A stretch of DNA of 64,000 nucleotides from a virus. Below, piece after piece: positions 1 through 64,000 of the stretch (positions are counted from its first letter, which is position 1; every line of letters starts with the position of its first letter). The translations under genes were made by a program, and so were the position numbers. The notes below the pieces were generated by a model, which saw only the letters and a list, made by a program, of their open reading frames with translations, was not told the DNA's origin and ran no database searches. The stretch is taken from the IMG/VR virus record IMGVR_UViG_3300035662_000007, positions 1-64,000 of that record. One strand, 5' to 3'.

Positions 1-2
1 TC

Positions 3-137
3 ACACTAGCCTATGTAGCAAACACCATCAAATACCACCTAGACCCACACCAAGACTGCTTTACCCGCGGCGGTGTAGTAATCAAAACTCAACATGGATG
101 GCACTGCAGTGAACAATCAAGTTCAGCATATAAGTGA
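3..137 (+). CDS. C-terminal fragment of an unknown upstream gene
   Basis: A frame is open from the left edge of the window to a TGA at 135-137 and encodes 44 residues, with a plausible soluble composition (motif HLDPHQDCFTRGG near its start). No start lies inside the window, so this is read as the end of a gene that begins upstream. It overlaps the next gene by 44 nt in another frame, longer than the other overlaps in this run, so one of the two boundaries may be wrong. No function is recognised. Confidence 0.45.
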   Translation, partial: TLAYVANTIKYHLDPHQDCFTRGGVVIKTQHGWHCSEQSSSAYK

Positions 138-333
138 AGGGGTTTGGGACCTGTGGGTTAAATCTCAACTAGCGGCCCCAATTAATACCAGTCCAGTAGA
201 ATGGTTTGTTACACAACTAGTAGAACAGGTTGACCAAATTCTTGCCAACAGCTATGGTGGACCGCTTCCACAATGTGCCGAGGCTATTGAGCTAGCCCGG
301 TTGAGGGTAAAGGAGTGGGCATATCGTGGGTAA
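94..333 (+). CDS. Unknown small protein, 79 aa
   Basis: First complete gene of a run of small overlapping plus-strand genes. The product is soluble and mildly acidic, with no transmembrane segment, cysteine cluster or recognisable motif. The ATG at 94 has no clear ribosome binding site; an in-frame GTG at 109 is an alternative. Its end overlaps the next gene by 8 nt, which suggests translational coupling. Not recognised; the call rests on length, overlap organisation and codon style shared with its neighbours. Confidence 0.6.
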   Translation: MDGTAVNNQVQHISEGVWDLWVKSQLAAPINTSPVEWFVTQLVEQVDQILANSYGGPLPQCAEAIELARLRVKEWAYRG

Positions 334-661
334 TTACTACATAAACGAACATGGGCAGGTTGGGGTACTAGTCACACACCGGTACGGTAGTGGTTGGTTT
401 ACCTACCACTGGATCTGGCGACTATGTGTGGATGCCGAGTTGTGTAGAGCTGTTGATGAAGAGGACTGGGAACTTGCGCTACAACTAGCCAAGGATATTG
501 CTGAAAATGAAGGCACCGTATTCCTAGATACAACTACAGTAGCCGACATGCAACAACTCGAAGTCTGCTGGACCGACCGGCGTCGTAAGTTCTTTGTACA
601 AGAGTATGATGGCCTAGAGTGTGTAGTCTACAAAGACGACATTAGCTGGATTCAGCTGTAA
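326..661 (+). CDS. Unknown protein, 111 aa
   Basis: Starts at a GTG at 326, about 11 nt after an AGGAG, overlapping the TAA of the preceding gene. The product is acidic and rich in tryptophan and tyrosine, with a central segment ELALQLAKDIAENEG and no signal peptide or membrane segment. It is followed after 10 nt by a strong intrinsic terminator, so it closes the first operon. Not assigned to a family. Confidence 0.65.
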   Translation: MGNYYINEHGQVGVLVTHRYGSGWFTYHWIWRLCVDAELCRAVDEEDWELALQLAKDIAENEGTVFLDTTTVADMQQLEVCWTDRRRKFFVQEYDGLECVVYKDDISWIQL

Positions 662-671
662 AACACCACCG

Positions 672-712
672 GGGCATTCACCACAATTATTTTTGTGTTG
701 AATGCCCTTTTT
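672..712 (+). terminator. Intrinsic terminator containing the next promoter's -35
   Basis: The stem GGGCATTCA/TGAATGCCC, extended by CACAA/TTGTG inside, is followed by TTTTTG. The right arm also holds the TTGAAT used as -35 of the next promoter, so ending one operon and starting the next share the same DNA. Confidence 0.8.
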
Positions 713-726
713 GTTTGTGCTATAAT
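698..726 (+). promoter_or_regulatory. Sigma-70-type promoter
   Basis: TTGAAT and TATAAT are separated by exactly 17 bp, 29 bp before the ATG at 755. The -35 lies in the 3' arm of the preceding terminator. Confidence 0.7.
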
Positions 727-754
727 ATTATATAATTTGAGAAAAGGACAAACC

Positions 755-976
755 ATGACGCCGCAAGAACAGTGGAGTTATAAGCAGAGGTGGATTCCCC
801 AAGCGTATCAAGCTCCATTTCACAGCGATTTACTGTGGCAAGTAAAGGGATGGCTACGGGCCAATGTTCCACAACACCAGTGGCACATTCGTGAGTGGAC
901 CAACGTCTACGAACATACTGTGTGGTTTAAATGTCTAATCCACAAACACCAATTTGAGGCATACTTTGGTGACTAA
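755..976 (+). CDS. Unknown small protein, 73 aa
   Basis: The start at 755 follows AAAAGGA with six bases between and lies downstream of the promoter at 698-726; in-frame codons further upstream would precede the transcript start. The product is tryptophan-rich (WSYKQRW, WQVKGW, QHQWHIREW) with no signal or membrane segment. It is the first gene of a chain of five overlapping small genes reaching 1966. Function unknown. Confidence 0.7.
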   Translation: MTPQEQWSYKQRWIPQAYQAPFHSDLLWQVKGWLRANVPQHQWHIREWTNVYEHTVWFKCLIHKHQFEAYFGD

Positions 977-1187
977 AACCATAATTAACCCTTGTTCGCC
1001 CAACAACCACACTGGCCAAAAGCTTTTTCACTACAACGGCTTAGGCTGGTCTTGGTGGTGGTGTCAAAGGTGTGGTAGGCGATTTGATATTATAGACCCC
1101 TATGGCGAACAACTTCCAGACGACGAGGCAAATGATGCACCAGACAAACACCACAAATCCTATCGACTTTCCACACCATCCATTTGA
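969..1187 (+). CDS. Unknown small protein with one CxxC, 72 aa
   Basis: GTG at 969 is the preferred start (GAGG about 10 nt upstream); TTG at 966 is an alternative. It overlaps the previous stop. The sequence GWSWWWCQRCGRRFD contains a single CxxC that could form half of a zinc site or a redox pair. The last part overlaps the next gene by about 53 nt in another frame. Not recognised. Confidence 0.55.
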   Translation: MTKTIINPCSPNNHTGQKLFHYNGLGWSWWWCQRCGRRFDIIDPYGEQLPDDEANDAPDKHHKSYRLSTPSI

Positions 1188-1416
1188 AGATCTGTTATAT
1201 AGTAGTGGCCTCATCGCCCAAGGTGGCTGGGATGAGCTGGACCCCTACCAGCAGGAGTGTGTTAAACACCTAGTACAACTCACAGCTCGTGACTGTGCTA
1301 CCCAACTGGCCATGCTACCTATGCAACACCTAGAAGAACCACAAGCTACTGTAGAACTAAATGCTATCAGCGATTGTATCCGTACTATCCTAGAGAGGTA
1401 TCACTATGTGGGATGA
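1135..1416 (+). CDS. Unknown protein, 93 aa
   Basis: Tandem ATG codons at 1132 and 1135 follow GAGG; 1135 has the better spacing (6 nt). An earlier in-frame ATG at 1102 has no ribosome binding site. The product looks soluble and largely helical in its C-terminal half (VKHLVQLTARDCATQLAML). It ends overlapping the next ATG by 11 nt. No family recognised. Confidence 0.6.
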   Translation: MHQTNTTNPIDFPHHPFEDLLYSSGLIAQGGWDELDPYQQECVKHLVQLTARDCATQLAMLPMQHLEEPQATVELNAISDCIRTILERYHYVG

Positions 1417-1603
1417 TAACTATAAAAAACCTGATTTCGATAATAACCTATGGCGAACCCAAATCACCGAAACTATTTACACCATTCAACTACACGAGCT
1501 GGAGCAAGTTCTCCAACTACTAGAGTCCGGCCAGATTGGTAAAGCCTATGACCAACTGTACCAGATTGTATATCCCCCTAACTTTAATGTGAGCGCACCA
1601 TGA
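1406..1603 (+). CDS. Unknown small protein, 65 aa
   Basis: ATG at 1406 follows AGAGG with seven bases between. The product has one predicted amphipathic helix (IQLHELEQVLQLLESGQIG) and is soluble. It overlaps both neighbours, with its TGA embedded in the next ATG, so it is probably translated by coupling. No function can be assigned. Confidence 0.6.
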   Translation: MWDDNYKKPDFDNNLWRTQITETIYTIQLHELEQVLQLLESGQIGKAYDQLYQIVYPPNFNVSAP

Positions 1604-1782
1604 CTCCTAAAATTGTCCCCGTACTAGACCAGTGCATTGAAACCGGCATTCAGCTGGGCTGGCAACGTGCACATAAGCATACAAGCAACCCCAGCCAAGA
1701 CGAGATCCACACCCAGATCTACCAAGCCGTCTGGGCAGAATTGGATGCATGGTTTAACTTCGAGGACCAACCCAATGAATAA
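1600..1782 (+). CDS. Unknown small protein, 60 aa
   Basis: Starts in an ATGA overlap with the preceding stop codon. The acidic product has a helical centre (DEIHTQIYQAVWAELDAWF). An opposite-strand frame over the same stretch was judged a shadow. Unknown function. Confidence 0.55.
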   Translation: MTPKIVPVLDQCIETGIQLGWQRAHKHTSNPSQDEIHTQIYQAVWAELDAWFNFEDQPNE

Positions 1783-1966
1783 CCACCCACAACTTATCGA
1801 AGTCCTTAACCACAATACGTGGTGGGTCAAGAACCTGGACCACGAACCTGTCAACACCGAACAGGTTAGGCTTTATTTTAACCAGCTATTCCCCGGCAAA
1901 GAAGTCTACGTATTTACCAGCACTCCACTATACACAGATTGCTATGTCAGGGTGGAACACGACTGA
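1775..1966 (+). CDS. Unknown small protein, 63 aa
   Basis: ATG at 1775 lies eight bases after GAGG and overlaps the previous gene by 8 nt; a longer in-frame reading from 1637 would sit entirely on the preceding gene. Last gene of the small-gene chain, 28 nt before the promoter at 1994. Motifs: NTWWVKN and VYVFTSTPLYTD. Not recognised. Confidence 0.6.
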   Translation: MNNHPQLIEVLNHNTWWVKNLDHEPVNTEQVRLYFNQLFPGKEVYVFTSTPLYTDCYVRVEHD

Positions 1967-1993
1967 TAACTACCACCTCAACTAAAAATACGC

Positions 1994-2022
1994 TTGCAAA
2001 ACACAAAAAAGTATGATATAAT
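1994..2022 (+). promoter_or_regulatory. Sigma-70-type promoter for the structured RNA/leader
   Basis: TTGCAA and TATAAT with a 17-bp spacer. Predicted transcription start near 2029, immediately before the nested inverted repeats described next. Confidence 0.65.
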
Positions 2023-2028
2023 ATTGTT

Positions 2029-2215
2029 ATATCTAAAGAGATTAAACAATTGGTGATTAAACCCTAGTTTAAAACAACTGCACCAAGCTGTGCAGGACCA
2101 GGCGACGTTTCGCGAGGGCCCCTGAGTACCAGCAAGCCTAGTGCAGTTGTTGTAAGAACTAGAGGTGTTAATCACTACCAACTTTATAAGTTGGAGAATT
2201 GTTTTCTTTTATACA
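2029..2215 (+). ncRNA. Structured RNA or 5' leader, about 187 nt
   Basis: The non-coding stretch after the promoter contains concentric complementary arms: 2050-2060 with 2168-2181, 2064-2069 with 2157-2162, and an 11-bp perfect helix 2073-2083 with 2141-2151. Inside is a rod with short pairs and a GCGA-CGTT-TCGC tip near 2102-2113. A separate hairpin CCAACTT/AAGTTGG at 2178-2194 competes for the outer arm and is followed by a weak T-rich run. It could be an independent RNA or the leader of the gene at 2260. I do not recognise it as tmRNA, RNase P, a known riboswitch or a hammerhead; the rod shape recalls 6S RNA only loosely. Confidence 0.5.
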
Positions 2216-2259
2216 AATTATAATAAATTTTTATACCCCAATTTTTACGCTAAAACTCG

Positions 2260-3042
2260 ATGCAAAAACTAAATAAACTGGAAGCAATTCCACTCCATGA
2301 AATTGCCAACCAGGTCGACCCTAAACTGCTGGAGGTTTGGGTGGCCGAACAACAACTCCAGACCAAAGAGGAGTGGTTGTGGCCTCAGATTCTAGCACAC
2401 TACAATCGCTGGAATCTTATCCTAGACCCTCAAGGTAGGGTAGACATTCCTAAAACACTCCGTATCAACATTTGCAGCGATTGGGAGCTGGGCTTGTGGA
2501 GGCTAGTTAATCGAGTAAATCGCAGCCACCTGATCAAACGTCAAAGCCATCCCAGCTCTGTCAACTGGAGTAGTCTAGCTCCTACTATCCTACTAGCACA
2601 ACGTCGAGATCGGGGAGTTCCATACCAGAGCTGGCCGCTGGAAGGCTTGGATCGTGTGATTAGTAAAGAACTTTACGAATGTTTGCTGTGGGCTAGCCAT
2701 AACCCACACTTCCGCGATTTAGGGTCACAAGAGCTCATCGAAATTCGCCAGCAGGGGTTGCTGTACAAAACTGGACAAAAACAAGGTCAGTATAAAAGTG
2801 CGCTTACAACTTGGCAGCTTACTGGACTACCCACTCCATGGCGTGAGATTCCTCGTCTGGCGATTACAATGTTGACACAAATCTGGGTTTGCCATCCACA
2901 GCTACGAACACAATACTTAATCCTAGACCCCTGGCAGTGGGATCGTATGCCACCGCCGCTCCTACCCGACGAGATTTTTTCGGTTGTGGCGACTGAGGGT
3001 CCAAAACACGTTAAAGTCGCAGATATGCCATGGGACGACTAA
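2260..3042 (+). CDS. Unknown protein, 260 aa
   Basis: The ATG at 2260 has no clear ribosome binding site (AAAACTCG precedes it) and follows a structured leader about 230 nt long, so translation may be controlled. The product is soluble, rich in tryptophan and leucine (WLWPQILAHYNRWN, DWELGLWRLVNRVNR), with no recognisable catalytic motif, signal peptide or membrane span. It is followed 4 nt later by an HTH protein gene, so the two are probably co-expressed. Not recognised. Confidence 0.7.
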   Translation: MQKLNKLEAIPLHEIANQVDPKLLEVWVAEQQLQTKEEWLWPQILAHYNRWNLILDPQGRVDIPKTLRINICSDWELGLWRLVNRVNRSHLIKRQSHPSSVNWSSLAPTILLAQRRDRGVPYQSWPLEGLDRVISKELYECLLWASHNPHFRDLGSQELIEIRQQGLLYKTGQKQGQYKSALTTWQLTGLPTPWREIPRLAITMLTQIWVCHPQLRTQYLILDPWQWDRMPPPLLPDEIFSVVATEGPKHVKVADMPWDD

Positions 3043-3046
3043 CAAC

Positions 3047-3358
3047 ATGAAATATACTAAAGAAATCACTGACCGTCTAGTGCAAAGATACCGAGAAGGT
3101 GTGCCAGTAGAGGAGCTTGCCCAAGAGCTCCAGGTGCCAACTCGTAGCATAATTGCTAAGCTCAGCTCGCTAGAGGTGTACCAGAAAAAACAGTACCTAA
3201 ACAAACGCGGTGAGGTCCCGGTTAAGAAGTCAGAATACATCGAACGAATCGCCCTACTGCTCAACATGAACCTTGAACTGCTCGAAAGTCTGGAAAAGGT
3301 CAATAAAGGTGTGCTTGAGGTCATAGAACGGGAATTAAGTAGGAATAACCGACCCTAA
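3047..3358 (+). CDS. Small HTH-type protein, paralog 1 of 4, 103 aa
   Basis: The N-terminal half (residues 1-45) reads as a helix-turn-helix: a basic helix (DRLVQRYREG), a VEELAQELQV turn and a recognition-type helix TRSIIAKLSS, followed by the family tag VYQKKQYLNKRGE. Three minus-strand genes in the window (3999, 4978, 9095) share this architecture and the RS-I/V-xAKLS core. The fold resembles the homeodomain-like DNA-binding unit of GcrA-type regulators; that is inference. This is the most divergent copy and the only one on the plus strand. A terminator follows at 3378. Confidence 0.75.
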   Translation: MKYTKEITDRLVQRYREGVPVEELAQELQVPTRSIIAKLSSLEVYQKKQYLNKRGEVPVKKSEYIERIALLLNMNLELLESLEKVNKGVLEVIERELSRNNRP

Positions 3359-3377
3359 ACCGTATAAAGTGAAAAAA

Positions 3378-3413
3378 CCCCCAAAGCTGTGGAAGCCTTG
3401 GGGGTTTTTGTTT
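3378..3413 (+). terminator. Intrinsic terminator after the HTH gene
   Basis: CCCCCAA (3378-3384) pairs with TTGGGGG (3398-3404), followed by TTTTTGTTTT; an A-run precedes it, so it may also stop minus-strand transcription. Confidence 0.8.
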
Positions 3414-3474
3414 TGTGAGCACAACTTGTACCGACTTGCCGCGGCTTAGGGTCAGAACCCCAACAAATCTGCTC

Positions 3475-3504
3475 TTGACACATATAGCTTTAGCACTGTA
3501 TAAT
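3475..3504 (+). promoter_or_regulatory. Promoter of the intergenic family, divergent copy
   Basis: TTGACA, 18-bp spacer, TATAAT, then TTGGCGCC as in the five other family members. It lacks the A/T-rich palindrome over the spacer. The only structure downstream is the hairpin at 3531-3554. Confidence 0.7.
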
Positions 3505-3530
3505 ATTGGCGCCCTACCGCAAATAAAAAA

Positions 3531-3554
3531 GCCCACCAGTTTGCACTGGTGGGC
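3531..3554 (-). terminator. Hairpin, terminator in minus orientation
   Basis: GCCCACCAGT (3531-3540) pairs perfectly with ACTGGTGGGC (3545-3554). An A-run on its left gives a T-run for minus-strand transcripts. It sits 27 nt after the plus promoter, so plus transcripts would be very short. Confidence 0.65.
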
Positions 3555-3835
3555 TCGGTTCCTGACCCTAAACCGTAGTCTGCTGGGCATGGGGCACCAG
3601 TTTTCGGGTTTGGGTTTCGCTCTTGGTGAGCTCATCAGAGGAATAGGGGGAAAAGCAGCAACGATGGTTGAGATTGCCGCGGTTTAGGGTCTGGTTGATT
3701 TCCGTGAGTGCGTTCCCCAGAATTTACTGCTTCCAGGTACTGAGACATTAGGGACCGATCAGAGCCAGACATCATAAAACTACAGACCAATATTACCATC
3801 TGCTAGCAGTAACTAACTGCTGCCTTTCTGAAGGG

Positions 3836-3936
3836 ATAGTTTGGGAATCAAACTTGAGTCTCGTACTTAGGTTATCGACACTTGTAGTTGGCTAAGTGGA
3901 CTCTGTTTGTGCGCGTTATCGCCCTTCCCAAACTAT
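3836..3936 (-). ncRNA. Structured small RNA, three-way-junction-like
   Basis: A perfect 12-bp closing stem (3836-3847 with 3925-3936) encloses a long arm of nested pairs: CAAAC 3849-3853 with 3905-3909, GAGTC 3856-3860 with 3899-3903, CTTAG 3866-3870 with 3892-3896. A small GCG-TTAT-CGC hairpin lies at 3913-3922. On the minus strand a promoter (3943-3971) would start transcription at about 3936, exactly at the 5' end of the closing stem. A tRNA was considered and rejected because no T-arm can be formed. The 3' end is unclear. Confidence 0.5.
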
Positions 3937-3942
3937 AATAAT

Positions 3943-3971
3943 ATTATACACTGTTTGAGTGGGGGCTGCAA
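3943..3971 (-). promoter_or_regulatory. Promoter for the structured minus-strand RNA
   Basis: TATAAT (3943-3948 on the complement) lies 17 bp from a weak TTGCAG (3966-3971). The -35 is inside the left arm of the hairpin at 3961-3992. Confidence 0.5.
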
Positions 3972-3992
3972 GAGTAAATTTTTGCAGCCCCC
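3961..3992. other. Strong hairpin downstream of the HTH gene at 3999
   Basis: GGGGGCTGCAA (3961-3971) pairs perfectly with TTGCAGCCCCC (3982-3992). No T-run follows on either side, so it is not a textbook terminator; it may protect the mRNA end or slow polymerase before the RNA promoter. Confidence 0.55.
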
Positions 3993-3998
3993 GGTTGA

Positions 3999-4307
3999 TC
4001 AGGCTTTGAGCACTTCGACCAGGCGGGTCAAAACATCCTGATTTGCTTTTTCCAGCGATTCAAACTGTTCACTATTCCGATCACACACCTTAGCAATGCG
4101 CTCGACCAGCTCAGCTTTGGTAACCCGGGCCGCCTGTGTAGTCCGGGTCTTCGCTACGTACACACCCTCGCGCGAAAGTTTAGCAACCACACTACGCACA
4201 CTTTTACCAACCTGCTCAGCCAGTTGCTCAACACTTACACCTTGCTGATACTTCTGGACCAGTTCCTGAACTTGTTCAGGGGTATAGTTCATTACTTTGT
4301 CAGTCAT
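3999..4307 (-). CDS. Small HTH-type protein, paralog 2 of 4, 102 aa
   Basis: Start chosen at 4307 because GGAGAA precedes that ATG and the promoter at 4336-4364 excludes longer versions. The N-terminal half holds the family pattern YTPEQVQELVQKYQQG, VEQLAEQVGKS and VRSVVAKLSREGVY (about residues 7-50); the C-terminal part (LEKANQDVLTRLVEVL) looks helical and may mediate dimerisation. Its closest relatives are the genes at 4978 and 9095. Probable DNA-binding protein; the target is unknown. Confidence 0.75.
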   Translation of the reverse strand: MTDKVMNYTPEQVQELVQKYQQGVSVEQLAEQVGKSVRSVVAKLSREGVYVAKTRTTQAARVTKAELVERIAKVCDRNSEQFESLEKANQDVLTRLVEVLKA

Positions 4308-4335
4308 TTGGGTTCTCCAATCAATCAATATAAAT

Positions 4336-4364
4336 ATTATACAGGGATTAGGCTTGGGAATCAA
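4336..4364 (-). promoter_or_regulatory. Minus-strand sigma-70-type promoter
   Basis: TTGATT (complement of 4359-4364), 17-bp spacer, TATAAT (complement of 4336-4341), 29 bp upstream of the start at 4307. Confidence 0.7.
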
Positions 4365-4365
4365 G

Positions 4366-4434
4366 TCAAGATTTTTTAGGCTTCAACCAGTCAGGTAAAT
4401 CGCCTACGGTATCCGGTGGCACAAATTTGTTCAT
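4366..4434 (-). CDS. 22-residue peptide gene with its own promoter
   Basis: ATG at 4434 follows AAAGGA with five to six bases between; the frame encodes MNKFVPPDTVGDLPDWLKPK plus two residues and ends at 4366. Its dedicated promoter (4467-4495) and leader resemble those of the HTH gene at 3999, whose promoter begins just after its stop. The peptide is proline-rich and soluble, with no hydrophobic segment, so it is unlikely to be a type I toxin. It could act as a small regulator or inhibitor of a host enzyme, but that is speculation. Confidence 0.6.
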   Translation of the reverse strand: MNKFVPPDTVGDLPDWLKPKKS

Positions 4435-4466
4435 GTTGTTCCTTTAATCGCTGACTCAATATAAAT

Positions 4467-4495
4467 ATTATACATGGCTTAGCGGTCGCGGGCAA
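4467..4495 (-). promoter_or_regulatory. Minus-strand promoter of the 22-residue peptide
   Basis: TTGCCC (complement of 4490-4495), 17-bp spacer, TATAAT (complement of 4467-4472), with the leader ATATTTATATTGA shared with the promoter at 4336. Confidence 0.65.
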
Positions 4496-4545
4496 GACTA
4501 GATTTTTCGATTTGCCACTTTAGCACTGGCGCAGGAAGACCAAGT

Positions 4546-4618
4546 TTTTGCACTTGCCAAGGTTTTGCACTGGCGCACGCGCAAGATTTTGCACTTGCCA
4601 AGGTTTTGCACTGGCGCA
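4546..4618. repeat. Two 32-bp direct repeats, 41-bp period
   Basis: Copies at 4546-4577 and 4587-4618 are identical and each contains TTTTGCAC twice, followed by TTGCCAAGG and then TGGCGCA. A partial copy (TAGCACTGGCGCAGG) precedes them at about 4522. Confidence 0.75.
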
Positions 4619-4630
4619 ACCTGCCCTGGA

Positions 4631-4705
4631 GGTTAGTAAGTGCTCACTAACTTGGTCCGGTTAGTAAGTGCTCACTAACTTGGTCCGGTTAGTAAGTGCT
4701 CACTT
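4631..4705. repeat. 28-bp iterons, two full copies and one partial
   Basis: Copies at 4631-4658, 4659-4686 and 4687-4705 (truncated). Each carries TTAGTAAGTGCTCACTAA, a near-palindrome of the TetR-operator or iteron type. They lie just upstream of the first sigma-54-type box. Confidence 0.8.
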
Positions 4706-4713
4706 CGCTAGGC

Positions 4714-4795
4714 TGGCACGAATCTTGCTAGTGGCACGAATTTTGCTTGGTGCGAATGAGAATCATTCTCATCTAGGCCTGGCACGAATTTTGCT
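4714..4795 (+). promoter_or_regulatory. Three consensus sigma-54 (-24/-12) boxes
   Basis: TGGCACGAATCTTGCT at 4714-4729 and TGGCACGAATTTTGCT at 4732-4747 and 4780-4795. All match TGGCACG-N4-TTGCW with the GG-N10-GC spacing required by RpoN. They point away from any same-strand gene. Confidence 0.7.
4756..4772. promoter_or_regulatory. Fur-box-like palindrome
   Basis: ATGAGAATCATTCTCAT is a perfect palindrome around one central base; with flanks it agrees at 15 of 19 positions with GATAATGATAATCATTATC. It lies between the second and third sigma-54-type boxes. Confidence 0.55.
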
Positions 4796-4839
4796 TTGTG
4801 GTAAAAAAGCCACGGTTACAAATTGTTACAATTCTGCGC

Positions 4840-4869
4840 TTGACACGGGCCGATTTTATATGATAAAAT
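4840..4869 (+). promoter_or_regulatory. Intergenic family promoter, unit 1
   Basis: TTGACA, 18-bp spacer, TAAAAT. The palindrome GCCGATTTTA-N5-TAAAATCGGC covers the spacer and -10. GTTACAAATTGTTACAATT lies just upstream (about 4815-4833). It reads into a hairpin, not a gene. Confidence 0.75.
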
Positions 4870-4880
4870 CGGCGCCAGCG

Positions 4881-4918
4881 CCTGGCACAGTTTTTGCCTT
4901 AGCAAGAACTGTGCCAGG
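4881..4918. repeat. 17-bp hairpin made of two opposed sigma-54-type boxes
   Basis: Left arm 4881-4897 contains TGGCACAGTTTTTGC; right arm 4902-4918 read on the minus strand contains TGGCACAGTTCTTGCT. One G-U pair, loop CTTA. A sixth box, TGGCACAATCCTTGCC, follows at 4959-4974. Confidence 0.75.
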
Positions 4919-4931
4919 CTGGGCCGGGCCG

Positions 4932-4958
4932 AAAAAAAGCCCCGACCGGAGTCGGGGC
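4932..4958 (-). terminator. Terminator of the HTH gene at 4978
   Basis: GCCCCGAC (4939-4946) pairs with GTCGGGGC (4951-4958); on the minus strand the hairpin is followed by seven T. Confidence 0.85.
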
Positions 4959-4977
4959 TGGCACAATCCTTGCCTAG

Positions 4978-5304
4978 TTAGATAGGCTTGGAATTGGCAA
5001 GCGCATCAAAAATCGCCTTCAGCGCGCGCTTGTTCGCTTTGGTAAGCGAGTCGGTATCAGCTTCGCTCAGGTTCAGAATTCGACCGATAGCATCCGCAGT
5101 CATATCCTTTTTCTGAACGGGTTCGCCGGTTTTCGTGGTATAAACCTTTTTCTGGTAAACACCCTCGCGCGACAATTTTGCCACAATCGAACGAACCGAT
5201 TTGCCGAGATTTTCGGCAATGCTTTCCACGGTAACACCCGCGAGATAATCCGCGACAACCTGCGCGGTTTGCTCGGGAGTGTAGTTCACGGCTTTTTCTG
5301 CCAT
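4978..5304 (-). CDS. Small HTH-type protein, paralog 3 of 4, 108 aa
   Basis: Start set at 5304 (MAEKAVNYT), preceded by AAGGGTAGCAAA; the upstream in-frame ATG has no binding site. Residues 7-55 carry YTPEQ, VESIAENLGKS, VRSIVAKLSREGVY and QKKVYTTKTGE, nearly the same as the gene at 9095. The C-terminal half (LTKANKRALKAIFDAL) is a predicted helix. Single-gene transcript with its own terminator. Probable DNA-binding protein, possibly acting on the palindromic promoters of this region (inference). Confidence 0.8.
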   Translation of the reverse strand: MAEKAVNYTPEQTAQVVADYLAGVTVESIAENLGKSVRSIVAKLSREGVYQKKVYTTKTGEPVQKKDMTADAIGRILNLSEADTDSLTKANKRALKAIFDALANSKPI

Positions 5305-5453
5305 TTTGCTACCCTTCACAGTTTTGGCAAGCGCCCCATGCACCCGCCACAGAAAAGATTCTACACGAAAATCTAGCCCTGCGCCCTGGGCAAGCGATTG
5401 TATTTTTTAATCGACTAGGCGACCCCGATAGAAAAATATTTTGTAGAAAACCC

Positions 5454-5483
5454 TTGACACGGGCAAATTTTATATGATAAAAT
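5454..5483 (+). promoter_or_regulatory. Intergenic family promoter, unit 2
   Basis: TTGACA, 18-bp spacer, TAAAAT with CAAATTTTA-N5-TAAAATTTG over the spacer and -10. Predicted start near 5490 at GCCAGC, which can pair with GCCTGGC at about 5546. Confidence 0.75.
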
Positions 5484-5498
5484 TTGGCGCCAGCAAGG

Positions 5499-5542
5499 TG
5501 TGATGTTATAACATCACACGGGTGTGATGTTATAACATCACA
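5499..5542. repeat. Two tandem 20-bp palindromes
   Basis: TGTGATGTTATAACATCACA occurs at 5499-5518 and 5523-5542 with CGGG between. A variant lies at 9864-9883 and halves of it flank the palindrome at 7085-7142. Confidence 0.85.
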
Positions 5543-5557
5543 TAGGCCTGGCAAAGT

Positions 5558-5577
5558 AAAACCCCTTTCGGGGTTTT
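5558..5577. terminator. Bidirectional terminator
   Basis: AAAACCCC-TTTC-GGGGTTTT; T-rich on the plus side (TTTTATTTATTT) and usable for the minus gene ending at 5580. Confidence 0.85.
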
Positions 5578-5579
5578 AT

Positions 5580-5924
5580 TTATTTATTGAATCCTGCAAT
5601 ATTAACCTGATAATGTCGCCGGAAATATTTTCGCCACCGATCAAAATAACCTGATGGAGAATGATTTACTGGAAGATTATTTTCAGATTGCCAAGCGTGA
5701 ATATATTCATGCACAATGGTTGCAAATAATTCCATGGGATTCCAGATTTCAGCGCGTGAAACTTGGATTAGGTGATAATCGAATTCATCTTCCCATAATC
5801 CTACACAATAAACACCGCCGAGATTTATAGTCTTGCAAACCTGTAAAACTACGGGTTTGCGGATTTGAATTTCGGTTTCCGCAATTCGCTGGAATAGTTC
5901 AATGTCTGATTTGTGAAACTTCAT
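5580..5924 (-). CDS. HExxH zinc metalloprotease-like protein (SprT-type), 114 aa
   Basis: Contains TIVHEYIHAW with the zincin signature H72-E73-x-x-H76. The size and the Tyr/Trp-rich tail (YFDRWRKYFRRH), which may provide the third zinc ligand, fit the short SprT/WLM-like enzymes seen in phages. Last gene of a three-gene minus operon (6876 to 5580) and overlaps the PQ-loop gene by an ATGA. A second HExxH protein lies at 7764. Substrate unknown; a role in trimming DNA-bound proteins is an inference from Spartan/SprT. Confidence 0.7.
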   Translation of the reverse strand: MKFHKSDIELFQRIAETEIQIRKPVVLQVCKTINLGGVYCVGLWEDEFDYHLIQVSRAEIWNPMELFATIVHEYIHAWQSENNLPVNHSPSGYFDRWRKYFRRHYQVNIAGFNK

Positions 5925-6175
5925 TTTCTGGTATCCTCAATTTTGAAAAAAATCATTACCGCAAGGCAAAGCGAATTAAATAGATAATTGCCCAGCAAAA
6001 TCCAGTCTTGTTTAGGCCAAATATAAATAATGGTGAATATCTCGCCAATTGCCCAAAGGATTAAAAACATCCACGACAAACCCTCAGCGGATCGTTTACG
6101 GTAGCATTCGACAACCTGTGGAATTGCACAGGTTGCAAATGCAACCGATCCGATAATACCGATTGCATCCGACAT
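5921..6175 (-). CDS. PQ-loop / SemiSWEET-like membrane protein, 84 aa
   Basis: Three predicted membrane helices in about 84 residues (6-24, 32-52, 56-77). The family motif CAIPQVVECYRKRSAEGLS sits at the end of helix 1, with Pro-Gln in the expected place, followed by WMFLILWAIGEI. This matches bacterial SemiSWEETs (3-TM units that dimerise to carry sugars). It lies between an exonuclease and a metalloprotease in one operon. A phage copy could change sugar flux across the inner membrane, but it may also be a repurposed membrane anchor. Confidence 0.75.
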   Translation of the reverse strand: MSDAIGIIGSVAFATCAIPQVVECYRKRSAEGLSWMFLILWAIGEIFTIIYIWPKQDWILLGNYLFNSLCLAVMIFFKIEDTRK

Positions 6176-6177
6176 AA

Positions 6178-6876
6178 TTAAATTGCCTTAAAGTGATTTT
6201 TGACCTGAAAATCGTACCATGTATGCGCTTTAAGATTATCGCGCCATTGTTTGCGCTTGATAATACTGGTCAGGATGGGCAATTCAAAATCGCGCGCATC
6301 CTCGATAGCGGTATGGGGTTCAATCTTAAATTCACCCTGAATAAATCCGCATACTGCCTCAGCGGTAGTCTTAAAAGACATATTACCCTTATCAGTCGGC
6401 GGATTAAATAAGTGATTCTCTAAACAGAATTGACGATATTTGCGAGTTCCGCAAATATTACCGATTGCCGCTTGCCACAGGCAAAACCGATCCGTGAATA
6501 GGTCAAGATCAATCGCAGTATTGCGACATTTACCCTCATCAAAGTTTAGATTATATGCCGTGAGAATAGGATTATATTTGCCTACCGCAAGCGCAAGCCA
6601 GCGATTAATTGCCGCAACTGATGCAAGCATACGCGCGCCAGAATCTAGCATGGCGACATATTGTGCTTCACGTTTACGCAAACCCGCAAAACCCCAAATA
6701 TCTGATTTGTTTTTGTCGTGGAATAGAGTCTTATCCCCATATTCACCGCGAACCAGAACAGCACATTGTGTGAAAATCTTACCCTCACGATCAACAATTA
6801 CCGCGCCAAAATCGGCCACGGTATCATTAATCGTTGTCTCAGTGTCAACGATACAAAAAAACTGCTTGCGAGCCAT
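6178..6876 (-). CDS. DEDDh-type 3'-5' exonuclease (DnaQ-like), 232 aa
   Basis: Exo I motif FFCIVDTETT near the N-terminus, Exo II ILTAYNLNFDEGK in the centre and Exo III with the catalytic histidine in HTAIEDARDFELPIL near the C-terminus: the DEDDh set of proofreading and RNase T-like exonucleases. Two ATG codons (6879, 6876) follow AAAGGG; 6876 has better spacing. First gene of the operon, downstream of the promoter at 6933-6961. Probably acts on DNA or RNA 3' ends. Confidence 0.85.
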   Translation of the reverse strand: MARKQFFCIVDTETTINDTVADFGAVIVDREGKIFTQCAVLVRGEYGDKTLFHDKNKSDIWGFAGLRKREAQYVAMLDSGARMLASVAAINRWLALAVGKYNPILTAYNLNFDEGKCRNTAIDLDLFTDRFCLWQAAIGNICGTRKYRQFCLENHLFNPPTDKGNMSFKTTAEAVCGFIQGEFKIEPHTAIEDARDFELPILTSIIKRKQWRDNLKAHTWYDFQVKNHFKAI

Positions 6877-6932
6877 CATCTACCCTTTACCGGAAAGCGC
6901 CGGAAATCGCGCGCGGCAATTGCCACACCCAG

Positions 6933-6961
6933 ATTCTAGCACAGAATCCAGCCCCATGCAA
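6933..6961 (-). promoter_or_regulatory. Minus-strand promoter of the exonuclease operon
   Basis: TTGCAT (complement of 6956-6961), 17-bp spacer, TAGAAT (complement of 6933-6938). Confidence 0.65.
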
Positions 6962-7040
6962 AAAATTCTAGTGGGGCAAACCCTTGTGTACAAAATACGA
7001 CACGGGCCAGGTTTTGTTACAATTATTTACAATTTGGTCC

Positions 7041-7070
7041 TTGACACCGGCCCAATTTTAATAGTAAAAT
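7041..7070 (+). promoter_or_regulatory. Intergenic family promoter, unit 3
   Basis: TTGACA, 18-bp spacer, TAAAAT; palindrome CCAATTTTA-N4-TAAAATTGG. A diverged GTTACAA-type direct repeat precedes it (about 7016-7035). The next structure downstream is the 58-bp palindrome. Confidence 0.75.
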
Positions 7071-7084
7071 TGGCGCCAGCATGG

Positions 7085-7142
7085 TGTGATGTTATAACAT
7101 AACATTGTTTCATGTGAAACAATGTTATGTTATAACATCACA
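7085..7142. repeat. 58-bp perfect palindrome: Zur-like, parS-like, Zur-like
   Basis: Two 28-bp arms are exact reverse complements around a TG. The centre, 7106-7121, is TGTTTCATGTGAAACA, one base from the ParB-binding parS consensus TGTTTCACGTGAAACA. On each side lies TGTTATAACATAACA or its complement TGTTATGTTATAACA, matching the Zur-type pattern TGTTATDNHATAACA. The ends repeat the GTGATGTTATAAC half of the unit 2 palindrome. The element is non-coding. Confidence 0.75.
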
Positions 7143-7158
7143 TGGCCTGGGCAAAATA

Positions 7159-7178
7159 ATAGGGGCGTATGCCCCTAT
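7159..7178 (-). terminator. Terminator of the HAD/SprT operon
   Basis: ATAGGGGC-GTAT-GCCCCTAT; on the minus strand it is followed by TATTTTGCC. The stop codon of the 38-residue gene lies inside its arm. Confidence 0.7.
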
Positions 7179-7291
7179 CGTCCTTCAACCCATTGCCACA
7201 TTACGGGTTCCTCCTCAAGGTATTCGCGCGCCCTGTATCGAGAGGTTGTTACCAGATGACCGACCAGTAGGAAGCAAAAGGCAGTTTTCAT
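7175..7291 (-). CDS. 38-residue coupled small gene
   Basis: Its ATG overlaps the TAA of the HAD gene (TAATG), the usual sign of translational coupling, and its TAG lies within the operon terminator. The product starts with a short hydrophobic run (MKTAFCFLLVGHLV) and ends with an acidic, tryptophan-containing tail. It may be a small membrane peptide. No homologue is known to me; the call depends on gene arrangement. Confidence 0.5.
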   Translation of the reverse strand: MKTAFCFLLVGHLVTTSRYRAREYLEEEPVMWQWVEGR

Positions 7292-7764
7292 TAGTGTCCC
7301 TGCTTGCTTGGAATGTAAACTCCACGGATACCGAAACGGTCGCAGACTGCTTTAAGGTAGTCCACATTATCCTCATAAAAAACAACATCGTCAGTCTGGA
7401 AGTTGACAAGGTTGAAAAACTTTGCTAGTCCACCGATTTTGAGGGTTCGACCTGATTGCGTATCGCCCTGTTTACGCGAAACGATATAATCGGGTTCGCC
7501 TAGAGTGTCGCGGATAAATTCTCGATCCGGTTCGCCTAGTACGCGCGCAGTCGCAATTATGGTATACGTTTCAGGATCGTCAAGGTCTTGCCAGTATTCT
7601 TCGACCAGCGGTAAGAGTGAATCGTCAAGCGCGCGGTATTCATTCTCGCGCCAGTAGTCTAGGTCGATACGCTCGCCACGCTCATCGATGACGGTCCGGT
7701 AACGATGCAGCGAGCATACAATGGTTCCGTCCATGTCGTAAATTCTAACGCGCTTGATTGCCAT
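7291..7764 (-). CDS. HAD-superfamily phosphatase/hydrolase, 157 aa
   Basis: Motif I YDMDGT with the nucleophile D10 and acid D12, motif II in YTIIATAR, a lysine region (SRKQGDTQSGRTLKIGG) and motif IV FYEDN. This is the compact HAD layout of phage nucleotidases and 3'-phosphatases such as the PNK phosphatase domain. It follows the SprT-like gene in an ATGA-type overlap. The substrate (nucleotide, polynucleotide end or small sugar phosphate) cannot be told from the sequence. Confidence 0.8.
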   Translation of the reverse strand: MAIKRVRIYDMDGTIVCSLHRYRTVIDERGERIDLDYWRENEYRALDDSLLPLVEEYWQDLDDPETYTIIATARVLGEPDREFIRDTLGEPDYIVSRKQGDTQSGRTLKIGGLAKFFNLVNFQTDDVVFYEDNVDYLKAVCDRFGIRGVYIPSKQGH

Positions 7765-8105
7765 TATTTTAATTCCATTGTGTGAAAGGGTTTCGGTTCA
7801 TACCCTAGAGTATACATGATTTCCTGCCATGGTTTGCCGTGATGCCGCTTATATTTTCGCCATCCGTTCAGGCAGTAGTCGATATAATGTGCAGTCTCAT
7901 GGGTGAGAATTTGCCCCATCATTTCACGCCGGTATTCGCGCAAGTATGGGCCGCTGAGGGTAATCTCGCCAGTCTCCACAATGCACAAGCCAGCGGTACG
8001 GGTTAGCCGTTCCGAGATTTTGAAGGTTGGCGGGTTGTGCAATTCCAGTTCCGGCCAAATCCGGCAAGCATCTTGCCAAGGTTTTAAGAGCGGGTTTGAG
8101 TTCAT
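7764..8105 (-). CDS. SprT-like HExxH metalloprotease, 113 aa
   Basis: LTHETAHYIDY gives H69-E70-x-x-H73, and a later KRHHGKPWQ can supply the third zinc ligand, as in SprT/Spartan-type proteases. It is first in the operon with the HAD phosphatase. The ATG at 8105 lies only 7 nt after a TACTAT -10 (promoter 8113-8141), so the message is predicted to be leaderless or nearly so; no ribosome binding site is present. Distinct in sequence from the HExxH protein at 5580. Confidence 0.75.
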   Translation of the reverse strand: MNSNPLLKPWQDACRIWPELELHNPPTFKISERLTRTAGLCIVETGEITLSGPYLREYRREMMGQILTHETAHYIDYCLNGWRKYKRHHGKPWQEIMYTLGYEPKPFHTMELK

Positions 8106-8112
8106 GAGTAAG

Positions 8113-8141
8113 ATAGTACAGGAAAATCGCGCCTAGTGCAA
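8113..8141 (-). promoter_or_regulatory. Minus promoter for the SprT/HAD operon, overlapped by a sigma-54-type box
   Basis: TTGCAC (complement of 8136-8141), 17-bp spacer, TACTAT (complement of 8113-8118). The complement of 8137-8152 reads TGGCACCTGGCTTGCA, a -24/-12 match overlapping the -35. Confidence 0.6.
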
Positions 8142-8208
8142 GCCAGGTGCCATTGTATTTTTCTATCGACACGCTCACGCCCATAGAAAAATTTTTTTGC
8201 AAAAACCC

Positions 8209-8238
8209 TTGACACCCGCCAATTTTATATGATAAAAT
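8209..8238 (+). promoter_or_regulatory. Intergenic family promoter, unit 4
   Basis: TTGACA, 18-bp spacer, TAAAAT; palindrome GCCAATTTTA-N5-TAAAATTGGC. It leads directly into the hairpin at 8244. Confidence 0.75.
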
Positions 8239-8243
8239 TGGCG

Positions 8244-8273
8244 CCCAGGTGTTGCGTTTCCGCAACACCTGGG
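8244..8273. repeat. 13-bp perfect hairpin of unit 4
   Basis: CCCAGGTGTTGCG (8244-8256), loop TTTC, CGCAACACCTGGG (8261-8273). It lies 7 nt beyond the stop of the minus gene at 8280. No T-run, so terminator function is uncertain. Confidence 0.75.
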
Positions 8274-8279
8274 TTTACC

Positions 8280-8609
8280 CTAGTTTACGTCACCCTTGAC
8301 AAATCGCAAAAAGTTCAGAGCAACTTCCAGCGTAGTCTCTCCGGGCATACGGGGAAACGAAACCGTTTCACCCTGAAAAGCCCGTTCCATTGCCAGAATC
8401 TCACCCTTGATCGGGTCATAGGCATCGAAGTCTGCACAATAGGCAACTGCGATTTTAACCCAGTTCACGGAATTCCGGCTCCATGATTCAGGCACACTGG
8501 GACGAACCGCGACGGTAATTCCGTCCTCAACATCATAAACCAGCGAGCCACCTTCTCCCTCAAGGTCGGACAGAAGATTACGCCGTAAAACTTGATCCCA
8601 TTTTTTCAT
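8280..8609 (-). CDS. Unknown protein, 109 aa
   Basis: Start set at 8609 (MKKWDQVLRRN), preceded by AAAGGG and six bases; an in-frame TTG at 8624 is upstream of that site. The product is soluble and acidic, with VYDVEDGITVAVRPS in the middle, and has no recognisable motif or membrane segment. It lies 24 nt after the gene ending at 8634, so the two form one operon. Function unknown. Confidence 0.7.
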   Translation of the reverse strand: MKKWDQVLRRNLLSDLEGEGGSLVYDVEDGITVAVRPSVPESWSRNSVNWVKIAVAYCADFDAYDPIKGEILAMERAFQGETVSFPRMPGETTLEVALNFLRFVKGDVN

Positions 8610-8633
8610 GATAAACCCTTTCAAGGTTAAGTT

Positions 8634-8864
8634 TCAGAGCCAGACCAAAACAAATTCTTCGTCGTAAGATACAGGCAAATCAGGAAAGTTATGCTCATCG
8701 AGCCAATCGTGTATATAGTACACAAATTCCTGAGCATCGTGCGTGCTTGAGAACGATACCGCAACAGCCTTGCGATCCTTGTGAAGTGCAAGGTTATCGA
8801 TGCCAGCCCAAATCGCGCCACATTGCATGGCATGGTCAACTATCATTTGAGGATCGTTCATCAT
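8634..8864 (-). CDS. Unknown acidic small protein, 76 aa
   Basis: Start at 8864 (tandem ATG with 8861) follows AAGG; longer versions are excluded by the promoter at 8896-8923. The product (MMNDPQMIVDHAMQCGAIWA at its start) is soluble, with a predicted alpha/beta pattern and a strongly acidic C-terminal half (HDWLDEHNFPDLPVSYDEEF). First gene of a two-gene operon. Not recognised; DNA mimicry is conceivable from the charge but unsupported. Confidence 0.65.
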   Translation of the reverse strand: MMNDPQMIVDHAMQCGAIWAGIDNLALHKDRKAVAVSFSSTHDAQEFVYYIHDWLDEHNFPDLPVSYDEEFVLVWL

Positions 8865-8895
8865 TTTGTTGCCTTGTGTTTTGTCCATGTAGAGA

Positions 8896-8923
8896 ATTAT
8901 ACAGGTTTTTGGGGATTGTGCAA
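8896..8923 (-). promoter_or_regulatory. Minus-strand promoter
   Basis: TTGCAC (complement of 8918-8923), 16-bp spacer, TATAAT (complement of 8896-8901), ahead of the gene starting at 8864. Confidence 0.65.
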
Positions 8924-8992
8924 CCCAGGGCATATAAGGAAAACCCTAATGACCAAAAAACCACGCTGTTACAAATTGTTACAATTAAATGC

Positions 8993-9022
8993 TTGACACG
9001 GGCCAAAATTATATGATATAAT
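8993..9022 (+). promoter_or_regulatory. Intergenic family promoter, unit 5
   Basis: TTGACA, 18-bp spacer, TATAAT; palindrome GCCAAAATTA-N5-TATAATTTTGGC. The upstream box GTTACAAATTGTTACAATT is at about 8968-8986. It reads into the hairpin at 9032 and then against the HTH gene. Confidence 0.75.
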
Positions 9023-9031
9023 TTTGGCGCC

Positions 9032-9057
9032 AGCGTGTTGTAAAAATACAACACGCT
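9032..9057. repeat. 11-bp perfect hairpin of unit 5
   Basis: AGCGTGTTGTA (9032-9042), loop AAAA, TACAACACGCT (9047-9057). Confidence 0.75.
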
Positions 9058-9064
9058 CCCAGGC

Positions 9065-9084
9065 CTCGGGGCTTGCGCCCCGAG
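9065..9084. terminator. Hairpin after the HTH gene at 9095
   Basis: CTCGGGGC-TTGC-GCCCCGAG, 11 nt beyond the stop of the minus gene. It has no T-run and may work as a transcript-end stabiliser. Confidence 0.6.
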
Positions 9085-9094
9085 CCGTAGTGTG

Positions 9095-9415
9095 CTACGC
9101 CTTGCTGCGGATAAACTCCGCAATCGCAGCAAGCGCGCGCTTGTTTGCTTTGGCAAGTGAATCGGTATCCCCTTCTGAAAGGTTCAGTGCCTTGCCGATC
9201 ATATCAGCGTGCTCATCCTTTTTGACGGGAGCCTCGCCCGTTTTGGTTGTGTATTCCTTTTTCTGGTATACACCCTCGCGGGACAGTTTAGCAACAATCG
9301 ACCGAACCGATTTGCCCATTGCCTTGGCAATATCCTCAACCTGTACCCCAGCCTTGTAATCGGCCACAAGTTTAAGGGTTTGTTCCGAAGTGTAGTTCGC
9401 AGTCTTTTCAGCCAT
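9095..9415 (-). CDS. Small HTH-type protein, paralog 4 of 4, 106 aa
   Basis: ATG at 9415 follows AAGGGGA. It shares with the 4978 gene the stretches VRSIVAKLSREGVYQKK, TTKTGE and LNLSE-DTDSL-KANKRAL, so the two are recent duplicates. Predicted HTH in residues 7-50, helical C-terminus. Third gene of an operon with the two small genes upstream (9764 and 9604). Expected to bind DNA; the target is unknown. Confidence 0.8.
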   Translation of the reverse strand: MAEKTANYTSEQTLKLVADYKAGVQVEDIAKAMGKSVRSIVAKLSREGVYQKKEYTTKTGEAPVKKDEHADMIGKALNLSEGDTDSLAKANKRALAAIAEFIRSKA

Positions 9416-9418
9416 GAT

Positions 9419-9604
9419 TTATTCCCCTTTGTCAATAAATGAAATTCCAAGCAAGCCAGCAGCAAAGCCAGCAAGTGCCAGCATTACGCTGGTAAGCCAG
9501 TATACCACAGAACCAGTCGCGGGTATCTGGTCAAGCCCGCCGGCTACGCCGGCAAGCAACACAATCCCAAAAAACACAAGCCCAAAACCTAACGCGCTTT
9601 TCAT
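9419..9604 (-). CDS. Small two-helix membrane protein, 61 aa
   Basis: Two hydrophobic helices (about residues 4-22 and 34-54) joined by a short polar loop (DQIPATGS). ATG at 9604 follows GAGG. It ends 3 nt before the HTH gene, within the same operon. No motif identifies it; small membrane proteins in this position may affect the host envelope or superinfection, but that is speculation. Confidence 0.65.
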   Translation of the reverse strand: MKSALGFGLVFFGIVLLAGVAGGLDQIPATGSVVYWLTSVMLALAGFAAGLLGISFIDKGE

Positions 9605-9611
9605 ATTAGCC

Positions 9612-9764
9612 TCAATAAAGATTGTAATTCATAACGTGGAAGATACGGCAACCCTTGTGCATTGCCTTGACAAGCCCGCAAGCATCTTGCTCGCTTTGAG
9701 CCTGTAGTGTAACAGAACCTTGCTTGCCTTGCAAGTAGTAACTGATTGTATAGGTGTTCCGCAT
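9612..9764 (-). CDS. Unknown small protein, 50 aa
   Basis: Start set at 9764 (MRNTYTISYYLQGKQG), following GGAAG and downstream of the promoter at 9799-9826. Soluble, with two cysteines and a beta-type N-terminus reminiscent of small dsDNA-binding-like or single-domain phage proteins, but no family can be named. First gene of the operon that ends with the HTH paralog at 9095. Confidence 0.6.
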   Translation of the reverse strand: MRNTYTISYYLQGKQGSVTLQAQSEQDACGLVKAMHKGCRIFHVMNYNLY

Positions 9765-9798
9765 TGTGCTTCCAGGGTTGTGTGCTTCGATGTGTTTA

Positions 9799-9826
9799 AT
9801 TATACAGGGTTGAAAATTTTGTGCAA
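9799..9826 (-). promoter_or_regulatory. Minus promoter with GTTACAA box
   Basis: TTGCAC (complement of 9821-9826), 16-bp spacer, TATAAT (complement of 9799-9804). Upstream on the minus strand lies the same GTTACAAATTGTTACAATT box (complement of about 9832-9850) and then a TGTGATGTTATAAC-type palindrome (9864-9883). Here the box clearly serves a protein gene. Confidence 0.7.
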
Positions 9827-9960
9827 GCATTGAATTGTAACAATTTGTAACAGCGCCAGGCCTTGTGATGTTATAACGTAACAGGGGCGGTTTTTTGACT
9901 TGACAAACCAAAAAATCTGAGCGCCCACCCACGCGTGTAACACCAAGGAAAATTTACCCA

Positions 9961-9990
9961 TTGACCCTAAACCGCTAAACGTGTTACACT
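9961..9990 (+). promoter_or_regulatory. Promoter of the packaging/head operon
   Basis: TTGACC (9961-9966), about 18 bp, TACACT (9985-9990). The -35 overlaps a GACCCTAAACCG copy (9963-9974). GTGTAACAC (9935-9943) and GTGTTACAC (9981-9989) form an inverted repeat around it. The arrangement suggests a regulated switch between the divergent minus and plus operons. Confidence 0.6.
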
Positions 9991-10011
9991 TTAAAAAACT
10001 ACAGGATCACC

Positions 10012-10479
10012 ATGAACCAACTACCCACCGACACCATCAACATAAGCCCCGAATTATTGGAGGTGGCTAATCTCTACCTAGAACACCAAAACACCCAGGA
10101 GGTAGCCACTGTCCTCCAGCTAGAACCCCACGACGTTGCCCAGATCCTAAAGCGTCCAGATGTGAAATCCTACATTAACCAGGTATTCTTCGACTTAGGC
10201 TTCAACAACCGGTTTCGTATGCGCCGTGCCATGGACGCACTTATTAGTCAAAAGTTTCAGGAGCTGGAGGAGTCGCAAACGGGCAGCACCAAAGACATAT
10301 CGGAACTACTTGCACTCTCACACAAAATGAGCATGGAATTGCTAGACCGTGAGATTCAGCTGGAGAAATTACGGCAAGGTGGGCCTAAAAATCAGGTTAA
10401 TGTGCAGATCAACGAGGGCGGTGACGGTACACGATATGGCCAGCTAATCCAGAAATTGCTGGGAGACAAACTTGCTTAA
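10012..10479 (+). CDS. Terminase small subunit, 155 aa
   Basis: Lies immediately upstream of, and overlaps, the large terminase. The N-terminal third (LLEVANLYLEHQNTQEVATV-type segment, then QILKRPDVKSYINQVF) has the helical DNA-binding pattern of phage TerS, and the C-terminal part is a polar helix (MSMELLDREIQLEKLRQGG) as in oligomerising TerS. It recognises phage DNA and stimulates packaging by TerL. ATG at 10012 follows AGGA. Assigned mainly from position, size and helix pattern. Confidence 0.75.
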   Translation: MNQLPTDTINISPELLEVANLYLEHQNTQEVATVLQLEPHDVAQILKRPDVKSYINQVFFDLGFNNRFRMRRAMDALISQKFQELEESQTGSTKDISELLALSHKMSMELLDREIQLEKLRQGGPKNQVNVQINEGGDGTRYGQLIQKLLGDKLA

Positions 10480-11785
10480 GGTGTCGAGACCCGATGTAGA
10501 GTGGGACGGCATTCAAGAATTCGACCCACATACCCGTTTTATTAAACTACCAATCGAAAACTATCTTAAGCTCATCGGAGCTTGGGATCAGCTAAACCGC
10601 GCGCAGCTGGCACTAATCAATGCGGTCAACAATCCACAATACCGTTTTGTTGTAGCCGCACTAGCACGCCGTCTAGGCAAAACCTATATTGCAAATATCA
10701 TTGCGCAACTAGTAAGCCTAGTGCCAAACTGCAATGTCCTAGTGATCAGTCCCAACTATAATCTGTCCAGCATTAGTTTTGAACTGCAACGCAGGTTTAT
10801 CAAACACTTTGAGTTGGAGGTGGAGCGGGATAACCTAAAGGACCGGGTAATTGAGCTGAGCAACGGGTCTACAGTCAGGATGGGTTCGCTGTCCACAGTA
10901 GATAGCACAGTTGGTAGATCGTACCAGCTTATACTCTTTGACGAGGCTGCCTTAGGCGACGGCGGTGAGGAGGCATTTAATATCCAGCTGCGTCCGACCC
11001 TAGACCGGGTAGATGCTAAAGCTATATTTATCTCCACACCTCGTGGCAAGCAAAACTGGTTCTCCCGATTCTGGGATCGTGGGTTCTCGGCAGAATTTCC
11101 GGAGTGGTGTTCACTCTGGGCAGATTATGAAGAAAATCCCAGGATGAGCCCTAAAGATATTGAAGAAGCCCGCAGGTCTATGAGCAAGCAGGAGTTTGAG
11201 CAGGAATACCTTGCGTCATTCACTACATTTGAGGGTCAGATTTATGAGTTACGGGATGATAACATCGTGCCTTGGGACCCCAAACTGCAGCTGGATCAGA
11301 GTACTCAGTTTATTGCGGGCTGCGACCCGGGATACCGAGACCCCACAGCCTTCCTAGTAGTAGCCTACCTGCCGGATCCACGTGATGCAGGCGAGGATAG
11401 GTTCTGGGTTATACGTGAGTACGAGGAGGCCGAGCAGACTACCCAGTATCATGCCCAACAGATTAAAAACATGGCAGACGAGTTCCAGATTGAACTAATC
11501 TTTATAGATAGTGCGGCAGCACAGTTTGCTCAAGACCTTGCCTACCAGTATGATATTCCGACTGTGCGTGCTCGTAAAGATGTACTTCCCGGCATCGCGT
11601 ACGTGCAAACCCTAGTCGCACAGGGTAAGCTATGGGTAGATCCGGGCTGTACCAAGACCGTAGAGGCACTCAACCAGTACAAGTGGGATGATCGCGAGGG
11701 GCTTACACGTGAGAAGCCTAAGCATGATCGGTACTCTCACCTTATGGATGCGCTCCGCTACTGCTTATACTCGTTTACTAGATAA
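10472..11785 (+). CDS. Terminase large subunit, 437 aa
   Basis: Packaging ATPase/nuclease. Walker A is the deviant ALARRLGKT (about residues 63-71) typical of terminases, Walker B is LILFDEA (about 153-158). The RNase H-like nuclease carries acidic residues in AGCDPGYRDP, FIDSAAAQ and HDRYSHLMDALRY. The start is a TTG at 10472, six bases after GGGAG and overlapping terS; GTG at 10481 is an alternative. Full length for the family, so it appears intact. Confidence 0.93.
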   Translation: MLKVSRPDVEWDGIQEFDPHTRFIKLPIENYLKLIGAWDQLNRAQLALINAVNNPQYRFVVAALARRLGKTYIANIIAQLVSLVPNCNVLVISPNYNLSSISFELQRRFIKHFELEVERDNLKDRVIELSNGSTVRMGSLSTVDSTVGRSYQLILFDEAALGDGGEEAFNIQLRPTLDRVDAKAIFISTPRGKQNWFSRFWDRGFSAEFPEWCSLWADYEENPRMSPKDIEEARRSMSKQEFEQEYLASFTTFEGQIYELRDDNIVPWDPKLQLDQSTQFIAGCDPGYRDPTAFLVVAYLPDPRDAGEDRFWVIREYEEAEQTTQYHAQQIKNMADEFQIELIFIDSAAAQFAQDLAYQYDIPTVRARKDVLPGIAYVQTLVAQGKLWVDPGCTKTVEALNQYKWDDREGLTREKPKHDRYSHLMDALRYCLYSFTR

Positions 11786-11816
11786 TAATTATAACATAAC
11801 TAGAAGGATTACACAA

Positions 11817-12128
11817 GTGAAAAAATTTATTCTTGTTGCGGGATTGGTTTCCAGCGCGGCAGTGGCCCAAGATTTTGGGTATGTACAAACTCCTGTACTA
11901 TGTGGCCCTTTTAGTCGGTTCTTAGAGGTAGTAGGTGACAAAGATATTGCTGAGCAACCATGGTGGCGTGGGCAAAATTTGGAGGCCAACTCTAGTTATC
12001 TTATATTTAAAAACCCTAAAACTGATGCTTGGACGCTAGTTATAGTACATAAAAGTACAGCATGTTTACTAGGAGTAGGTACTGTAAGTGAAACGTACAC
12101 TACCCCCAAGACTGAAAATGTGCATTGA
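11817..12128 (+). CDS. Small secreted protein, 103 aa
   Basis: GTG at 11817 follows AAGGA. The product begins with a clear signal peptide (KKFILVAGLVSSAAVA, cleavage before QDFG) and the mature part has two cysteines (VLCGPF, TACLLG) that could form a disulfide. It sits between terL and an HNH gene, a place where non-structural genes are often inserted. A periplasmic role, for example in exclusion of other phages, is possible but unproven. Confidence 0.7.
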   Translation: MKKFILVAGLVSSAAVAQDFGYVQTPVLCGPFSRFLEVVGDKDIAEQPWWRGQNLEANSSYLIFKNPKTDAWTLVIVHKSTACLLGVGTVSETYTTPKTENVH

Positions 12129-12153
12129 CTTATAGCTGCCCCGGTGGTATAAT
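12125..12153 (+). promoter_or_regulatory. Strong promoter directly in front of the HNH start
   Basis: TTGACT, 17-bp spacer, TATAAT, with only 9 bp between -10 and the ATG at 12163. The transcript would start 1-3 nt before the ATG, giving a leaderless message. Confidence 0.75.
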
Positions 12154-12162
12154 ACTAACATT

Positions 12163-12621
12163 ATGGCAAAAAATACTCAAAAACGTATACCTGTAAAATG
12201 GATCCGAGACCGTGCCAAGGGTGCTTACCAAAAGCAATCCACTTGCTGGGTTTGTGGAACCAACCAAGACCTTGAACTACACCATACCCACAGTATTACC
12301 CTACTCCTTGAACGCTGGTGCCAACAACTGGGCATCGAGCTGGATACGGATGATGAGGTACTTAGGGTACGGGATCAGTTCATTAGTGAGCATCACCGTG
12401 AGCTGTACGAACTAGTGTACACACTATGTAATCCACACCACGTTCGCTTACACCAGATATTTGGCAAAGCGCCTGGTCTGGGTACTGCTCAAAAACAGCA
12501 GCATTGGTTGGAACTGCAGCGTCAGAAACAGAGTGGTGAAGTTTTCCAGCAGCCTACGTGGGGATCTCCGTTTAGTGAGTTTACCAGTGGAGATAGCCGT
12601 GGGAATAAAACAATTTTTTAG
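12163..12621 (+). CDS. HNH endonuclease, 152 aa
   Basis: CWVCG (C28, C31) and ELHHTH (H40, H41) form the zinc ribbon and the beta-beta-alpha metal site; a second pair comes from LCNPHHVRLH near residues 86-95. HNH proteins next to terL are common in HK97-like phages, where they are required for terminase function in cos packaging; a homing role is the alternative. It has its own near-leaderless promoter. Its 3' end overlaps the portal start by 23 nt. Confidence 0.85.
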   Translation: MAKNTQKRIPVKWIRDRAKGAYQKQSTCWVCGTNQDLELHHTHSITLLLERWCQQLGIELDTDDEVLRVRDQFISEHHRELYELVYTLCNPHHVRLHQIFGKAPGLGTAQKQQHWLELQRQKQSGEVFQQPTWGSPFSEFTSGDSRGNKTIF

Positions 12622-13780
12622 TGACTTGCGCTGGAAACTCAATCCTGCGCAGGTTAGAATAGCACAAGAAGAGGGTACCATGATTGGTACCACTGCGCCC
12701 CTTACCTATCAGCAAGCGTTTAAGCGTGTTGAAATGGTTAACCGCGGCGTTAACTTAATTGTAAGTGCTTGTGCGGGTTTAGACTATGACGTCAAGGATA
12801 AGTTGTACGAGGGTGTGGTTGTAGGTACTCGTCAAAAGTCCCTAGCTACCATGCTAAACTACAGACCTAACCCCTACCAATCGGCACAAGATTTTCGTAA
12901 AAACATATTTACCGACTATTTACTAGAAGGCAATGTGTTTGTACACTACGACGGTACGTTTCTCTACCACCTGCCCGCTTCGCGTGTAGAAATACTCACC
13001 GATGAAAAGACATTTATCAAAGGCTACCGTTACAACGGATTGGTAGACTTTCGGGAAGGGGAGGTATTTTCACTCAAAGACCTGAGTAGTGATAGTATTT
13101 ACCGGGGATCTAGCAGGTTGGAAAGTGCGCAGCGTTCGATTCGGACCTTGTACAACATGGAACAGTTTCAGGATGCGTTCTTTGAAAACGGTGCTGTGTT
13201 TGGCATGGTGCTTACAACCGAGAATACTTTGAGCACTATTGCCAAAGAGCGTACTATACAGTACTGGCAGCAAAAGTACAACCCTAAAGTGGGTGGTCGT
13301 CGTCCGGTTATCTTGGACAGTGGTTTAAAGCCACAAAAGATCACAGACACCAGTTTTAAAGAAATGGACTTTGATCAATCGATCAAGACTCATCAAGAAA
13401 AGATCCTGCAAGCCTTAGGCGTTCCGCCTATCTTGCTCATGGGTGGCAACAATGCCAACATTGCTCCTAACTTGCGCTTATTTTACCTAGAAACTGTGAT
13501 GCCTATTGCCAAGTCCTGGGTAAGTGCAGTAGAACGGTACTTTGGATATGACGTGGAAGCAATCACACAAACGGTATCGGCCCTACAACCAGACATTAAA
13601 GATATTGCCAGCTACCATAGTACACTGGTCAACGGCGGTATTATAACACCTAACGAAGCTCGTCAGGAACTCCGCTATGATCGCATAGACGGAGCCGACG
13701 AGATAAGAATTCCAGCTAACATTGCTGGTAGTGCAGCAAATCCATCCCAAGGGGGTAGGCCCCAGGGTGGAAATGAATAG
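12599..13780 (+). CDS. Portal protein, HK97-type, 393 aa
   Basis: GTG at 12599 follows GGAG with five bases between and yields the typical N-terminus (V/M)GIKQFFSDL; an in-frame ATG at 12461 would sit on the HNH gene. Family hallmarks include NPYQSAQDFRKNIFTDYLLE, GNVFVHYDGTFLYHLP, LQALGVPPILLMGG and a proline/glycine-rich tail. It forms the dodecameric vertex ring through which TerL pumps DNA. Size and position between terminase and capsid are as expected. Confidence 0.9.
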   Translation: MGIKQFFSDLRWKLNPAQVRIAQEEGTMIGTTAPLTYQQAFKRVEMVNRGVNLIVSACAGLDYDVKDKLYEGVVVGTRQKSLATMLNYRPNPYQSAQDFRKNIFTDYLLEGNVFVHYDGTFLYHLPASRVEILTDEKTFIKGYRYNGLVDFREGEVFSLKDLSSDSIYRGSSRLESAQRSIRTLYNMEQFQDAFFENGAVFGMVLTTENTLSTIAKERTIQYWQQKYNPKVGGRRPVILDSGLKPQKITDTSFKEMDFDQSIKTHQEKILQALGVPPILLMGGNNANIAPNLRLFYLETVMPIAKSWVSAVERYFGYDVEAITQTVSALQPDIKDIASYHSTLVNGGIITPNEARQELRYDRIDGADEIRIPANIAGSAANPSQGGRPQGGNE

Positions 13781-13788
13781 AGGAAATT

Positions 13789-15723
13789 ATGGTAGACAAA
13801 AATAAGATCCTGTACTTTAACAGTGTCTTTACTAAAGCTGAGCCGCTACCAGCAGAACCAGACGTAATTGAGATTAGTGGATATGCATCAACTGTGGATG
13901 TTGACAGACACGGCGATGTAATCCCCACCTCAGTTTGGGAAAGAGGCTTAGAGAACTACATAAAAAATCCTGTTATCCTAGCATTTCATGACCATACTCA
14001 ACCAGTTGGTCGTATGACTGAGCACAAAGTAGATGCAAAAGGATTATGGATTAAAGCTAGGATCTCAAAAGCTGCTGAAAAAGTATACCAGCTTATCAAA
14101 GACGAAGTTTTAACAGCATTTTCAGTTGGATTTAGAATTAAAGATGCGGAATATAATACAGCCGCAGAAGTTTTCCTAGTCAAAGACTTAGAATTACATG
14201 AAATTTCGGTAGTTTCGGTACCAGCAAATCAAAACACACTTTTTAATCTTTCAAAATCGTTTAACTCCGTTACGGAGTATCGTGAATTTATCGCGCAATT
14301 TGCACCCCAAAGCGAGTCAGCTAAAGGGCTAGACACCACTAGGCAAGCAAAGAGCACAACCAAAGAGGAATTGGACATGACTCCAGAAGAATTAAAGCAA
14401 TTACTAGCCCAAACAGCTCAAGACGCTGCACAGCAAGCTGCTAAGGCTATCAAAGAAGAACAAGCTCGTGTAGAAGCTGAGAAAGCTGCTCGTGAACAAG
14501 CAGAAGCTGAGCTACAAGCACGTATCAAAGCAGCTGTTGCTGCTGTAACTCCTACTGAAACTGGTGCAGAAAAGCTACTAGCCGAAGTAGAGAAGCGCTT
14601 CCAAGAACAAGCAGAAAGCACCAAGAGTGTTATCACTGGCCTAGAAGCTGCCCTAAAAGAAAAAGCACAAGAGCTAGAAGCTATTCAGAAAAGCAAGATG
14701 CAATTCGTTGATGGCAAACAAGGCGAAATGAGCTATGCCGACAAAGAGAAAGCAGTTCTCTTAGCCAAGATGAGCGGCAAAGCAATCGACCAGACACGTC
14801 TAGGTCGTGAACTAGTTCAAAAGTACGGTGGTACAGGTCAAAGCCCTCACCAGCCAAGCGCAACTTGGGAACTAGAAGTTAGCCTAGCAATGGAAAACGA
14901 AGTTCGCCGTCGCCTAGTTGTTGCTCCTACCCTACGTAGTATTGCAATGCAAACTAACGTAATGACTATTCCTGTTAACCCCGAAGCAGGTGTTGCAAGT
15001 TGGGTTCAGAATAGCCAGTTTGGTGCCTCAGCTTCAGCTGGTAATACTGCTGTTCACGCTCTTAAAGAGATCACTCTTAACGCATACAAAGTTGCTACCA
15101 ACGAGTATGTAGCCTTCGAAGAAGAAGAAGATGCTCTAATAGCAATTATGCCTGTTATCCGTGACGCAATGGTTCGCCGTGTTGCTCGTGCTGTTGATCG
15201 CGCAATGCTACGTGGTGCCGGTGCTGGTGCAGATCCTGTTAAAGGTCTTGCCACATACGACGAAACAAGCGCAGTTAATCTAGACATTAGCGATAACGCT
15301 AAGCTAACAGTTGCACTTCTACGTGCAATGCGTCGTGACCTAGGTGCTTGGGGCTTAGATCCTGCTGAGCTAGTTTATATTGTAAGCACAGACGGTTACT
15401 ACGATCTCTTAGACGACGATAACTTCCTAACTGTTGATAAAGTTGGCACACAAGCTACTTTACTAACAGGTCAAATCGGTAGCGTTGCTAATACTCCAGT
15501 TCTAGTAAGTGCTGAGTTTGCTGATAAAGCCGCTGCTGCTGTTGGAGCAATCTGCTTTGCACCAGGTAACTTCCTAGTTGGTAATCAGCGTGGTCTACGT
15601 GTTGACACCGATGACCTAGTTGAAACACAACGTCGCGTAATGGTTGCCAGCCTACGCACTGGCATGACCCAAGTTACTACTAACCTTGGTCAGGGCGTAA
15701 GCGCTCTACGTTACGTAGCCTAA
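13789..15723 (+). CDS. Prohead protease fused to HK97-type major capsid protein, 644 aa
   Basis: One uninterrupted frame. Residues 28-150 are an S78/U35-type protease: EISGYASTVDVDRHGD, LAFHDHTQPVGRM (H67/H69), TAFSVGFR (S112) and LHEISVVSVPAN. Residues 197-320 form an alanine/glutamate-rich coiled coil resembling the HK97 delta (scaffold) domain. Residues 325-644 are the capsid fold (RRLVVAPTLRSIAMQTN, FEEEEDALIAIMP). An internal AGAGGA and ATG at 14377 would give a 448-residue scaffold-capsid protein without the protease. The stretch coding for the capsid is visibly richer in optimised codons than the protease part. Confidence 0.92.
   Translation: MVDKNKILYFNSVFTKAEPLPAEPDVIEISGYASTVDVDRHGDVIPTSVWERGLENYIKNPVILAFHDHTQPVGRMTEHKVDAKGLWIKARISKAAEKVYQLIKDEVLTAFSVGFRIKDAEYNTAAEVFLVKDLELHEISVVSVPANQNTLFNLSKSFNSVTEYREFIAQFAPQSESAKGLDTTRQAKSTTKEELDMTPEELKQLLAQTAQDAAQQAAKAIKEEQARVEAEKAAREQAEAELQARIKAAVAAVTPTETGAEKLLAEVEKRFQEQAESTKSVITGLEAALKEKAQELEAIQKSKMQFVDGKQGEMSYADKEKAVLLAKMSGKAIDQTRLGRELVQKYGGTGQSPHQPSATWELEVSLAMENEVRRRLVVAPTLRSIAMQTNVMTIPVNPEAGVASWVQNSQFGASASAGNTAVHALKEITLNAYKVATNEYVAFEEEEDALIAIMPVIRDAMVRRVARAVDRAMLRGAGAGADPVKGLATYDETSAVNLDISDNAKLTVALLRAMRRDLGAWGLDPAELVYIVSTDGYYDLLDDDNFLTVDKVGTQATLLTGQIGSVANTPVLVSAEFADKAAAAVGAICFAPGNFLVGNQRGLRVDTDDLVETQRRVMVASLRTGMTQVTTNLGQGVSALRYVA
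14364..14379 (+). promoter_or_regulatory. Internal ribosome binding site for capsid-only product
   Basis: AGAGGA (14364-14369) with seven bases to an in-frame ATG (14377-14379), exactly at the junction between protease and coiled-coil domain. Confidence 0.6.
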
Positions 15724-15742
15724 TTCTCAGGGATGGGAACTA

Positions 15743-15767
15743 ACAGGGCTATAAAGCCCTGTTTCTT
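15743..15767 (+). terminator. Terminator/attenuator after the capsid gene
   Basis: ACAGGGCT-ATAA-AGCCCTGT followed by TTCTT. A second hairpin GGCTAGA/TCTAGCC follows at 15768-15791. Likely lowers downstream expression relative to capsid. Confidence 0.7.
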
Positions 15768-15811
15768 GGCTAGATTCTAACGAGTCTAGCCCGGAAACAA
15801 CAGGAGATAAC

Positions 15812-16381
15812 ATGGGATTAAGCCTTTTTACCAGACAAGAATATAAGTCGTACATAGGGATTAATAGCGCAAATTCTGACGGTGAAATTGATAGCTTAAT
15901 TCCTAAGGTTTCACAGTTTGCAAAAACTTACTGCAAACGCACATTTATAGATTACTATAACGATCCGCTTATCGAGTACAGTACCGGCGGATTTGATCGT
16001 ATTCTACTACGCGAAACTCCAGTGGTCACAGTAACTAGTGTTCAGCAGAGCAAAGACTACGGTCAAACTTGGACACCACTAGTAAAATTTACAGATTGGG
16101 TTGTAGATGGCGACGATATAATAAGCCTACATCCTAGCGGCATATTTGAGAAGTTAATTCGCGGCTATAAGGTTGCCTACTTTGGTGGTTACGAGATTGT
16201 GCCAGAAGATTTAAAAGCTGCTTGTATGGATTTACTCACATACTACAAAGACAATGATGCAGCAGTAAAGTCAACTAAAGCTGCTGGTACTAATAATACA
16301 CAAATTGAATATGTACAAAGTAGTAGCCTGCCAGCACACATTAGACGAGTATTTGATCTCTACATGGCGGATTATGCGTAA
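15812..16381 (+). CDS. Head-tail connector (adaptor) protein, 189 aa
   Basis: Position right after the capsid gene and an N-terminus (LFTRQEYKSYIGINSANSDG) with the helical start typical of HK97 gp6 / phage gp15-type adaptors. The C-terminal half contains helices (DLKAACMDLLTYYKDND). It would bind beneath the portal ring. ATG follows AGGAGA. Identification rests on synteny and fold pattern. Confidence 0.75.
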   Translation: MGLSLFTRQEYKSYIGINSANSDGEIDSLIPKVSQFAKTYCKRTFIDYYNDPLIEYSTGGFDRILLRETPVVTVTSVQQSKDYGQTWTPLVKFTDWVVDGDDIISLHPSGIFEKLIRGYKVAYFGGYEIVPEDLKAACMDLLTYYKDNDAAVKSTKAAGTNNTQIEYVQSSSLPAHIRRVFDLYMADYA

Positions 16382-17874
16382 TGGGTATAGCAAATTTTAC
16401 AGCAGCACTACAAAGTCAAGTATATAAAAATTGGTTATCTAATCTTGATAAAAATATTGTAACAGCCACCTCAAAGGCTCTTAGAGACCGAGAGCAGGTT
16501 AGTCAAAAAACTAGTTTTTATATTACGACTAGCACTGTAAAACAGCTATATAAAACAATAGCCAATATAGACATAGATAACAGTGAAGCTCAAATATTCT
16601 TATCAGACTTGTTAAAAGTAACTGCAACAAGCAAAGATACTATTAGTGGAACTCAAATTAATGTAAATGGTGAAACAGCAGTATTTTTTAAAAATATTGG
16701 TTTTGACACTATAAGTACAAAAATTACTAATATATTAGATGCTATACCTGAAATACAAGACGCATACTATGAGGCTGAACAAGTATACTATAAAAATGAA
16801 ATAGAAGCCTTAAAAAATAATCCTAAATATAAATCAAGTACCACAGCAGAAAAAAGAAAGCTAGAAAGAGAAATTGCTGATAAAGCAAAAGAACGAGGTA
16901 CTTTAGGATATTATTTTAATAAAGGTCACGTAATTAGTGTAGCCACCAATCTAGTACGACAATTCAGAAATCAATTAGCAAAAGTAGATTTTGAAACAAA
17001 GGCACAAAGAGATGCTCTATTAGAAGTACTTGATAGTTACATTGATAAATTAGTTCAAGATGACTTAGCTACAGCAAATTTACCAAATGCTGTAGATCAA
17101 GAACTTTATGCAGGATATATAAAATCTTCAAATACATACCTAGTTGAGCTTCAACATAGAGTAGGTAATATTCAGTCAGGACGAGCAAGTATTCCTATTA
17201 TTGATGAATTAAGAAATATATTTAATTTATCAAATCAAGAGTTTGCTACAATAATTAATAAATCTCCTGCTCTGGGTATTACATTAATAAATACTCCAGG
17301 ATCTCCAAGTTTTATAGACTTAATAGCAAAAGATATAGCAGATACTATTGCTGGCAAAACTCTTAGTAAAAAAGTATATAAGCAACAACCAGTATTAGTT
17401 GCTAAAAAGTCAAATAAGATTTCAAAACCAAAGTCTAATAAGCAAAAAATACAGACTTTGACCAATTTAAAAAATAAATTAAAAGCAGCAAAACCTGATA
17501 CTAAAAAGATAAAAGAAAATTTAATATTAGAAGATTTAGTATCTCAGCGATCCCTAACGGATCTTCAAAATATATTAGCATCACAATTAACTGCTAGAAT
17601 TCGTCAAAATATGGGAACTGGTAGCAGAACCGATATTTTAAACTACAGAACTGGTAGGTTTGCAGAAAGTGCTAGAGTTGAGCGGATTACTCAAGGCCGT
17701 GAAGGCATGATAACTGCATATTATAATTATATGCGATATCCATACGCTACTTTTAGTCAAGGCGGCAGACAGGAGTTTCCTAGATCCAGAGACCCTAAAC
17801 TGTTAATCTCTAAGTCAATCCGTGAAATCATGCAAGAACAAATGATAACCAAAATGAGGGCCGTACTAGCATGA
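16381..17874 (+). CDS. Probable neck/head-closure region protein, 497 aa
   Basis: Starts in a TAATG overlap and ends in an ATGA overlap with the tail terminator. It is much longer than usual head-closure proteins. Most of it is lysine- and asparagine-rich helix (KNEIEALKNNPKYK, AEKRKLEREIADKAKERG), A/T-rich compared with its neighbours, while the C-terminal 120 residues (LTARIRQNMGTGSRTDILNY, YNYMRYPYATFSQGG) look like a conserved domain. Probably a neck component with a large helical extension; exact role unknown. Confidence 0.6.
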   Translation: MGIANFTAALQSQVYKNWLSNLDKNIVTATSKALRDREQVSQKTSFYITTSTVKQLYKTIANIDIDNSEAQIFLSDLLKVTATSKDTISGTQINVNGETAVFFKNIGFDTISTKITNILDAIPEIQDAYYEAEQVYYKNEIEALKNNPKYKSSTTAEKRKLEREIADKAKERGTLGYYFNKGHVISVATNLVRQFRNQLAKVDFETKAQRDALLEVLDSYIDKLVQDDLATANLPNAVDQELYAGYIKSSNTYLVELQHRVGNIQSGRASIPIIDELRNIFNLSNQEFATIINKSPALGITLINTPGSPSFIDLIAKDIADTIAGKTLSKKVYKQQPVLVAKKSNKISKPKSNKQKIQTLTNLKNKLKAAKPDTKKIKENLILEDLVSQRSLTDLQNILASQLTARIRQNMGTGSRTDILNYRTGRFAESARVERITQGREGMITAYYNYMRYPYATFSQGGRQEFPRSRDPKLLISKSIREIMQEQMITKMRAVLA

Positions 17875-18311
17875 CTAAGCGCACACAGATTACCAAAGCC
17901 CTAGTAGAAAAGCTAAAGCTAATAGACGGTACTGCACCATACACTACCAATGTGTATAACAACGCATATGCCAAATTAAAGTTCTGGGACGAAATACAAG
18001 ATTTTCCTAGTATATATGCAACCCCCGGCAGCGAAACCCGTGAGTACATGCCAGGAGACTTTGCTTGGGGTTTCTTAAATATAGCAATTAAAGCATATGT
18101 TCGTAGTGAAGATAACACACAAGAGCAGCTTGAACAATTGCTAGAAGATATAGAACAATGCGTAGATTCTAACAGGGTTCTAATTTATGACACCGAACAA
18201 AATCTAGAAACAACAGAAATTCTAGTACAATCAATCACAACTGATGAAGGACTATTAGTACCTTATGGAGTTGGAGAGATTAACTTACAGGTTAGATATC
18301 CAATCGTGTAA
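17871..18311 (+). CDS. Tail terminator/completion protein, 146 aa
   Basis: Lies between the neck gene and the tail tube gene where lambda gpU-like proteins occur. It has the size and alpha/beta pattern of that family, with an N-terminal helix (ITKALVEKLKLIDG), a central conserved patch (PSIYATPGSETREYMPGDFA) and a C-terminal strand (INLQVRYPIV). The ring caps the tail tube and joins it to the head. Confidence 0.75.
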   Translation: MTKRTQITKALVEKLKLIDGTAPYTTNVYNNAYAKLKFWDEIQDFPSIYATPGSETREYMPGDFAWGFLNIAIKAYVRSEDNTQEQLEQLLEDIEQCVDSNRVLIYDTEQNLETTEILVQSITTDEGLLVPYGVGEINLQVRYPIV

Positions 18312-18388
18312 GAACCCGTGCTAGTATAGCTAAACGCAGATAAATGTCTTGCTACGGCTAGTACTGCACCCAATAACAAGGAAAAAAG

Positions 18389-19495
18389 ATGAGTTATAAT
18401 TTAATTCGTAACGCTAGAGTGTTTTGGACTAAGAATGTTGGTACAACAACTGGTGTAGTAGCCGCAACTGGGTTCACAGCAGCTAATACTCGTGAAATTC
18501 AAGTCTTGGATGGCATGAGCTTTTCACAAAACACTACCACAGAAACAGTTGCCTTAAACGAAGCCGGAGCTACTCCTAGCCGTGGTCAGCGTCAGTTTAA
18601 TACTGCACTAGATCCAGTTGACTTTTCATTTACTACTTATATGCGTCCACAAGATGCTGGTGCTAATATTACTGCAGAAGAAAGCGTACTATGGGGTGCT
18701 ATGTTTAGTGCGGACGGTACAGCTTGGAGTGATGCAACATCTGCTGGTACAGTAGTAGCTACCAGTTCAAACGTACACCAACTACAAAAATTTGGCCTAG
18801 TTATCGTTCTAGACGCCACAACTTTTGTAATTGATGATTGCGTTGTAAACACAGCTACTGTAGATTTTGGCTTAGATGCAATTGCAAGTATTCAGTGGGC
18901 AGGTCAAGGCAAGTTTCTTCGTCAAATTGCTACTCCTACATTTGTAGACGCAGATACTTGGAGCGGTAGTTTAGCAGGCGACTTTAAAACTAAAGTTACA
19001 ACTGCTCCTTACATAGCTAATAAGCTAAGCGTGGTTACACTTGACAGTGAACTTAGCGGAGGCACAGCTTATACACTAGCACTTACAGGTGGTAGCTTAA
19101 CAATTACCAATAACATTACTTACTTAACACCTGCTAACTTAGGTGTAGTAAATCAACCTGCTACATACTTTACTGGTACTCGCGGTATTACTGGTACCCT
19201 AAACTGCTACTTACGTACAGGTGCTACAAACAGTGCAGGACTAATGAGTGCCCTTTTAACTAGTAGTACTACTGACGTAGACCCTGCTTTCCGTGCTATA
19301 ATTAAAGTAGGCGGTACAGGAGCAGATCGTGTAGAGTTTGACATGCCAGCTATTGTGCTAAGTATTCCTAGCGTAAATACGGAACAGGTTGTTAGTACAG
19401 CCATTACATTTACAGCTCAAGGCAGTGCAAATAGTGCCTTTGATATTGCTAGTGCAAACGAATTAACTGTAAGATATTATACAACTAATGCTTAA
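18389..19495 (+). CDS. Major tail tube protein, 368 aa
   Basis: Directly upstream of the tail assembly chaperone pair. Beta-rich, Thr/Ser/Ala/Gly-rich, with codon use like that of the capsid gene, a sign of high expression. Features include RNARVFWTKN at the N-terminus and a second half (SGGTAYTLALTGGSLTI) that may be an added beta domain, making it longer than lambda gpV. A terminator follows at 19509. Confidence 0.85.
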   Translation: MSYNLIRNARVFWTKNVGTTTGVVAATGFTAANTREIQVLDGMSFSQNTTTETVALNEAGATPSRGQRQFNTALDPVDFSFTTYMRPQDAGANITAEESVLWGAMFSADGTAWSDATSAGTVVATSSNVHQLQKFGLVIVLDATTFVIDDCVVNTATVDFGLDAIASIQWAGQGKFLRQIATPTFVDADTWSGSLAGDFKTKVTTAPYIANKLSVVTLDSELSGGTAYTLALTGGSLTITNNITYLTPANLGVVNQPATYFTGTRGITGTLNCYLRTGATNSAGLMSALLTSSTTDVDPAFRAIIKVGGTGADRVEFDMPAIVLSIPSVNTEQVVSTAITFTAQGSANSAFDIASANELTVRYYTTNA

Positions 19496-19508
19496 ATAGT
19501 AGTCCACG

Positions 19509-19536
19509 TACAGGGAGTACATACTCCCTGTATTTT
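19509..19536 (+). terminator. Terminator/attenuator after the tail tube gene
   Basis: TACAGGGAGTA-CA-TACTCCCTGTA followed by TTTTATAA. It would let the tube protein be made in excess of the next genes. Confidence 0.75.
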
Positions 19537-19554
19537 ATAAACCAAAGGTAATAC

Positions 19555-19962
19555 ATGACTCTTTCCCTAAAATCCCTACTAGTACCCTCAAAACAAGTTG
19601 AAGTAGAATATCCCGGAATGCCTGGGTTTTTAATTCAGATTGCATTCTTATCCCGCGAAACACTGCTCAACATTCGTAAAAAGTCTACCAAGACTACATT
19701 CAAGAATCGTCAGCCCAACGAAGAATTTAATGAAGATATTTTCCTACAACTATACGTAGAAAATGCTATTAAAGGCTGGACTGGATTTAAGCTACAATAC
19801 TTAGAACAACTTGCCCCTGTTGATTTAACAGGCCAAGATTTAGAACACGAGCTGAAGTATACTCAAGAAAACGCACTATTCCTAATGAAAAATTCTAGCA
19901 ATTTTGATGCCTTTATTAGTGAACAGGTAAGCGACCTGGGAAACTTTTCCAAGAGCAATTAG
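19555..19962 (+). CDS. Tail assembly chaperone, short form (gpG-like), 135 aa
   Basis: Occupies the place of lambda gpG between tail tube and tape measure. The product (VPSKQVEVEYPGMPGFLIQI near the start) ends shortly after a slippery heptamer at 19938-19944. It binds the tape measure during tail assembly and is not part of the mature virion (family knowledge). The longer frameshift product is listed separately. Confidence 0.85.
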   Translation: MTLSLKSLLVPSKQVEVEYPGMPGFLIQIAFLSRETLLNIRKKSTKTTFKNRQPNEEFNEDIFLQLYVENAIKGWTGFKLQYLEQLAPVDLTGQDLEHELKYTQENALFLMKNSSNFDAFISEQVSDLGNFSKSN

Positions 19963-20324
19963 CTCAAACTGAACGTGATATAAAAAATTATATTCAAAAT
20001 ACTAGTGTAGGTATGACTCAAGATCAGTATTTTGAAATGTGCGAACAATTAGGCACAGAACCTAATCCTGATGAAATTCCAGTAGTTTTTGATGATTTTT
20101 CTTTAGAAGTTCAAGAAGCTTTTGAAATATACAATCTATTAAAAGATGAATGGGATGGTTTTAATGGTTTATATTTAGGAAAAAATTTAGTTGGCATCAC
20201 AGAAATATTTAATATTTCTGGCACAGAATCTGAATATAGATATATTATGGTGCTATTAATCAAAATGATTGATAGAATCCGCATACAAGAAACAAACGCA
20301 AAAAAAGAAAAACCCGCTAAGTAA
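19555..20324 (+). CDS. Tail assembly chaperone frameshift product (gpGT-like), 256 aa
   Basis: A -1 slip at G GGA AAC (codons GGA 19939-19941, AAC 19942-19944) moves ribosomes into the frame that runs open to 20324, i.e. join(19555..19944,19944..20324). The T part (starting LFQEQLAQTERDIKNYI) has no ribosome binding site of its own in front of the only ATG (20013), supporting fusion. As in lambda, a few percent of the product would carry the T domain that contacts the tail tube. Confidence 0.85.
19938..19944 (+). other. Slippery heptamer for programmed -1 frameshift
   Basis: GGGAAAC fits X XXY YYZ in the zero frame of the short chaperone and gives the -1 frame of the T domain. The zero-frame stop follows after 5 more codons. 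No strong downstream stem-loop is obvious by eye. Confidence 0.85.
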
Positions 20325-20344
20325 AAACTTTTGCGGGTTTTTTT
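20311..20344 (+). terminator. Terminator after the chaperone genes
   Basis: AACCCGC pairs with GCGGGTT and is followed by TTTTTT; the stop codon of the T domain lies in its loop. Confidence 0.75.
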
Positions 20345-20363
20345 ACATCCTAAAATTTTTGGG

Positions 20364-20392
20364 TTGACACCACAATGGTTTTGTGTTAAAAT
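20364..20392 (+). promoter_or_regulatory. Promoter for the tape measure/tail tip operon
   Basis: TTGACA, 17-bp spacer, TAAAAT, 34 bp before the ATG at 20426. The end of the spacer and -10 (TTGTGTTAAAAT) resemble the promoter at 34555 (TTGTGTTACAAT). Confidence 0.8.
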
Positions 20393-20425
20393 GGGTATAC
20401 TAAATATTAAAGGCTTGGAGCTACC

Positions 20426-23400
20426 ATGGCTGGTAATACAATTAATTTACAATTAAAATTAAACTCTAATATAAAAGATGAAACTAGGGATGCCAGAGCG
20501 TTTCATAACGAGATAAAGGCAGCTGCAGCGGCATCTCAAAATATTGAGTATGGCCGTGCTCGTGGTGCTATGGGAAGCACTGGAGCTAGTGCTCGTGATT
20601 TTGCTAATCAAGCTCAAGGCTTAGGCGGACTAGTTCGTATATATGCAACTGTAGCTGCTAATAGTTTTGCAGCAATAAGTGCTTTTAATGCACTAAAACA
20701 AGCTGCTGATACTACTACACTTAAACAAGGTTTAGATCAACTAGGAGCAGCTAGTGGTATTGCTCTAGGAGCACTAGCAGATGGATTTGTTAAAGCCACA
20801 GATGGAGCTATTAGTTTTCGTGAAGCTGCACAAGCTGCAGCAAAAGCTACTAGTGCGGGACTAAGTTCGCGGCAATTTTTACAAATTGGTGATGTAGCTA
20901 AAAAAGCCTCACAAGCACTAGGTATTGACTTAAATGATGCGGTAAATAGACTAACTCGTGGTATTACAAAATTAGAGCCTGAATTACTAGATGAATTAGG
21001 TATTTATACTAAAATTGGTCCTGCTGTAGAAGAATATGCTCGTAAAATAGGTAAAGCAGAAGCTAGTTTAACAGATTTTGAACGTCGCCAAGCCTTTGCA
21101 ATTGCAGTCCTAGATGAAGGAAATAAAAAGTTTGGAGAAATTGATATACCAGCTAATCCTTATCAACAACTAGAAGCTAGTATACGAAATCTAACACAAG
21201 CTGGGCTTGAACTAGTAAATAAATTCTTATTACCTATTGCAGATGTATTTGCAAAAAGCTCTACACTACTTACAGTTGCGCTGGGGGCTATTGCTATAAA
21301 ACTTACGCAAATGGCAATACCAGCACTTACTAGCTGGAGAAGTGAATTATTAGAAAGTGCAAAGGTAGCAAAAGACAAGTCTCAACAAATTAATGAAGCA
21401 TTTGGAGAACGATTTGTTGATCGTATTAATGCTAGTTTTAAAGTACCAGAACTAAAACAAAATTTAACTAATGTAGAACAGCAATATCAAAAAAGCCGCG
21501 AACAGCTATTAAATATAGATAAAGACTACGCTGAAAAACGCAGATCTGCAGTATATAAAGCTGCTCGTGATCCTGGTGCTTTAGGCTCCATGAATGATGC
21601 TGCCCTAAGCAAATTGTCTGGCCAAGTACAAAAAGAAATTACTGCACAAAATAAATTAGGTACTGATGCTGCAAAACTACAAGTAATAGCCTTACAAGAA
21701 TACAAACAAGCAATCTTACAGGTATTACAAGCAAGAAAATCTCTTACTATAGCAGAAGCAGGTGCACTAAAACAAGCTGAAGCCGGCCCAAAAACTTTTG
21801 CAGAATGGCAGCGTGAGCAAATTTCTAGAAAGGCAGGTGCTCGTGCAGAACGCTTGGGTATACTTGCTGCAATCGGTGAAAATGTAGAAGTGCTAGGGTT
21901 TACCGAAGCGCTTAAAAAAATGAACGAAGAAATTAAAAAATCCAGAGACATGAATGGTTTGGATAAATTAAGAACTCGTATACAAGGCACATTTACAGCC
22001 GGAATAACTGCTGTTAGCATATTTTTAAGATCAATTGGTACAATTGGTCAAGTAATAGCAGCAGCAGCAGCAGCTTTTGCAGCTTTTGACAGCTATATGA
22101 GTAGAAATACAAAGCAAGTTCAACTTTTCAATGAAGAAATTGAGAAGAATACTAAAGTTGTAGAAAATTCTCAACGAATGCTAAAGCTATATGTTGGTAG
22201 TATTACTACAGATAGTTTATCAGCAGTAAGTACTTCTCTAGGAGAACTAATAGACGGGGTAGATGCACTAACTAAAAAATTACAAGATACTCTAACTAAC
22301 CAAGGTTGGTGGGATAGTTTAAAACAAAGCGTTCTAGGGTTTTTTGGAGAAGGAGTACAAGCTGATTTTGCTACGCAGATTGCTAACAACTGGACTCAAC
22401 AAATTGCAAGTATTCCAGAAAGTGAAGCTAAAGAAGCGGTTAAAGAAAAATTACGAAGTATTTTAAATATAACTGATTTAACTAGTGAAAATATTCGACG
22501 AGCAGTTGCAGGCTCAAAAAGTCCTACACAAATAGTTACTAGTGGGCAAGGAGAAATAGGCTCTGCAGCCGCTGAAGTACGTCGTGCAGGTGGTGCAGCA
22601 AATGCAACTCGTGAATCTATAAATAACTTAACAAAAGCCAGTCAAGAACTACAAAATACTTTTGCAGATACTAGTCCCCTAACCAAATTTGCAGATGCTT
22701 TAATAAAATCTTCTTTTGATATACTAGAAAGTTTAAAAGATATGCGTAGTGGCATAGCTGCGTTTAAAGAAATTTTAGCTAAACCTGCAGCTTTTGCTAT
22801 GCTTGAAATGGGCGATATAAAACAGTTCCAAGATATTGTAAAAGCACAAGAAAATTTACTAAAAGCAGAAAGAGAAAGAGCTACTCTTCAAAATGACTTA
22901 TCAGTATTGCAGCCCCAAATTACAACTGGATTAGCGGCTACTCGCGGAACATTTTTTGGAAGACAACAATTACAGCAAGCAGAACTACTGCCGGGTCAAA
23001 GAAACATAAAAGCTGTAAGTAGGCTTATACTTAAACGTGAAGATATTGAAGAACGTATACGTGAACTAGATACTAAAATTTCTGAAGCTGCTGATAAGGG
23101 TACAGCTACCGCATTTGAAGCAATTAGAAAAGTATTTGTTGATAATATAATAAAAGGTTTTGATCTACTAAATAAAGCCACGGAAATAGCAAAACGACAA
23201 GGAGTTATCCAAGTAGGTCAAGCAATTATTTCGGGTATTAGCGGACCAGGTTCAGCAGCAGTAGCTTCTAGTTTAAAACAAAAAGAACTTGACTTACAGC
23301 TTCAACAAATTAATACTATGAGCAATTTAGCAGATCAACTATTGCTAAATACCTTAGCAGTTGAGCGTGCTACTGCAGCCAGACAAGCAGAAGAATTAGG

Positions 23401-25141
23401 AAGAACAGCAAATAATTTTGGTTTTGAAGTAACTGGTCAAAATGCTTCAGAATATTTAGCAGCTAAAAGATTAGCTAGTGATTTGGGCAGAGTTAGTCAA
23501 ATAGTTGCTGGTGGTGGAAGAATCACTGGCGAACAAGCGACAACTATGGAGCCTGGTGCTGGAAAGTTTGCTTTACAACGAGCTACTAGACAGTCTGGAG
23601 AAGATATTGCCAGACAAGGTATACTAACACAAAAAGAAATTGATAGACTTAATTTAATAGTTGCCTTAGAAAATGAACGTAGAGCTGTCCAAAAAGATAC
23701 AGAAAGATTAACAGCACAAAGAGTTGATAATGCTCAAAAAATTATAGGACTACAAAATTATAGTATTACCCTACTTGCAGAAGAGCAGCTTAAAGCCCAA
23801 CAACAAATTGAACGTCAACGTCAATTTGAAACTCAAAAACAAGCTTTTAATGATGTAAATTTTGAAATAACTAAAGATATAAAAAGAGAAGAAAATTTAA
23901 GAGGTAAAAATTTAATAGAAGAAGCAAATATTGTTAAAGCAATAATACAATATAAAAAAGAACAGCTAAAAGAACTAGGAAGACAACAAGGTATAGAACG
24001 TAATATATTATTTATTCAAGATGCTCAACAACAAATTGCCGCAAAAAGTGCTTTAGAAACGTTTCGTAGAACAAGTGCAGCCGAAAGCAGGTCTAGAGTT
24101 TTATCAAGTGTAGAAAATGAACTACAAACAGAACAACAATTATTAGATATAGCTAATGAACGCGGAAGATTAACTCCAGATCAATATGCACAATCTAAAA
24201 AGTCACTTGACTTAAAAATATTAGATTTAAATACCACGCGACAACAAGAGCAAGTTCAAAATAAATTAGTAGACGCCGAAACAAAATTAAATGATGAAAT
24301 TAGTAAAGCTGTACTAGCAGCCACGGAACAAAACCCAATTACTCCTGAACAATTAGCGCTATGGGCAGAAAGAAGATCAGTAATTGAACAAACAGCTAAT
24401 GATGAACTATTAGCAGATAAAAAAATTGCAGAATCAAAAAGACTTCTTATAACTCTACAATATGATTTAACTGATCGACAAAAAGCCTATACTGATATAT
24501 TTAAAAATAGTTTTAATAGTTTAGCAGATGCAATGGTAAATTGGATGCAAACCGGTAAATTGGCAGGTAAAGAGCTATTTAATAGTTTGATTGCTGACCT
24601 AACTCGTTATGAACTTAAACTACAAATGATGGAAGTGTATAAAGCAGCAAGACCTGGACTTCTTAGTTTGCTTACCCCTAGTTTTAATAATCAACCAGGG
24701 GTTCCTACAACTACACCCGATTTTGAAGGAGCAGGATTTTTTCTTAATCAAGCTAAAGGTGGAGCTTTTGATTTGGGTATTAAAACGTATGCCAAAGGCG
24801 GCATGTTTACTAACTCAATAGTAAATCAACCTACACTATTTAAATTTGCACGTGGAACAGGCCTAATGGGCGAAGCAGGGCCAGAGGCCATAATGCCCCT
24901 AAAGCGTGATAGTCAAGGTAATCTAGGAGTTAGTGGCGGTGGTCAAAAAACTGAAGTAGTTATCAACAATTATAGCAATCAACCAGCAACCACACAAGAA
25001 ACCACAGATAGTCGTGGTAATAGAAAAATAGAAGTAGTAATTGGTGAAATGACTGCTGGCGAGTTTCAAAGAAGCGGCAGCACTTCACAAAGAGCTATGA
25101 GAAGTACTTTTGGGCTTGCGCCTCAGCTAATTAGGAGATAA
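20426..25141 (+). CDS. Tape measure protein, 1571 aa
   Basis: The longest gene of the tail tube block, placed after the frameshifted chaperones. Long helical, Ala/Gln-rich repeats with an N-terminal region typical of the family (AFNALKQAADTTTLKQGLDQ), a hydrophobic stretch near residues 525-550 (IGQVIAAAAAAFAAF) and the hallmark C-terminal GEAGPEAIMPLKRD. It sets tail length; at the usual 0.15 nm per residue the tail would be about 0.23 micrometres. ATG follows GGAG. Confidence 0.95.
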   Translation: MAGNTINLQLKLNSNIKDETRDARAFHNEIKAAAAASQNIEYGRARGAMGSTGASARDFANQAQGLGGLVRIYATVAANSFAAISAFNALKQAADTTTLKQGLDQLGAASGIALGALADGFVKATDGAISFREAAQAAAKATSAGLSSRQFLQIGDVAKKASQALGIDLNDAVNRLTRGITKLEPELLDELGIYTKIGPAVEEYARKIGKAEASLTDFERRQAFAIAVLDEGNKKFGEIDIPANPYQQLEASIRNLTQAGLELVNKFLLPIADVFAKSSTLLTVALGAIAIKLTQMAIPALTSWRSELLESAKVAKDKSQQINEAFGERFVDRINASFKVPELKQNLTNVEQQYQKSREQLLNIDKDYAEKRRSAVYKAARDPGALGSMNDAALSKLSGQVQKEITAQNKLGTDAAKLQVIALQEYKQAILQVLQARKSLTIAEAGALKQAEAGPKTFAEWQREQISRKAGARAERLGILAAIGENVEVLGFTEALKKMNEEIKKSRDMNGLDKLRTRIQGTFTAGITAVSIFLRSIGTIGQVIAAAAAAFAAFDSYMSRNTKQVQLFNEEIEKNTKVVENSQRMLKLYVGSITTDSLSAVSTSLGELIDGVDALTKKLQDTLTNQGWWDSLKQSVLGFFGEGVQADFATQIANNWTQQIASIPESEAKEAVKEKLRSILNITDLTSENIRRAVAGSKSPTQIVTSGQGEIGSAAAEVRRAGGAANATRESINNLTKASQELQNTFADTSPLTKFADALIKSSFDILESLKDMRSGIAAFKEILAKPAAFAMLEMGDIKQFQDIVKAQENLLKAERERATLQNDLSVLQPQITTGLAATRGTFFGRQQLQQAELLPGQRNIKAVSRLILKREDIEERIRELDTKISEAADKGTATAFEAIRKVFVDNIIKGFDLLNKATEIAKRQGVIQVGQAIISGISGPGSAAVASSLKQKELDLQLQQINTMSNLADQLLLNTLAVERATAARQAEELGRTANNFGFEVTGQNASEYLAAKRLASDLGRVSQIVAGGGRITGEQATTMEPGAGKFALQRATRQSGEDIARQGILTQKEIDRLNLIVALENERRAVQKDTERLTAQRVDNAQKIIGLQNYSITLLAEEQLKAQQQIERQRQFETQKQAFNDVNFEITKDIKREENLRGKNLIEEANIVKAIIQYKKEQLKELGRQQGIERNILFIQDAQQQIAAKSALETFRRTSAAESRSRVLSSVENELQTEQQLLDIANERGRLTPDQYAQSKKSLDLKILDLNTTRQQEQVQNKLVDAETKLNDEISKAVLAATEQNPITPEQLALWAERRSVIEQTANDELLADKKIAESKRLLITLQYDLTDRQKAYTDIFKNSFNSLADAMVNWMQTGKLAGKELFNSLIADLTRYELKLQMMEVYKAARPGLLSLLTPSFNNQPGVPTTTPDFEGAGFFLNQAKGGAFDLGIKTYAKGGMFTNSIVNQPTLFKFARGTGLMGEAGPEAIMPLKRDSQGNLGVSGGGQKTEVVINNYSNQPATTQETTDSRGNRKIEVVIGEMTAGEFQRSGSTSQRAMRSTFGLAPQLIRR

Positions 25142-25143
25142 AT

Positions 25144-25509
25144 ATGGCATATACCTATACTTGGCCGGCTTGGTTACCGCAAGTTCCACAAAAAGGCTTT
25201 ACCGAAACTGGTGGCGTAAATATTATTAGAACTCCAACCGACGCTGGTCCTGCTAAACAGCGTCGCAGGGGTAAAAGGCCTAGTACACTAAATCTTACTT
25301 TTATAATGACTACTGCTCAAACTACTCAACTTGAAAGTTTTGTAGATTATACTATTAACGGTACAGCTCGTTTTGGATATCTACACCCTAGAACTAATCA
25401 AATTATAGAAGCCCGAATAGTACCTACTCAAGATGGTCAGTTATACACTTATACCTATCTTGCTCCAGGCTACTGGACAGTTGCACTAACTTTTGAAGTA
25501 TTGCCATGA
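25144..25509 (+). CDS. Minor tail protein, gpM-like, 121 aa
   Basis: First of the tip genes after the tape measure. Starts with YTYTWPAWLPQVPQKGFTET and has the short beta-rich architecture of lambda gpM / distal-tail-like proteins that start the tip complex. It begins 2 nt after the tape measure stop with TAGGAG upstream and overlaps the next gene in an ATGA. Confidence 0.75.
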   Translation: MAYTYTWPAWLPQVPQKGFTETGGVNIIRTPTDAGPAKQRRRGKRPSTLNLTFIMTTAQTTQLESFVDYTINGTARFGYLHPRTNQIIEARIVPTQDGQLYTYTYLAPGYWTVALTFEVLP

Positions 25510-26027
25510 GTAGATTAACAACAATGAGTGCAGGTGCTTTACAAGCAGTATTTGCACAAGAAACAGAAAATGATTTAATATTGTTAGTTACTATATACGA
25601 TCCACTAAATCCAACACAAGTAGTTTTGCGAATTTGTGATGGATTTACAGGACGCATATCAGAAACTGCAGATGAAGTAACTTACGGTGTTCCTAGTAGG
25701 GGGTTTAATTATACGTTCTTACCCGTGGATATTACCCTACCAGACGAAGCTGAAAATTCAGCACCACAATGTTCTATTACATTTTATGATGTAACACAGT
25801 ATGTAATGCCAATTGCTCGTAGTATTAGTGGCAGACCGAAGGTTAAATTAGAACTAGTATTAACTTCTACCCCTGACGTAGTAGAGGCTAGTTTTACCGG
25901 ATTTTATATTACTAGTTTTACTTATAATGCAGATAGAGTTACTGCAACTTTATCTATGGTAAACTATGAACTAGAACCCTTTCCACAATACTCATTTACA
26001 CCAGTATATTTTCCAGGATTATTCTAA
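25506..26027 (+). CDS. Minor tail protein, gpL-like (DUF1833 type), 173 aa
   Basis: Second tip gene; the product ends with the EPFPQYSFTPVYFPGLF motif seen in DUF1833/gpL-like proteins and contains ITLPDEAENSAPQCSITFYD. In lambda the gpL equivalent carries an Fe-S cluster; here only one Cys (in QCSIT) is visible, so such a cluster is not supported. It overlaps both neighbours. Confidence 0.75.
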   Translation: MSRLTTMSAGALQAVFAQETENDLILLVTIYDPLNPTQVVLRICDGFTGRISETADEVTYGVPSRGFNYTFLPVDITLPDEAENSAPQCSITFYDVTQYVMPIARSISGRPKVKLELVLTSTPDVVEASFTGFYITSFTYNADRVTATLSMVNYELEPFPQYSFTPVYFPGLF

Positions 26028-29000
26028 TGTGGGCAAATAAATACATAGGCATACCTTTTAAAAGCAATGGGCGAGACTGGCACGGCGTAGATTGCTGGGG
26101 ACTGGCACGCCTAGTGTATAAGGAAGAATTTGGTATTGAACTACCTAGTTTTACTGAACAGTATTACATAACTGATACACCCAGAATTGAAGAGCTAATA
26201 AATCAGTACAAAGAAGGTTGGGTACCTGTACAGGAACCAAAATGCGGTGACTTAATCTTATTTAGAATTTTTGGAAGTGCTAGTCATGTAGGTATACTAG
26301 TAGATGAAGGCAGATTTATACATAGCCGACATGGCTATGATGTAGCTATTGCTGAGTTAAATAGTACTCGCTGGCAACACAGAGTATTAGGGTACTTTAG
26401 ATATGATTCAAATATTGCAGAAAAATTAAATGAACTACCCCCTGTACTAGAAACTAAAGTATTAACCGTTAGTGTTAATACACTAGATGAAGCATATGCC
26501 GATTTATCTAAACAGTTTGATATTGCCAATACCAATTCTGTTGTTTTATTATTAAATAATCATATAATACCAAAAGAATATTGGCCAATTACAAAATTAC
26601 AGCCAAACGATATAGTTAGTTATAGACAAGTTGCCGGGGATGACGGTATGGTTCGTATGGCATTAGTTTTTGCCGTAGTTATAGCAGCACCATACCTAGC
26701 AAATTTTGCTGCAGGTGGTAGTATTGGTATTGCTGCAGGTGCTTCAGGTGCAGCAATTACTGGGGCAACTGCAGCTTTAGCTACAGCTGCAGTAAGTACT
26801 GTAGGTATGTTATTAGTAAATGCTATATTTCCTGTAAGACCACCCGCTGGTCCACAGGACCCAGGATCTACAGAAGCTCAACTAATGATAAATGGAGTAG
26901 CAAATAGAGCAACACCATATGAAGCTATACCCGTTGTCTTAGGCACTGTAAGAATTACTCCTCCATTAGCTGCTGAGAATTATATTACTTATCCTGAAGA
27001 GCGTAATTCTTATTTAACCACCGCAGTAGTGTGGGGATTTGGTCCACTTCAAATTACTAATCAAAAAATTGGCGATGTTGATATTAATAATTATATTATA
27101 CAACAAGGAGCCACTTTAAATGGTTATGATGATACTTTTGCAGGAATAGCTTTATTTAATAGTATTTATGCAAGAGATGTTGAGCAAGATACAGTAAATG
27201 TTTTATTAGTATGTGACGGCCCCGCAGAGCCTACAGTAACTGGCGGTGAAATTATAGGGTATCACCAACAGGACTTTTATGATACAGAAACTGGAAATTT
27301 TTGGAGTTATAATGACTATGAACGTCCTATACTAAGCCCAACTACTACAGTATTTGGAACACCTGGTCCTTGGGTTTCTGCAAGTTCTACTCAAACTGCT
27401 ACAGAACTTACCCTTGCTTTTCATATGCCACAAGGTATGAGAAAGATTTTAACCACTAATGGAACTACGTCTAGCCATTCAGTGTATATAGAAACACAGT
27501 ATAAGCACGATCCAAACAGTAATGTATGGATTCCTTGGGAAAAATTTACAATATCAGGTGATAAAAAAGATGCTTATACAATTACTAGAACCAAAACTTT
27601 TTCTACATCGCAATTAATTCAAGTACAAGTACGTAGAATAAGTGGAGATAATGTTGATGACGATCCAAATTATCGTTACATGCATGATGTAGTATTTTTA
27701 AGCGCAACTTATACTAGTAATAGATTTCCAATGAAACTCCCCAAGGATTGCACTTTAGCTAAAAGTGCATACAGTATAAAAGCGGAAGGACAGCTAAGCA
27801 ATCAATTAGAAGGTATAAATGCACTAGTATCTAGTAGATGCAAACCTCTTGGTACATTAGATGGTAATGGCAATATAACAATTAATTCAACTCCAGGTAC
27901 AACCTTTACCGAAGTAACCAATAATCCTGCTAGTTTATTTTTTCATGTATTAACTCACCCTGCAAATCCTCAAAGAATACTAGATACCGAAATTGCTGAA
28001 AAAATAAATATACCACAATTACAATATTGGTATAATTATTGTAATACTTCGCGAACAATAACTTATACTAGACCAAATTCAACACAAGTAACTAAAACTT
28101 ATAAGTATACATATAATGCTGTAGTAGGTAACCAGCGAAGTATACTAGACGTTTTACGCGATATTTGTGCAGCAGGCAGAGCTAGTCCGGCACTAATTGA
28201 CGGTAAGTGGACAGTTGTAATAGATGAACCTAAAACTACTATTGTTCAACATTTTACTACACATAATAGTTGGGGATTCGAAGGTGTACGTGGGCTGGCA
28301 AAAGAACCAGATGGATTAAAAGTAAGTTTTTATGATGAAGAACAAAATTATCAACAAGTAGAAACAATTGTTTATAATAGCGACAAAACCGAACAAAATG
28401 CAGAACTTTTTGAAAGTATTACATTACCTGGTATAACCAATGAAGCCATAGTAGTAGATCATGCTAAATGGCACTTTGCACAAGCTAAACTACGCAGAGA
28501 AGTTTATAGTTTAAATGCAGATTTAGAATACTTAGTATGTAACAGAGGGGATAGAGTAAAAGTTACTCATGATGTGCCTGCTTGGGGCTTAGCTTCAGGC
28601 AGAGTAAAAAACTTTTATATTACAAATACTAGTTATACTCTTGTAGAATTAACAGAAAACGTACCCATAAGTAATGGCAAAATATATACAATTAGATTTA
28701 GAGGAAAAACAGGACAAAGTACAACATCTCAAGTAAAAACTACTTTTGTATTTACAGGTTTTACCAGACAAAATAATGTATTAACTATAAACTTAAGCCC
28801 TACTATAACTGGTGGAACAATACCTTTTGATGAAACAAATATTATTAGTATTAGTTCTCAAAACTATCCAGCCATTGCAGCTACTAATATACCTGTAACC
28901 ATTAATAGAACAAATAATACTATTAGTTATCCAAATGTAGGAATTGATGAAACAGTTACTAATGCTATAGGAATCATAACTCTACAATCCGGAATGTATA

Positions 29001-29983
29001 GATTTGTACATTTGTTAAATCCTATAAGTACTGAGACCCCCGGAATGCCTGGCATAAGAAATTCAACATTGCTAGACTACGATAATTTATTTATGTTTGG
29101 TGAACTAAATAAAGAAAGTCAAGATTTACTTGTAATTAGTATAGAGCCTAGCACAAATAAAACTGCTAAACTTACCCTAATGGACTACGGAGTTACAGAT
29201 TCTTATAATATTTTTACAGACTACAAAAATTTAACCTCTAGTATTATATTTGAAACTCAAATAACCTTACCTCCAGCAAGATTAATAAATAGTTTTACCA
29301 ATAATCAAACTCCTATAGTAACTCAAATTTATAGCGATGAACGAGCAGTAGATATAATATCTCCTGGAGTTAATAAGTATAATATAAAAATATCTTATGC
29401 AACAGTTGATGATATTCCGGTAACTACAAAATTTGTTCAGTGTGAATATAAATACGCAACAGTTGCAGATATAGATAATAGTAATACTAAAGTAATTAAT
29501 TCTGAATTTACTTCTGGAACTATTACTATAAGCGATGTAATAGCTGGAGAAAGTTATAAATATAGATTAAGATATTTAACTAGTGATACTATAGTAGGGC
29601 CTTGGACCGCTTGGGCTACTCATCAAGTAGCTGGTTTAACAATAAACCGTGCTTTAGTTTCTAGTATATCAGTAAAACGCTTGGGCAAAGTCCTTAGAGT
29701 AACTACTGTAGTAGGAATTTTACCAAATGATTTTAAATACTTTAAAATTAAAATATTTAAAAATACTGGAACTGGAGACTTTTGGTCTACTACGGATGCT
29801 AGTATAATAACTCTAAATACTTCTGCAACCTATGTTGATGTAAATCTACTGGATTTTGCAAGTCCAAGAATTAGTGCTTCAGGAATTAAATATAGAATTG
29901 CATGCAGAATGGTCGATGCCGCAGGAAATGAAAGTTTGGTAAGCGCATTAACTGATATTACATTAACAACAATATCACCTTAG
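26027..29983 (+). CDS. Fused NlpC/P60 peptidase - tail tip protein J, 1318 aa
   Basis: Residues 1-125 form an NlpC/P60 cysteine peptidase (C23 in VDCWGL, H87 in SASHVGIL) as in lambda gpK. Residues 145-200 are a ubiquitin-like/gpI-type domain (VSVNTLDEAYADLSKQFDIA), followed by a hydrophobic hairpin (213-270) and AQLMINGVANRATPYEAIPV, the start of a gpJ-type central tip protein with phage-tail beta domains up to 1318. Lambda encodes these as three proteins. It would open the peptidoglycan and bind the receptor. Confidence 0.88.
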   Translation: MWANKYIGIPFKSNGRDWHGVDCWGLARLVYKEEFGIELPSFTEQYYITDTPRIEELINQYKEGWVPVQEPKCGDLILFRIFGSASHVGILVDEGRFIHSRHGYDVAIAELNSTRWQHRVLGYFRYDSNIAEKLNELPPVLETKVLTVSVNTLDEAYADLSKQFDIANTNSVVLLLNNHIIPKEYWPITKLQPNDIVSYRQVAGDDGMVRMALVFAVVIAAPYLANFAAGGSIGIAAGASGAAITGATAALATAAVSTVGMLLVNAIFPVRPPAGPQDPGSTEAQLMINGVANRATPYEAIPVVLGTVRITPPLAAENYITYPEERNSYLTTAVVWGFGPLQITNQKIGDVDINNYIIQQGATLNGYDDTFAGIALFNSIYARDVEQDTVNVLLVCDGPAEPTVTGGEIIGYHQQDFYDTETGNFWSYNDYERPILSPTTTVFGTPGPWVSASSTQTATELTLAFHMPQGMRKILTTNGTTSSHSVYIETQYKHDPNSNVWIPWEKFTISGDKKDAYTITRTKTFSTSQLIQVQVRRISGDNVDDDPNYRYMHDVVFLSATYTSNRFPMKLPKDCTLAKSAYSIKAEGQLSNQLEGINALVSSRCKPLGTLDGNGNITINSTPGTTFTEVTNNPASLFFHVLTHPANPQRILDTEIAEKINIPQLQYWYNYCNTSRTITYTRPNSTQVTKTYKYTYNAVVGNQRSILDVLRDICAAGRASPALIDGKWTVVIDEPKTTIVQHFTTHNSWGFEGVRGLAKEPDGLKVSFYDEEQNYQQVETIVYNSDKTEQNAELFESITLPGITNEAIVVDHAKWHFAQAKLRREVYSLNADLEYLVCNRGDRVKVTHDVPAWGLASGRVKNFYITNTSYTLVELTENVPISNGKIYTIRFRGKTGQSTTSQVKTTFVFTGFTRQNNVLTINLSPTITGGTIPFDETNIISISSQNYPAIAATNIPVTINRTNNTISYPNVGIDETVTNAIGIITLQSGMYRFVHLLNPISTETPGMPGIRNSTLLDYDNLFMFGELNKESQDLLVISIEPSTNKTAKLTLMDYGVTDSYNIFTDYKNLTSSIIFETQITLPPARLINSFTNNQTPIVTQIYSDERAVDIISPGVNKYNIKISYATVDDIPVTTKFVQCEYKYATVADIDNSNTKVINSEFTSGTITISDVIAGESYKYRLRYLTSDTIVGPWTAWATHQVAGLTINRALVSSISVKRLGKVLRVTTVVGILPNDFKYFKIKIFKNTGTGDFWSTTDASIITLNTSATYVDVNLLDFASPRISASGIKYRIACRMVDAAGNESLVSALTDITLTTISP

Positions 29984-29991
29984 GTGTATAC

Positions 29992-32900
29992 ATGTCAGCA
30001 CAATTATTTTCAGCAGTTAAAGGACTACAGCTAGTTGTAAGCTCTCCTGTAGATAGCGACGGCAGTCCACGCGACGACCTAATAGGCATTAAAGTATGGT
30101 ATAGTATAACAAATGCTAATTTTGATCCAACTATACCAGGCCAAGCCACTTTAGCATATAGTGGCGATGGTCTTAATGTGTTTATTCCTGATCTTACACC
30201 AAGTATTACATACTATGTAAAATATGCACTAATATCCTTTTTAGATACTGATAACTATGCTATTTCTAATGCGTTAACTGGTACTCCTACAATAGGTCCA
30301 GCTACAGTTGCATTAACTACGACTGCTCAAGCATTTGCTTATGCTAGTGATGGAACTACTCCTACACCAGCTAATGCTACTATAACCGCTACAGCACAAA
30401 ATACTACTGGAACAGTATATTTTGAGTTTATACTAGCAGGAACTACAGTACAAAATACTACTAGTAATACTTATACATATTCTCCACAAGCTAATTACGG
30501 TTCAATGCCTCAACAAATAGTAGTTAAAGTACGAGAAGGAACCAATAATAGTACAGTATTAGCACAAGATACACTATCGTTGTTTGGTATTAAACCCGGT
30601 ACTAATTCTATCTCCGGATTCTTAACTAATGAAGCAGCTGTAGTAGCAGCAGCTAATGACGGTACTGTAACTAGCTTTATAGGTACTGAAGGTACATTTA
30701 AAGTATACAATGGTACTACAGACGTTACTACTGCTAGTACTGCATTTAGCGTTGTAGGTACACCTACTGGTATTACTATAGCTATTAATAGTATTGGTGC
30801 ATATAGTATTAGTGCATTATCTGTAGATAGTACTACAGCCACACTAAGAGCAGTATATAATAATGTAACTATTGATAAAGTTTATAGTATTTCAAAAAGT
30901 AAGACCGGAGCACAAGGAGCACAAGGACCTGAAGGAGTTAGAGGTAGTGTAAATAAATATTTAGATATAACACCCGGTACTACATGGAGTGACACTAGTG
31001 CAAATAATTATTTTACTACTACTTATGGTACAAAAATATTAAATGATACACTTACTGAGTTTAATCCAACTCAAAATTTTTCGCAAACTAGATTTTGGAA
31101 TGGTTCAGAATGGGCAGTAGTAACTCAAGTAATAGATGGTAATTTAGTAGTTAGTGGAACTATAGGTGCAGCTAAAATTAGTGCTAACGCTGTTACTGCT
31201 GATAAAATAGCCGCTGGTAGTATTACAGCTGATAAATTATCCGCTACTACAGCATTAGTTAATCAATCACTAACAGTAGGTAATCCAGTAGTAACAGACA
31301 CAACTATTACATCAGGTAGTGGAGCCGTTATTACTGGCGGAAGTAGTAATGCTAGCAATACTGTAGCTTTTGGCAATAGTACTGCTAATATTGTAGTAAA
31401 AGATGGAGTTATTGCTCTTAATGGAGATATAGTAGGTACAAGTAATATTAAAACAAATGCAATTACTAGTGAAAAAATAGTTTCTGATGCCATTACTAGT
31501 GAAAAAATAGTTTCTGATGCCATTACTAGTGTAAAAATAGCTACTGATGCTATTACTAGTGTAAAAATAGCTACTGATGCTATTACTAGTGTAAAAATAG
31601 CTACTGATGCTATTACTAGTGTAAAAATAGCCAATGATGCTGTTACTGCTGATAAAATTATTACTAATGCTGTTACCGCTGATAAAATCAATGCTAACGC
31701 TGTTACTGCTGATAAAATCAATGCTAATGCTGTTACTGCTGCTAAAATAGAGGCTAATGCTGTTACTGCTGATAAAATCAATGCTAACGCTGTTACCGCT
31801 GATAAAATTAGTGCTAACGCTGTTACCGCTGATAAAATTAGTGCTAACGCTGTTACTGCTGATAAAATCAATGCTAACGCTGTTACTGCTGATAAAATCA
31901 ATGCTAATGCTGTTACTGCTGATAAAATCAATGCTAATGCTGTTACTGCTGCTAAAATAGAGGCTAATGCTGTTACTGCTGATAAAATTAGTGCTAACGC
32001 TGTTACCGCTGATAAAATTAGTGCTAATGCTGTTACAGCTGATAAATTAAGTAGCAATACTATATTAGTAAATCAATCACTAACAGTAGGTAATCCAGTA
32101 GTAACAGGCACAACTATTACATCAGGTAGTGGAGCCGTTATTACTGGCGGAAGTAGTAATGCTAGCAATACTGTAGCTTTTGGCAATAGTACTGCTAATA
32201 TTGTAGTAAAAGATGGAGTTATTGCTCTTAATGGAGATATAGTAGGTACAAGTAATATTAAAACAAATGCAATTACTAGTGAAAAAATAGTTTCTGATGC
32301 CATTACTAGTGAAAAAATAGTTTCTAATGCCATTACTAGTGTAAAAATAGCTACTGATGCTATTACTAGTGTAAAAATAGCTACTGATGCTATTACTAGT
32401 GTAAAAATAGCCAATGATGCTGTTACTGCTGATAAAATTATTACTAATGCTGTTACTAGCGTAAAAATAGCTACTGATGCTATTACTAGTGTAAAAATAG
32501 CTACTGATGCTATTACTAGTGTAAAAATAGCCAATGATGCTGTTACTGCTGATAAAATTATTACTAATGCTGTTACTGCTGATAAAATCAATGCTAATGC
32601 TGTTACTGCTGATAAAATCAATGCTAATGCTGTTACTGCTGATAAAATTAGTGCTAACGCTGTTACCGCTGATAAAATCAATGCTAATGCTGTTACTGCT
32701 GATAAAATTAGTGCTAACGCTGTTACTGCTGCTAAAATAGAGGCTAATGCTGTTACCGCTGATAAAATCAATGCTAACGCTGTTACCGCTGATAAAATCA
32801 ATGCTAATGCTGTTACTGCTGCTAAAATAGAGGCTAACGCTGTTACTGCTGATAAAATCAATGCTAACGCTGTTACTGCTGATAAAATTAGTGCTAACGC

Positions 32901-34503
32901 TGTTACTGCTGATAAAATCAATGCTAACGCTGTTACTGCTGATAAAATCAATGCTAACGCTGTTACCGCTGATAAAATCAATGCTAACGCTGTTACTGCT
33001 GCTAAAATAGAGGCTAACGCTGTTACTGCTGATAAAATCAATGCTAATGCTGTTACTGCTGATAAAATCAATGCTAATGCTGTTACTGCTGATAAAATCA
33101 ATGCTAATGCTGTTACTGCTGCTAAAATAGAGGCTAATGCTGTTACCGCTGATAAAATTAGTGCTGGTAGTATTACAGCCGATAAATTAAGTAGCAATAC
33201 TATACTGGTAAATCAATCACTAACAGTAGGTAATCCAGTAGTAACAGGAACAACCATTACATCCGGTAGCGGAGCCGTTATTACTGGGGGAAGTAGTAAT
33301 GCTAGCAATACTGTAGCATTTGGTAATAGTACAGCAAATATTGTAGTAAAAGATGGTGTTGTTGCTCTTAATGGAAAATTAGTAAGTAGTAATAATGCCA
33401 ATTTTGGAGTAATACAGAGTATTTCACAAATTAAATATCTTTATGGTATAACAAGCCCGGCGGCACCAGATGAGGATTTTGATACGCAAGGTTATAATGG
33501 TGAAAATTTTGTTAATGGTTTTGAATTGTCTAGCATAGCAAATGATGGAACTAAAGCTAGACCTATTGTTACTATTCCAGGAAATACAGATGCAACTAAA
33601 AGTTATAGAGTAAATTTAAAATTTACTCTTACAATGGAAATTTCACAGCATTTATTTACCGGAGTATACGGTATACTTGTGTATAGAACTAATATTGGTG
33701 ATGGATATGCACCAGTAGATTCTTTAAGATTTAAACATACTCTTGGAATTAATCCTCCTGTAGGCACTGTGCATGTTTTTAAAAAATATATCTATGGAGG
33801 CATTGATGCAGAGTGGGGTAAAGAGACCAAAGATATAGTTGTAGATATTTTAGAATCTACAGATGATGCTGCTAATAGTTTATATCCTGGCTATACCGCA
33901 ATTCAACATGGTAAAACTTATAGCTATCATATTTATTTCTTTAGTATGCAATACGGCCAAGATCGAGTAACTGTTCAAACAAATAATTTTACGTACTATA
34001 ATGGAGGTGATACAGTAATACCAATACCACATCTTGGACTATATGATATAAAATATGGTTATATTGTTAGGGGCCCAGGACTACCTTCTACTTATTTTCG
34101 AAGAACTCCTACACTTGCGGCTAATAGTGAATACTTAAGATTTAATACTAGTACTGATTTAAATATTGGTATGACTGTAAGTGGTCGAAGAATTCCTAAA
34201 AGATCTGCAATATATACTAAACCTAACAGTACAGAAATAAATTTAGCTACATTTGATGGATCTGGTTTTGGAAGAGATACAAGTTATGTACCTATTATAC
34301 CTATAAGTAATTCGGATTGGGATAAAGTATTTTTTGGTCCTCCGTTAATTAGAAGTATTAATAATGTTACAATAAGTATATGGGGACAGTTTTCAATACC
34401 TTGGCAGTCCACAATTACAATAGAGCCTCAATTATACGGAGGTAAAGTAGGAGCTATATCTTATCCATCAGGAATTATAGAAACTATAGTTTATTATATT
34501 TAA
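29992..34503 (+). CDS. Repeat-rich tail fibre protein, 1503 aa
   Basis: N-terminal fibronectin-like domain (residues 1-100), beta domains to about 320, then three copies of an 80-residue module (NQSLTVGNPVVTGTTITSGS...) alternating with arrays of about 20 and 31 ten-residue repeats of the type VTADKINANA, VTAAKIEANA, ITSVKIATDA. The C-terminal 380 residues are non-repetitive and probably the receptor-binding head. The repeats likely form a trimeric shaft extending from gpJ. The 30-bp coding repeats make it a hot spot for length change. Confidence 0.85.
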   Translation: MSAQLFSAVKGLQLVVSSPVDSDGSPRDDLIGIKVWYSITNANFDPTIPGQATLAYSGDGLNVFIPDLTPSITYYVKYALISFLDTDNYAISNALTGTPTIGPATVALTTTAQAFAYASDGTTPTPANATITATAQNTTGTVYFEFILAGTTVQNTTSNTYTYSPQANYGSMPQQIVVKVREGTNNSTVLAQDTLSLFGIKPGTNSISGFLTNEAAVVAAANDGTVTSFIGTEGTFKVYNGTTDVTTASTAFSVVGTPTGITIAINSIGAYSISALSVDSTTATLRAVYNNVTIDKVYSISKSKTGAQGAQGPEGVRGSVNKYLDITPGTTWSDTSANNYFTTTYGTKILNDTLTEFNPTQNFSQTRFWNGSEWAVVTQVIDGNLVVSGTIGAAKISANAVTADKIAAGSITADKLSATTALVNQSLTVGNPVVTDTTITSGSGAVITGGSSNASNTVAFGNSTANIVVKDGVIALNGDIVGTSNIKTNAITSEKIVSDAITSEKIVSDAITSVKIATDAITSVKIATDAITSVKIATDAITSVKIANDAVTADKIITNAVTADKINANAVTADKINANAVTAAKIEANAVTADKINANAVTADKISANAVTADKISANAVTADKINANAVTADKINANAVTADKINANAVTAAKIEANAVTADKISANAVTADKISANAVTADKLSSNTILVNQSLTVGNPVVTGTTITSGSGAVITGGSSNASNTVAFGNSTANIVVKDGVIALNGDIVGTSNIKTNAITSEKIVSDAITSEKIVSNAITSVKIATDAITSVKIATDAITSVKIANDAVTADKIITNAVTSVKIATDAITSVKIATDAITSVKIANDAVTADKIITNAVTADKINANAVTADKINANAVTADKISANAVTADKINANAVTADKISANAVTAAKIEANAVTADKINANAVTADKINANAVTAAKIEANAVTADKINANAVTADKISANAVTADKINANAVTADKINANAVTADKINANAVTAAKIEANAVTADKINANAVTADKINANAVTADKINANAVTAAKIEANAVTADKISAGSITADKLSSNTILVNQSLTVGNPVVTGTTITSGSGAVITGGSSNASNTVAFGNSTANIVVKDGVVALNGKLVSSNNANFGVIQSISQIKYLYGITSPAAPDEDFDTQGYNGENFVNGFELSSIANDGTKARPIVTIPGNTDATKSYRVNLKFTLTMEISQHLFTGVYGILVYRTNIGDGYAPVDSLRFKHTLGINPPVGTVHVFKKYIYGGIDAEWGKETKDIVVDILESTDDAANSLYPGYTAIQHGKTYSYHIYFFSMQYGQDRVTVQTNNFTYYNGGDTVIPIPHLGLYDIKYGYIVRGPGLPSTYFRRTPTLAANSEYLRFNTSTDLNIGMTVSGRRIPKRSAIYTKPNSTEINLATFDGSGFGRDTSYVPIIPISNSDWDKVFFGPPLIRSINNVTISIWGQFSIPWQSTITIEPQLYGGKVGAISYPSGIIETIVYYI
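31471..33205 (+). repeat. Arrays of 30-bp coding repeats in the tail fibre
   Basis: About 20 units (31471-32070) and about 31 units (32281-33205) of 30 bp, separated and flanked by near-identical blocks beginning at about 31258, 32068 and 33208. Units differ by a few bases in a patchwork that suggests repeated unequal crossover or gene conversion. Because the period is a multiple of three, all frames stay open, including spurious antisense ones. Confidence 0.9.
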
Positions 34504-34517
34504 ATTATTACTAAAAA

Positions 34518-34551
34518 AATACCCGACCCTAAACCAGGGCGGGTATTTTTT
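34518..34551 (+). terminator. Terminator after the tail fibre gene
   Basis: AATACCCG pairs with CGGGTATT with an inner CCCT/AGGG; TTTTTT follows. Its loop contains GACCCTAAACCA, the repeated motif with one change. Confidence 0.85.
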
Positions 34552-34554
34552 ACA

Positions 34555-34583
34555 TTGACAACTTTATGCTCTTGTGTTACAAT
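34555..34583 (+). promoter_or_regulatory. Promoter for the second fibre operon
   Basis: TTGACA, 17-bp spacer, TACAAT; about 80 nt of leader before the ATG at 34665. Confidence 0.8.
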
Positions 34584-34664
34584 AGTTGAAAATGTCCGTT
34601 TCAAAACTAAAATTTTCAAGGAGCCAAACCTTTTAGGCTACTGCACGGAAAGAAAGGGTAAAGA

Positions 34665-35018
34665 ATGTTAGAAATATCAGAACAAGTCATTCAAGTCTTG
34701 GGCCTTATTGCTATAGCCGTTGTAGCCGCATTTTTTGGCATCCAGCAGCTAATAAAAAATTGGAAAGCAACCCAAGCAGAGTCGGGAATTATACAAATTA
34801 TGCACCGAGAGCTAGAGCGAATGGGTGAGCAGAATACTAAACTAAGCCTAGAGCTTGGTAGACTACACGAGCAGATTATAGCCCTGAACAGGGAACTAGA
34901 AAAGCTTACACTCGAAAACCAACGCTTACAGGTTGAGGTAGTTGCACTAACAAATGAAGTCGGTATATTTAAACGACTAGCAAAACAAGGAGCATACCTA
35001 GATGCAACAACCAGCTAA
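34665..35018 (+). CDS. Membrane-anchored coiled-coil protein, 117 aa
   Basis: One N-terminal membrane helix (about residues 9-27, VLGLIAIAVVAAFFGIQQL) followed by a long leucine-zipper-like coiled coil (residues 45-105, LELGRLHEQIIALNRELEKL). It is first in the operon after the promoter at 34555. Spanin-like or holin-like roles were considered but the lysis genes lie far downstream; it might act in fibre assembly at the membrane. Function unknown. Confidence 0.65.
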   Translation: MLEISEQVIQVLGLIAIAVVAAFFGIQQLIKNWKATQAESGIIQIMHRELERMGEQNTKLSLELGRLHEQIIALNRELEKLTLENQRLQVEVVALTNEVGIFKRLAKQGAYLDATTS

Positions 35019-35601
35019 AATTAATTATAAAGTGTATCAGGGTGCAACCTTTCAAGAAATTTATCGTTGGGAATCGCAAACAAAAGTTTACACACCCATC
35101 TCACAAATTTCTCGGAGTGCGCCTTGTGTAATAACTACAACTACTGCATCAAACATTCCCATTGGCTGGCGATTTCGTGTGGCGGGCGCTGGCGGAATGA
35201 AAGAAATTAATAGTGTGGGTGAGGATAATTGGTATATAGCTACTGGGGTTAGTGGTACGCAAATTACCATAAATCAGGTAAATAGTTTGAGTTATACTCA
35301 GTACACCAGTGGCGGAGTAGTAGAGTATAATGACTGGGTTGGACTAAACAATCTTACAGCACGTATGCAAATTCGTGAAACTGTTGAAAGTCCTGCCATA
35401 ATATATCAGTGCGGAACCCAAACCGGTGAAATTGTCCTTGATCAAGTCTACAAAACAATTACTATAACTATTCCTGCCGGCATAACCGAAGATTTTACTT
35501 TTGAAACTGCTGTATATTCTGTAGAATTAGTAGATCAACAAGGTAGAGTAACTCCTTTCTTAACAGGTAATTTAGTACTAGTTAAGGAGGTAACCCGATG
35601 A
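35002..35601 (+). CDS. Tail/baseplate-associated protein, 199 aa
   Basis: ATG at 35002 lies inside the previous gene and follows AAGGAG. Beta-rich product with YKVYQGATFQEIYRWES at the N-terminus and NLTARMQIRETVESPAIIYQ in the middle, a pattern found in small tail or baseplate wedge proteins of aquatic phages. It overlaps the next gene by an ATGA-type junction. Assigned from context. Confidence 0.6.
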   Translation: MQQPAKINYKVYQGATFQEIYRWESQTKVYTPISQISRSAPCVITTTTASNIPIGWRFRVAGAGGMKEINSVGEDNWYIATGVSGTQITINQVNSLSYTQYTSGGVVEYNDWVGLNNLTARMQIRETVESPAIIYQCGTQTGEIVLDQVYKTITITIPAGITEDFTFETAVYSVELVDQQGRVTPFLTGNLVLVKEVTR

Positions 35602-35864
35602 CAACTACAGTAGTCGTAGATAAAAATACTACAGTAACTATACGGGAACAAACAGTAAATACTGTAGTTGTACGAGACCAAACTCCCAGAACTGTTATAA
35701 CCGGTATAATGGGGCCTCCTGGAAAAACTACAGTAAGTGGCCTAGAAGATGTTGATGTAACCTCTTTAAATCCCGGAAGTATACTAGTATACAATACACA
35801 AACTCAAAAATGGATTTCAACTACCTTGCTGAATCAACAAACAGTTGATTCAGGCCAATATTAA
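35598..35864 (+). CDS. Small fibre-associated protein, 88 aa
   Basis: ATG follows the strong site AAGGAGG. The threonine/valine-rich N-terminus ([20 protein letters not shown]) is followed by [20 protein letters not shown] and [20 protein letters not shown], a motif frequent at junctions of phage tail fibres. Probably a connector or short fibre. Not certain. Confidence 0.6.
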
Positions 35865-35875
35865 AAGGGACAAAA

Positions 35876-37297
35876 ATGGCTTCTATTATTAGAATTAAAC
35901 GTTCAGAGGTAGCTGGAAATCCAAGTGTTCTAGCTGCAGGCGAAATGGCCTACTCTGGATTAGTTAATAACGATTCAAATGGCGGTGACCGCCTATACAT
36001 TGGTATGGGTAACGAAAATAATGGTAACGCTGTTAATCACGTAGTAATTGGTGGTAAATACTTTACTGACCTACTAGATCATACACGTGGTACACTAACA
36101 GCTAGTTCTGCCATTATCGTTGATGCAAATAAAAAGATCAATGAACTACTAGTAGATAATATTACAATAGATGGTAATAGCATCACTAGCACTGATAGCA
36201 ATGGTAATATAAATATTACTCCAGACGGTACCGGTATTACCATAATTAAAAATATTTATACCGATGCCAGCACTAGTCTTGCTGAGTATATCTACGACAC
36301 TGTAGGTGGAGCAATTACTGCTGGTACAGGTATTACTGTAACTAATAGTGATCCCGGTAATACTAGTACAATTAGTATCACTGCTACTGGCGTAACAGCT
36401 GGAAGTTACGGTTCTCAAACTGCAATACCTGTACTTACCGTTAATGCACAAGGTCAAATTACTAGTGTTAATACTGAAAATATTGCCACTAACCTAAATA
36501 TTGCTGGCGGTACAGGTACTGATGCGGTTGCACTACTCACTGATACCTTAACATTTACAGGCGGTACTGGCGTTACTACTGCAGTTACTAATAATACAGT
36601 AACTATTAGCATAGGTCAAGCTGTTGGTACTACCAGTGATGTAACGTTTAATAATGTTACAGTAAATGGTCAATTAAGCAGTGATGATATTACAGCTGCA
36701 AATATTAGTGTAGCAGGTAATGCTACTATTACTGGTAATCTTACTGTTCAAGGTACTACTACCACTGTAAATAGTACGGCCGTTGCAATTACAGATATTA
36801 ACATTGAACTAGCCAAAGATGCTACAACTGCTGCTCAAGCTAATGGTGCTGGTTTAACAGTAACAGGAGCTGGTGCAACACTTACTTATACCAGTGCAGA
36901 TGATCGCTGGAATTTAAACAAAAACTTAGTAGTTACAGAAGTTATTGGTAATAGTGCTACAACTACTAAATGGAAAACAGCCCGCGACTTAAGCCTAACT
37001 GGTGATGCTACTGCTACTCTAGTAGGCGTAGATGGTAGTGCTGCAGTAAGCGCTGCAATTACCCTAGCTACTGTTAATGCAAATGTTGGTAGTTTTGGTG
37101 ATGGTTATACAGTACCTACAGTAACAGTTAATGCCAAAGGCTTAGTAACTGCAGTAACCACAACAGCAATTCCAACTGCAACTGCAGCAGCAACTAGCGG
37201 TGCAGCTACACTAGGCTTAGCAAAATTTAATAGTGCAAACTTTACAGTTGACAGTGGCTGGGTAACTATAAGTGTAGTTGAAGGCGGAAGTTATTAA
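35876..37297 (+). CDS. Tail fibre protein with head-fibre-like repeats, 473 aa
   Basis: N-terminus [20 protein letters not shown] is the phage-fibre attachment motif (GELAYS-like). The middle is Thr/Ala/Gly-rich beta structure. Residues 290-350 ([20 protein letters not shown]) are clearly related to residues 60-125 of the giant fibre at 39885. Codon use resembles that of the highly expressed structural genes. Confidence 0.75.
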
Positions 37298-37343
37298 AAG
37301 GTAGTTTTTTAACTACTAGTACAAGTCCTTTTTAGGAAACACT

Positions 37344-39860
37344 ATGGCTAGATTAATACTTAAAAAATCAGCGGTTATTACCGATGGTGCACCAAAACAA
37401 CCTGCGCCAGGCGACCTTGAGTACGGTGAGCTTGCCCTTAACTATGCAGTTGGTACACTCTACTACAAAAAATCTGATAATACAATTGGTGCTATTGGCG
37501 CAGGTGCTTCACCTGGCAACGGCACCCTGACACTCCAGGCTCAGGCGGGCCTAACTAACACTAGTGTTTCCATTGGTACAGGTACAGGATTTAGTGCTAA
37601 TACTGCAACTAATACAACCTATCAAGTTAATGTTGGTCCAGCACTTAGTGCACTAGCTGGCACCATGACAGGTGCAGGTAGTGGCTTTTTACGCAAGTCG
37701 GGTGCTGATACTTATGAGGTAGATACTAATACGTACGCTACTGCAAGTAGTTTAGCTAATTACTTGCCGCTTGCTGGTGGCACCATGACTGGTGCTATTA
37801 ACATGAGCGGGACTCAAACCCTTACACGTGCTGGTTTTGCTGGTATTGAGTACTACAATACTGCTGGTACTTGGGAAGTCTATATTGGTACTGAAAATAA
37901 CACCGGCAATGTACGGTATAATTCTAGACAGGGTACACATACTTGGTATGCAAATGGAACTTCCATAGGTTCTTTAGCTTCAACAGGGCTTAATGTTGCC
38001 GGAACCTTAACTTTACAAGGTAATAGACTAGGTATTAAAAATACTGCTATTACCGCTGGCATAGACAGCGTAGCAGGATGGGCTTACGACAGCACATTTA
38101 GTGTTGCTAATCCAGTTGATATATTCTTTAAACCAGACGGTTTAATAATGTATCTAGCGTTTTCTAATTCAATTACCCAGTATAATTTGTCAGTTGCATG
38201 GGATATCACCACAGCAGTAGCAGGCTCAACATTTTCAATGTCACTAATTGACGTTAGTACATTAGGATTGTTTATTAGTCCAGATGGTACTAAGATGATA
38301 ACCTCTGGTAACAGTGGAGTTGTTATTGCCAACGGTTCAGGTGTTGCAGGCGAAGATAGAGCTTACTATTTTACCTTAGGTACACCTTGGGATATAACAA
38401 CCGCTAGTTTAGTAAGTTCAATACGATTTGCCATAGGTGATGCAGGTGGTATTCCAGCAGCAATGACTGCACCACAGGCGGTAGACTTTAAGAATGATGG
38501 TACAATAATGTACATCATAGATTCAACTACTGATGCTGTGCATCAGTTTGCGTTGAGTTCGGCATATAATGTTGCAACGGCAACCTGGACTAAACAATTT
38601 AGTGTTAGTGGCCAAGAAAGCGGCCCAACTGGTCTGAGATTTAACACTGCTGGTACACGCATGTACGTATACGGTAGTACCGGAGACGACGTAAATGAAT
38701 ATAGATTGGGCACAGCGTGGGACATTGCCACTGCTGTATTTTATGATAAATTCTACACAGGTTGGTTTGAACCTACTCCAACCGGTATATACATTAACGA
38801 ATCTGCTAACGTAGCATTCTTATGCGGATCTAGTGGTGATGTAGTATTAAAATTCCGCACAGATCGTCAGGCAGTAGAGATTGACGCAGAAACTACTACC
38901 AGTAAAATTGAACTTGCTGGCAACACGAGAGTTACAAATAACTTTTACGTTAACGGACGTACAGTACTTGAAGGTCGAGTTGACACCCTTGGAGATCTTG
39001 TTATCGGGGGTGATATTACAGTTCTTGGTAATGATTTAGTTGTTGGTTCTGCTACGAGTAGTGCGACATTATTCTCTGGATTAACGTCGGGTGCTTTAAG
39101 CATCGCTACCAGCGAAACAACTGGTGCAATTACTGTAGGCGGAACAGCAGCCACTGGTGTAATCACCGTCGGTCAGTCCACAGTTAATCAGACTTTAAAC
39201 TTATCATCGGGTGCTACTACCGCAGTTTCGACTAAAGTTATTAATATTGGTACCGCCGGTCTTGCAGGTTCGACTAGTACAATTAACATCGGATCAACAG
39301 TTTCGGGAGCACTGGGTGTTACTACAATAGGTGGAACACAAACTATAATTAGTTCTACTACTTCTGCTGTTTCAACTACTACTGGTGCATTAGTAGTTGC
39401 CGGTGGAACGGGTATTGGTGGAAATTTACATGTTGCCGGAACCCTAACACACGCAGGCCTAGCTCCTAGTACCGGTACTGGTATAGATCAAGTATATACT
39501 CATCAACAAAGCATCACACTAACTACTAGCTGGCAAGATACTGGAGTAAATGCTGCCGAACTTGCAACTGGTAGTTATATTGTTCAAGTAACTAACGTAA
39601 GTGACCATACAGTAGGTGGTACTCAATATCAAGAATACTATACTGGCGTAATGAGTTGGTTTGCTGGCAATACTAATAGTGAAGTAACTGATGAAATTGT
39701 CTTGCACCGAGCAGGGCACGCACCAAATAGTGGAACAATATTCCTAAGAGTTCAAAGAACTCCTGGTGAAAACGCAGACGATTTAAAGCTACAGGTAGCT
39801 GGAACAACTACGAATAGTGCGGCATACCAGTACACATTTAAGTTTCGCAGATTGATATAA
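37344..39860 (+). CDS. Tail fibre/adhesin, 838 aa
   Basis: Begins with LILKKSAVITDGAPKQPAPG and DLEYGELALNYAVGTLYYK, the attachment domain common to T4-like and other aquatic phage fibres. The centre (about residues 240-510) contains beta-propeller-like repeats with LSVAWDITTAVAGSTFSM and related LGTPWDITTAS, LGTAWDIATAVF, an arrangement typical of WD/NHL-like blades (SPDGTKM). The C-terminus is a compact jelly-roll-like domain ending in YTFKFRRLI. Probably binds a surface glycan. Confidence 0.75.
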   Translation: MARLILKKSAVITDGAPKQPAPGDLEYGELALNYAVGTLYYKKSDNTIGAIGAGASPGNGTLTLQAQAGLTNTSVSIGTGTGFSANTATNTTYQVNVGPALSALAGTMTGAGSGFLRKSGADTYEVDTNTYATASSLANYLPLAGGTMTGAINMSGTQTLTRAGFAGIEYYNTAGTWEVYIGTENNTGNVRYNSRQGTHTWYANGTSIGSLASTGLNVAGTLTLQGNRLGIKNTAITAGIDSVAGWAYDSTFSVANPVDIFFKPDGLIMYLAFSNSITQYNLSVAWDITTAVAGSTFSMSLIDVSTLGLFISPDGTKMITSGNSGVVIANGSGVAGEDRAYYFTLGTPWDITTASLVSSIRFAIGDAGGIPAAMTAPQAVDFKNDGTIMYIIDSTTDAVHQFALSSAYNVATATWTKQFSVSGQESGPTGLRFNTAGTRMYVYGSTGDDVNEYRLGTAWDIATAVFYDKFYTGWFEPTPTGIYINESANVAFLCGSSGDVVLKFRTDRQAVEIDAETTTSKIELAGNTRVTNNFYVNGRTVLEGRVDTLGDLVIGGDITVLGNDLVVGSATSSATLFSGLTSGALSIATSETTGAITVGGTAATGVITVGQSTVNQTLNLSSGATTAVSTKVINIGTAGLAGSTSTINIGSTVSGALGVTTIGGTQTIISSTTSAVSTTTGALVVAGGTGIGGNLHVAGTLTHAGLAPSTGTGIDQVYTHQQSITLTTSWQDTGVNAAELATGSYIVQVTNVSDHTVGGTQYQEYYTGVMSWFAGNTNSEVTDEIVLHRAGHAPNSGTIFLRVQRTPGENADDLKLQVAGTTTNSAAYQYTFKFRRLI

Positions 39861-39884
39861 CCTCTGATAAATAGGGACGAGGAT

Positions 39885-42800
39885 ATGTTTAAAGTAAAAG
39901 ATGGTATCAGAATAGGTGCCCAAGAATTTGTAGACGGCAGCAGAAATGTAACTGCAGGCACAGTCTCGGCCTCAGACGTTACCATTAGTGGCGAGCTTCG
40001 TGGCCCAGCTACTATGTATATTGACCCTGCCGGTATCGGTGATAATACAGGTACGCTAGTAATTCGTGGTAATTTACAAGTAGACGGTACAACTACTACA
40101 ATTAACTCTACCACAGTAGCTATTGATGACCTAAACCTACAATTAGCTACGGATGCCCCTAATGCAGCTGCTGCAGATGGTGCAGGTATTACTATTGGTG
40201 GTGCAGGTGCAACCTTTACCTATGTGTCCAGTGGCGACAAGTGGCAGCTAAATAAATCCTTAGAAATTAATGGCAATCAGGTTTGGCATGCTGGCAACTT
40301 AACAAATCTTAACCAACTTACTAATGGTCCAGGCTATATTACCGGTTATACAGAAACAGATACACTCGCAACTGTAACTGCAAGAGGTGCAAGTACAAGT
40401 AATTCAGTTACACTGAGTGGAACGGGGAATCAGTTTGGTGGTCACTTCTATTTTCTTCCTTGGGATTCTGCTGGAAATCACTATCCTCATTTTAACGACG
40501 GAGGTAATGCTTCAGGATCTAAAGTTAATTGGCGTCTATTTACCGGAGGCACCAATAGCATAACACACTATTGGGATACTGGATATACGTATTTTGCGAA
40601 TAGAGTTGAGTCTGCGAGTGACATGCGCGCTACACTATACTATGATGCTACTAATACTTCTTATTATTTAGATCCAGCAGCAGGATTTTATCTGTTTGCG
40701 AGTTCATCAAGTGCTGTTATAAATGGCACAGAATCTTCTTCTGGGCTTATTATTCAAAACAATTCCACTGGTGGTCCAAAACTTTCTCTTAAATCTACAG
40801 CAGCATCTGGAAAAGATCTATGGTTTATTTCCAATAATACCAGTAACACAGATGGAGCTGGCAGACTCCAGTTATGGAATAATAGCGACGGCTACACTTT
40901 TGCTACTTTTGGCACTACTGCAGGCGCTAATCATTTTATCTATGGTGCATATACACAAATGAGTGGTAGTGCGAGAGCACCAATATTCTATGATTCAGAT
41001 AACACTGGTTATTATGTAGATCCAGCAAGTACGTCAAATCTTTCGGGTTTAACTGTTAGTAATGCTATTTCGGGTAACGTTACAGGATACTCTAAGTGGA
41101 TTGACAGAGTCCCTGCATATCAATGGAGCAACTCAACCCTGCCATCTGGGTATAACTCCGGGGTGGAGACATCATTTGTTTCTTCTGCTGAAGGGTGGCC
41201 ACAATACGGCGTTGTATTAAGTGTAATGGGACGTGTTCCTGTAGATCCGGGTGGAAATTTTCAATTATTCATGGGACATGGTGCAAGCTATGGAGGATTA
41301 GGGTTAAGAGTTAGATCAATCAATCAAACAAATAATCTTTGGACTTCTTGGAAAATTTTACTTGATGAAACTAACTACACTAATTATGCAATGCCTATTG
41401 GTTCTTCAGCAACAAACTCTGTTGATATAAGAGCACCGATATTCTATGATTCTGCTGACACTGGTTATTATGTCGATCCGAATAACACATCCCGTTTAGC
41501 TGAATTGAGAGTTGGCGGTGGACCTGGTGGTAGTACAGCGGGTAACTTATACATACAAGGAAATAATGATTGGAGATGGATTGCCGGACACGTGCCAAAC
41601 TATGGTGTAGGAAATGGATTTGGCTTATATAGCGATTCTCTTGGTTACTATTTAATGTCTTTATCGACTTCAGGAAATTGGTATTTTGGTGAAAACAATC
41701 ACAATTCATCTCACAGAGTAAGTATCAACGGTACCGGATATGCATCTGGTGATTTTAGATCTCCTATCTTCTATGATTCAAACGATACTGCATATTATAC
41801 AGATCCTGCAAGTACATCTAGGTTAAATAGCATTCTTCCAAATGAAATTCAACTTTATGCAGGTAAAATACAACATGGATCTGGTTCTGGTGGAACTTCA
41901 TTTGGTGGGGGCCATTATTCACAGGGTATGGATATAGCTAATGGCTATAGTAGTTGGTCATATCCATATAAAGACTATATCATTGGACACCATACTGGAA
42001 TTAGAATAGGTGGTTATTATAATTACGGAGGAACACGATTCTATAATAATTCTCCGACAACTGATGCTGATATGAATGGTCATGGTGATGGTGGAGAAAC
42101 ACTATTATTCTCGACGGGAATGTGGGATAATAATGTTAGATCACACGTTACGCTGTATGCTCCATTTATATACGACCTTGATGATACTAATTATTATCTA
42201 GATCCAAACAGTGGCTCTAGACTACTTCACATTTTTGCTGGAAACGTAAGTTCCAGCAATGATGGTAGTTGGAATGCTAGAATGAATCTTGTTGGTTCTG
42301 CTCATGCGAGATTAGATGTAGTTAGCAATAGTGATGGCATTATCACTACGATGTATTCACACACTGGTCAAGGCGTGGGCAAAATTGGAACGATGTCTAA
42401 TCATCCGCTAACGTTAATGGCACAAGGCGCTAATGACGGAGGATACGTTTACAACGGATCAATTCGTTCACCAATTTTCTATGATGCTAATGATACTAAT
42501 TATTATTTAGATCCAGCTAGCACATCGAGATTAAACACTTCGCGAATTGGGAACATTAATGTAGGTTCTGGAACTTATTTAAATACGATAACACCAATTG
42601 GTGATGGTAATATTAATTTAAGTGCACCAAGTGGGGCATTTTATTTTGACACTTGGCCAAGGATGCCAGGATTATATGATATTAATGATACTGCATACTA
42701 TGTAGATCCAAATTCAAATTCTAAACTCGTAAATCTTGGATTAGGTGGTGCCACACCAGACGTAAGATTAAGTATTAGTGGTGATGCACATGTATCAGGC

Positions 42801-45800
42801 TTCCTTTACATGGCGGGGACTGCAGGATCAGCTGGTAGCTGGGGATCGAGAGATTATACATCAGGAAGCAGTAGATACTTTAACGCTAACTACTATGAAT
42901 TTAATAATGTTGGATATGGATCGACTTGGTCATTTACAATTAGCAGTGGAGATACAACATCTTCTTCTTCATCTAGAGCACCTATATTCTATGATTCAAA
43001 TAATACAGCATACTATACAGATCCAGCAAGCACATCCAGACTAAACTCAATTACTATTGATGACGGCAATGTACAACTGTATAAACCACAAACAGTTGAC
43101 ATGTCGAACACTTCGACATATAGCACAAGCAATTACTATCCTGTAACTATACAAGTTCCAACTGGCGGATGCTGGATAGAGATTCAAAATAATTTAAACT
43201 CTAACGTTCCATCTTGGGCTACACACCCAAGCGGATTTACTTTAAATCTAAGATGGTGGACTAACGGTAGTAGCTGGGGAACTACTGAAGTTAAGAGAAG
43301 GGTAGAACAATACCACGAAAGATTTACTAATTTGACTATTTGTGGTGGTATTACGCAAATGATACATAGTAGTACTGAAGTTGTATGGCTACGCGGTGGT
43401 GGCACCTACTACTTTTATTTTAGTCGCAATTTAGGTGCTACTGCACAATCAAGTACTTACAGTATTAATAGTCAGAGTGTATCACCAACTTCATCAGCTC
43501 AAAATAGTGTTTGGGATTCTGCTTCTGGAGCACATACATCTTATAATACACGCGTCGACGCCGATAGTCAGATGCGTTCACCGATATACTATGATTATAA
43601 TGATACTGGTTATTATGTCGACCCTGGTGCCGATTTATCTTTTCGCACAGCTGGGTACATAAATTTATTTAGAAATGATGTACAAGCTATTTTACAATCG
43701 CAGAATACTTCTGCTGGAAGTCCTGCCCAATTTAATTTGCGCCATAGTTATGGTGATGTAGTTTTAGAAAATTACAGAGGTGGGATCCTTGAGTATGCCA
43801 CTGCGGTTCAAACCAACAATAGTTATCGCGCACCAATATTTTATGATTCAAATGATACTGGTTATTATTTTGATGGTACAGGTGGAACACGTCAATCTAG
43901 ATTTTTGACTATAAGTGGTGGAGCTACTGGCATCTACGGGAATGAATTAGTTGTTGGCGCTACTGCTGTACAATACTCTCTTCAAGATACTAATCAACGA
44001 GCAATTATTCAAGCACATGGCGCGTATCCGGTAATATCACTAAATCATACTGTTACGTCTAACACACAGCATGGACCAACTATTCAGTTTACATCTAATG
44101 GCACAGGGCATCAATTTGTTATTGGTACTAATGGTACTGGTACTATGTTGTCAATGGGTTATTCTTCTGCAGGTGACTGGAATCCTCACAATGGTATTTC
44201 TGGATATAATGGTACTTCATTCTTCCATGTTGGAACAAACGGCTACATCGGAATAGGATCTGAAGGCGACTGGACTGTTTCAGGTGGATCTGGAACACAT
44301 ACTCCTGGATATAATCTACACTTTATTGGAAGCAACAACGCAGTGAATGGACACGCAGCTTTCTTTGATAATCGTGTAAGTGCAACAAATAACGGATCCG
44401 GATTCTTATTTAGAAATCTTCACGGAAACCATTCATGGGGTGTAGTGGCAGAATATAGAATTGATGGAGCCGGAGATAGACCTTCTATTTTATTTTCAAG
44501 TAATCAGGTAAATACTTCTTGGTCTGTAGGATTTGTAACAGGCAGTGACGACACATTTCGTATAACTAAAAATCATGGTCATAGAGCATATTATGGTGGA
44601 TGGACAGATGCTAGTACTGGATGGGGAGCACCATATTTAACCATCAATACTAGCGGTAACGTTACAGCTCCTGTTGACATGCGTTCACCAATCTTCTATG
44701 ATTCTAATGATACTAGTTACTATTTAGACCCAAATAGCACTTCGTTTCAACGAAGCCTATTCCTAGGAGCACACGATTCTGGTACTTCTGAATTCAGATT
44801 TGGTGAAGATAGTAGTGGCTGGTATGGTGACCGATGGTATTGGGATAGCCAATATACTGCATATCGTTATAGCCGATATGCTGGAACAGATAGTTTAATT
44901 CACTACCACGACACCCGTGATGCCACAAGAATTACTTATGGTCGTAATATTGTATTTGACGACTACGGTAAAGGTATAGTTGGTGTATATTCTTCTTATA
45001 GATACCAAGGCGTGTTTGCAATGGGAGATTCGTATAAACTTCCTGCAGATGGTACTACTACTGGAAGCTTATATGGACTAGCTTGGTCACACCCAAATGC
45101 TGGTGGAACAGCCGGCAATCTAAACACACACGGCCTCCTAGTTTTAGAAAATGGAGGTTTCTTAGCAGCCGTTTCAGGAAGTATTCGTGCTCGCGATGAT
45201 ATGCGCGCACCAATATTCTATGAGATAAATAACACTGGTTACTATGTCGATCCAGGCAACAATGCAAACATAGCTGGCCAAGTTTATATTGGCGGCTGGT
45301 TTAGAAACTACGGACAACAAGGTTTGTATAATGAGTCTTATGGAAATCACTGGTATGCAACTGGCAACGACTACTGGAACTTAGCTGGAAATAATGGCAT
45401 TAATGTTGGTATTATTTTTAGAACGGGCGGGCATCAAGGCACGTCTCGTGGATATGTGTATGCAGACAGTAGTAATAATATTGGATTTTTAAACAGTGGG
45501 GCTAGTTGGAGACTGCGTGTTGTTGGAGATGATTATTCTGTAGCAGATGGCTCCTCTATGAGAGCGCAGATTTTCTATGACTCTAATGATACCACATACT
45601 ATCTAGATCCAAATAGTACTACTAGTTCATTAAAAATCGCAGGCGCAATTGAACTAGGCGAAAATCATGCTTTCCCTAACGTAGAGTGGTCTTCGAGTGG
45701 AAGTAGTACTGGTATGATCATATTCAAGTTACCAGGTGGTAGCGGTAACTATGGTATGGTACACATGGTATTTGATTATTACGAGTACAATTCTCCTCGC

Positions 45801-47576
45801 ACTGCTACAATCATAGTCGGCGGACATAATTGGAATAGTGCTTGGTATAATAATTCTTGTAATGTAGTTGGGTTCATTGACAAACAAGTAAGACTAGGAT
45901 TTAAAGACGGTCAGTATTGTGTAGTCATTGGAACTTCTGGATCAGAGTGGAACTACGGTACTGTAAGATTAAGAAAAATTCATAATGCTTCGTTTTATAA
46001 CAATGCAATGGATCTTGGTGGATCATACAGCGTAGCTCAAACCACAACAGAGTCATTTACAAATATAACTAGCGACTTAAGAAACTTTAGAACACCTACA
46101 GCGTTACAGGTTGATGGTATTCTACAAGCATACACAGATGTACGCACGCCTATTGTTTACGATCAAAACGACACCAATTACTACTGCGATCCTAACGGCA
46201 GCAGCAGACTCAATGATGTATTTCCTAATCAGATATACAACTATGGTTGGTTTAGAAATCAAAATTCTGCGACTGGTTTATACAATACTGCAACTGATTC
46301 GCATTTTTATTCTGCAGGTGCTAATTACTGGCACATTAATCCAGATAATGGTAGTGTTTCAGTTGGCGGATTAATATTTTATGACCAGTTTAACAGCACT
46401 CAAAATAGCTCAACCGGAAGAAAAGGATCTATTTATTGGGACAGTGCTGGATTTGGTTTATTAGATAGCACGGGTAATTGGACAATAAATCTTCATCCAA
46501 CAAATTATAGACGAGTCACTATAGGCGGTTACAATGGTCTTAACCCTTATAGTAGCGTTGATGGTATTCGCCTTATGTTTGGTGGCGGCGATGATAACGC
46601 GGCTGGCAGTTACTATATTGGTACTAACTTTGAAAACTATGGTGGCACATATACCAAGCTCGATTTACGTTGGCACACCGGTATTCGCATGGGTGCTCAA
46701 CCTGGCTATGGTGGTATTAGATTCTACAACAATGAAGGTCTTGAAACAATAAGATTCTCGATTAATAAAGGTGACGAACATACTCGAGTAGAGAGTGGTA
46801 GTTTTTATTCAAACTTAATGTATGATCGTGATAATACTGCTTATTATGTAGATCCAGCAAGCACTTCTAGACTTCTTAAACTACGAGTTAATACTGCTAA
46901 TGATCCTAGCGATAATGCATATGGAACGGCAACAGACATACCCATGTATATGTCTGGTAGTACTCGTACTCAATCAACATTTTTAATCGAAAATACTAGT
47001 AATAGTTTTCTTGAATATCCTGTCATTGTTATTAGAAGAACACAAACTCCAACAGCAGCTAGATTTGGATCATTTATACGTTTTGCTGATAGGAATTCTG
47101 GTGGTAATGATGTATTGACTCAAATTTTTACTTATAATAGACAAACCTCCCAAGATCTAAACATAGAGGCTAGTAGTAGTACAGGAGATCGTGTAATTAT
47201 AACAGCAGGTAGTTCTTCTAATATATATGTTGGTGAAAACTATGTTTTTCATTTAAAAGCTGCTAATTATAACGGTATCACTCCTGGAGCACTAGATATT
47301 GATTGTAGGCAAGGCAACTACTTTACAAAAACAATTGCTGGTAATAGTACATTTACATTTAGTAATGTAACTAGTTTAAGTGGATATACTCTTGCATACT
47401 CATTTACACTTGAAGTAACACACACTAGTGGTACTATTACTTGGCCTTCAACTGTAAAATGGCCGGGTAACACTGCTCCTTCCTTAACAACAGGTAAAAC
47501 TCACTTATTTATGTTTGTTACAGATGATGCTGGAAGTAGATGGCGTGGTTCTTATTTAACTAACTACGATAATTAA
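39885..47576 (+). CDS. Giant tail fibre, 2563 aa
   Basis: Largest gene of the window. Short attachment domain, then a module shared with the 35876 fibre, then about 15 spaced copies of the motif APIFYDSNDTGYYVDPASTS, each separated by 60-250 residues of unrelated beta-rich sequence. Such FYD...YYxDP repeats mark fibre segments in many T4-like and aquatic phages. The spacers probably form exposed domains on a trimeric shaft. The C-terminal 100 residues end in TGKTHLFMFVTDDAGSRWRG. Confidence 0.85.
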   Translation: MFKVKDGIRIGAQEFVDGSRNVTAGTVSASDVTISGELRGPATMYIDPAGIGDNTGTLVIRGNLQVDGTTTTINSTTVAIDDLNLQLATDAPNAAAADGAGITIGGAGATFTYVSSGDKWQLNKSLEINGNQVWHAGNLTNLNQLTNGPGYITGYTETDTLATVTARGASTSNSVTLSGTGNQFGGHFYFLPWDSAGNHYPHFNDGGNASGSKVNWRLFTGGTNSITHYWDTGYTYFANRVESASDMRATLYYDATNTSYYLDPAAGFYLFASSSSAVINGTESSSGLIIQNNSTGGPKLSLKSTAASGKDLWFISNNTSNTDGAGRLQLWNNSDGYTFATFGTTAGANHFIYGAYTQMSGSARAPIFYDSDNTGYYVDPASTSNLSGLTVSNAISGNVTGYSKWIDRVPAYQWSNSTLPSGYNSGVETSFVSSAEGWPQYGVVLSVMGRVPVDPGGNFQLFMGHGASYGGLGLRVRSINQTNNLWTSWKILLDETNYTNYAMPIGSSATNSVDIRAPIFYDSADTGYYVDPNNTSRLAELRVGGGPGGSTAGNLYIQGNNDWRWIAGHVPNYGVGNGFGLYSDSLGYYLMSLSTSGNWYFGENNHNSSHRVSINGTGYASGDFRSPIFYDSNDTAYYTDPASTSRLNSILPNEIQLYAGKIQHGSGSGGTSFGGGHYSQGMDIANGYSSWSYPYKDYIIGHHTGIRIGGYYNYGGTRFYNNSPTTDADMNGHGDGGETLLFSTGMWDNNVRSHVTLYAPFIYDLDDTNYYLDPNSGSRLLHIFAGNVSSSNDGSWNARMNLVGSAHARLDVVSNSDGIITTMYSHTGQGVGKIGTMSNHPLTLMAQGANDGGYVYNGSIRSPIFYDANDTNYYLDPASTSRLNTSRIGNINVGSGTYLNTITPIGDGNINLSAPSGAFYFDTWPRMPGLYDINDTAYYVDPNSNSKLVNLGLGGATPDVRLSISGDAHVSGFLYMAGTAGSAGSWGSRDYTSGSSRYFNANYYEFNNVGYGSTWSFTISSGDTTSSSSSRAPIFYDSNNTAYYTDPASTSRLNSITIDDGNVQLYKPQTVDMSNTSTYSTSNYYPVTIQVPTGGCWIEIQNNLNSNVPSWATHPSGFTLNLRWWTNGSSWGTTEVKRRVEQYHERFTNLTICGGITQMIHSSTEVVWLRGGGTYYFYFSRNLGATAQSSTYSINSQSVSPTSSAQNSVWDSASGAHTSYNTRVDADSQMRSPIYYDYNDTGYYVDPGADLSFRTAGYINLFRNDVQAILQSQNTSAGSPAQFNLRHSYGDVVLENYRGGILEYATAVQTNNSYRAPIFYDSNDTGYYFDGTGGTRQSRFLTISGGATGIYGNELVVGATAVQYSLQDTNQRAIIQAHGAYPVISLNHTVTSNTQHGPTIQFTSNGTGHQFVIGTNGTGTMLSMGYSSAGDWNPHNGISGYNGTSFFHVGTNGYIGIGSEGDWTVSGGSGTHTPGYNLHFIGSNNAVNGHAAFFDNRVSATNNGSGFLFRNLHGNHSWGVVAEYRIDGAGDRPSILFSSNQVNTSWSVGFVTGSDDTFRITKNHGHRAYYGGWTDASTGWGAPYLTINTSGNVTAPVDMRSPIFYDSNDTSYYLDPNSTSFQRSLFLGAHDSGTSEFRFGEDSSGWYGDRWYWDSQYTAYRYSRYAGTDSLIHYHDTRDATRITYGRNIVFDDYGKGIVGVYSSYRYQGVFAMGDSYKLPADGTTTGSLYGLAWSHPNAGGTAGNLNTHGLLVLENGGFLAAVSGSIRARDDMRAPIFYEINNTGYYVDPGNNANIAGQVYIGGWFRNYGQQGLYNESYGNHWYATGNDYWNLAGNNGINVGIIFRTGGHQGTSRGYVYADSSNNIGFLNSGASWRLRVVGDDYSVADGSSMRAQIFYDSNDTTYYLDPNSTTSSLKIAGAIELGENHAFPNVEWSSSGSSTGMIIFKLPGGSGNYGMVHMVFDYYEYNSPRTATIIVGGHNWNSAWYNNSCNVVGFIDKQVRLGFKDGQYCVVIGTSGSEWNYGTVRLRKIHNASFYNNAMDLGGSYSVAQTTTESFTNITSDLRNFRTPTALQVDGILQAYTDVRTPIVYDQNDTNYYCDPNGSSRLNDVFPNQIYNYGWFRNQNSATGLYNTATDSHFYSAGANYWHINPDNGSVSVGGLIFYDQFNSTQNSSTGRKGSIYWDSAGFGLLDSTGNWTINLHPTNYRRVTIGGYNGLNPYSSVDGIRLMFGGGDDNAAGSYYIGTNFENYGGTYTKLDLRWHTGIRMGAQPGYGGIRFYNNEGLETIRFSINKGDEHTRVESGSFYSNLMYDRDNTAYYVDPASTSRLLKLRVNTANDPSDNAYGTATDIPMYMSGSTRTQSTFLIENTSNSFLEYPVIVIRRTQTPTAARFGSFIRFADRNSGGNDVLTQIFTYNRQTSQDLNIEASSSTGDRVIITAGSSSNIYVGENYVFHLKAANYNGITPGALDIDCRQGNYFTKTIAGNSTFTFSNVTSLSGYTLAYSFTLEVTHTSGTITWPSTVKWPGNTAPSLTTGKTHLFMFVTDDAGSRWRGSYLTNYDN

Positions 47577-47577
47577 A

Positions 47578-48252
47578 ATGGATACAATTAGTTTTAATAA
47601 TTTTATGGCTAGTGGTCAACCCAGAGGGTATACACTAACAGCCGGAACTAAAGCGCCAACCCTAGGTGCTGGTGGACATCCTAATTATCCTCCTAGTGGT
47701 TGGACAGGTTTATCATATGGAAATGTTGATGATAGTTTTGTTAGTGTTACTATACCAAGCTTTGCACTTAATCTAAATAGTTTTACAACAGCCTATATCG
47801 GTTCAAATACTTATATTACTTTTGGCAGTGGTTCAACTGTTTTTAGTAGTTTAAGTGCAAGTAATCCTGCTCTACATAAAATTCACTTAGGAGCTGCCGA
47901 TAATTCATATCAACAAGTTTCAATGATTCAATCTGGAACTGATTATACAAGAATTAGATATGAAGGAAATGGTAGTACTAGCGGTACTATTGGTTCACCT
48001 GGTATTGTATATGAAGCTACTTTTTTTAATAGCGCAAAAACAGGCGGAGTACCTGTACTAGAAGTATTATTTGGTAATCATAATAGAACGAGTGGTGCAT
48101 CTGGCATAGCTACTACAAACTCTTATCTAGCTACACCCTCTCCTGCAGGATACTTTTCAGCAAATCAAAGCTATGTTTTTGTAGGCAATGCTTCGGGCGG
48201 TACCGCATGGACTATATATACTGGATACTATATGGCAGGTACAGACTACTAA
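47578..48252 (+). CDS. Tail-fibre-associated protein, 224 aa
   Basis: Starts 1 nt after the giant fibre. Glycine/serine/threonine-rich beta protein with TGLSYGNVDDSFVSVTIPSF and a C-terminal FVGNASGGTAWTIYTGYYM, consistent with a jelly-roll tip or adhesin. Probably works with the giant fibre. Not recognised as a named family. Confidence 0.65.
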   Translation: MDTISFNNFMASGQPRGYTLTAGTKAPTLGAGGHPNYPPSGWTGLSYGNVDDSFVSVTIPSFALNLNSFTTAYIGSNTYITFGSGSTVFSSLSASNPALHKIHLGAADNSYQQVSMIQSGTDYTRIRYEGNGSTSGTIGSPGIVYEATFFNSAKTGGVPVLEVLFGNHNRTSGASGIATTNSYLATPSPAGYFSANQSYVFVGNASGGTAWTIYTGYYMAGTDY

Positions 48253-48265
48253 TTAAGGAAAACTA

Positions 48266-48724
48266 ATGATATATGTAAAATTAAATAGTAATGGTGAAAT
48301 TGAGAAATACCCTTATAATCTGTACGATTTAAGAGTAGATTTTCCTAATACATCGTTTACTATTCCTGTAGAAGAAGATTCTCTGAATAGTAGAGGTATT
48401 TTTAGGGTAGCAGAAAGCGTAATGCCACAGATTGATCATACTAAAGAATTAGTTGAACTACAACCAACTCTACAAAACGGAACTTGGACAAGGGTTTGGA
48501 GTGTAGTTGATGCACTTCCAGAACACATTCAAACTAGATTTGATGCTGCTGCATACGACATAAGAAAACGGAGAAATGAACTACTTTCAAGCACAGATTG
48601 GACACAAGTAGCAGACACCCCTGTAGATAAACAAACATGGGCAACGTATAGACAAGCTCTTAGAAATATTACCACACAATCAAACTTTCCTTGGTCAGTA
48701 GAATGGCCAACCCAACCCGTATAA
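48266..48724 (+). CDS. Tail fibre assembly/chaperone-like protein, 152 aa
   Basis: ATG follows AAGGA. The C-terminal half carries the signature RRNELLSSTDWTQVADTPVD followed by WATYRQALRNITTQ and FPWSVEWPTQP, which defines the small tail-fibre assembly-type (DUF4376-like) proteins found right after fibre genes. It likely helps folding or attaches to the fibre tip. Confidence 0.75.
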   Translation: MIYVKLNSNGEIEKYPYNLYDLRVDFPNTSFTIPVEEDSLNSRGIFRVAESVMPQIDHTKELVELQPTLQNGTWTRVWSVVDALPEHIQTRFDAAAYDIRKRRNELLSSTDWTQVADTPVDKQTWATYRQALRNITTQSNFPWSVEWPTQPV

Positions 48725-48849
48725 TAAGGAATTACTATGGTAACCTCTTAGTTACGCCCATCAAATAATAACAGTCAGAAATCAACAAGTTAAAAATGCT
48801 AGTAAGATAACTACTAGCAAAACAAGCGCCAACATTTTAGGAGAAAATA

Positions 48850-49227
48850 ATGGCAATTACTTATACATGGAAAGTAACTTCAGCAAAAACTAAAACTGAA
48901 GGTTCAAATCAAAATGCTATTGTTCAAACATACTGGACAAAAACTGGTACTGATGAAAATGGAAATACAGGAACATTTTCAGGTGCAACACCTTTTACTA
49001 CAGTAGGAATGCCTGAAGGATATACATTTATTCCTTTTGACCAACTTACGGAAGAAATGGTTTTAGAATGGATTAAAGCTGTAGTCGTTGGCGGTTACGA
49101 AGAACACGTTAATGCTCAAATTCAAAAACAGATTGATGATAAATTAACTCCAGTAACTGAAGCTACACTACCTTGGGCTCCTGCACCTACACCTACTACT
49201 GCACCACCCGCACCTATTAATCCATAA
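48850..49227 (+). CDS. Conserved-type phage protein of unknown function, 125 aa
   Basis: ATG follows AGGAG; a 125-nt gap without a gene precedes it. Residues 1-95 form a compact domain (YTWKVTSAKTKTEGSNQNAI, GTFSGATPFTT, LTEEMVLEWIKAVV) resembling small proteins often found near fibre genes of aquatic phages (DUF7936-like, from memory). The C-terminus is a proline-rich tail (APTPTTAPPAPINP). Confidence 0.65.
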   Translation: MAITYTWKVTSAKTKTEGSNQNAIVQTYWTKTGTDENGNTGTFSGATPFTTVGMPEGYTFIPFDQLTEEMVLEWIKAVVVGGYEEHVNAQIQKQIDDKLTPVTEATLPWAPAPTPTTAPPAPINP

Positions 49228-49242
49228 TACGTAGAGGTTACT

Positions 49243-49788
49243 ATGCGACAATTAGTTTGGCTATTATTTTTGATTTCAAGCCTTGCCCTTGCCCAAACAA
49301 CAGACAGGATTATTTCAGAATCAACAAGTAATAGTCAATCTAATTCGACTAGTACTAGCGTAAATGAAACTACAGTTAAATCGCCCCCACCTAGTGCTAT
49401 TAGTCCAGGTATTACTGTAATTAACAATGATCTTTGTACTGTTGGTGTGTCAGGAGCAGTACAAACTCAAATCTTAGGTATTAGTGGTGGTAGTACTGTT
49501 CGGGATATGAACTGTGAACGTATTAAGCTTGCAAAGAATCTTTATGACATGGGCATGAAGGTTGCAGCGGTATCCACACTATGCCAAGATGATCGAGTAT
49601 TTACTGCCATGATGAATGCTGGAACACCTTGTCCAGTGGATGGTAAGATCGGCGAAGAAGCTAAGAGAATATGGGACACCAATCCAACACGAAAACCTGA
49701 ATCCGTAAAGGAGAGTAACAATGCAAGTTTCTGGCAAAAAGTTAGTGCTGGGCTTGGCGTCCTGGCTATTCTTCTCATTCTCCTGTAG
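49243..49788 (+). CDS. Secreted protein with C-terminal membrane anchor, 181 aa
   Basis: Signal peptide LVWLLFLISSLALAQ at the N-terminus, a Ser/Thr/Asn-rich linker, a conserved-looking cysteine-containing middle (NDLCTVGVSG, MNCERIKLAKNLYDMG, STLCQDD, TPCPVDG) and a C-terminal hydrophobic helix (AGLGVLAILLILL). It belongs to a group of cysteine-bearing exported proteins seen next to fibre genes in aquatic phages. Its end overlaps the next gene by 68 nt. Function unknown. Confidence 0.65.
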   Translation: MRQLVWLLFLISSLALAQTTDRIISESTSNSQSNSTSTSVNETTVKSPPPSAISPGITVINNDLCTVGVSGAVQTQILGISGGSTVRDMNCERIKLAKNLYDMGMKVAAVSTLCQDDRVFTAMMNAGTPCPVDGKIGEEAKRIWDTNPTRKPESVKESNNASFWQKVSAGLGVLAILLILL

Positions 49789-51169
49789 TGCTCAGGATAT
49801 ACATACAACACCCAATCTAATTCAAAATAGCTGGGCAAATACTGTTACAGGTAATTATACTCCAGGAGGAACATCTGGAGGAAATCGCGCAGCCTATAAT
49901 CCTCAAACACAAACAATACTATTTGGTTATACACAGCAAATTGTTAACCAAGAAATAAGATTACGTGAAGCTCTACAAGGTACTCATCTAAGACTTTATG
50001 GATACAACTATTCTTTTCAATACATGAATAGTGAATTTAATAGAGGATTTGTTTCTTTTTCTGTTGATCTAAAAGATCAATTTGGATTCAGTAAACAAAA
50101 AGACAACTATACACTTAATCAAACAAATGGATGGGAAACTGTAAGTGGTAAAAGAAATTATGGCAGTCCATTTAATTTAGATTTTGTTGATAGGTTTGAT
50201 GTAAGTTTTAATGGAAAAGATGATAGGTATTGGGCGGGTTATTATGGACCGCAGATTAAAAATGTTTCTTTAAATGCAATGTATGTGGTTGATGAGTGCG
50301 CTGTGAATCCACTTTATGCATCAACCTGTCCAAACTATCAACAAGCATATTTTCAATCTCAATGCAATATTAATTCTATATACAGTCCAAATTGTCAGGG
50401 GTATGCACAAGCATATCGTAGTCAACAATGCTCAGTGAATGTTTTGTTTTCTCCTGAGTGTCCCGGATACGAATCAGCATATCTAAATCAACAATGTGCT
50501 TCTAACCCCCTTTTTTCTACGGCCTGTTTACTGTACCCGCAGGCATACTTCAATCAACAATGCACAGCAAATCCTCTATACAATTCTGGTTGTTCAGGAT
50601 ATGCAAACGCTTTTAAAGAAAAACAGGTAACAGATGCGTGTAAATCTAATTCGCAGAGTAGTCCACAGTGTACCAATTATACTACTCCTACTCTTAGCCC
50701 TAGTCAATCAAATTCTTTAACCGATACTAGCAAACTAGCAGAAACTGTATTAATAGGGGACCCTCAAGCGCAGCAAGCAATTACTGTACCAAGTATTACT
50801 AGTACCACCAGTCCTACTTCTCAAATTAATATAAACCCACAACTTGGTACAGGTTTAACTGTATCCGGTATTACACCTCAACCTACAGCACAGCAGCAAC
50901 GTCGAACCCAAGCCGCTCAAACCCAGCGCGCGGAGCGCGCTCGGCAAGACCCCCAGCAGCAGCAACAAGCACAACAAGTTGCACAAATGGGTACAGTACC
51001 GGGGTTTGATCAGTATCAACAAGTTAACCTACCAGACGCTGTATTTTATACTAGCAAGGAAATTTATCGTAATCGTACACTACCAGATAATCCGCGTGCT
51101 CAGCGCGCACTTTCACAGCGCAGCGACCGGCTTCACCAGGAGATGATTGATGAGCAATACAGAAAGTAA
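49721..51169 (+). CDS. Secreted protein with five Cys-repeat units, 482 aa
   Basis: ATG at 49721 follows GGAG and lies deep in the previous gene. Signal peptide (KKLVLGLASWLFFSFSCSAQ), a 170-residue beta domain (TPGGTSGGNRAAYNPQTQTI) and five consecutive 22-residue units of the form C-x3-(P/V)L(Y/F)-x3-C-x2-Y-x2-A(Y/F)-x3-Q, residues about 193-305, then a Gln-rich low-complexity tail. The repeated cysteines suggest a disulfide-laced rod exposed outside the cytoplasm or in the virion. Confidence 0.7.
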   Translation: MQVSGKKLVLGLASWLFFSFSCSAQDIHTTPNLIQNSWANTVTGNYTPGGTSGGNRAAYNPQTQTILFGYTQQIVNQEIRLREALQGTHLRLYGYNYSFQYMNSEFNRGFVSFSVDLKDQFGFSKQKDNYTLNQTNGWETVSGKRNYGSPFNLDFVDRFDVSFNGKDDRYWAGYYGPQIKNVSLNAMYVVDECAVNPLYASTCPNYQQAYFQSQCNINSIYSPNCQGYAQAYRSQQCSVNVLFSPECPGYESAYLNQQCASNPLFSTACLLYPQAYFNQQCTANPLYNSGCSGYANAFKEKQVTDACKSNSQSSPQCTNYTTPTLSPSQSNSLTDTSKLAETVLIGDPQAQQAITVPSITSTTSPTSQININPQLGTGLTVSGITPQPTAQQQRRTQAAQTQRAERARQDPQQQQQAQQVAQMGTVPGFDQYQQVNLPDAVFYTSKEIYRNRTLPDNPRAQRALSQRSDRLHQEMIDEQYRK

Positions 51170-51818
51170 TGTTGACATTAACAAAAAGGTAGAAGCTGCA
51201 GAAGCTGCCCTAAAAAAGTACGCTAGTAAAGATACTGTGATTAGTATAGGCGGGTACAGTTTTACACCTGCAAAGCTAATGATTGCGGCCGGTATTATAA
51301 GTAGTGTAGTCGGCGGCATGTATGGAGTTTTTGAAGCCTACAAAGACTACGAAAATATGAAGAAAAAGATTGCAAGCTATGTTGCACCCGACTTTAGTGA
51401 ATATGAGGCTCGCATAATTAAACTAGAAGAAAATAGTGAAAAAGTAGTAGGCTATACTCGTGATATTAATCAAAATCTAAAAGGCGATATTCGTCGCACA
51501 GAAACTGTCTTAGAAGGTGTAGAGCGGGGATCTAAAGTTGCTCAGCGTGAAACCGAAAAAGAAGTGGCTAGTATTCGTAGACAAGTTGATGACGATGTTA
51601 AAGAAATACGACGACAAGTAGATACAGAAATAAAAGAAATACGTCGTAGTGCTGATACCAGTGTTCGTGAAATGCAAAAACAAGTTGATGCAACTGTACA
51701 AACCGTAAATGAACGTGTAAACAGAATTGAACGTGATACTAACGGTGAACTACGAGCTATTCGGCGTGAGGTAGATGACAAGATTAAAAAGGCACTAGAT
51801 AATCCTCTTGCTAATTAA
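51150..51818 (+). CDS. Membrane-anchored coiled-coil protein, 222 aa
   Basis: ATG at 51150 follows AGGAG and overlaps the preceding gene by 20 nt. One membrane helix (about residues 30-50, LMIAAGIISSVVGGMYGVF) is followed by a continuous coiled coil with charged repeats (VRREVDD, EIRRQVDTEIKEIRRSADT) to the C-terminus. Topology resembles spanin- or tail-fibre-associated membrane proteins, but size and length of the coil are unusual. Function unknown. Confidence 0.65.
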   Translation: MSNTESNVDINKKVEAAEAALKKYASKDTVISIGGYSFTPAKLMIAAGIISSVVGGMYGVFEAYKDYENMKKKIASYVAPDFSEYEARIIKLEENSEKVVGYTRDINQNLKGDIRRTETVLEGVERGSKVAQRETEKEVASIRRQVDDDVKEIRRQVDTEIKEIRRSADTSVREMQKQVDATVQTVNERVNRIERDTNGELRAIRREVDDKIKKALDNPLAN

Positions 51819-51828
51819 GGGGAGTAGT

Positions 51829-52347
51829 ATGGATCCGCTAACGCTAATGGGTACGGTAACAGCTGCATTTAATGGCCTAAAAGCTGCTGTAAAAGTAGGT
51901 CAAGAAGTCGAGGGAGTATACCGTCAATTAAGTAAGTGGGCGGATGCTGCAGGGCAACTTCAACAACTAATCAATGATAATAAAACGGATACGGGTGAGC
52001 AAAAACCTGGCTTGTTTGAAAAAATAGGATTTGGTAAAACCGCAACAGCAGAAGCCTTTGATATAATTATAGCACAGCAAAAATTGCGAGAAATGGAAGC
52101 TGAAATATATCATATGTTTTATTATGGTGAACTTCAACACCTAGGAGCAGAGGGCTATAGTCAGTTTAATCAGCTACGTCGTGAAATTCGTGAGCGCCGT
52201 GAGCGTATGATTCGTGATCAAGCTCGCCGTAGAAAACGGTTTATTGAAAACCTATTCTGGGGAACCTTACTAGTTATAACACTTACTATTGCAATTAAAT
52301 TTTTTGTATGGTTATTTGATATTGGCCGCGAAGCAGGCCGATGGTAG
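51829..52347 (+). CDS. Unknown protein with C-terminal membrane helix, 172 aa
   Basis: ATG at 51829 follows GGGGAG; an in-frame start 21 nt upstream lies in the previous gene and has no binding site. Helical soluble part (GTVTAAFNGLKAAVKVGQEV), an arginine-rich helix (REIRERRERMIRDQARRRKR) and a membrane helix near the C-terminus (LFWGTLLVITLTIAIKFFVW). The YHMFYYGELQHLG patch recurs in proteins near the lysis genes of aquatic phages. Possibly membrane- or lysis-associated. Confidence 0.6.
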   Translation: MDPLTLMGTVTAAFNGLKAAVKVGQEVEGVYRQLSKWADAAGQLQQLINDNKTDTGEQKPGLFEKIGFGKTATAEAFDIIIAQQKLREMEAEIYHMFYYGELQHLGAEGYSQFNQLRREIRERRERMIRDQARRRKRFIENLFWGTLLVITLTIAIKFFVWLFDIGREAGRW

Positions 52348-52355
52348 GAGACGCA

Positions 52356-52790
52356 ATGTGGATTCTTCAATGGCTACCTTGGTGGCTATTTTATATGGTA
52401 CTAGCCTTAGGATTATTTGGACTAGTGGTAACTTATTTACTTAAGTTTATTCCACTACCCATAATTCATGTGTACAAAACTCCACTACAAATTGGGTCTA
52501 TTATACTTGTAGTTATCGGAGTTTATATGCTGGGCTCTATAGCTAATGAACGTGCTTGGCAGGCTAGGATAAAAGAACTAGAAGTTAAACTAGCACAAGC
52601 TGAGGCTGAAGGGGCAAAAGAAAATATTAAGATAGTAGAAAAAGTAGTTGTGCAACAGAAAATAGTACGCGAACGCGGTCAAAATATAGTACAGTATGTT
52701 GACCGAGAAGTAGTTAAGTATGATACTCGGTGTGAAATTCCACAACCATTTGTAGACGCACATAATCGTGCGGCGGAAAAAATACAATGA
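52356..52790 (+). CDS. Inner-membrane spanin, Rz-like, 144 aa
   Basis: Start set at 52356, five bases after TAGGAG. Two N-terminal hydrophobic segments (residues 6-30 and 45-64), then a periplasmic coiled coil (WQARIKELEVKLAQAEAEGA, VEKVVVQQKIVRERGQ) and a C-terminal tail, as expected for an i-spanin apart from the second membrane segment. It overlaps the lipoprotein gene by ATGA, the usual Rz/Rz1 linkage. Confidence 0.8.
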   Translation: MWILQWLPWWLFYMVLALGLFGLVVTYLLKFIPLPIIHVYKTPLQIGSIILVVIGVYMLGSIANERAWQARIKELEVKLAQAEAEGAKENIKIVEKVVVQQKIVRERGQNIVQYVDREVVKYDTRCEIPQPFVDAHNRAAEKIQ

Positions 52791-53050
52791 AATCGATAGT
52801 AATAGTATTATCACTAGCGTTAGTAGGCTGTAGCACTCCTGTTCCACTAAAACCCAAATTTCCAGAAGCACCACAGGTATTACTAGAGCCTTGCAGATCT
52901 TTAAAACCACTAGAACAAAATGCTAAACTTAGTGATGTAGCTAAAACGGTTACAGAAAATTATCACCTTTACCATGATTGTAGCTTAAAATCTAGTATGT
53001 GGCAGGAGTGGTACAAAACTCAACGTAAATTATTTGAGGACATAAAATGA
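52787..53050 (+). CDS. Outer-membrane spanin lipoprotein, Rz1-like, 87 aa
   Basis: Begins with a lipoprotein signal SIVIVLSLALVGCSTP (lipobox LVGC, Cys about residue 15), followed by the proline-rich stretch typical of o-spanins (STPVPLKPKFPEAPQ) and a helical C-terminus. It overlaps both the Rz-like gene and the endolysin gene. The pair would fuse inner and outer membranes in the last step of lysis, which implies a Gram-negative host. Confidence 0.85.
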   Translation: MKSIVIVLSLALVGCSTPVPLKPKFPEAPQVLLEPCRSLKPLEQNAKLSDVAKTVTENYHLYHDCSLKSSMWQEWYKTQRKLFEDIK

Positions 53051-53670
53051 CCTTAACCTTAGAACAATTACAAAAATTAATACCACGAAATAAATATACA
53101 AGCTATTGGTTACAAGTTATTAATCAGCTATTTCCAGATTACGAAATTAACACTCCACTACGTCAAGCAGCTTGGATTGCACAGTGTGCACATGAGTCGG
53201 CTGAGTTTACAGTCTTACAAGAAAATCTTAACTATCGTTGGCAAAGCTTACGCAAAGTATTTTCTAAATACTTTCCTACGGATGAACTAGCACAACAGTA
53301 TGCTGGTAAACCCAATAAGCAAGAGGCAATAGCTAACCGTGTATATGCTAATCGTATGGGTAATGGCGATGAGGCTTCAGGTGATGGATGGCGATACCGT
53401 GGCCGAGGACTTATTCAGCTAACTGGTAAAGATAATTATACTTGGTTTGCTCACAGCATAGAAATCAAACCAGAAGAAGCAGCAGATTACCTAGAAACCT
53501 TTGAAGGAGCTGCTCAAAGTGCGTGCTGGTTTTGGGAAACTAATAGCTTAAATCGTTGGGCAGACCAAGGGGATATTTTAACCTTGACAAAACGAATTAA
53601 TGGTGGTACAATAGGCATAGAAGATCGTAAAAAACACTACGAGCACGCCTTACACATACTAGGAGGCTAA
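53047..53670 (+). CDS. Endolysin, GH19 chitinase-like lysozyme, 207 aa
   Basis: Full-length GH19 domain: IAQCAHESAEF with catalytic Glu50, the second acidic site in NRMGNGDEASGDG and the substrate loop WRYRGRGLIQLTGKDNY, ending in TLTKRINGGTIGIEDRKKHY. It cleaves the glycan of peptidoglycan. No signal peptide or SAR helix is visible, so release depends on a holin (candidates at 53953 and 54397). Overlaps the spanin gene by 4 nt. Confidence 0.92.
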   Translation: MTLTLEQLQKLIPRNKYTSYWLQVINQLFPDYEINTPLRQAAWIAQCAHESAEFTVLQENLNYRWQSLRKVFSKYFPTDELAQQYAGKPNKQEAIANRVYANRMGNGDEASGDGWRYRGRGLIQLTGKDNYTWFAHSIEIKPEEAADYLETFEGAAQSACWFWETNSLNRWADQGDILTLTKRINGGTIGIEDRKKHYEHALHILGG

Positions 53671-53672
53671 CG

Positions 53673-53963
53673 GTGATTAGTGATAAAAAACTATTTCTAT
53701 TCTTGTTAATTTTACTTGCACTACCTGTTGCACTAGCTGCTTTTGGTAGCGATAGGTTTAGATATCCTTGTCAAGATCCTCAAAACTGGGAAACTAAGCA
53801 GTGTCAGAAACCACTATGCGATGTTACTCGTACTTGTCCAGAGCATATATTTAAAGGGCAGCGAGATCCTAGACTAGGGCCGCCAGAGACCCGGCAAGAA
53901 CCAATGACTCAAACTTGTCAACAGTGTCAACCAGATAAAGGAGGAGCTAAAGGTGCAAAATAA
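53673..53963 (+). CDS. Small exported or anchored Cys-rich protein, 96 aa
   Basis: GTG at 53673 follows AGGAGG. N-terminal hydrophobic helix (KKLFLFLLILLALPVALAAF) could be a signal peptide or anchor; the mature part has seven cysteines (YPCQDP, KQCQKPLC, RTCPEH, TCQQCQ) in a proline-rich sequence. It lies inside the lysis cassette but resembles neither antiholin nor spanin. Function unknown. Confidence 0.65.
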   Translation: MISDKKLFLFLLILLALPVALAAFGSDRFRYPCQDPQNWETKQCQKPLCDVTRTCPEHIFKGQRDPRLGPPETRQEPMTQTCQQCQPDKGGAKGAK

Positions 53964-54396
53964 GGAGACTTTAATTTATACCGAAGAACAACTAATGGCT
54001 AGACTTAAATTCTTTATAGGAGTTTGTCTAGCACTTACACTAACAGGCATTGTATTTGTAGTTTTATACAGTATAATATTTGTTACACAGCCACTTAATG
54101 CTATGAGTCCAATTGATCAAAAGTTCTTTGAACTTATTGTACCTATAGCAACATTTTTAACTGGTACACTTAGTGGTATTATGCTTGCAGGAGCTAAAAA
54201 AGAAGATCAAGAAGTAATGCTTCAAGCACAAAAACAACAACAAGATGGATTTAAAGCTACTATTGAGGCTATACGTACACCAGAACCTAAACCGCAGCAC
54301 GTCAGACAAGAGCCAGTACTGTTTGCTAGTGGTCAGCCAGAAGCGGGATACGGCGGAAAACCTAAGCCTCCACAAGCACCACACCCGGAGATTTAA
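53953..54396 (+). CDS. Holin candidate, two-helix membrane protein, 147 aa
   Basis: GTG at 53953 follows GGAG. Two membrane helices (about residues 17-40, FFIGVCLALTLTGIVFVVLY, and 57-77, FELIVPIATFLTGTLSGIML), then a long charged, proline-rich cytoplasmic tail. The place next to the endolysin and the two-helix topology fit a class II holin, though the tail is long. The gene at 54397 is a second candidate. Confidence 0.6.
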   Translation: MQNKETLIYTEEQLMARLKFFIGVCLALTLTGIVFVVLYSIIFVTQPLNAMSPIDQKFFELIVPIATFLTGTLSGIMLAGAKKEDQEVMLQAQKQQQDGFKATIEAIRTPEPKPQHVRQEPVLFASGQPEAGYGGKPKPPQAPHPEI

Positions 54397-54615
54397 ATGC
54401 TTAAATCACTACTACAAGATGGAGTAGATGGCAGCCTAAGCAGCAAACGTGTAATAACATTTTTAGCTTTTATGCTATGTAGCCTAGGTTTTGTAGCTAA
54501 TTTATTTTTTGGGTATAAGGTAGACGGAACACTATACGATAGTATGATGTACATAGTATTAGTAGGTTTAGGTGTAATTGTTACTGAAAAGTTTAGCCCA
54601 CACAAAAAGGACTAA
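54397..54615 (+). CDS. Small two-helix membrane protein, second holin/antiholin candidate, 72 aa
   Basis: Starts with LLQDGVDGSLSSKRVITFLA and has two helices (about residues 19-37 and 47-65) separated by the turn GYKVDGTLYDS, ending in a charged tail (SPHKKD). The DGxxxSLSSKR start is typical of small holin-like membrane proteins of tailed phages. It follows the other candidate directly, so one may be holin and the other its regulator. Confidence 0.6.
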   Translation: MLKSLLQDGVDGSLSSKRVITFLAFMLCSLGFVANLFFGYKVDGTLYDSMMYIVLVGLGVIVTEKFSPHKKD

Positions 54616-54617
54616 TC

Positions 54618-54815
54618 ATGAAATATATTTTAGCGGTATTAATTTCGTTGTTTGCTACAGGCTATGTGGCAGCTGAACCCGAAACAAAACGGGTCTGTGA
54701 GATCCAAAAGGATAGCAAAGGTAAAGAGCAAGAAGTTTGTAAAACTATAAAGATCCATAAGAAACTAGAAGGGGCTCAAAAGCCTAGTGAGGTAAAACCA
54801 GACACAAAAAAGTAA
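54618..54815 (+). CDS. Small secreted protein, 65 aa
   Basis: Signal peptide KYILAVLISLFATGYVAAE, then a short charged region with two cysteines (RVCEIQKD, EVCKTIK) and a lysine-rich tail. It closes the lysis group 2 nt after the preceding gene. Not recognised; a periplasmic role is inferred only from the signal peptide. Confidence 0.65.
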   Translation: MKYILAVLISLFATGYVAAEPETKRVCEIQKDSKGKEQEVCKTIKIHKKLEGAQKPSEVKPDTKK

Positions 54816-54855
54816 TCTAAGTGTTTAACCTTAACTTCTTAACAGGGTCGAATCA

Positions 54856-55545
54856 ATGGCAACTAGATCAGGTAAAAAAGCTCGTAAACAACAAACCAAT
54901 ACTCAATCAAACCCAATTGAGTATGGATTTAGAGATGTAAAACCTCTTAATTTTATACAAGAACAATACTTAAATGCTATAAAACAAAATGAGGTAGTTT
55001 TTGGAGTAGGCAGTGCAGGTACAGGTAAAACATTTGTAGCTGCTAGCTATGCTGCAGGAGAGCTTTTTCATAGACGCATAAATAAAATTATACTAACCCG
55101 TCCAAATGTAGAAACTGGCCGCGGCTTAGGATTTTTACCAGGTGAATTAGAGGAAAAGTATGCCCCATACTTAGAACCATTTGACAACGTGTTTCAACGA
55201 TCTTTAGGTAAAGGATTCTATGAATATGCACTTAAAAATAAAGATATAGAACCCCGGCCTATAGGATTTATGCGTGGAGCAACATTTGATAATGCAATAG
55301 TTTTAGTCGATGAAGCGCAAAACTTAACTAAAACTGAACTAAAAATGCTCTTATCACGCATAGGTAAAAATTGTAAAGTAATTTTAAGCGGTGACCCAGA
55401 TCAGCGAGACTTAAATAATTCAGGACTAGAGGACGCTATAAAACGGCTAGAAGGTATTGAAGGTATTGAAGTAATTAGATTTTTAGATCAAGATATAGTT
55501 CGTAGCAAAATGTGTAAACAAATAATTTTAGCATATAAGGATTAA
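54856..55545 (+). CDS. phoH: PhoH-like ATPase, 229 aa
   Basis: Walker A GSAGTGKT (residues 52-59), the PhoH-typical TRPNVETGRGLGFLPGELEE and Walker B in AIVLVDEAQNLT. It lacks the KH/PIN domains of longer relatives, as usual in phages. The family is induced in phosphate starvation in some bacteria and is widespread in aquatic phages, but its biochemical role (RNA helicase-like activity) remains unsettled. Confidence 0.93.
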   Translation: MATRSGKKARKQQTNTQSNPIEYGFRDVKPLNFIQEQYLNAIKQNEVVFGVGSAGTGKTFVAASYAAGELFHRRINKIILTRPNVETGRGLGFLPGELEEKYAPYLEPFDNVFQRSLGKGFYEYALKNKDIEPRPIGFMRGATFDNAIVLVDEAQNLTKTELKMLLSRIGKNCKVILSGDPDQRDLNNSGLEDAIKRLEGIEGIEVIRFLDQDIVRSKMCKQIILAYKD

Positions 55546-55546
55546 A

Positions 55547-56197
55547 ATGGCAAAAACTTACAAACCCACTAGTGGCATGGCATCGGCAGCTCGTCGTGCC
55601 CTAAAGTGGAAAGACGAAGGTAAGCCTGGTGGTACCCTAGTAGGTTTAGCCAGAGCTAATCAATTAAAGGATCGTGATCCACTAAGCGCTTCAACTGTCC
55701 TACGAATGTACAGCTTTTTTTCTCGTCATGAAGTAGACAAAAGGGCTACAGGTTTTCGTAGCGGCGAAGAAGGTTTTCCTAGTAAGGGTAGAGTAGCTTG
55801 GGATCTCTGGGGAGGCGATGGTGGTTATTCGTGGAGCAAGGCTAAACGCAATCAAATTATGCGTGAACGCGAAGGCAAAGCTCTTAAATTACTAAGCCTA
55901 ACAGTAAAAGCATATGTAAAGCAGGAATATCTAGACATTGTAGCCGAAGCAATTGAAGACTATGCTAACGAAAGTATCTCAGAAGAAGTAGAAGCCTTTG
56001 GTCAGTTTATGTACCACGCAGAACTACTACGTAATGGTCATGTTGATGTATACTTACAAGACTTACCAGACGTAGACCAACCTTATCGCGACATACTAGT
56101 AGAAATAGTTAGTACCTTATACGATAGTGATGAAGATAGTTCGGATGATATGGATGATGAGGATAGTGACCAAGACACTGACGATTCACCCAGATAA
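55547..56197 (+). CDS. Conserved phage protein with acidic tail, 216 aa
   Basis: Residues 1-105 form a compact domain recurring in many phages: GMASAARRALKWKDEGKPGG, SASTVLRMYSFFSRHEVDK and PSKGRVAWDLWGGDGGYSW. The middle is helical and the last 30 residues are almost all Asp/Glu/Ser. It follows phoH by one base and ends before a bidirectional terminator. The domain is sometimes fused to prohead proteases or other enzymes; function unknown. Confidence 0.7.
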   Translation: MAKTYKPTSGMASAARRALKWKDEGKPGGTLVGLARANQLKDRDPLSASTVLRMYSFFSRHEVDKRATGFRSGEEGFPSKGRVAWDLWGGDGGYSWSKAKRNQIMREREGKALKLLSLTVKAYVKQEYLDIVAEAIEDYANESISEEVEAFGQFMYHAELLRNGHVDVYLQDLPDVDQPYRDILVEIVSTLYDSDEDSSDDMDDEDSDQDTDDSPR

Positions 56198-56203
56198 CAA
56201 AAA

Positions 56204-56234
56204 GCCCCGTTACTTTACAGTAACGGGGCTTTTT
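56204..56234. terminator. Bidirectional terminator between convergent operons
   Basis: GCCCCGTTACT (56204-56214), loop TTAC, AGTAACGGGGC (56219-56229), flanked by A5 on the left and T5 on the right, serving the late plus operon and the minus metabolic operon. Confidence 0.92.
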
Positions 56235-56236
56235 GT

Positions 56237-56413
56237 TTAACTAGCAGGCGTTTCAGGTGGAGGCTGAAGTGCTTGTAGTTGTTCTTGTGCTTCTTTTTGG
56301 ATCTTTTGACTTAGAGGATTGCAAACTTTAGCAGGCAATTCTTGTAAGCCTGCTAAGAGTGCATTAATTTCGTTTACGCTAAGTGTAAGTGTTAAGATAG
56401 GATCATTATTCAT
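56237..56413 (-). CDS. Small phage protein, 58 aa
   Basis: Starts MNNDPILTLTLSVNEINALL, continues as a helix (GLQELPAKVCNPLSQKIQKE) and ends with a proline-rich tail. Similar LTLSVNE-N-iL-gL-elPakv proteins are common small accessories in aquatic phages, so the gene is probably real despite having no clear ribosome binding site. It lies 9 nt after the reductase stop, last in the minus operon. Confidence 0.7.
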   Translation of the reverse strand: MNNDPILTLTLSVNEINALLAGLQELPAKVCNPLSQKIQKEAQEQLQALQPPPETPAS

Positions 56414-56422
56414 ATTTAAATA

Positions 56423-58384
56423 TTACTTTACTGGGCATGCGCCGGTTAAACATTCGTCATCTAAGATTGCGTCAAAACTATTGGCACTATCTATATTGAC
56501 GGCTTTTAGGTCTTGAACATATGTGCGAAACGTATATTCGTCGACAACTTCTTGTGGTAGGTATAGGTAGCCAAGATCTTTGGCTGTTTTTGTAGGATCA
56601 CTTCTATAAATAAATGAAACTCCAACATAGCAGTCCCAATTATTCATTAACCAATCTACAATTTGTGGAACTTCATGCGGCTCGTAGCTAATAGTTACTG
56701 AGGTATTTTGCTGAGTCCACGAAGTTTGAATTAGTTTATATCGTTCAAGTTGGTCAATAGCAGTTTCTAGGTTAACTTCTTTGCCATCTTGTTTGTGGAA
56801 TGGAACATCCGACCACTCTACTGGAAAGGTTACTAGAACACCGGTATCGTCTGTGGGATGATTAAATACTCGGTAGTTTGCTTCACGCAATTTATCTACA
56901 ACTGGATCGTACTTGCTAAACTGTACATTGTTGAAAATGTACTTGCCTAGAGGCTTATGAACTCCCTCAGTGGTATCCATAATTTTCGATAACGTGCCAC
57001 TAGGCTTAACACAAGTAATATTCTTGGGACGTGGTAAGCCTAGCTCATCAGCCATACCAATTGCTGCACTAGTAGCTGTACGTTTTAGGTATTCATAATC
57101 GTAACCAGTCATGTCTGGACGCTTAGCAATACCAGTTAGGCCTACACCACACAGTCGCAAGAAGTAATTGTTGAGATGCCATGCTTCTTGAAGGATACCG
57201 TCTTTGAGGTTAACACAGGTTTGACGGTAATTAGCTCGGGCGGCAAGCCGTATAGCTTCGTGAAGTCCTGCGGTATTTCCCTTAAACTTTCCAATATCTG
57301 TTTCTGTAAGATTACAGAATGATTTGTTTCCGAGTAGAATCTCAACACAAGGATTTGCTCCCTTATACCAAGGTGCACGACGACGTGCTTCTTGTGCATT
57401 AATAAACCCTGGCTCACTTCCGCCAGCTTCTTGCATAATTGCAAAGATTTCGCTTAGTTGCTCGTAGGTAGGCTTTTCATTAAACACTAGACTATTGTTA
57501 CTTTGCTGACGATGTGCATTGCCATGCAACCACCAGTCTTTTTTAGCTACTGCAAATTCTTGCCACTCCGGTTGGCCGTAGTCGAAAAGCGCAATCTCAG
57601 CACTTCGGCGACTAGACAGAATGGTACCAAGCCAATTAACAATATCCATGATATCCATTCTGGTGAGTAGTGAATCTGCCCGTCCATTAAGGATACGGGC
57701 GATAGCAACATAAGCAGTACTGATAGCCGAGTCACCCGAACTAATCCATCCATAGCCTTTTAACCTTTCACCAGCAGGACGCAGTTGACTGAAGTCTAGA
57801 ACAAGAGTATCAGCAGGATATTTTCCTGCCATTAGTTTACCAATGCTTTTAGCCCATGCTTCTGCACTATCGCCAACCTGAATACGCCAAGTTTTTGTTT
57901 GCGGGTCCCAAGTTTCTACATTATGTTCACAGCCACCTTTTTCAGTACGCTGTGATCGTACCACTTCGATATTTTGAATAGGTTTTGAGAATCCATTTAG
58001 TGTGCCTATAATAGGCTTAAATCCTACGCCGCAACCTTGTAAAAGTAGCCATAGTACATCTACTACGTCATATACAGTTTCAACCTCTGTAAAGCTACAA
58101 TTAAACTGTGATGCTTCACGATTTTTAGCTACTTGTGTGCCGCCTAGCCATAAGGTACGACCGCTCATAGAAACTTTACGCTCAAGCATAAGTTGTTCTA
58201 GGCGATTTAGTTCTGCGTACTCATTGGGAAGCAGCTGCCTACCGGCAGCACGTTCCCACAACCATGCCTGATGTGAGATTACTCGGCTAACAGTATCTTG
58301 CCAAGTTTCAAATTGTTTGCCATCATCACTGATGGGTCTGTTATAAGTTCTGCGTGTAATTACTTGTGCTCGTGTGCTTGTCAT
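56423..58384 (-). CDS. nrdJ: Class II (B12-dependent) ribonucleoside-triphosphate reductase, 653 aa
   Basis: Monomeric adenosylcobalamin-dependent reductase. Key features: FNCSF with C96, the radical/active-site segment NPCVEILL (N344, C346, E348), SFCNLTE with C357, and the C-terminal thiol pair C645/C650 in DDECLTGACPVK that is re-reduced by a thioredoxin or glutaredoxin; a glutaredoxin gene lies at the window edge. It makes dNTPs without oxygen dependence. Slightly shorter than the 739-residue Lactobacillus enzyme. ATG follows GAGGAG. Confidence 0.93.
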   Translation of the reverse strand: MTSTRAQVITRRTYNRPISDDGKQFETWQDTVSRVISHQAWLWERAAGRQLLPNEYAELNRLEQLMLERKVSMSGRTLWLGGTQVAKNREASQFNCSFTEVETVYDVVDVLWLLLQGCGVGFKPIIGTLNGFSKPIQNIEVVRSQRTEKGGCEHNVETWDPQTKTWRIQVGDSAEAWAKSIGKLMAGKYPADTLVLDFSQLRPAGERLKGYGWISSGDSAISTAYVAIARILNGRADSLLTRMDIMDIVNWLGTILSSRRSAEIALFDYGQPEWQEFAVAKKDWWLHGNAHRQQSNNSLVFNEKPTYEQLSEIFAIMQEAGGSEPGFINAQEARRRAPWYKGANPCVEILLGNKSFCNLTETDIGKFKGNTAGLHEAIRLAARANYRQTCVNLKDGILQEAWHLNNYFLRLCGVGLTGIAKRPDMTGYDYEYLKRTATSAAIGMADELGLPRPKNITCVKPSGTLSKIMDTTEGVHKPLGKYIFNNVQFSKYDPVVDKLREANYRVFNHPTDDTGVLVTFPVEWSDVPFHKQDGKEVNLETAIDQLERYKLIQTSWTQQNTSVTISYEPHEVPQIVDWLMNNWDCYVGVSFIYRSDPTKTAKDLGYLYLPQEVVDEYTFRTYVQDLKAVNIDSANSFDAILDDECLTGACPVK

Positions 58385-58393
58385 GTTACTCCT

Positions 58394-58879
58394 CTATGTT
58401 CCTGTGCTGCCAAAGCCACCTGTACCTCGTTGGGTATCATTCCAGCAGTCTGTAAATGTGGCTAATTGAATTGGTACTATTACTAGCTGGGCAATTCTGT
58501 CGCCTTGTGAAATTTTATATAGGTCGCCTGAAATATTTTTTAACAGAACTTTTAGTTCGCCACGGTAATCACTGTCTATAACGCCTACGCTATTAGGCAG
58601 TATGATTCCCCTTTTTCCTTGACTGGATCTGTTAAAGATTAACCCGACAAAGCCTACTGGAATTTTGACTGCTATACCTGTACCAACAGCTTTGGTTTCT
58701 TCAGGATAAAGATCAATAGTTTCCGCACTACACAGATCGGCTCCTGCATCTGTGGGGTGCTGACGTTTAGGTAGCTCTGCATCTGCCGTTAGTCGTAAAC
58801 ATTGAATATTAAGTGTACTAGCATAAAATCCTGCTATATTAGTTGTTCCTGTTAGTGTTGCGCCATTTGTTATCATCAT
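58394..58879 (-). CDS. dut: dUTP diphosphatase (dUTPase), 161 aa
   Basis: All five trimeric dUTPase motifs: TDAGADLCSA (residues 43-52), RSSQGKRG (84-91), GVIDSDYRGE (99-108), GDRIAQLV (126-133) and RGTGGFGSTG (151-160). It removes dUTP and supplies dUMP for thymidylate synthesis. An N-terminal extension of about 30 residues precedes the core. It begins in an ATGA overlap with the nuclease gene and is followed by nrdJ. Confidence 0.96.
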   Translation of the reverse strand: MMITNGATLTGTTNIAGFYASTLNIQCLRLTADAELPKRQHPTDAGADLCSAETIDLYPEETKAVGTGIAVKIPVGFVGLIFNRSSQGKRGIILPNSVGVIDSDYRGELKVLLKNISGDLYKISQGDRIAQLVIVPIQLATFTDCWNDTQRGTGGFGSTGT

Positions 58880-59718
58880 TTAATATACTCTTGTAGGATG
58901 GTGTCTATTTGTCGGGTATTAGAACCTAGTGCATCTGCACAGTATGTAACTAAGTCCATAAGTTGATAGTTTAGCATGATAGTATCTGCACTATCATTAA
59001 GTGTTTTAACGTATTTTAGTTTGCTGGAGATAGGTAGATTTGCAACTATGTCAAGAGCAGTGCCCCATTCTTCCACAAGTTGATGAGCACGTTTAGGGCC
59101 GATGCCTTCTACTCCGCGAACATTATCTCCAGTATCACCCATTAGGCATTTAATACTAATGTATTGATCTTGTGTAAAGTCGTAGTGAGTGTGCCAATTA
59201 TTAGCTGTAACTTCTTTGCGTGTTACATAACTAAATCTACTAGTATCTTCACCCACTAGTAGATCCCAATCTTTATCGCTACTGATTAGCCAAGTATGGG
59301 TAACTGGATAGTTTTTGACCTGTTGAGTTATGTAAGCGGCTATATCATCAGCCTCAGTTTGTGGAAACTGAACAACCGGGTATGTAGTCTGAGTACGAAT
59401 CCAGTCTAGTGTGTGCTGGTAGTCTTCAAAAAATCGCTCAAAAGCTGCACGTTCTGCTTCAGTTTGCTCAGCAAATTTATCTTTTCGGTTTTGCTTATAT
59501 TCAGGATAAATCTGTTTACGATAGCTGCTTGAACCTTGATCCGCAGCCACAATAACCCAGCGAGCTTTGTAACTCTTTTTAAGACTATCTATTGTACGCA
59601 AGTAATCTTCATAAAAGTCTGTTGCGCCATTGTGTTTCCAGCGAAATGCTAAGTTTAGTGCATCCACTACCATTAAGGTATTTTCTAATTCACTTACTTG
59701 TTGAAATGATTTACTCAT
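58876..59718 (-). CDS. FEN-type 5'-3' exonuclease / flap nuclease, 280 aa
   Basis: T5 exonuclease/T4 RNase H family: LMVVDALNLAFRWKH (D19), WVIVAADQGSSSYRKQIYPE, the acidic cluster QTEADDIAAYI, SSDKDWDLL and the helix-hairpin-helix region MGDTGDNVRGVEGIGPKRAH. It removes RNA primers and flaps during phage replication or takes part in recombination. Located between pstS and dut in the metabolic operon. Confidence 0.92.
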   Translation of the reverse strand: MSKSFQQVSELENTLMVVDALNLAFRWKHNGATDFYEDYLRTIDSLKKSYKARWVIVAADQGSSSYRKQIYPEYKQNRKDKFAEQTEAERAAFERFFEDYQHTLDWIRTQTTYPVVQFPQTEADDIAAYITQQVKNYPVTHTWLISSDKDWDLLVGEDTSRFSYVTRKEVTANNWHTHYDFTQDQYISIKCLMGDTGDNVRGVEGIGPKRAHQLVEEWGTALDIVANLPISSKLKYVKTLNDSADTIMLNYQLMDLVTYCADALGSNTRQIDTILQEYIK

Positions 59719-59720
59719 AT

Positions 59721-60731
59721 TTAGTGCTTAATCTGACTCCAAACACGGGTTCTAATTTGAGCTTGTAGTGTCTCTGGAAGGTGTACATAATCAAGTTCTT
59801 CACTCATTTTAGCACCGTGTTTAAATGCCCAATCAAAAAACTTAATAGCTTCTTGGCTGGATTTTTTATCTTGTGGATCTTTGTACATGATAATAAAACT
59901 AGCAGTACTAATTGGCCAAGTATTCTTACCCGGTTGATCAACAATACTTAGACCCATACCGGGTACACTAAACCAATCTGCACCAGCCGCAGCGGCAGCA
60001 AAAGTAGTATCATCAGGATTAACAAATATACCGTCCTTGTTTTGTAGTTTCATGTAGGTCATGTTATTTTTCTTAACATAGGCATACTCTACATATCCCA
60101 CAGAACCACGTACCCTACGCACATTAGCAGCCACGCCTTCATTACCTTTGCCACCTACACTGCTACTAGCAGGCCATTTTACTGCTGCGCCACGTCCTAC
60201 ACGACTCATCCAGTCTGGGCTTACTGTGCTCAAGTAATCAGTAAAATTAAAAGTAGTTCCCGATCCATCAGCTCTGTGTACTACGGTAATAGCCATATCT
60301 GGTAATTTTTTGGCTGGATTAAGTTGCTGAAGTTTAGGGTCATTCCACTTTGTAATCGTACCCATGAAAACTTCAGCCAGTACGGGTCCGGTAATAACAA
60401 GCTCACCGGGTTGGAATCCGTCAAGATTAATAATAGGAACTGTTCCACCTATAATTGCAGGAAATTGAACTTGTCCCAGTTTATCTAGGTCTTCACCCTT
60501 AACCGGAGCATCTGTAGCTCCAAATGTTACTGTTTTATTATTAATTTGACGAATACCGCCAGAACTGCCAATACTTTGATAATTTAATCCAATTTTAGTC
60601 TCTTTTTGATAGGCTTCAGCCCATTTAGCGTATATTGGATAAGGAAAAGTAGCTCCTGCTGCTGTAATTGTTTGAGCTGCAACTGAAATAGAGGCTGTAG
60701 CAAGAATAATTCCAACTAATTTATTAATCAT
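59721..60731 (-). CDS. pstS: Periplasmic phosphate-binding protein PstS, 336 aa
   Basis: Start at 60731, six bases after AGGA. Signal peptide INKLVGIILATASISVAAQ, then the family N-terminus TITAAGATFPYPIYAKWAEA and phosphate-contact segments SIGSSGGIRQI, VTFGATDAP and RADGSGTTFNF. Length and motifs match intact bacterial PstS. A phage copy would raise phosphate capture by the host's Pst transporter during infection, as known from marine cyanophages. No Pho box was identified. Confidence 0.93.
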   Translation of the reverse strand: MINKLVGIILATASISVAAQTITAAGATFPYPIYAKWAEAYQKETKIGLNYQSIGSSGGIRQINNKTVTFGATDAPVKGEDLDKLGQVQFPAIIGGTVPIINLDGFQPGELVITGPVLAEVFMGTITKWNDPKLQQLNPAKKLPDMAITVVHRADGSGTTFNFTDYLSTVSPDWMSRVGRGAAVKWPASSSVGGKGNEGVAANVRRVRGSVGYVEYAYVKKNNMTYMKLQNKDGIFVNPDDTTFAAAAAGADWFSVPGMGLSIVDQPGKNTWPISTASFIIMYKDPQDKKSSQEAIKFFDWAFKHGAKMSEELDYVHLPETLQAQIRTRVWSQIKH

Positions 60732-60739
60732 AGACAATC

Positions 60740-61195
60740 CTAGGTTTTGATAAACTCAATATTTTCATTTGTTATCCAATCTTCTGCTAGTGCAACAAAA
60801 AACTTATACTCGTCTCTGTTTATATACACATAAGGATATAGGTCATTAGGTATATCTTGAAAGGCTACAAATATTTTACTACGATCAAACTTAAAGAATA
60901 GTAGTGGTTGTTTACCGACTTGACCACTTTCTCGTAGTGTTTGCTGCCACCAGTCTAGAAGCGTAGGACTTTTACTAGTTAATATATGGCTAGTAAGATG
61001 ATCGTCTGCATAGCCTTTTACTTCTACGCAGTATATATTCTTTTCGCCCGGAATATATAAGTCACCTTTTAGGCCATGTTTTTCATTTAGGGCACCAGAA
61101 CCTGGAACTCGTTCCCACTTTAACTGGGTATGTTCTCGTAAAAATTCTTTTACTTTGGTTTCTGTTCTAGCGCCCTTTTGTCGGCTATCTACCAC
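60740..61195 (-). CDS. PD-(D/E)XK nuclease, Holliday-junction-resolvase-like, 151 aa
   Basis: GTG start at 61195, overlapping the preceding gene by 11 nt. Catalytic pattern E12 (GARTETKVKEFL), D45 (LKGDLYIPG) and E58-x-K60 (CVEVKGY), with the VPGSGA loop, as in Hjc-type resolvases and related phage nucleases. It lacks other domains. Probably resolves branched DNA before packaging; a VRR-type nuclease is the alternative. Confidence 0.75.
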   Translation of the reverse strand: MVDSRQKGARTETKVKEFLREHTQLKWERVPGSGALNEKHGLKGDLYIPGEKNIYCVEVKGYADDHLTSHILTSKSPTLLDWWQQTLRESGQVGKQPLLFFKFDRSKIFVAFQDIPNDLYPYVYINRDEYKFFVALAEDWITNENIEFIKT

Positions 61196-61367
61196 GACGA
61201 ATTTTTGGAACTACACCCACGGGCTTAGGATTTTTCCAGTTATCTATGGCTTGATTTATTTCTAGGGCTAGGGCATTCCAATCAGTTATCATGTCTAGTT
61301 TACCACCAGCGTGATAAACAAATGTGGTATGCTTGCCTTTTACAATCTTTGAGCGTTTGGGCTTCAC
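61185..61367 (-). CDS. Unknown small basic protein, 60 aa
   Basis: GTG at 61367, overlapping the aldolase stop codon (TAGTG). The product is basic at both ends (KPKRSKIVKGKHTTFVYHAG and PKIRRGR) with a central helix (DWNALALEINQAIDNW). It lies between the aldolase and nuclease genes and overlaps both. Not recognised. Confidence 0.55.
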   Translation of the reverse strand: MKPKRSKIVKGKHTTFVYHAGGKLDMITDWNALALEINQAIDNWKNPKPVGVVPKIRRGR

Positions 61368-62014
61368 TATGTAGCTCCATGTAAAATAATTTTACATATA
61401 TGCTCTAACCTTTCAATATGTTCAAAAGCACGCCAAGGACTGGTATCTACAGCTACAACGCCGTGCCTGTCCATTCCTACTATATTATACCCTAATGAGC
61501 CGTCTAGTTCAAGTTCAAGATTTCGAACACACGCATCAGCTAATTCTTGAGTTAGTGGTAAAAATGCTGGAACAGTTTTTCCAACTTTAGTATACCTACT
61601 TAATTCAGGGAACTCATTAGATAAAGTTGTTAAGTCAATTCCCTTATACATAGCTGCAGTTGTATATGTAGGATGTAAGTGCAGAACAACTCTGGTATCT
61701 GTGTTAATTTCCTTTTGTAGAGCAAAGTGCATAGGAATTTCGCCGCTAGGTTTTAAGTTTTTACTTATAGGAGTATGTTCCGCCTCTTTCCAGTCTTTCC
61801 AATACATATCTGGCCCTACTATTCCGCTATGTATTCCACTAACAATATTTAGCTTTTTAAACTGATCTGGTTGAAGTGTTTGCTTACGAACACCACTAGG
61901 AGTTACATAAAAGTATTTTTGCTCACGATACCTAATACTAGCATTACCATCACGAGTAGTTACCCAGCCGCGTCTGTACCCTTCTTGAAATATGTCACAT
62001 ATAGTTTCTAACAT
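61367..62014 (-). CDS. Class II aldolase/adducin-family protein, 215 aa
   Basis: Follows the fold from start to end: TRDGNASIR, YVTPSGVRK, LKPSGEIPMH (catalytic E92), VLHLHPTYTTA (zinc ligands H112 and H114) and MDRHGVV with the third histidine. Closest in pattern to fuculose/rhamnulose-phosphate aldolases and methylthioribulose-phosphate dehydratase. The catalytic set is complete, so the enzyme is probably active on a sugar phosphate or related substrate. A host-metabolism gene within a replication operon. Confidence 0.87.
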   Translation of the reverse strand: MLETICDIFQEGYRRGWVTTRDGNASIRYREQKYFYVTPSGVRKQTLQPDQFKKLNIVSGIHSGIVGPDMYWKDWKEAEHTPISKNLKPSGEIPMHFALQKEINTDTRVVLHLHPTYTTAAMYKGIDLTTLSNEFPELSRYTKVGKTVPAFLPLTQELADACVRNLELELDGSLGYNIVGMDRHGVVAVDTSPWRAFEHIERLEHICKIILHGAT

Positions 62015-63811
62015 TTAGTCCTCTATCTTAGAGATATTTTGTTTCTTAACAACTGTAATCTTTTCTAACAGGGGATGGGTAAATCCGTGTGATACTAGTA
62101 GTGTATTTAAGTTTTCTTCACGTAGTAAGATTTCTACAAGTTTTTCTTTTCCGTCTAGGTCTAGAGCTTCTACAGTTTCATCTAAGATTAGTAAGTTTAC
62201 TCGATTTTGAGATAAACTCTGCATTAGCTTACGAATAGCAAGCAGTGTAGCTACATTAACTCTGGCACGCTCTCCGCCGCTTAATGCTTGTATATCAATG
62301 TTATTACCATTGTCTACAATAATAACATTAAGTTTGTCATTACCACTAATCTCAAACGCAAGTTGAAATCTTCCACTACTTAATTCAGCTAAATATTGAT
62401 TGGTTAGTACCTCTAGATCTTTTACTAAGTTTTCTATTTTATAAGCTACTAAACCAGTTGTACTAAATGTTTTTACTAGAATCGCTAGTATATTTAGGCG
62501 GCTTTGTAAACCTGCAAGATTAGCTTGCCAAGTAGTTAAATCTTCTTGCATATCAGCAAGCTGAGACTTTAAAAGTTCTGCTTTACTGTTATGCTGTTGT
62601 CGTGCTTGATTTTCTAGCTCAATAGTTTGAATTGCAGTTTTAGCTTGTTGTATGGATTTTTGCAACTCATCTAGCTGTTTTTGTAGAATTTTTTCATCTA
62701 AGAGTTCATTGGGTAAATCATTATCAATTAGTTGATAGTATTTTTCCCATTCTGCCTGAGCTTCTATAGCTTCTTTCCACAGTTTTAATCTGTTTTCAAT
62801 ATCTTGAATTTTTGTGTTTACTTGTTGGCTAAACTCTTTACTAGTTGTAACGATTTGTTCATATTCATTAAGCAATTGTTGAGTTTTTTCTCTGTTAATT
62901 GCTTGTAAACAAGTAGGACAAGAATCTGATAGATTAGTTAGTTTACGAATAAACTGTTGAGCATCTTGTGCAGTTTTATCATGTTCAGCACGTTTAGTTA
63001 TATATTCGCTAATAGTTTCTGTAGGTTTTTCTGGTACAGGTAACAGTTTTAATTTACCTTGAACTGTTTTATATGTATTGTTCTGAGAAATCTTTTTATT
63101 TTTAGCACTTATAGTACTAATAGTTTCTCGAATACTAGCATATTGGCTTATATCATCTTCTGGCTGGGAAGGAACTGGTAGAAGTGGTTTTTGTTCTAAA
63201 TTTTGTTTGTTATACTTATCAATCCAGTCTTGAATTGTTCGCAACTTAGATTCTGCACTGGCTACTAGTACTCCTAGATCTTGGTGTAGGCGTTTAAATT
63301 GATCACCAGTTTCTGTGTACCTAGTTAAGTTTAGGAGTTCAATTAAAAACTTTTTACGAGCCGTATCCGCACTAGTTAGAAACTCTAGACTATTTGCACC
63401 ACTTTGGTAAACTACTTGCGTAAAAGTTTTGTGATCAATACCTATAATGTCTTCAATAATTTTATAGGTTGTAGTAGCAGTATGCCCACTTATATCTTTG
63501 CCATTCTTATACAACTTAACAATCTGAGAACCAGATCGTTTTGTTTCTATCCTATACTCATCGTTATCTTTTGTTAGTGCAAGTTCTACGTTATACCAGT
63601 TATCTTTTACATATCGGTTTAAAATATCTGCTTTTTTAATACCTTTGCTATTCTTATTATATAGAACTTCTTCAAGTATAAGAGCTATAGAACTTTTACC
63701 GTGTCCGTTTTTACCAATTAATTGCATTAGTGGAGCACTAGTAAAGTTTATTTGATTATCTTTGCCGTAACTAAAACAGTTAGACCATTTTAAGTGCTTT
63801 ATTGTTATCAT
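62015..63811 (-). CDS. SbcC/Rad50/gp46-like recombination ATPase, 598 aa
   Basis: Walker A LIGKNGHGKSS (residues 31-41), long coiled coils on both sides of a zinc hook C298-P-T-C301, ABC signature ALSGGERARVN and Walker B NLLILDETVEALD near the C-terminus. Equivalent to T4 gp46. The nuclease partner (gp47/SbcD) is not in the window and may lie just beyond its right edge, upstream in the same operon. It processes double-strand ends for recombination-dependent replication. Confidence 0.92.
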   Translation of the reverse strand: MITIKHLKWSNCFSYGKDNQINFTSAPLMQLIGKNGHGKSSIALILEEVLYNKNSKGIKKADILNRYVKDNWYNVELALTKDNDEYRIETKRSGSQIVKLYKNGKDISGHTATTTYKIIEDIIGIDHKTFTQVVYQSGANSLEFLTSADTARKKFLIELLNLTRYTETGDQFKRLHQDLGVLVASAESKLRTIQDWIDKYNKQNLEQKPLLPVPSQPEDDISQYASIRETISTISAKNKKISQNNTYKTVQGKLKLLPVPEKPTETISEYITKRAEHDKTAQDAQQFIRKLTNLSDSCPTCLQAINREKTQQLLNEYEQIVTTSKEFSQQVNTKIQDIENRLKLWKEAIEAQAEWEKYYQLIDNDLPNELLDEKILQKQLDELQKSIQQAKTAIQTIELENQARQQHNSKAELLKSQLADMQEDLTTWQANLAGLQSRLNILAILVKTFSTTGLVAYKIENLVKDLEVLTNQYLAELSSGRFQLAFEISGNDKLNVIIVDNGNNIDIQALSGGERARVNVATLLAIRKLMQSLSQNRVNLLILDETVEALDLDGKEKLVEILLREENLNTLLVSHGFTHPLLEKITVVKKQNISKIED

Positions 63812-63998
63812 TTAAAAATCTTCTAAATTCCTGTAGTCCACCAATCCATTTACCATCTACTACAATTTGTGGAACACTGCGTGCACCCGGTAGTGTACTA
63901 AAAAATAGTTGTTTAGTTTCTGGCGTATCTATTACGTTAACTTGGTATAGAACACCAAGTTGATCTAATAATTTTTTAACCGTATCACACCCAGGGCA
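63780..63998 (-). CDS. Glutaredoxin, truncated by the window edge, 72+ aa
   Basis: The frame entering from the right begins at the active site CPGCDTVKKLLDQLG (CxxC) and continues with LPGARSVPQIVVDGKWIGGL, including the cis-proline in SVPQ and the GG of the glutathione site. It ends at 63780, overlapping the start of the SbcC-like gene by 32 nt. It is the likely electron donor for NrdJ. The N-terminal ten or so residues lie outside the window. Confidence 0.87.
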   Translation of the reverse strand, partial: CPGCDTVKKLLDQLGVLYQVNVIDTPETKQLFFSTLPGARSVPQIVVDGKWIGGLQEFRRFLNDNNKALKMV

Positions 63999-64000
63999 GT

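Follow-up and report, generated by a model that had tools for sequence, protein, structure and literature searches.

A phage-encoded single-repeat PQ-loop protein with a putatively re-built binding site in a T5-like lineage

The DNA analyzed here (the window) is a 64,000-nucleotide stretch, positions 1 to 64,000, of IMG/VR virus record IMGVR_UViG_3300035662_000007, which comprises 97,551 bases. The first ~480 bases of the record are repeated at its end, and a near-identical sister contig spans the junction; hence, the carrier genome is probably complete. The carrier is T5-like in that it encodes a T5-type terminase and a homolog of dmp, a dispensable T5 pre-early gene located in the terminal repeats (PMC8108384). 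Elsewhere, it encodes a PstS phosphate-binding protein (59721-60737, minus strand; NCBIfam equivalog, 389 bits vs. 339) and, near this gene, an adenosylcobalamin-dependent ribonucleotide reductase (56423-58384). The genes and the signal relevant to this study are listed below.

5580-5924, minus strand: SprT-like putative metalloprotease, 114 aa, the following operon gene (HExxH at residues 72-76; weak Pfam match)
5921-6175, minus strand: P0001, 84-aa PQ-loop half-transporter gene (ORF, PF04193, AlphaFold2 model, dN/dS)
6178-6879, minus strand: DEDDh-type exonuclease by motif, 233 aa, the preceding operon gene (D12-x-E14, D114, H189-D194)
6185-6189, minus strand: Shine-Dalgarno-like AAGGC (read 6189 to 6185), 5' of the P0001 start codon
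7291-7764, minus strand: HAD phosphatase, homolog of T5-type deoxynucleoside-5'-monophosphatase (dmp) (29% identity, E 3e-15 to PR1 dmp)
7764-8105, minus strand: second SprT-like metalloprotease (PF10263, 1.1e-16)
10472-11785, plus strand: terminase large subunit (47-50% identical to T5-like phages)

The P0001 ORF starts with ATG and fills 5921-6175 exactly, on the minus strand only (6175 to 5921); the plus strand is interrupted by stop codons. The coordinates and the 84-residue length given in the original prediction were therefore exact, and the strand is minus. The upstream gene stops 2 nt short of the P0001 start, and the P0001 stop codon and the ATG that starts the next gene overlap in ATGA (4 nt). 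The three genes, in the order exonuclease-PQ-SprT, form a tight operon with P0001 in the middle. A chance ORF was ruled out by the PF04193 match, the conserved gene order, and strong purifying selection (pairwise dN/dS of the PQ gene in the close clade, 0.03-0.11). The P0001 ORF is real.

The exonuclease had no Pfam or NCBIfam match and is assigned by motifs only; its residues 114, 189, and 194 are near-invariant in 26 sequences. The HAD phosphatase was related to PR1 dmp by pairwise comparison. Its HAD catalytic residues are conserved, and its isolate-phage relatives include annotated T5-type dmp proteins. SPRTN relatives remove DNA-protein crosslinks. The HAD phosphatase, the second SprT-like metalloprotease, and small genes including HTH proteins lie 5' of the operon trio on the same strand, and the terminase genes occupy the opposite strand from ~10 kb. 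The PQ gene forms part of an accessory cassette of early type and has a gene for a dmp-like dNMP phosphatase close by.

This region encodes four small HTH proteins that resemble one another (GcrA/sigma region 4-like), at 2984-3358 (plus strand), 3999-4364, 4978-5343, and 9095-9415 (minus strand); this family recurs in ~33 related loci. The plus strand of the window also carries six near-consensus sigma-70 promoter-like sites, at 3475, 4840, 5454, 7041, 8209, and 8993. Each consists of TTGACA, an 18-nt spacer, and TAAAAT/TATAAT, and has GGCGCC and a perfect hairpin of 11-28 bp directly after it (z -4.7 to -12.3 for the five hairpins folded). All six point in the direction opposing the minus-strand cassette genes. 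Related phages have comparable units, with different hairpin sequences, on the strand opposite the cassette (e.g. L041, L047, L092, L105, and L114). A search against Rfam returned no family at its cut-off for the units, which may represent phage hairpin RNAs of one dispersed family.

The best Pfam model for P0001 was PF04193 (PQ-loop repeat), with an E value of 3.3e-13 and 49.6 bits, above the 22-bit Pfam gathering cut-off; this model was matched by all 41 members of the 41-sequence family alignment. MtN3_slv (PF03083; 14.5 bits, E 0.036) and LAB_N (PF07578; 18.5 bits) scored under their Pfam gathering cut-offs of 23.7 and 26.7 bits, respectively. The NCBIfam SemiSWEET model NF037968 matched P0001 with an E value of 4e-7 and 30 bits, under its cut-off of 80, and was matched at E<=0.01 by 39/41 family members. 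The NCBIfam lysosomal cystine transporter model gave a weak match (20 bits), and PHROG 25992 (phrog_25992, unknown function) also matches P0001. The best PDB sequence matches were SemiSWEETs.

The AlphaFold2 model of P0001, built with 41 sequences, has a mean pLDDT of 88. TM1 is broken at the PQ motif and is followed by two more helices, giving three in total and a single repeat. The model superposes on the SemiSWEET crystal structure 5uhs with TM scores of 0.90/0.93 and an rmsd of 1.0 Å. The 16 best PDB fold matches were all SemiSWEET/SWEET proteins, with a best Foldseek E value of just 5e-3. P0001 is thus a phage-encoded half-transporter of the SWEET/PQ-loop clan.

The original prediction had described a phage-encoded SemiSWEET/PQ-loop protein with three helices and a PQ motif. 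The phage origin stands, given the IMG/VR virus record and the T5-type terminase, and so do the three helices, the PQ motif (residues 19-20), and, by structure prediction, the SemiSWEET protomer fold. The SemiSWEET identity was upheld in part. Fold and best PDB sequence matches agree with it, but family membership does not, since NF037968 reaches 30 of 80 bits and the best Pfam model is PQ-loop, not MtN3_slv. The HMM comparison was likewise divided, with PF04193 above its cut-off and the SemiSWEET model below, PQ-loop and SWEET being related families. A better match elsewhere or loss of the substrate-site residues was to count against a SemiSWEET, and half of this was observed.

In EcSemiSWEET, Trp50 and Asn66 line the pocket, Tyr53-Arg57-Asp59 form the outer gate, and the PQ motif acts as the hinge (PMC4309421). 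The corresponding and the invariant features of P0001 are as follows.

5975-5989, minus strand: TM3 motif N63-Y64-x-x-N67, invariant in 47/47 distinct relatives
6005-6025, minus strand: Tyr51-Lys55-Asp57, by alignment the equivalent of the EcSemiSWEET extracellular gate Tyr53-Arg57-Asp59 (PMC4309421)
6032-6034, minus strand: Thr48, by alignment at the SemiSWEET pocket Trp position (Ec Trp50)
6041-6055, minus strand: TM2 stretch W41 to E45, with Trp41 and Glu45 invariant in 47/47 distinct relatives
6116-6121, minus strand: PQ motif P19-Q20 (hinge), invariant in 47/47 distinct relatives; hinge role from PMC4309421

G9, A14, C16, P19, Q20, W41, E45, N63, Y64, and N67 are invariant in 47/47 distinct relatives, viral and cellular. 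P0001 retains PQ, G32, and the gate residues. Among the 34 viral members, the gate is conserved at Y51 (33/34), position 55 (K or R, 24/34), and D57 (29/34). Because the PQ hinge and the outer gate are kept, SemiSWEET-like alternating access is still likely. The pocket is different. Position 48 is T, M, A, L, or Y across the 34 viral members, and the pocket Trp is lost family-wide. The pocket Asn (Ec Asn66) pairs with N63 if a one-residue gap is allowed and with Y64 if not; it is at best register-shifted. The acidic Glu45, common to all 47 relatives, is absent at that position in the three solved SemiSWEETs aligned. On a helical wheel of TM2, W41 and E45 fall within ~60 degrees of position 48. 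The P0001 pocket may be a re-built binding site with an acid, as judged from sequence. Because this pocket departs from the one in sugar SemiSWEETs (Thr in place of Trp; invariant Glu45, Trp41, and Asn67), a plain sugar is unlikely to be the substrate.

The PQ gene was found in 66 of the 78 HAD-anchored loci, and several of the remaining loci are contigs cut off near HAD; the gene is near-universal in this T5-like lineage. In ~30 viral contigs, it is accompanied by HAD, exonuclease, SprT-like, and HTH genes, in an order that varies. A search of 5-9.5 kb against phage records for distant DNA similarity gave no match, and a Legionella plasmid match was too weak to be retained. Outside the lineage, the PQ gene lies near a 5'-deoxynucleotidase (NT5C) and DHFR in L051, near ThyX in L055 and L056, and next to a BT1-family transporter in L049; in other distant phages, it sits by lysis or structural genes. 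ThyX was near the PQ gene in 2/5 ThyX-bearing records outside the lineage (~0.9 expected) and NT5C in 2/3 NT5C-bearing records (~0.3 expected), an enrichment that is weak once counted against whole records. The bacterial relatives, mostly from Nitrospirota, had no neighboring partner with a clear functional link.

Some relatives have other architectures. In L017, L178, L179, L180, L181, and L182, several of which are very large phages, the PQ-loop domain follows an N-terminal extension of ~120-180 residues (204-259 aa in total). Paired PQ-loop paralogs occur at L042:2405-2662 and 4998-5246, L048:5001-5249 and 5476-5634, and L134:7600-7854 and 10316-10561; such closely spaced paralogs could form heterodimers.

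Several roles can be considered for P0001. As a true SemiSWEET, it would act as a homodimer that facilitates sugar passage and diverts host sugars in infection. The shared fold, the best PDB sequence matches, and the NF037968 match at 4e-7 are consistent with this, and the W50A mutant of EcSemiSWEET still moved sucrose (PMC4309421), so loss of the Trp alone is compatible with a sugar. However, NF037968 scores 30 bits where 80 are required, the pocket Trp is lost family-wide, the invariant TM2 acid E45 is not present in the aligned SemiSWEETs, and the immediate cassette neighbors include no sugar-metabolism gene. A SemiSWEET proper is improbable, and the sugar substrate of the original prediction is not supported, given Thr48 at the Trp position and the invariant Glu45/Trp41/Asn67 set in place of the known pocket; P0001 is a variant PQ-loop half-transporter, not a demonstrated SemiSWEET. 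A heteromeric transporter was suggested by A3, a second small 3-TM protein of 67-73 aa with weak PnuC/DUF6552 similarity (e.g. L011:4372-4572). A3 homologs occur in 58/78 HAD-anchored loci, in 54/78 at a distance of a few kb at most from the PQ gene, and in 10/10 of the larger viral records that were tested beyond the window's clade. Single-member profile searches with A3 matched DUF6552 (1e-6), NMN_transporter (5e-5), and the PnuC-like phrog_1880 (8e-4). P0001 might accordingly be one half of a two-component MPC- or PnuC-like heteromer with A3, perhaps for nicotinamide riboside or nucleosides. Attractive as it is, the PQ-A3 heterodimer was rejected and is a long shot for P0001: neither the window's record nor the two sister records tested contain A3, the A3 model is un-SWEET-like, with no significant SemiSWEET match, and the PQ and A3 family profiles align over just 12 columns.

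Small phage membrane proteins often act on the membrane or on host transporters. P0001 might be of this kind and transport nothing in infection, serving instead, for example, in superinfection exclusion or host-carrier inhibition. Its neighbors resemble host-takeover genes, and some distant relatives adjoin lysis genes. This role is nevertheless unlikely, because the residues of the hinge, the gate, and the putative pocket are conserved across very distant phages and bacteria, and a simple membrane plug would need none of them.

Our preferred reading is that P0001 is a single-repeat PQ-loop transporter, which we consider probable; the gene, its predicted fold and conservation, the operon, and the pocket changes come from computation, and homodimerization, transport, and an inner-membrane location are inferred. 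The three-helix protein would most likely homodimerize in the host inner membrane, and the dimer would transport a small polar solute by alternating access of the SemiSWEET kind, with the PQ motif as the hinge and Tyr-Lys-Asp as the outer gate. The operon content (exonuclease, SprT-like protease, and dNMP phosphatase) points to host DNA disposal. According to the older T5 literature, cells infected by T5 excrete host DNA in the form of free bases and nucleosides, with dephosphorylation carried out by dmp. In the mechanism proposed for P0001, the exonuclease, the SprT-like protease, and the dNMP phosphatase would take host DNA apart, and P0001 would then carry the neutral products; its likeliest job would be the exit of nucleosides or bases from the degraded, dephosphorylated host DNA. 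Nucleosides or bases as the substrate, moved outward, are a tentative guess, kept so low because the ThyX and NT5C counts are weak and other phages place the PQ gene elsewhere. It is doubtful that the T5-like phages of this lineage encode an inner-membrane nucleoside/base exporter that works with the exonuclease, the SprT-like protease, and the dNMP phosphatase as a machine for dismantling and expelling host DNA. Against host DNA disposal count the motif-only exonuclease, the lack of the PQ gene in both T5-like isolates checked (PG07 and PR1), and the lack of a match in the record to the T5-type A1 DNA-transfer protein (query, PG07 A1), which in T5 is required to break down host DNA (PMC8541194).

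Databases already contain named viral PQ-loop proteins, and in the viral structure library, proteins of the P0001 fold are labeled COG4095, PQ loop, or SemiSWEET. A0A6J7WPM7 (COG4095, uncultured Caudovirales phage) has the same predicted fold as P0001 and is 40% identical over the structural match; A0A8S5P1N9 ('SemiSWEET, PQLC', Myoviridae ctrf010) and giant-virus PQ-loop proteins share this fold as well. The literature searched contained no functional study of these proteins. In the open-access literature, we found no paper on a phage PQ-loop/SemiSWEET gene as such and no description of the T5-like operon context.

P0001 resembles bacterial SemiSWEETs (4rng, 4qnc/5uhs, 4x5m, and 9kax; MtN3/saliva) in its three helices, PQ hinge, outer gate Tyr-(Arg/Lys)-Asp, and predicted fold (TM up to 0.90/0.93). 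It differs from them in having Thr48 for the pocket Trp, a pocket Asn that may be shifted, and the invariant Glu45/Trp41/Asn67; identity over the fold matches is 14-26%, and the score is far under the NCBIfam SemiSWEET cut-off. With the PQ-loop family PF04193 (cystinosin and PQLC-type transporters), P0001 shares the PQ motif, but those proteins have two repeats and P0001 has one. The dmp-like HAD phosphatase, encoded near a T5-type terminase, is a feature shared with the T5 pre-early module (A1, A2, and dmp). Unlike that module, the carrier has no A1 match, has an exonuclease, SprT-like proteases, and a PQ-loop protein instead, and places the cassette opposite to the terminase. In a T5-like lineage that has been well sampled, a minimal SWEET/PQ-loop half-transporter with a putatively re-built binding site is standard equipment, and it is also found in very different phages. 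If products of host-DNA breakdown are exported by P0001, T5-like phages would encode a means of their own by which they could dispose of nucleosides and bases, and PQ-loop transporters would gain a new substrate class.
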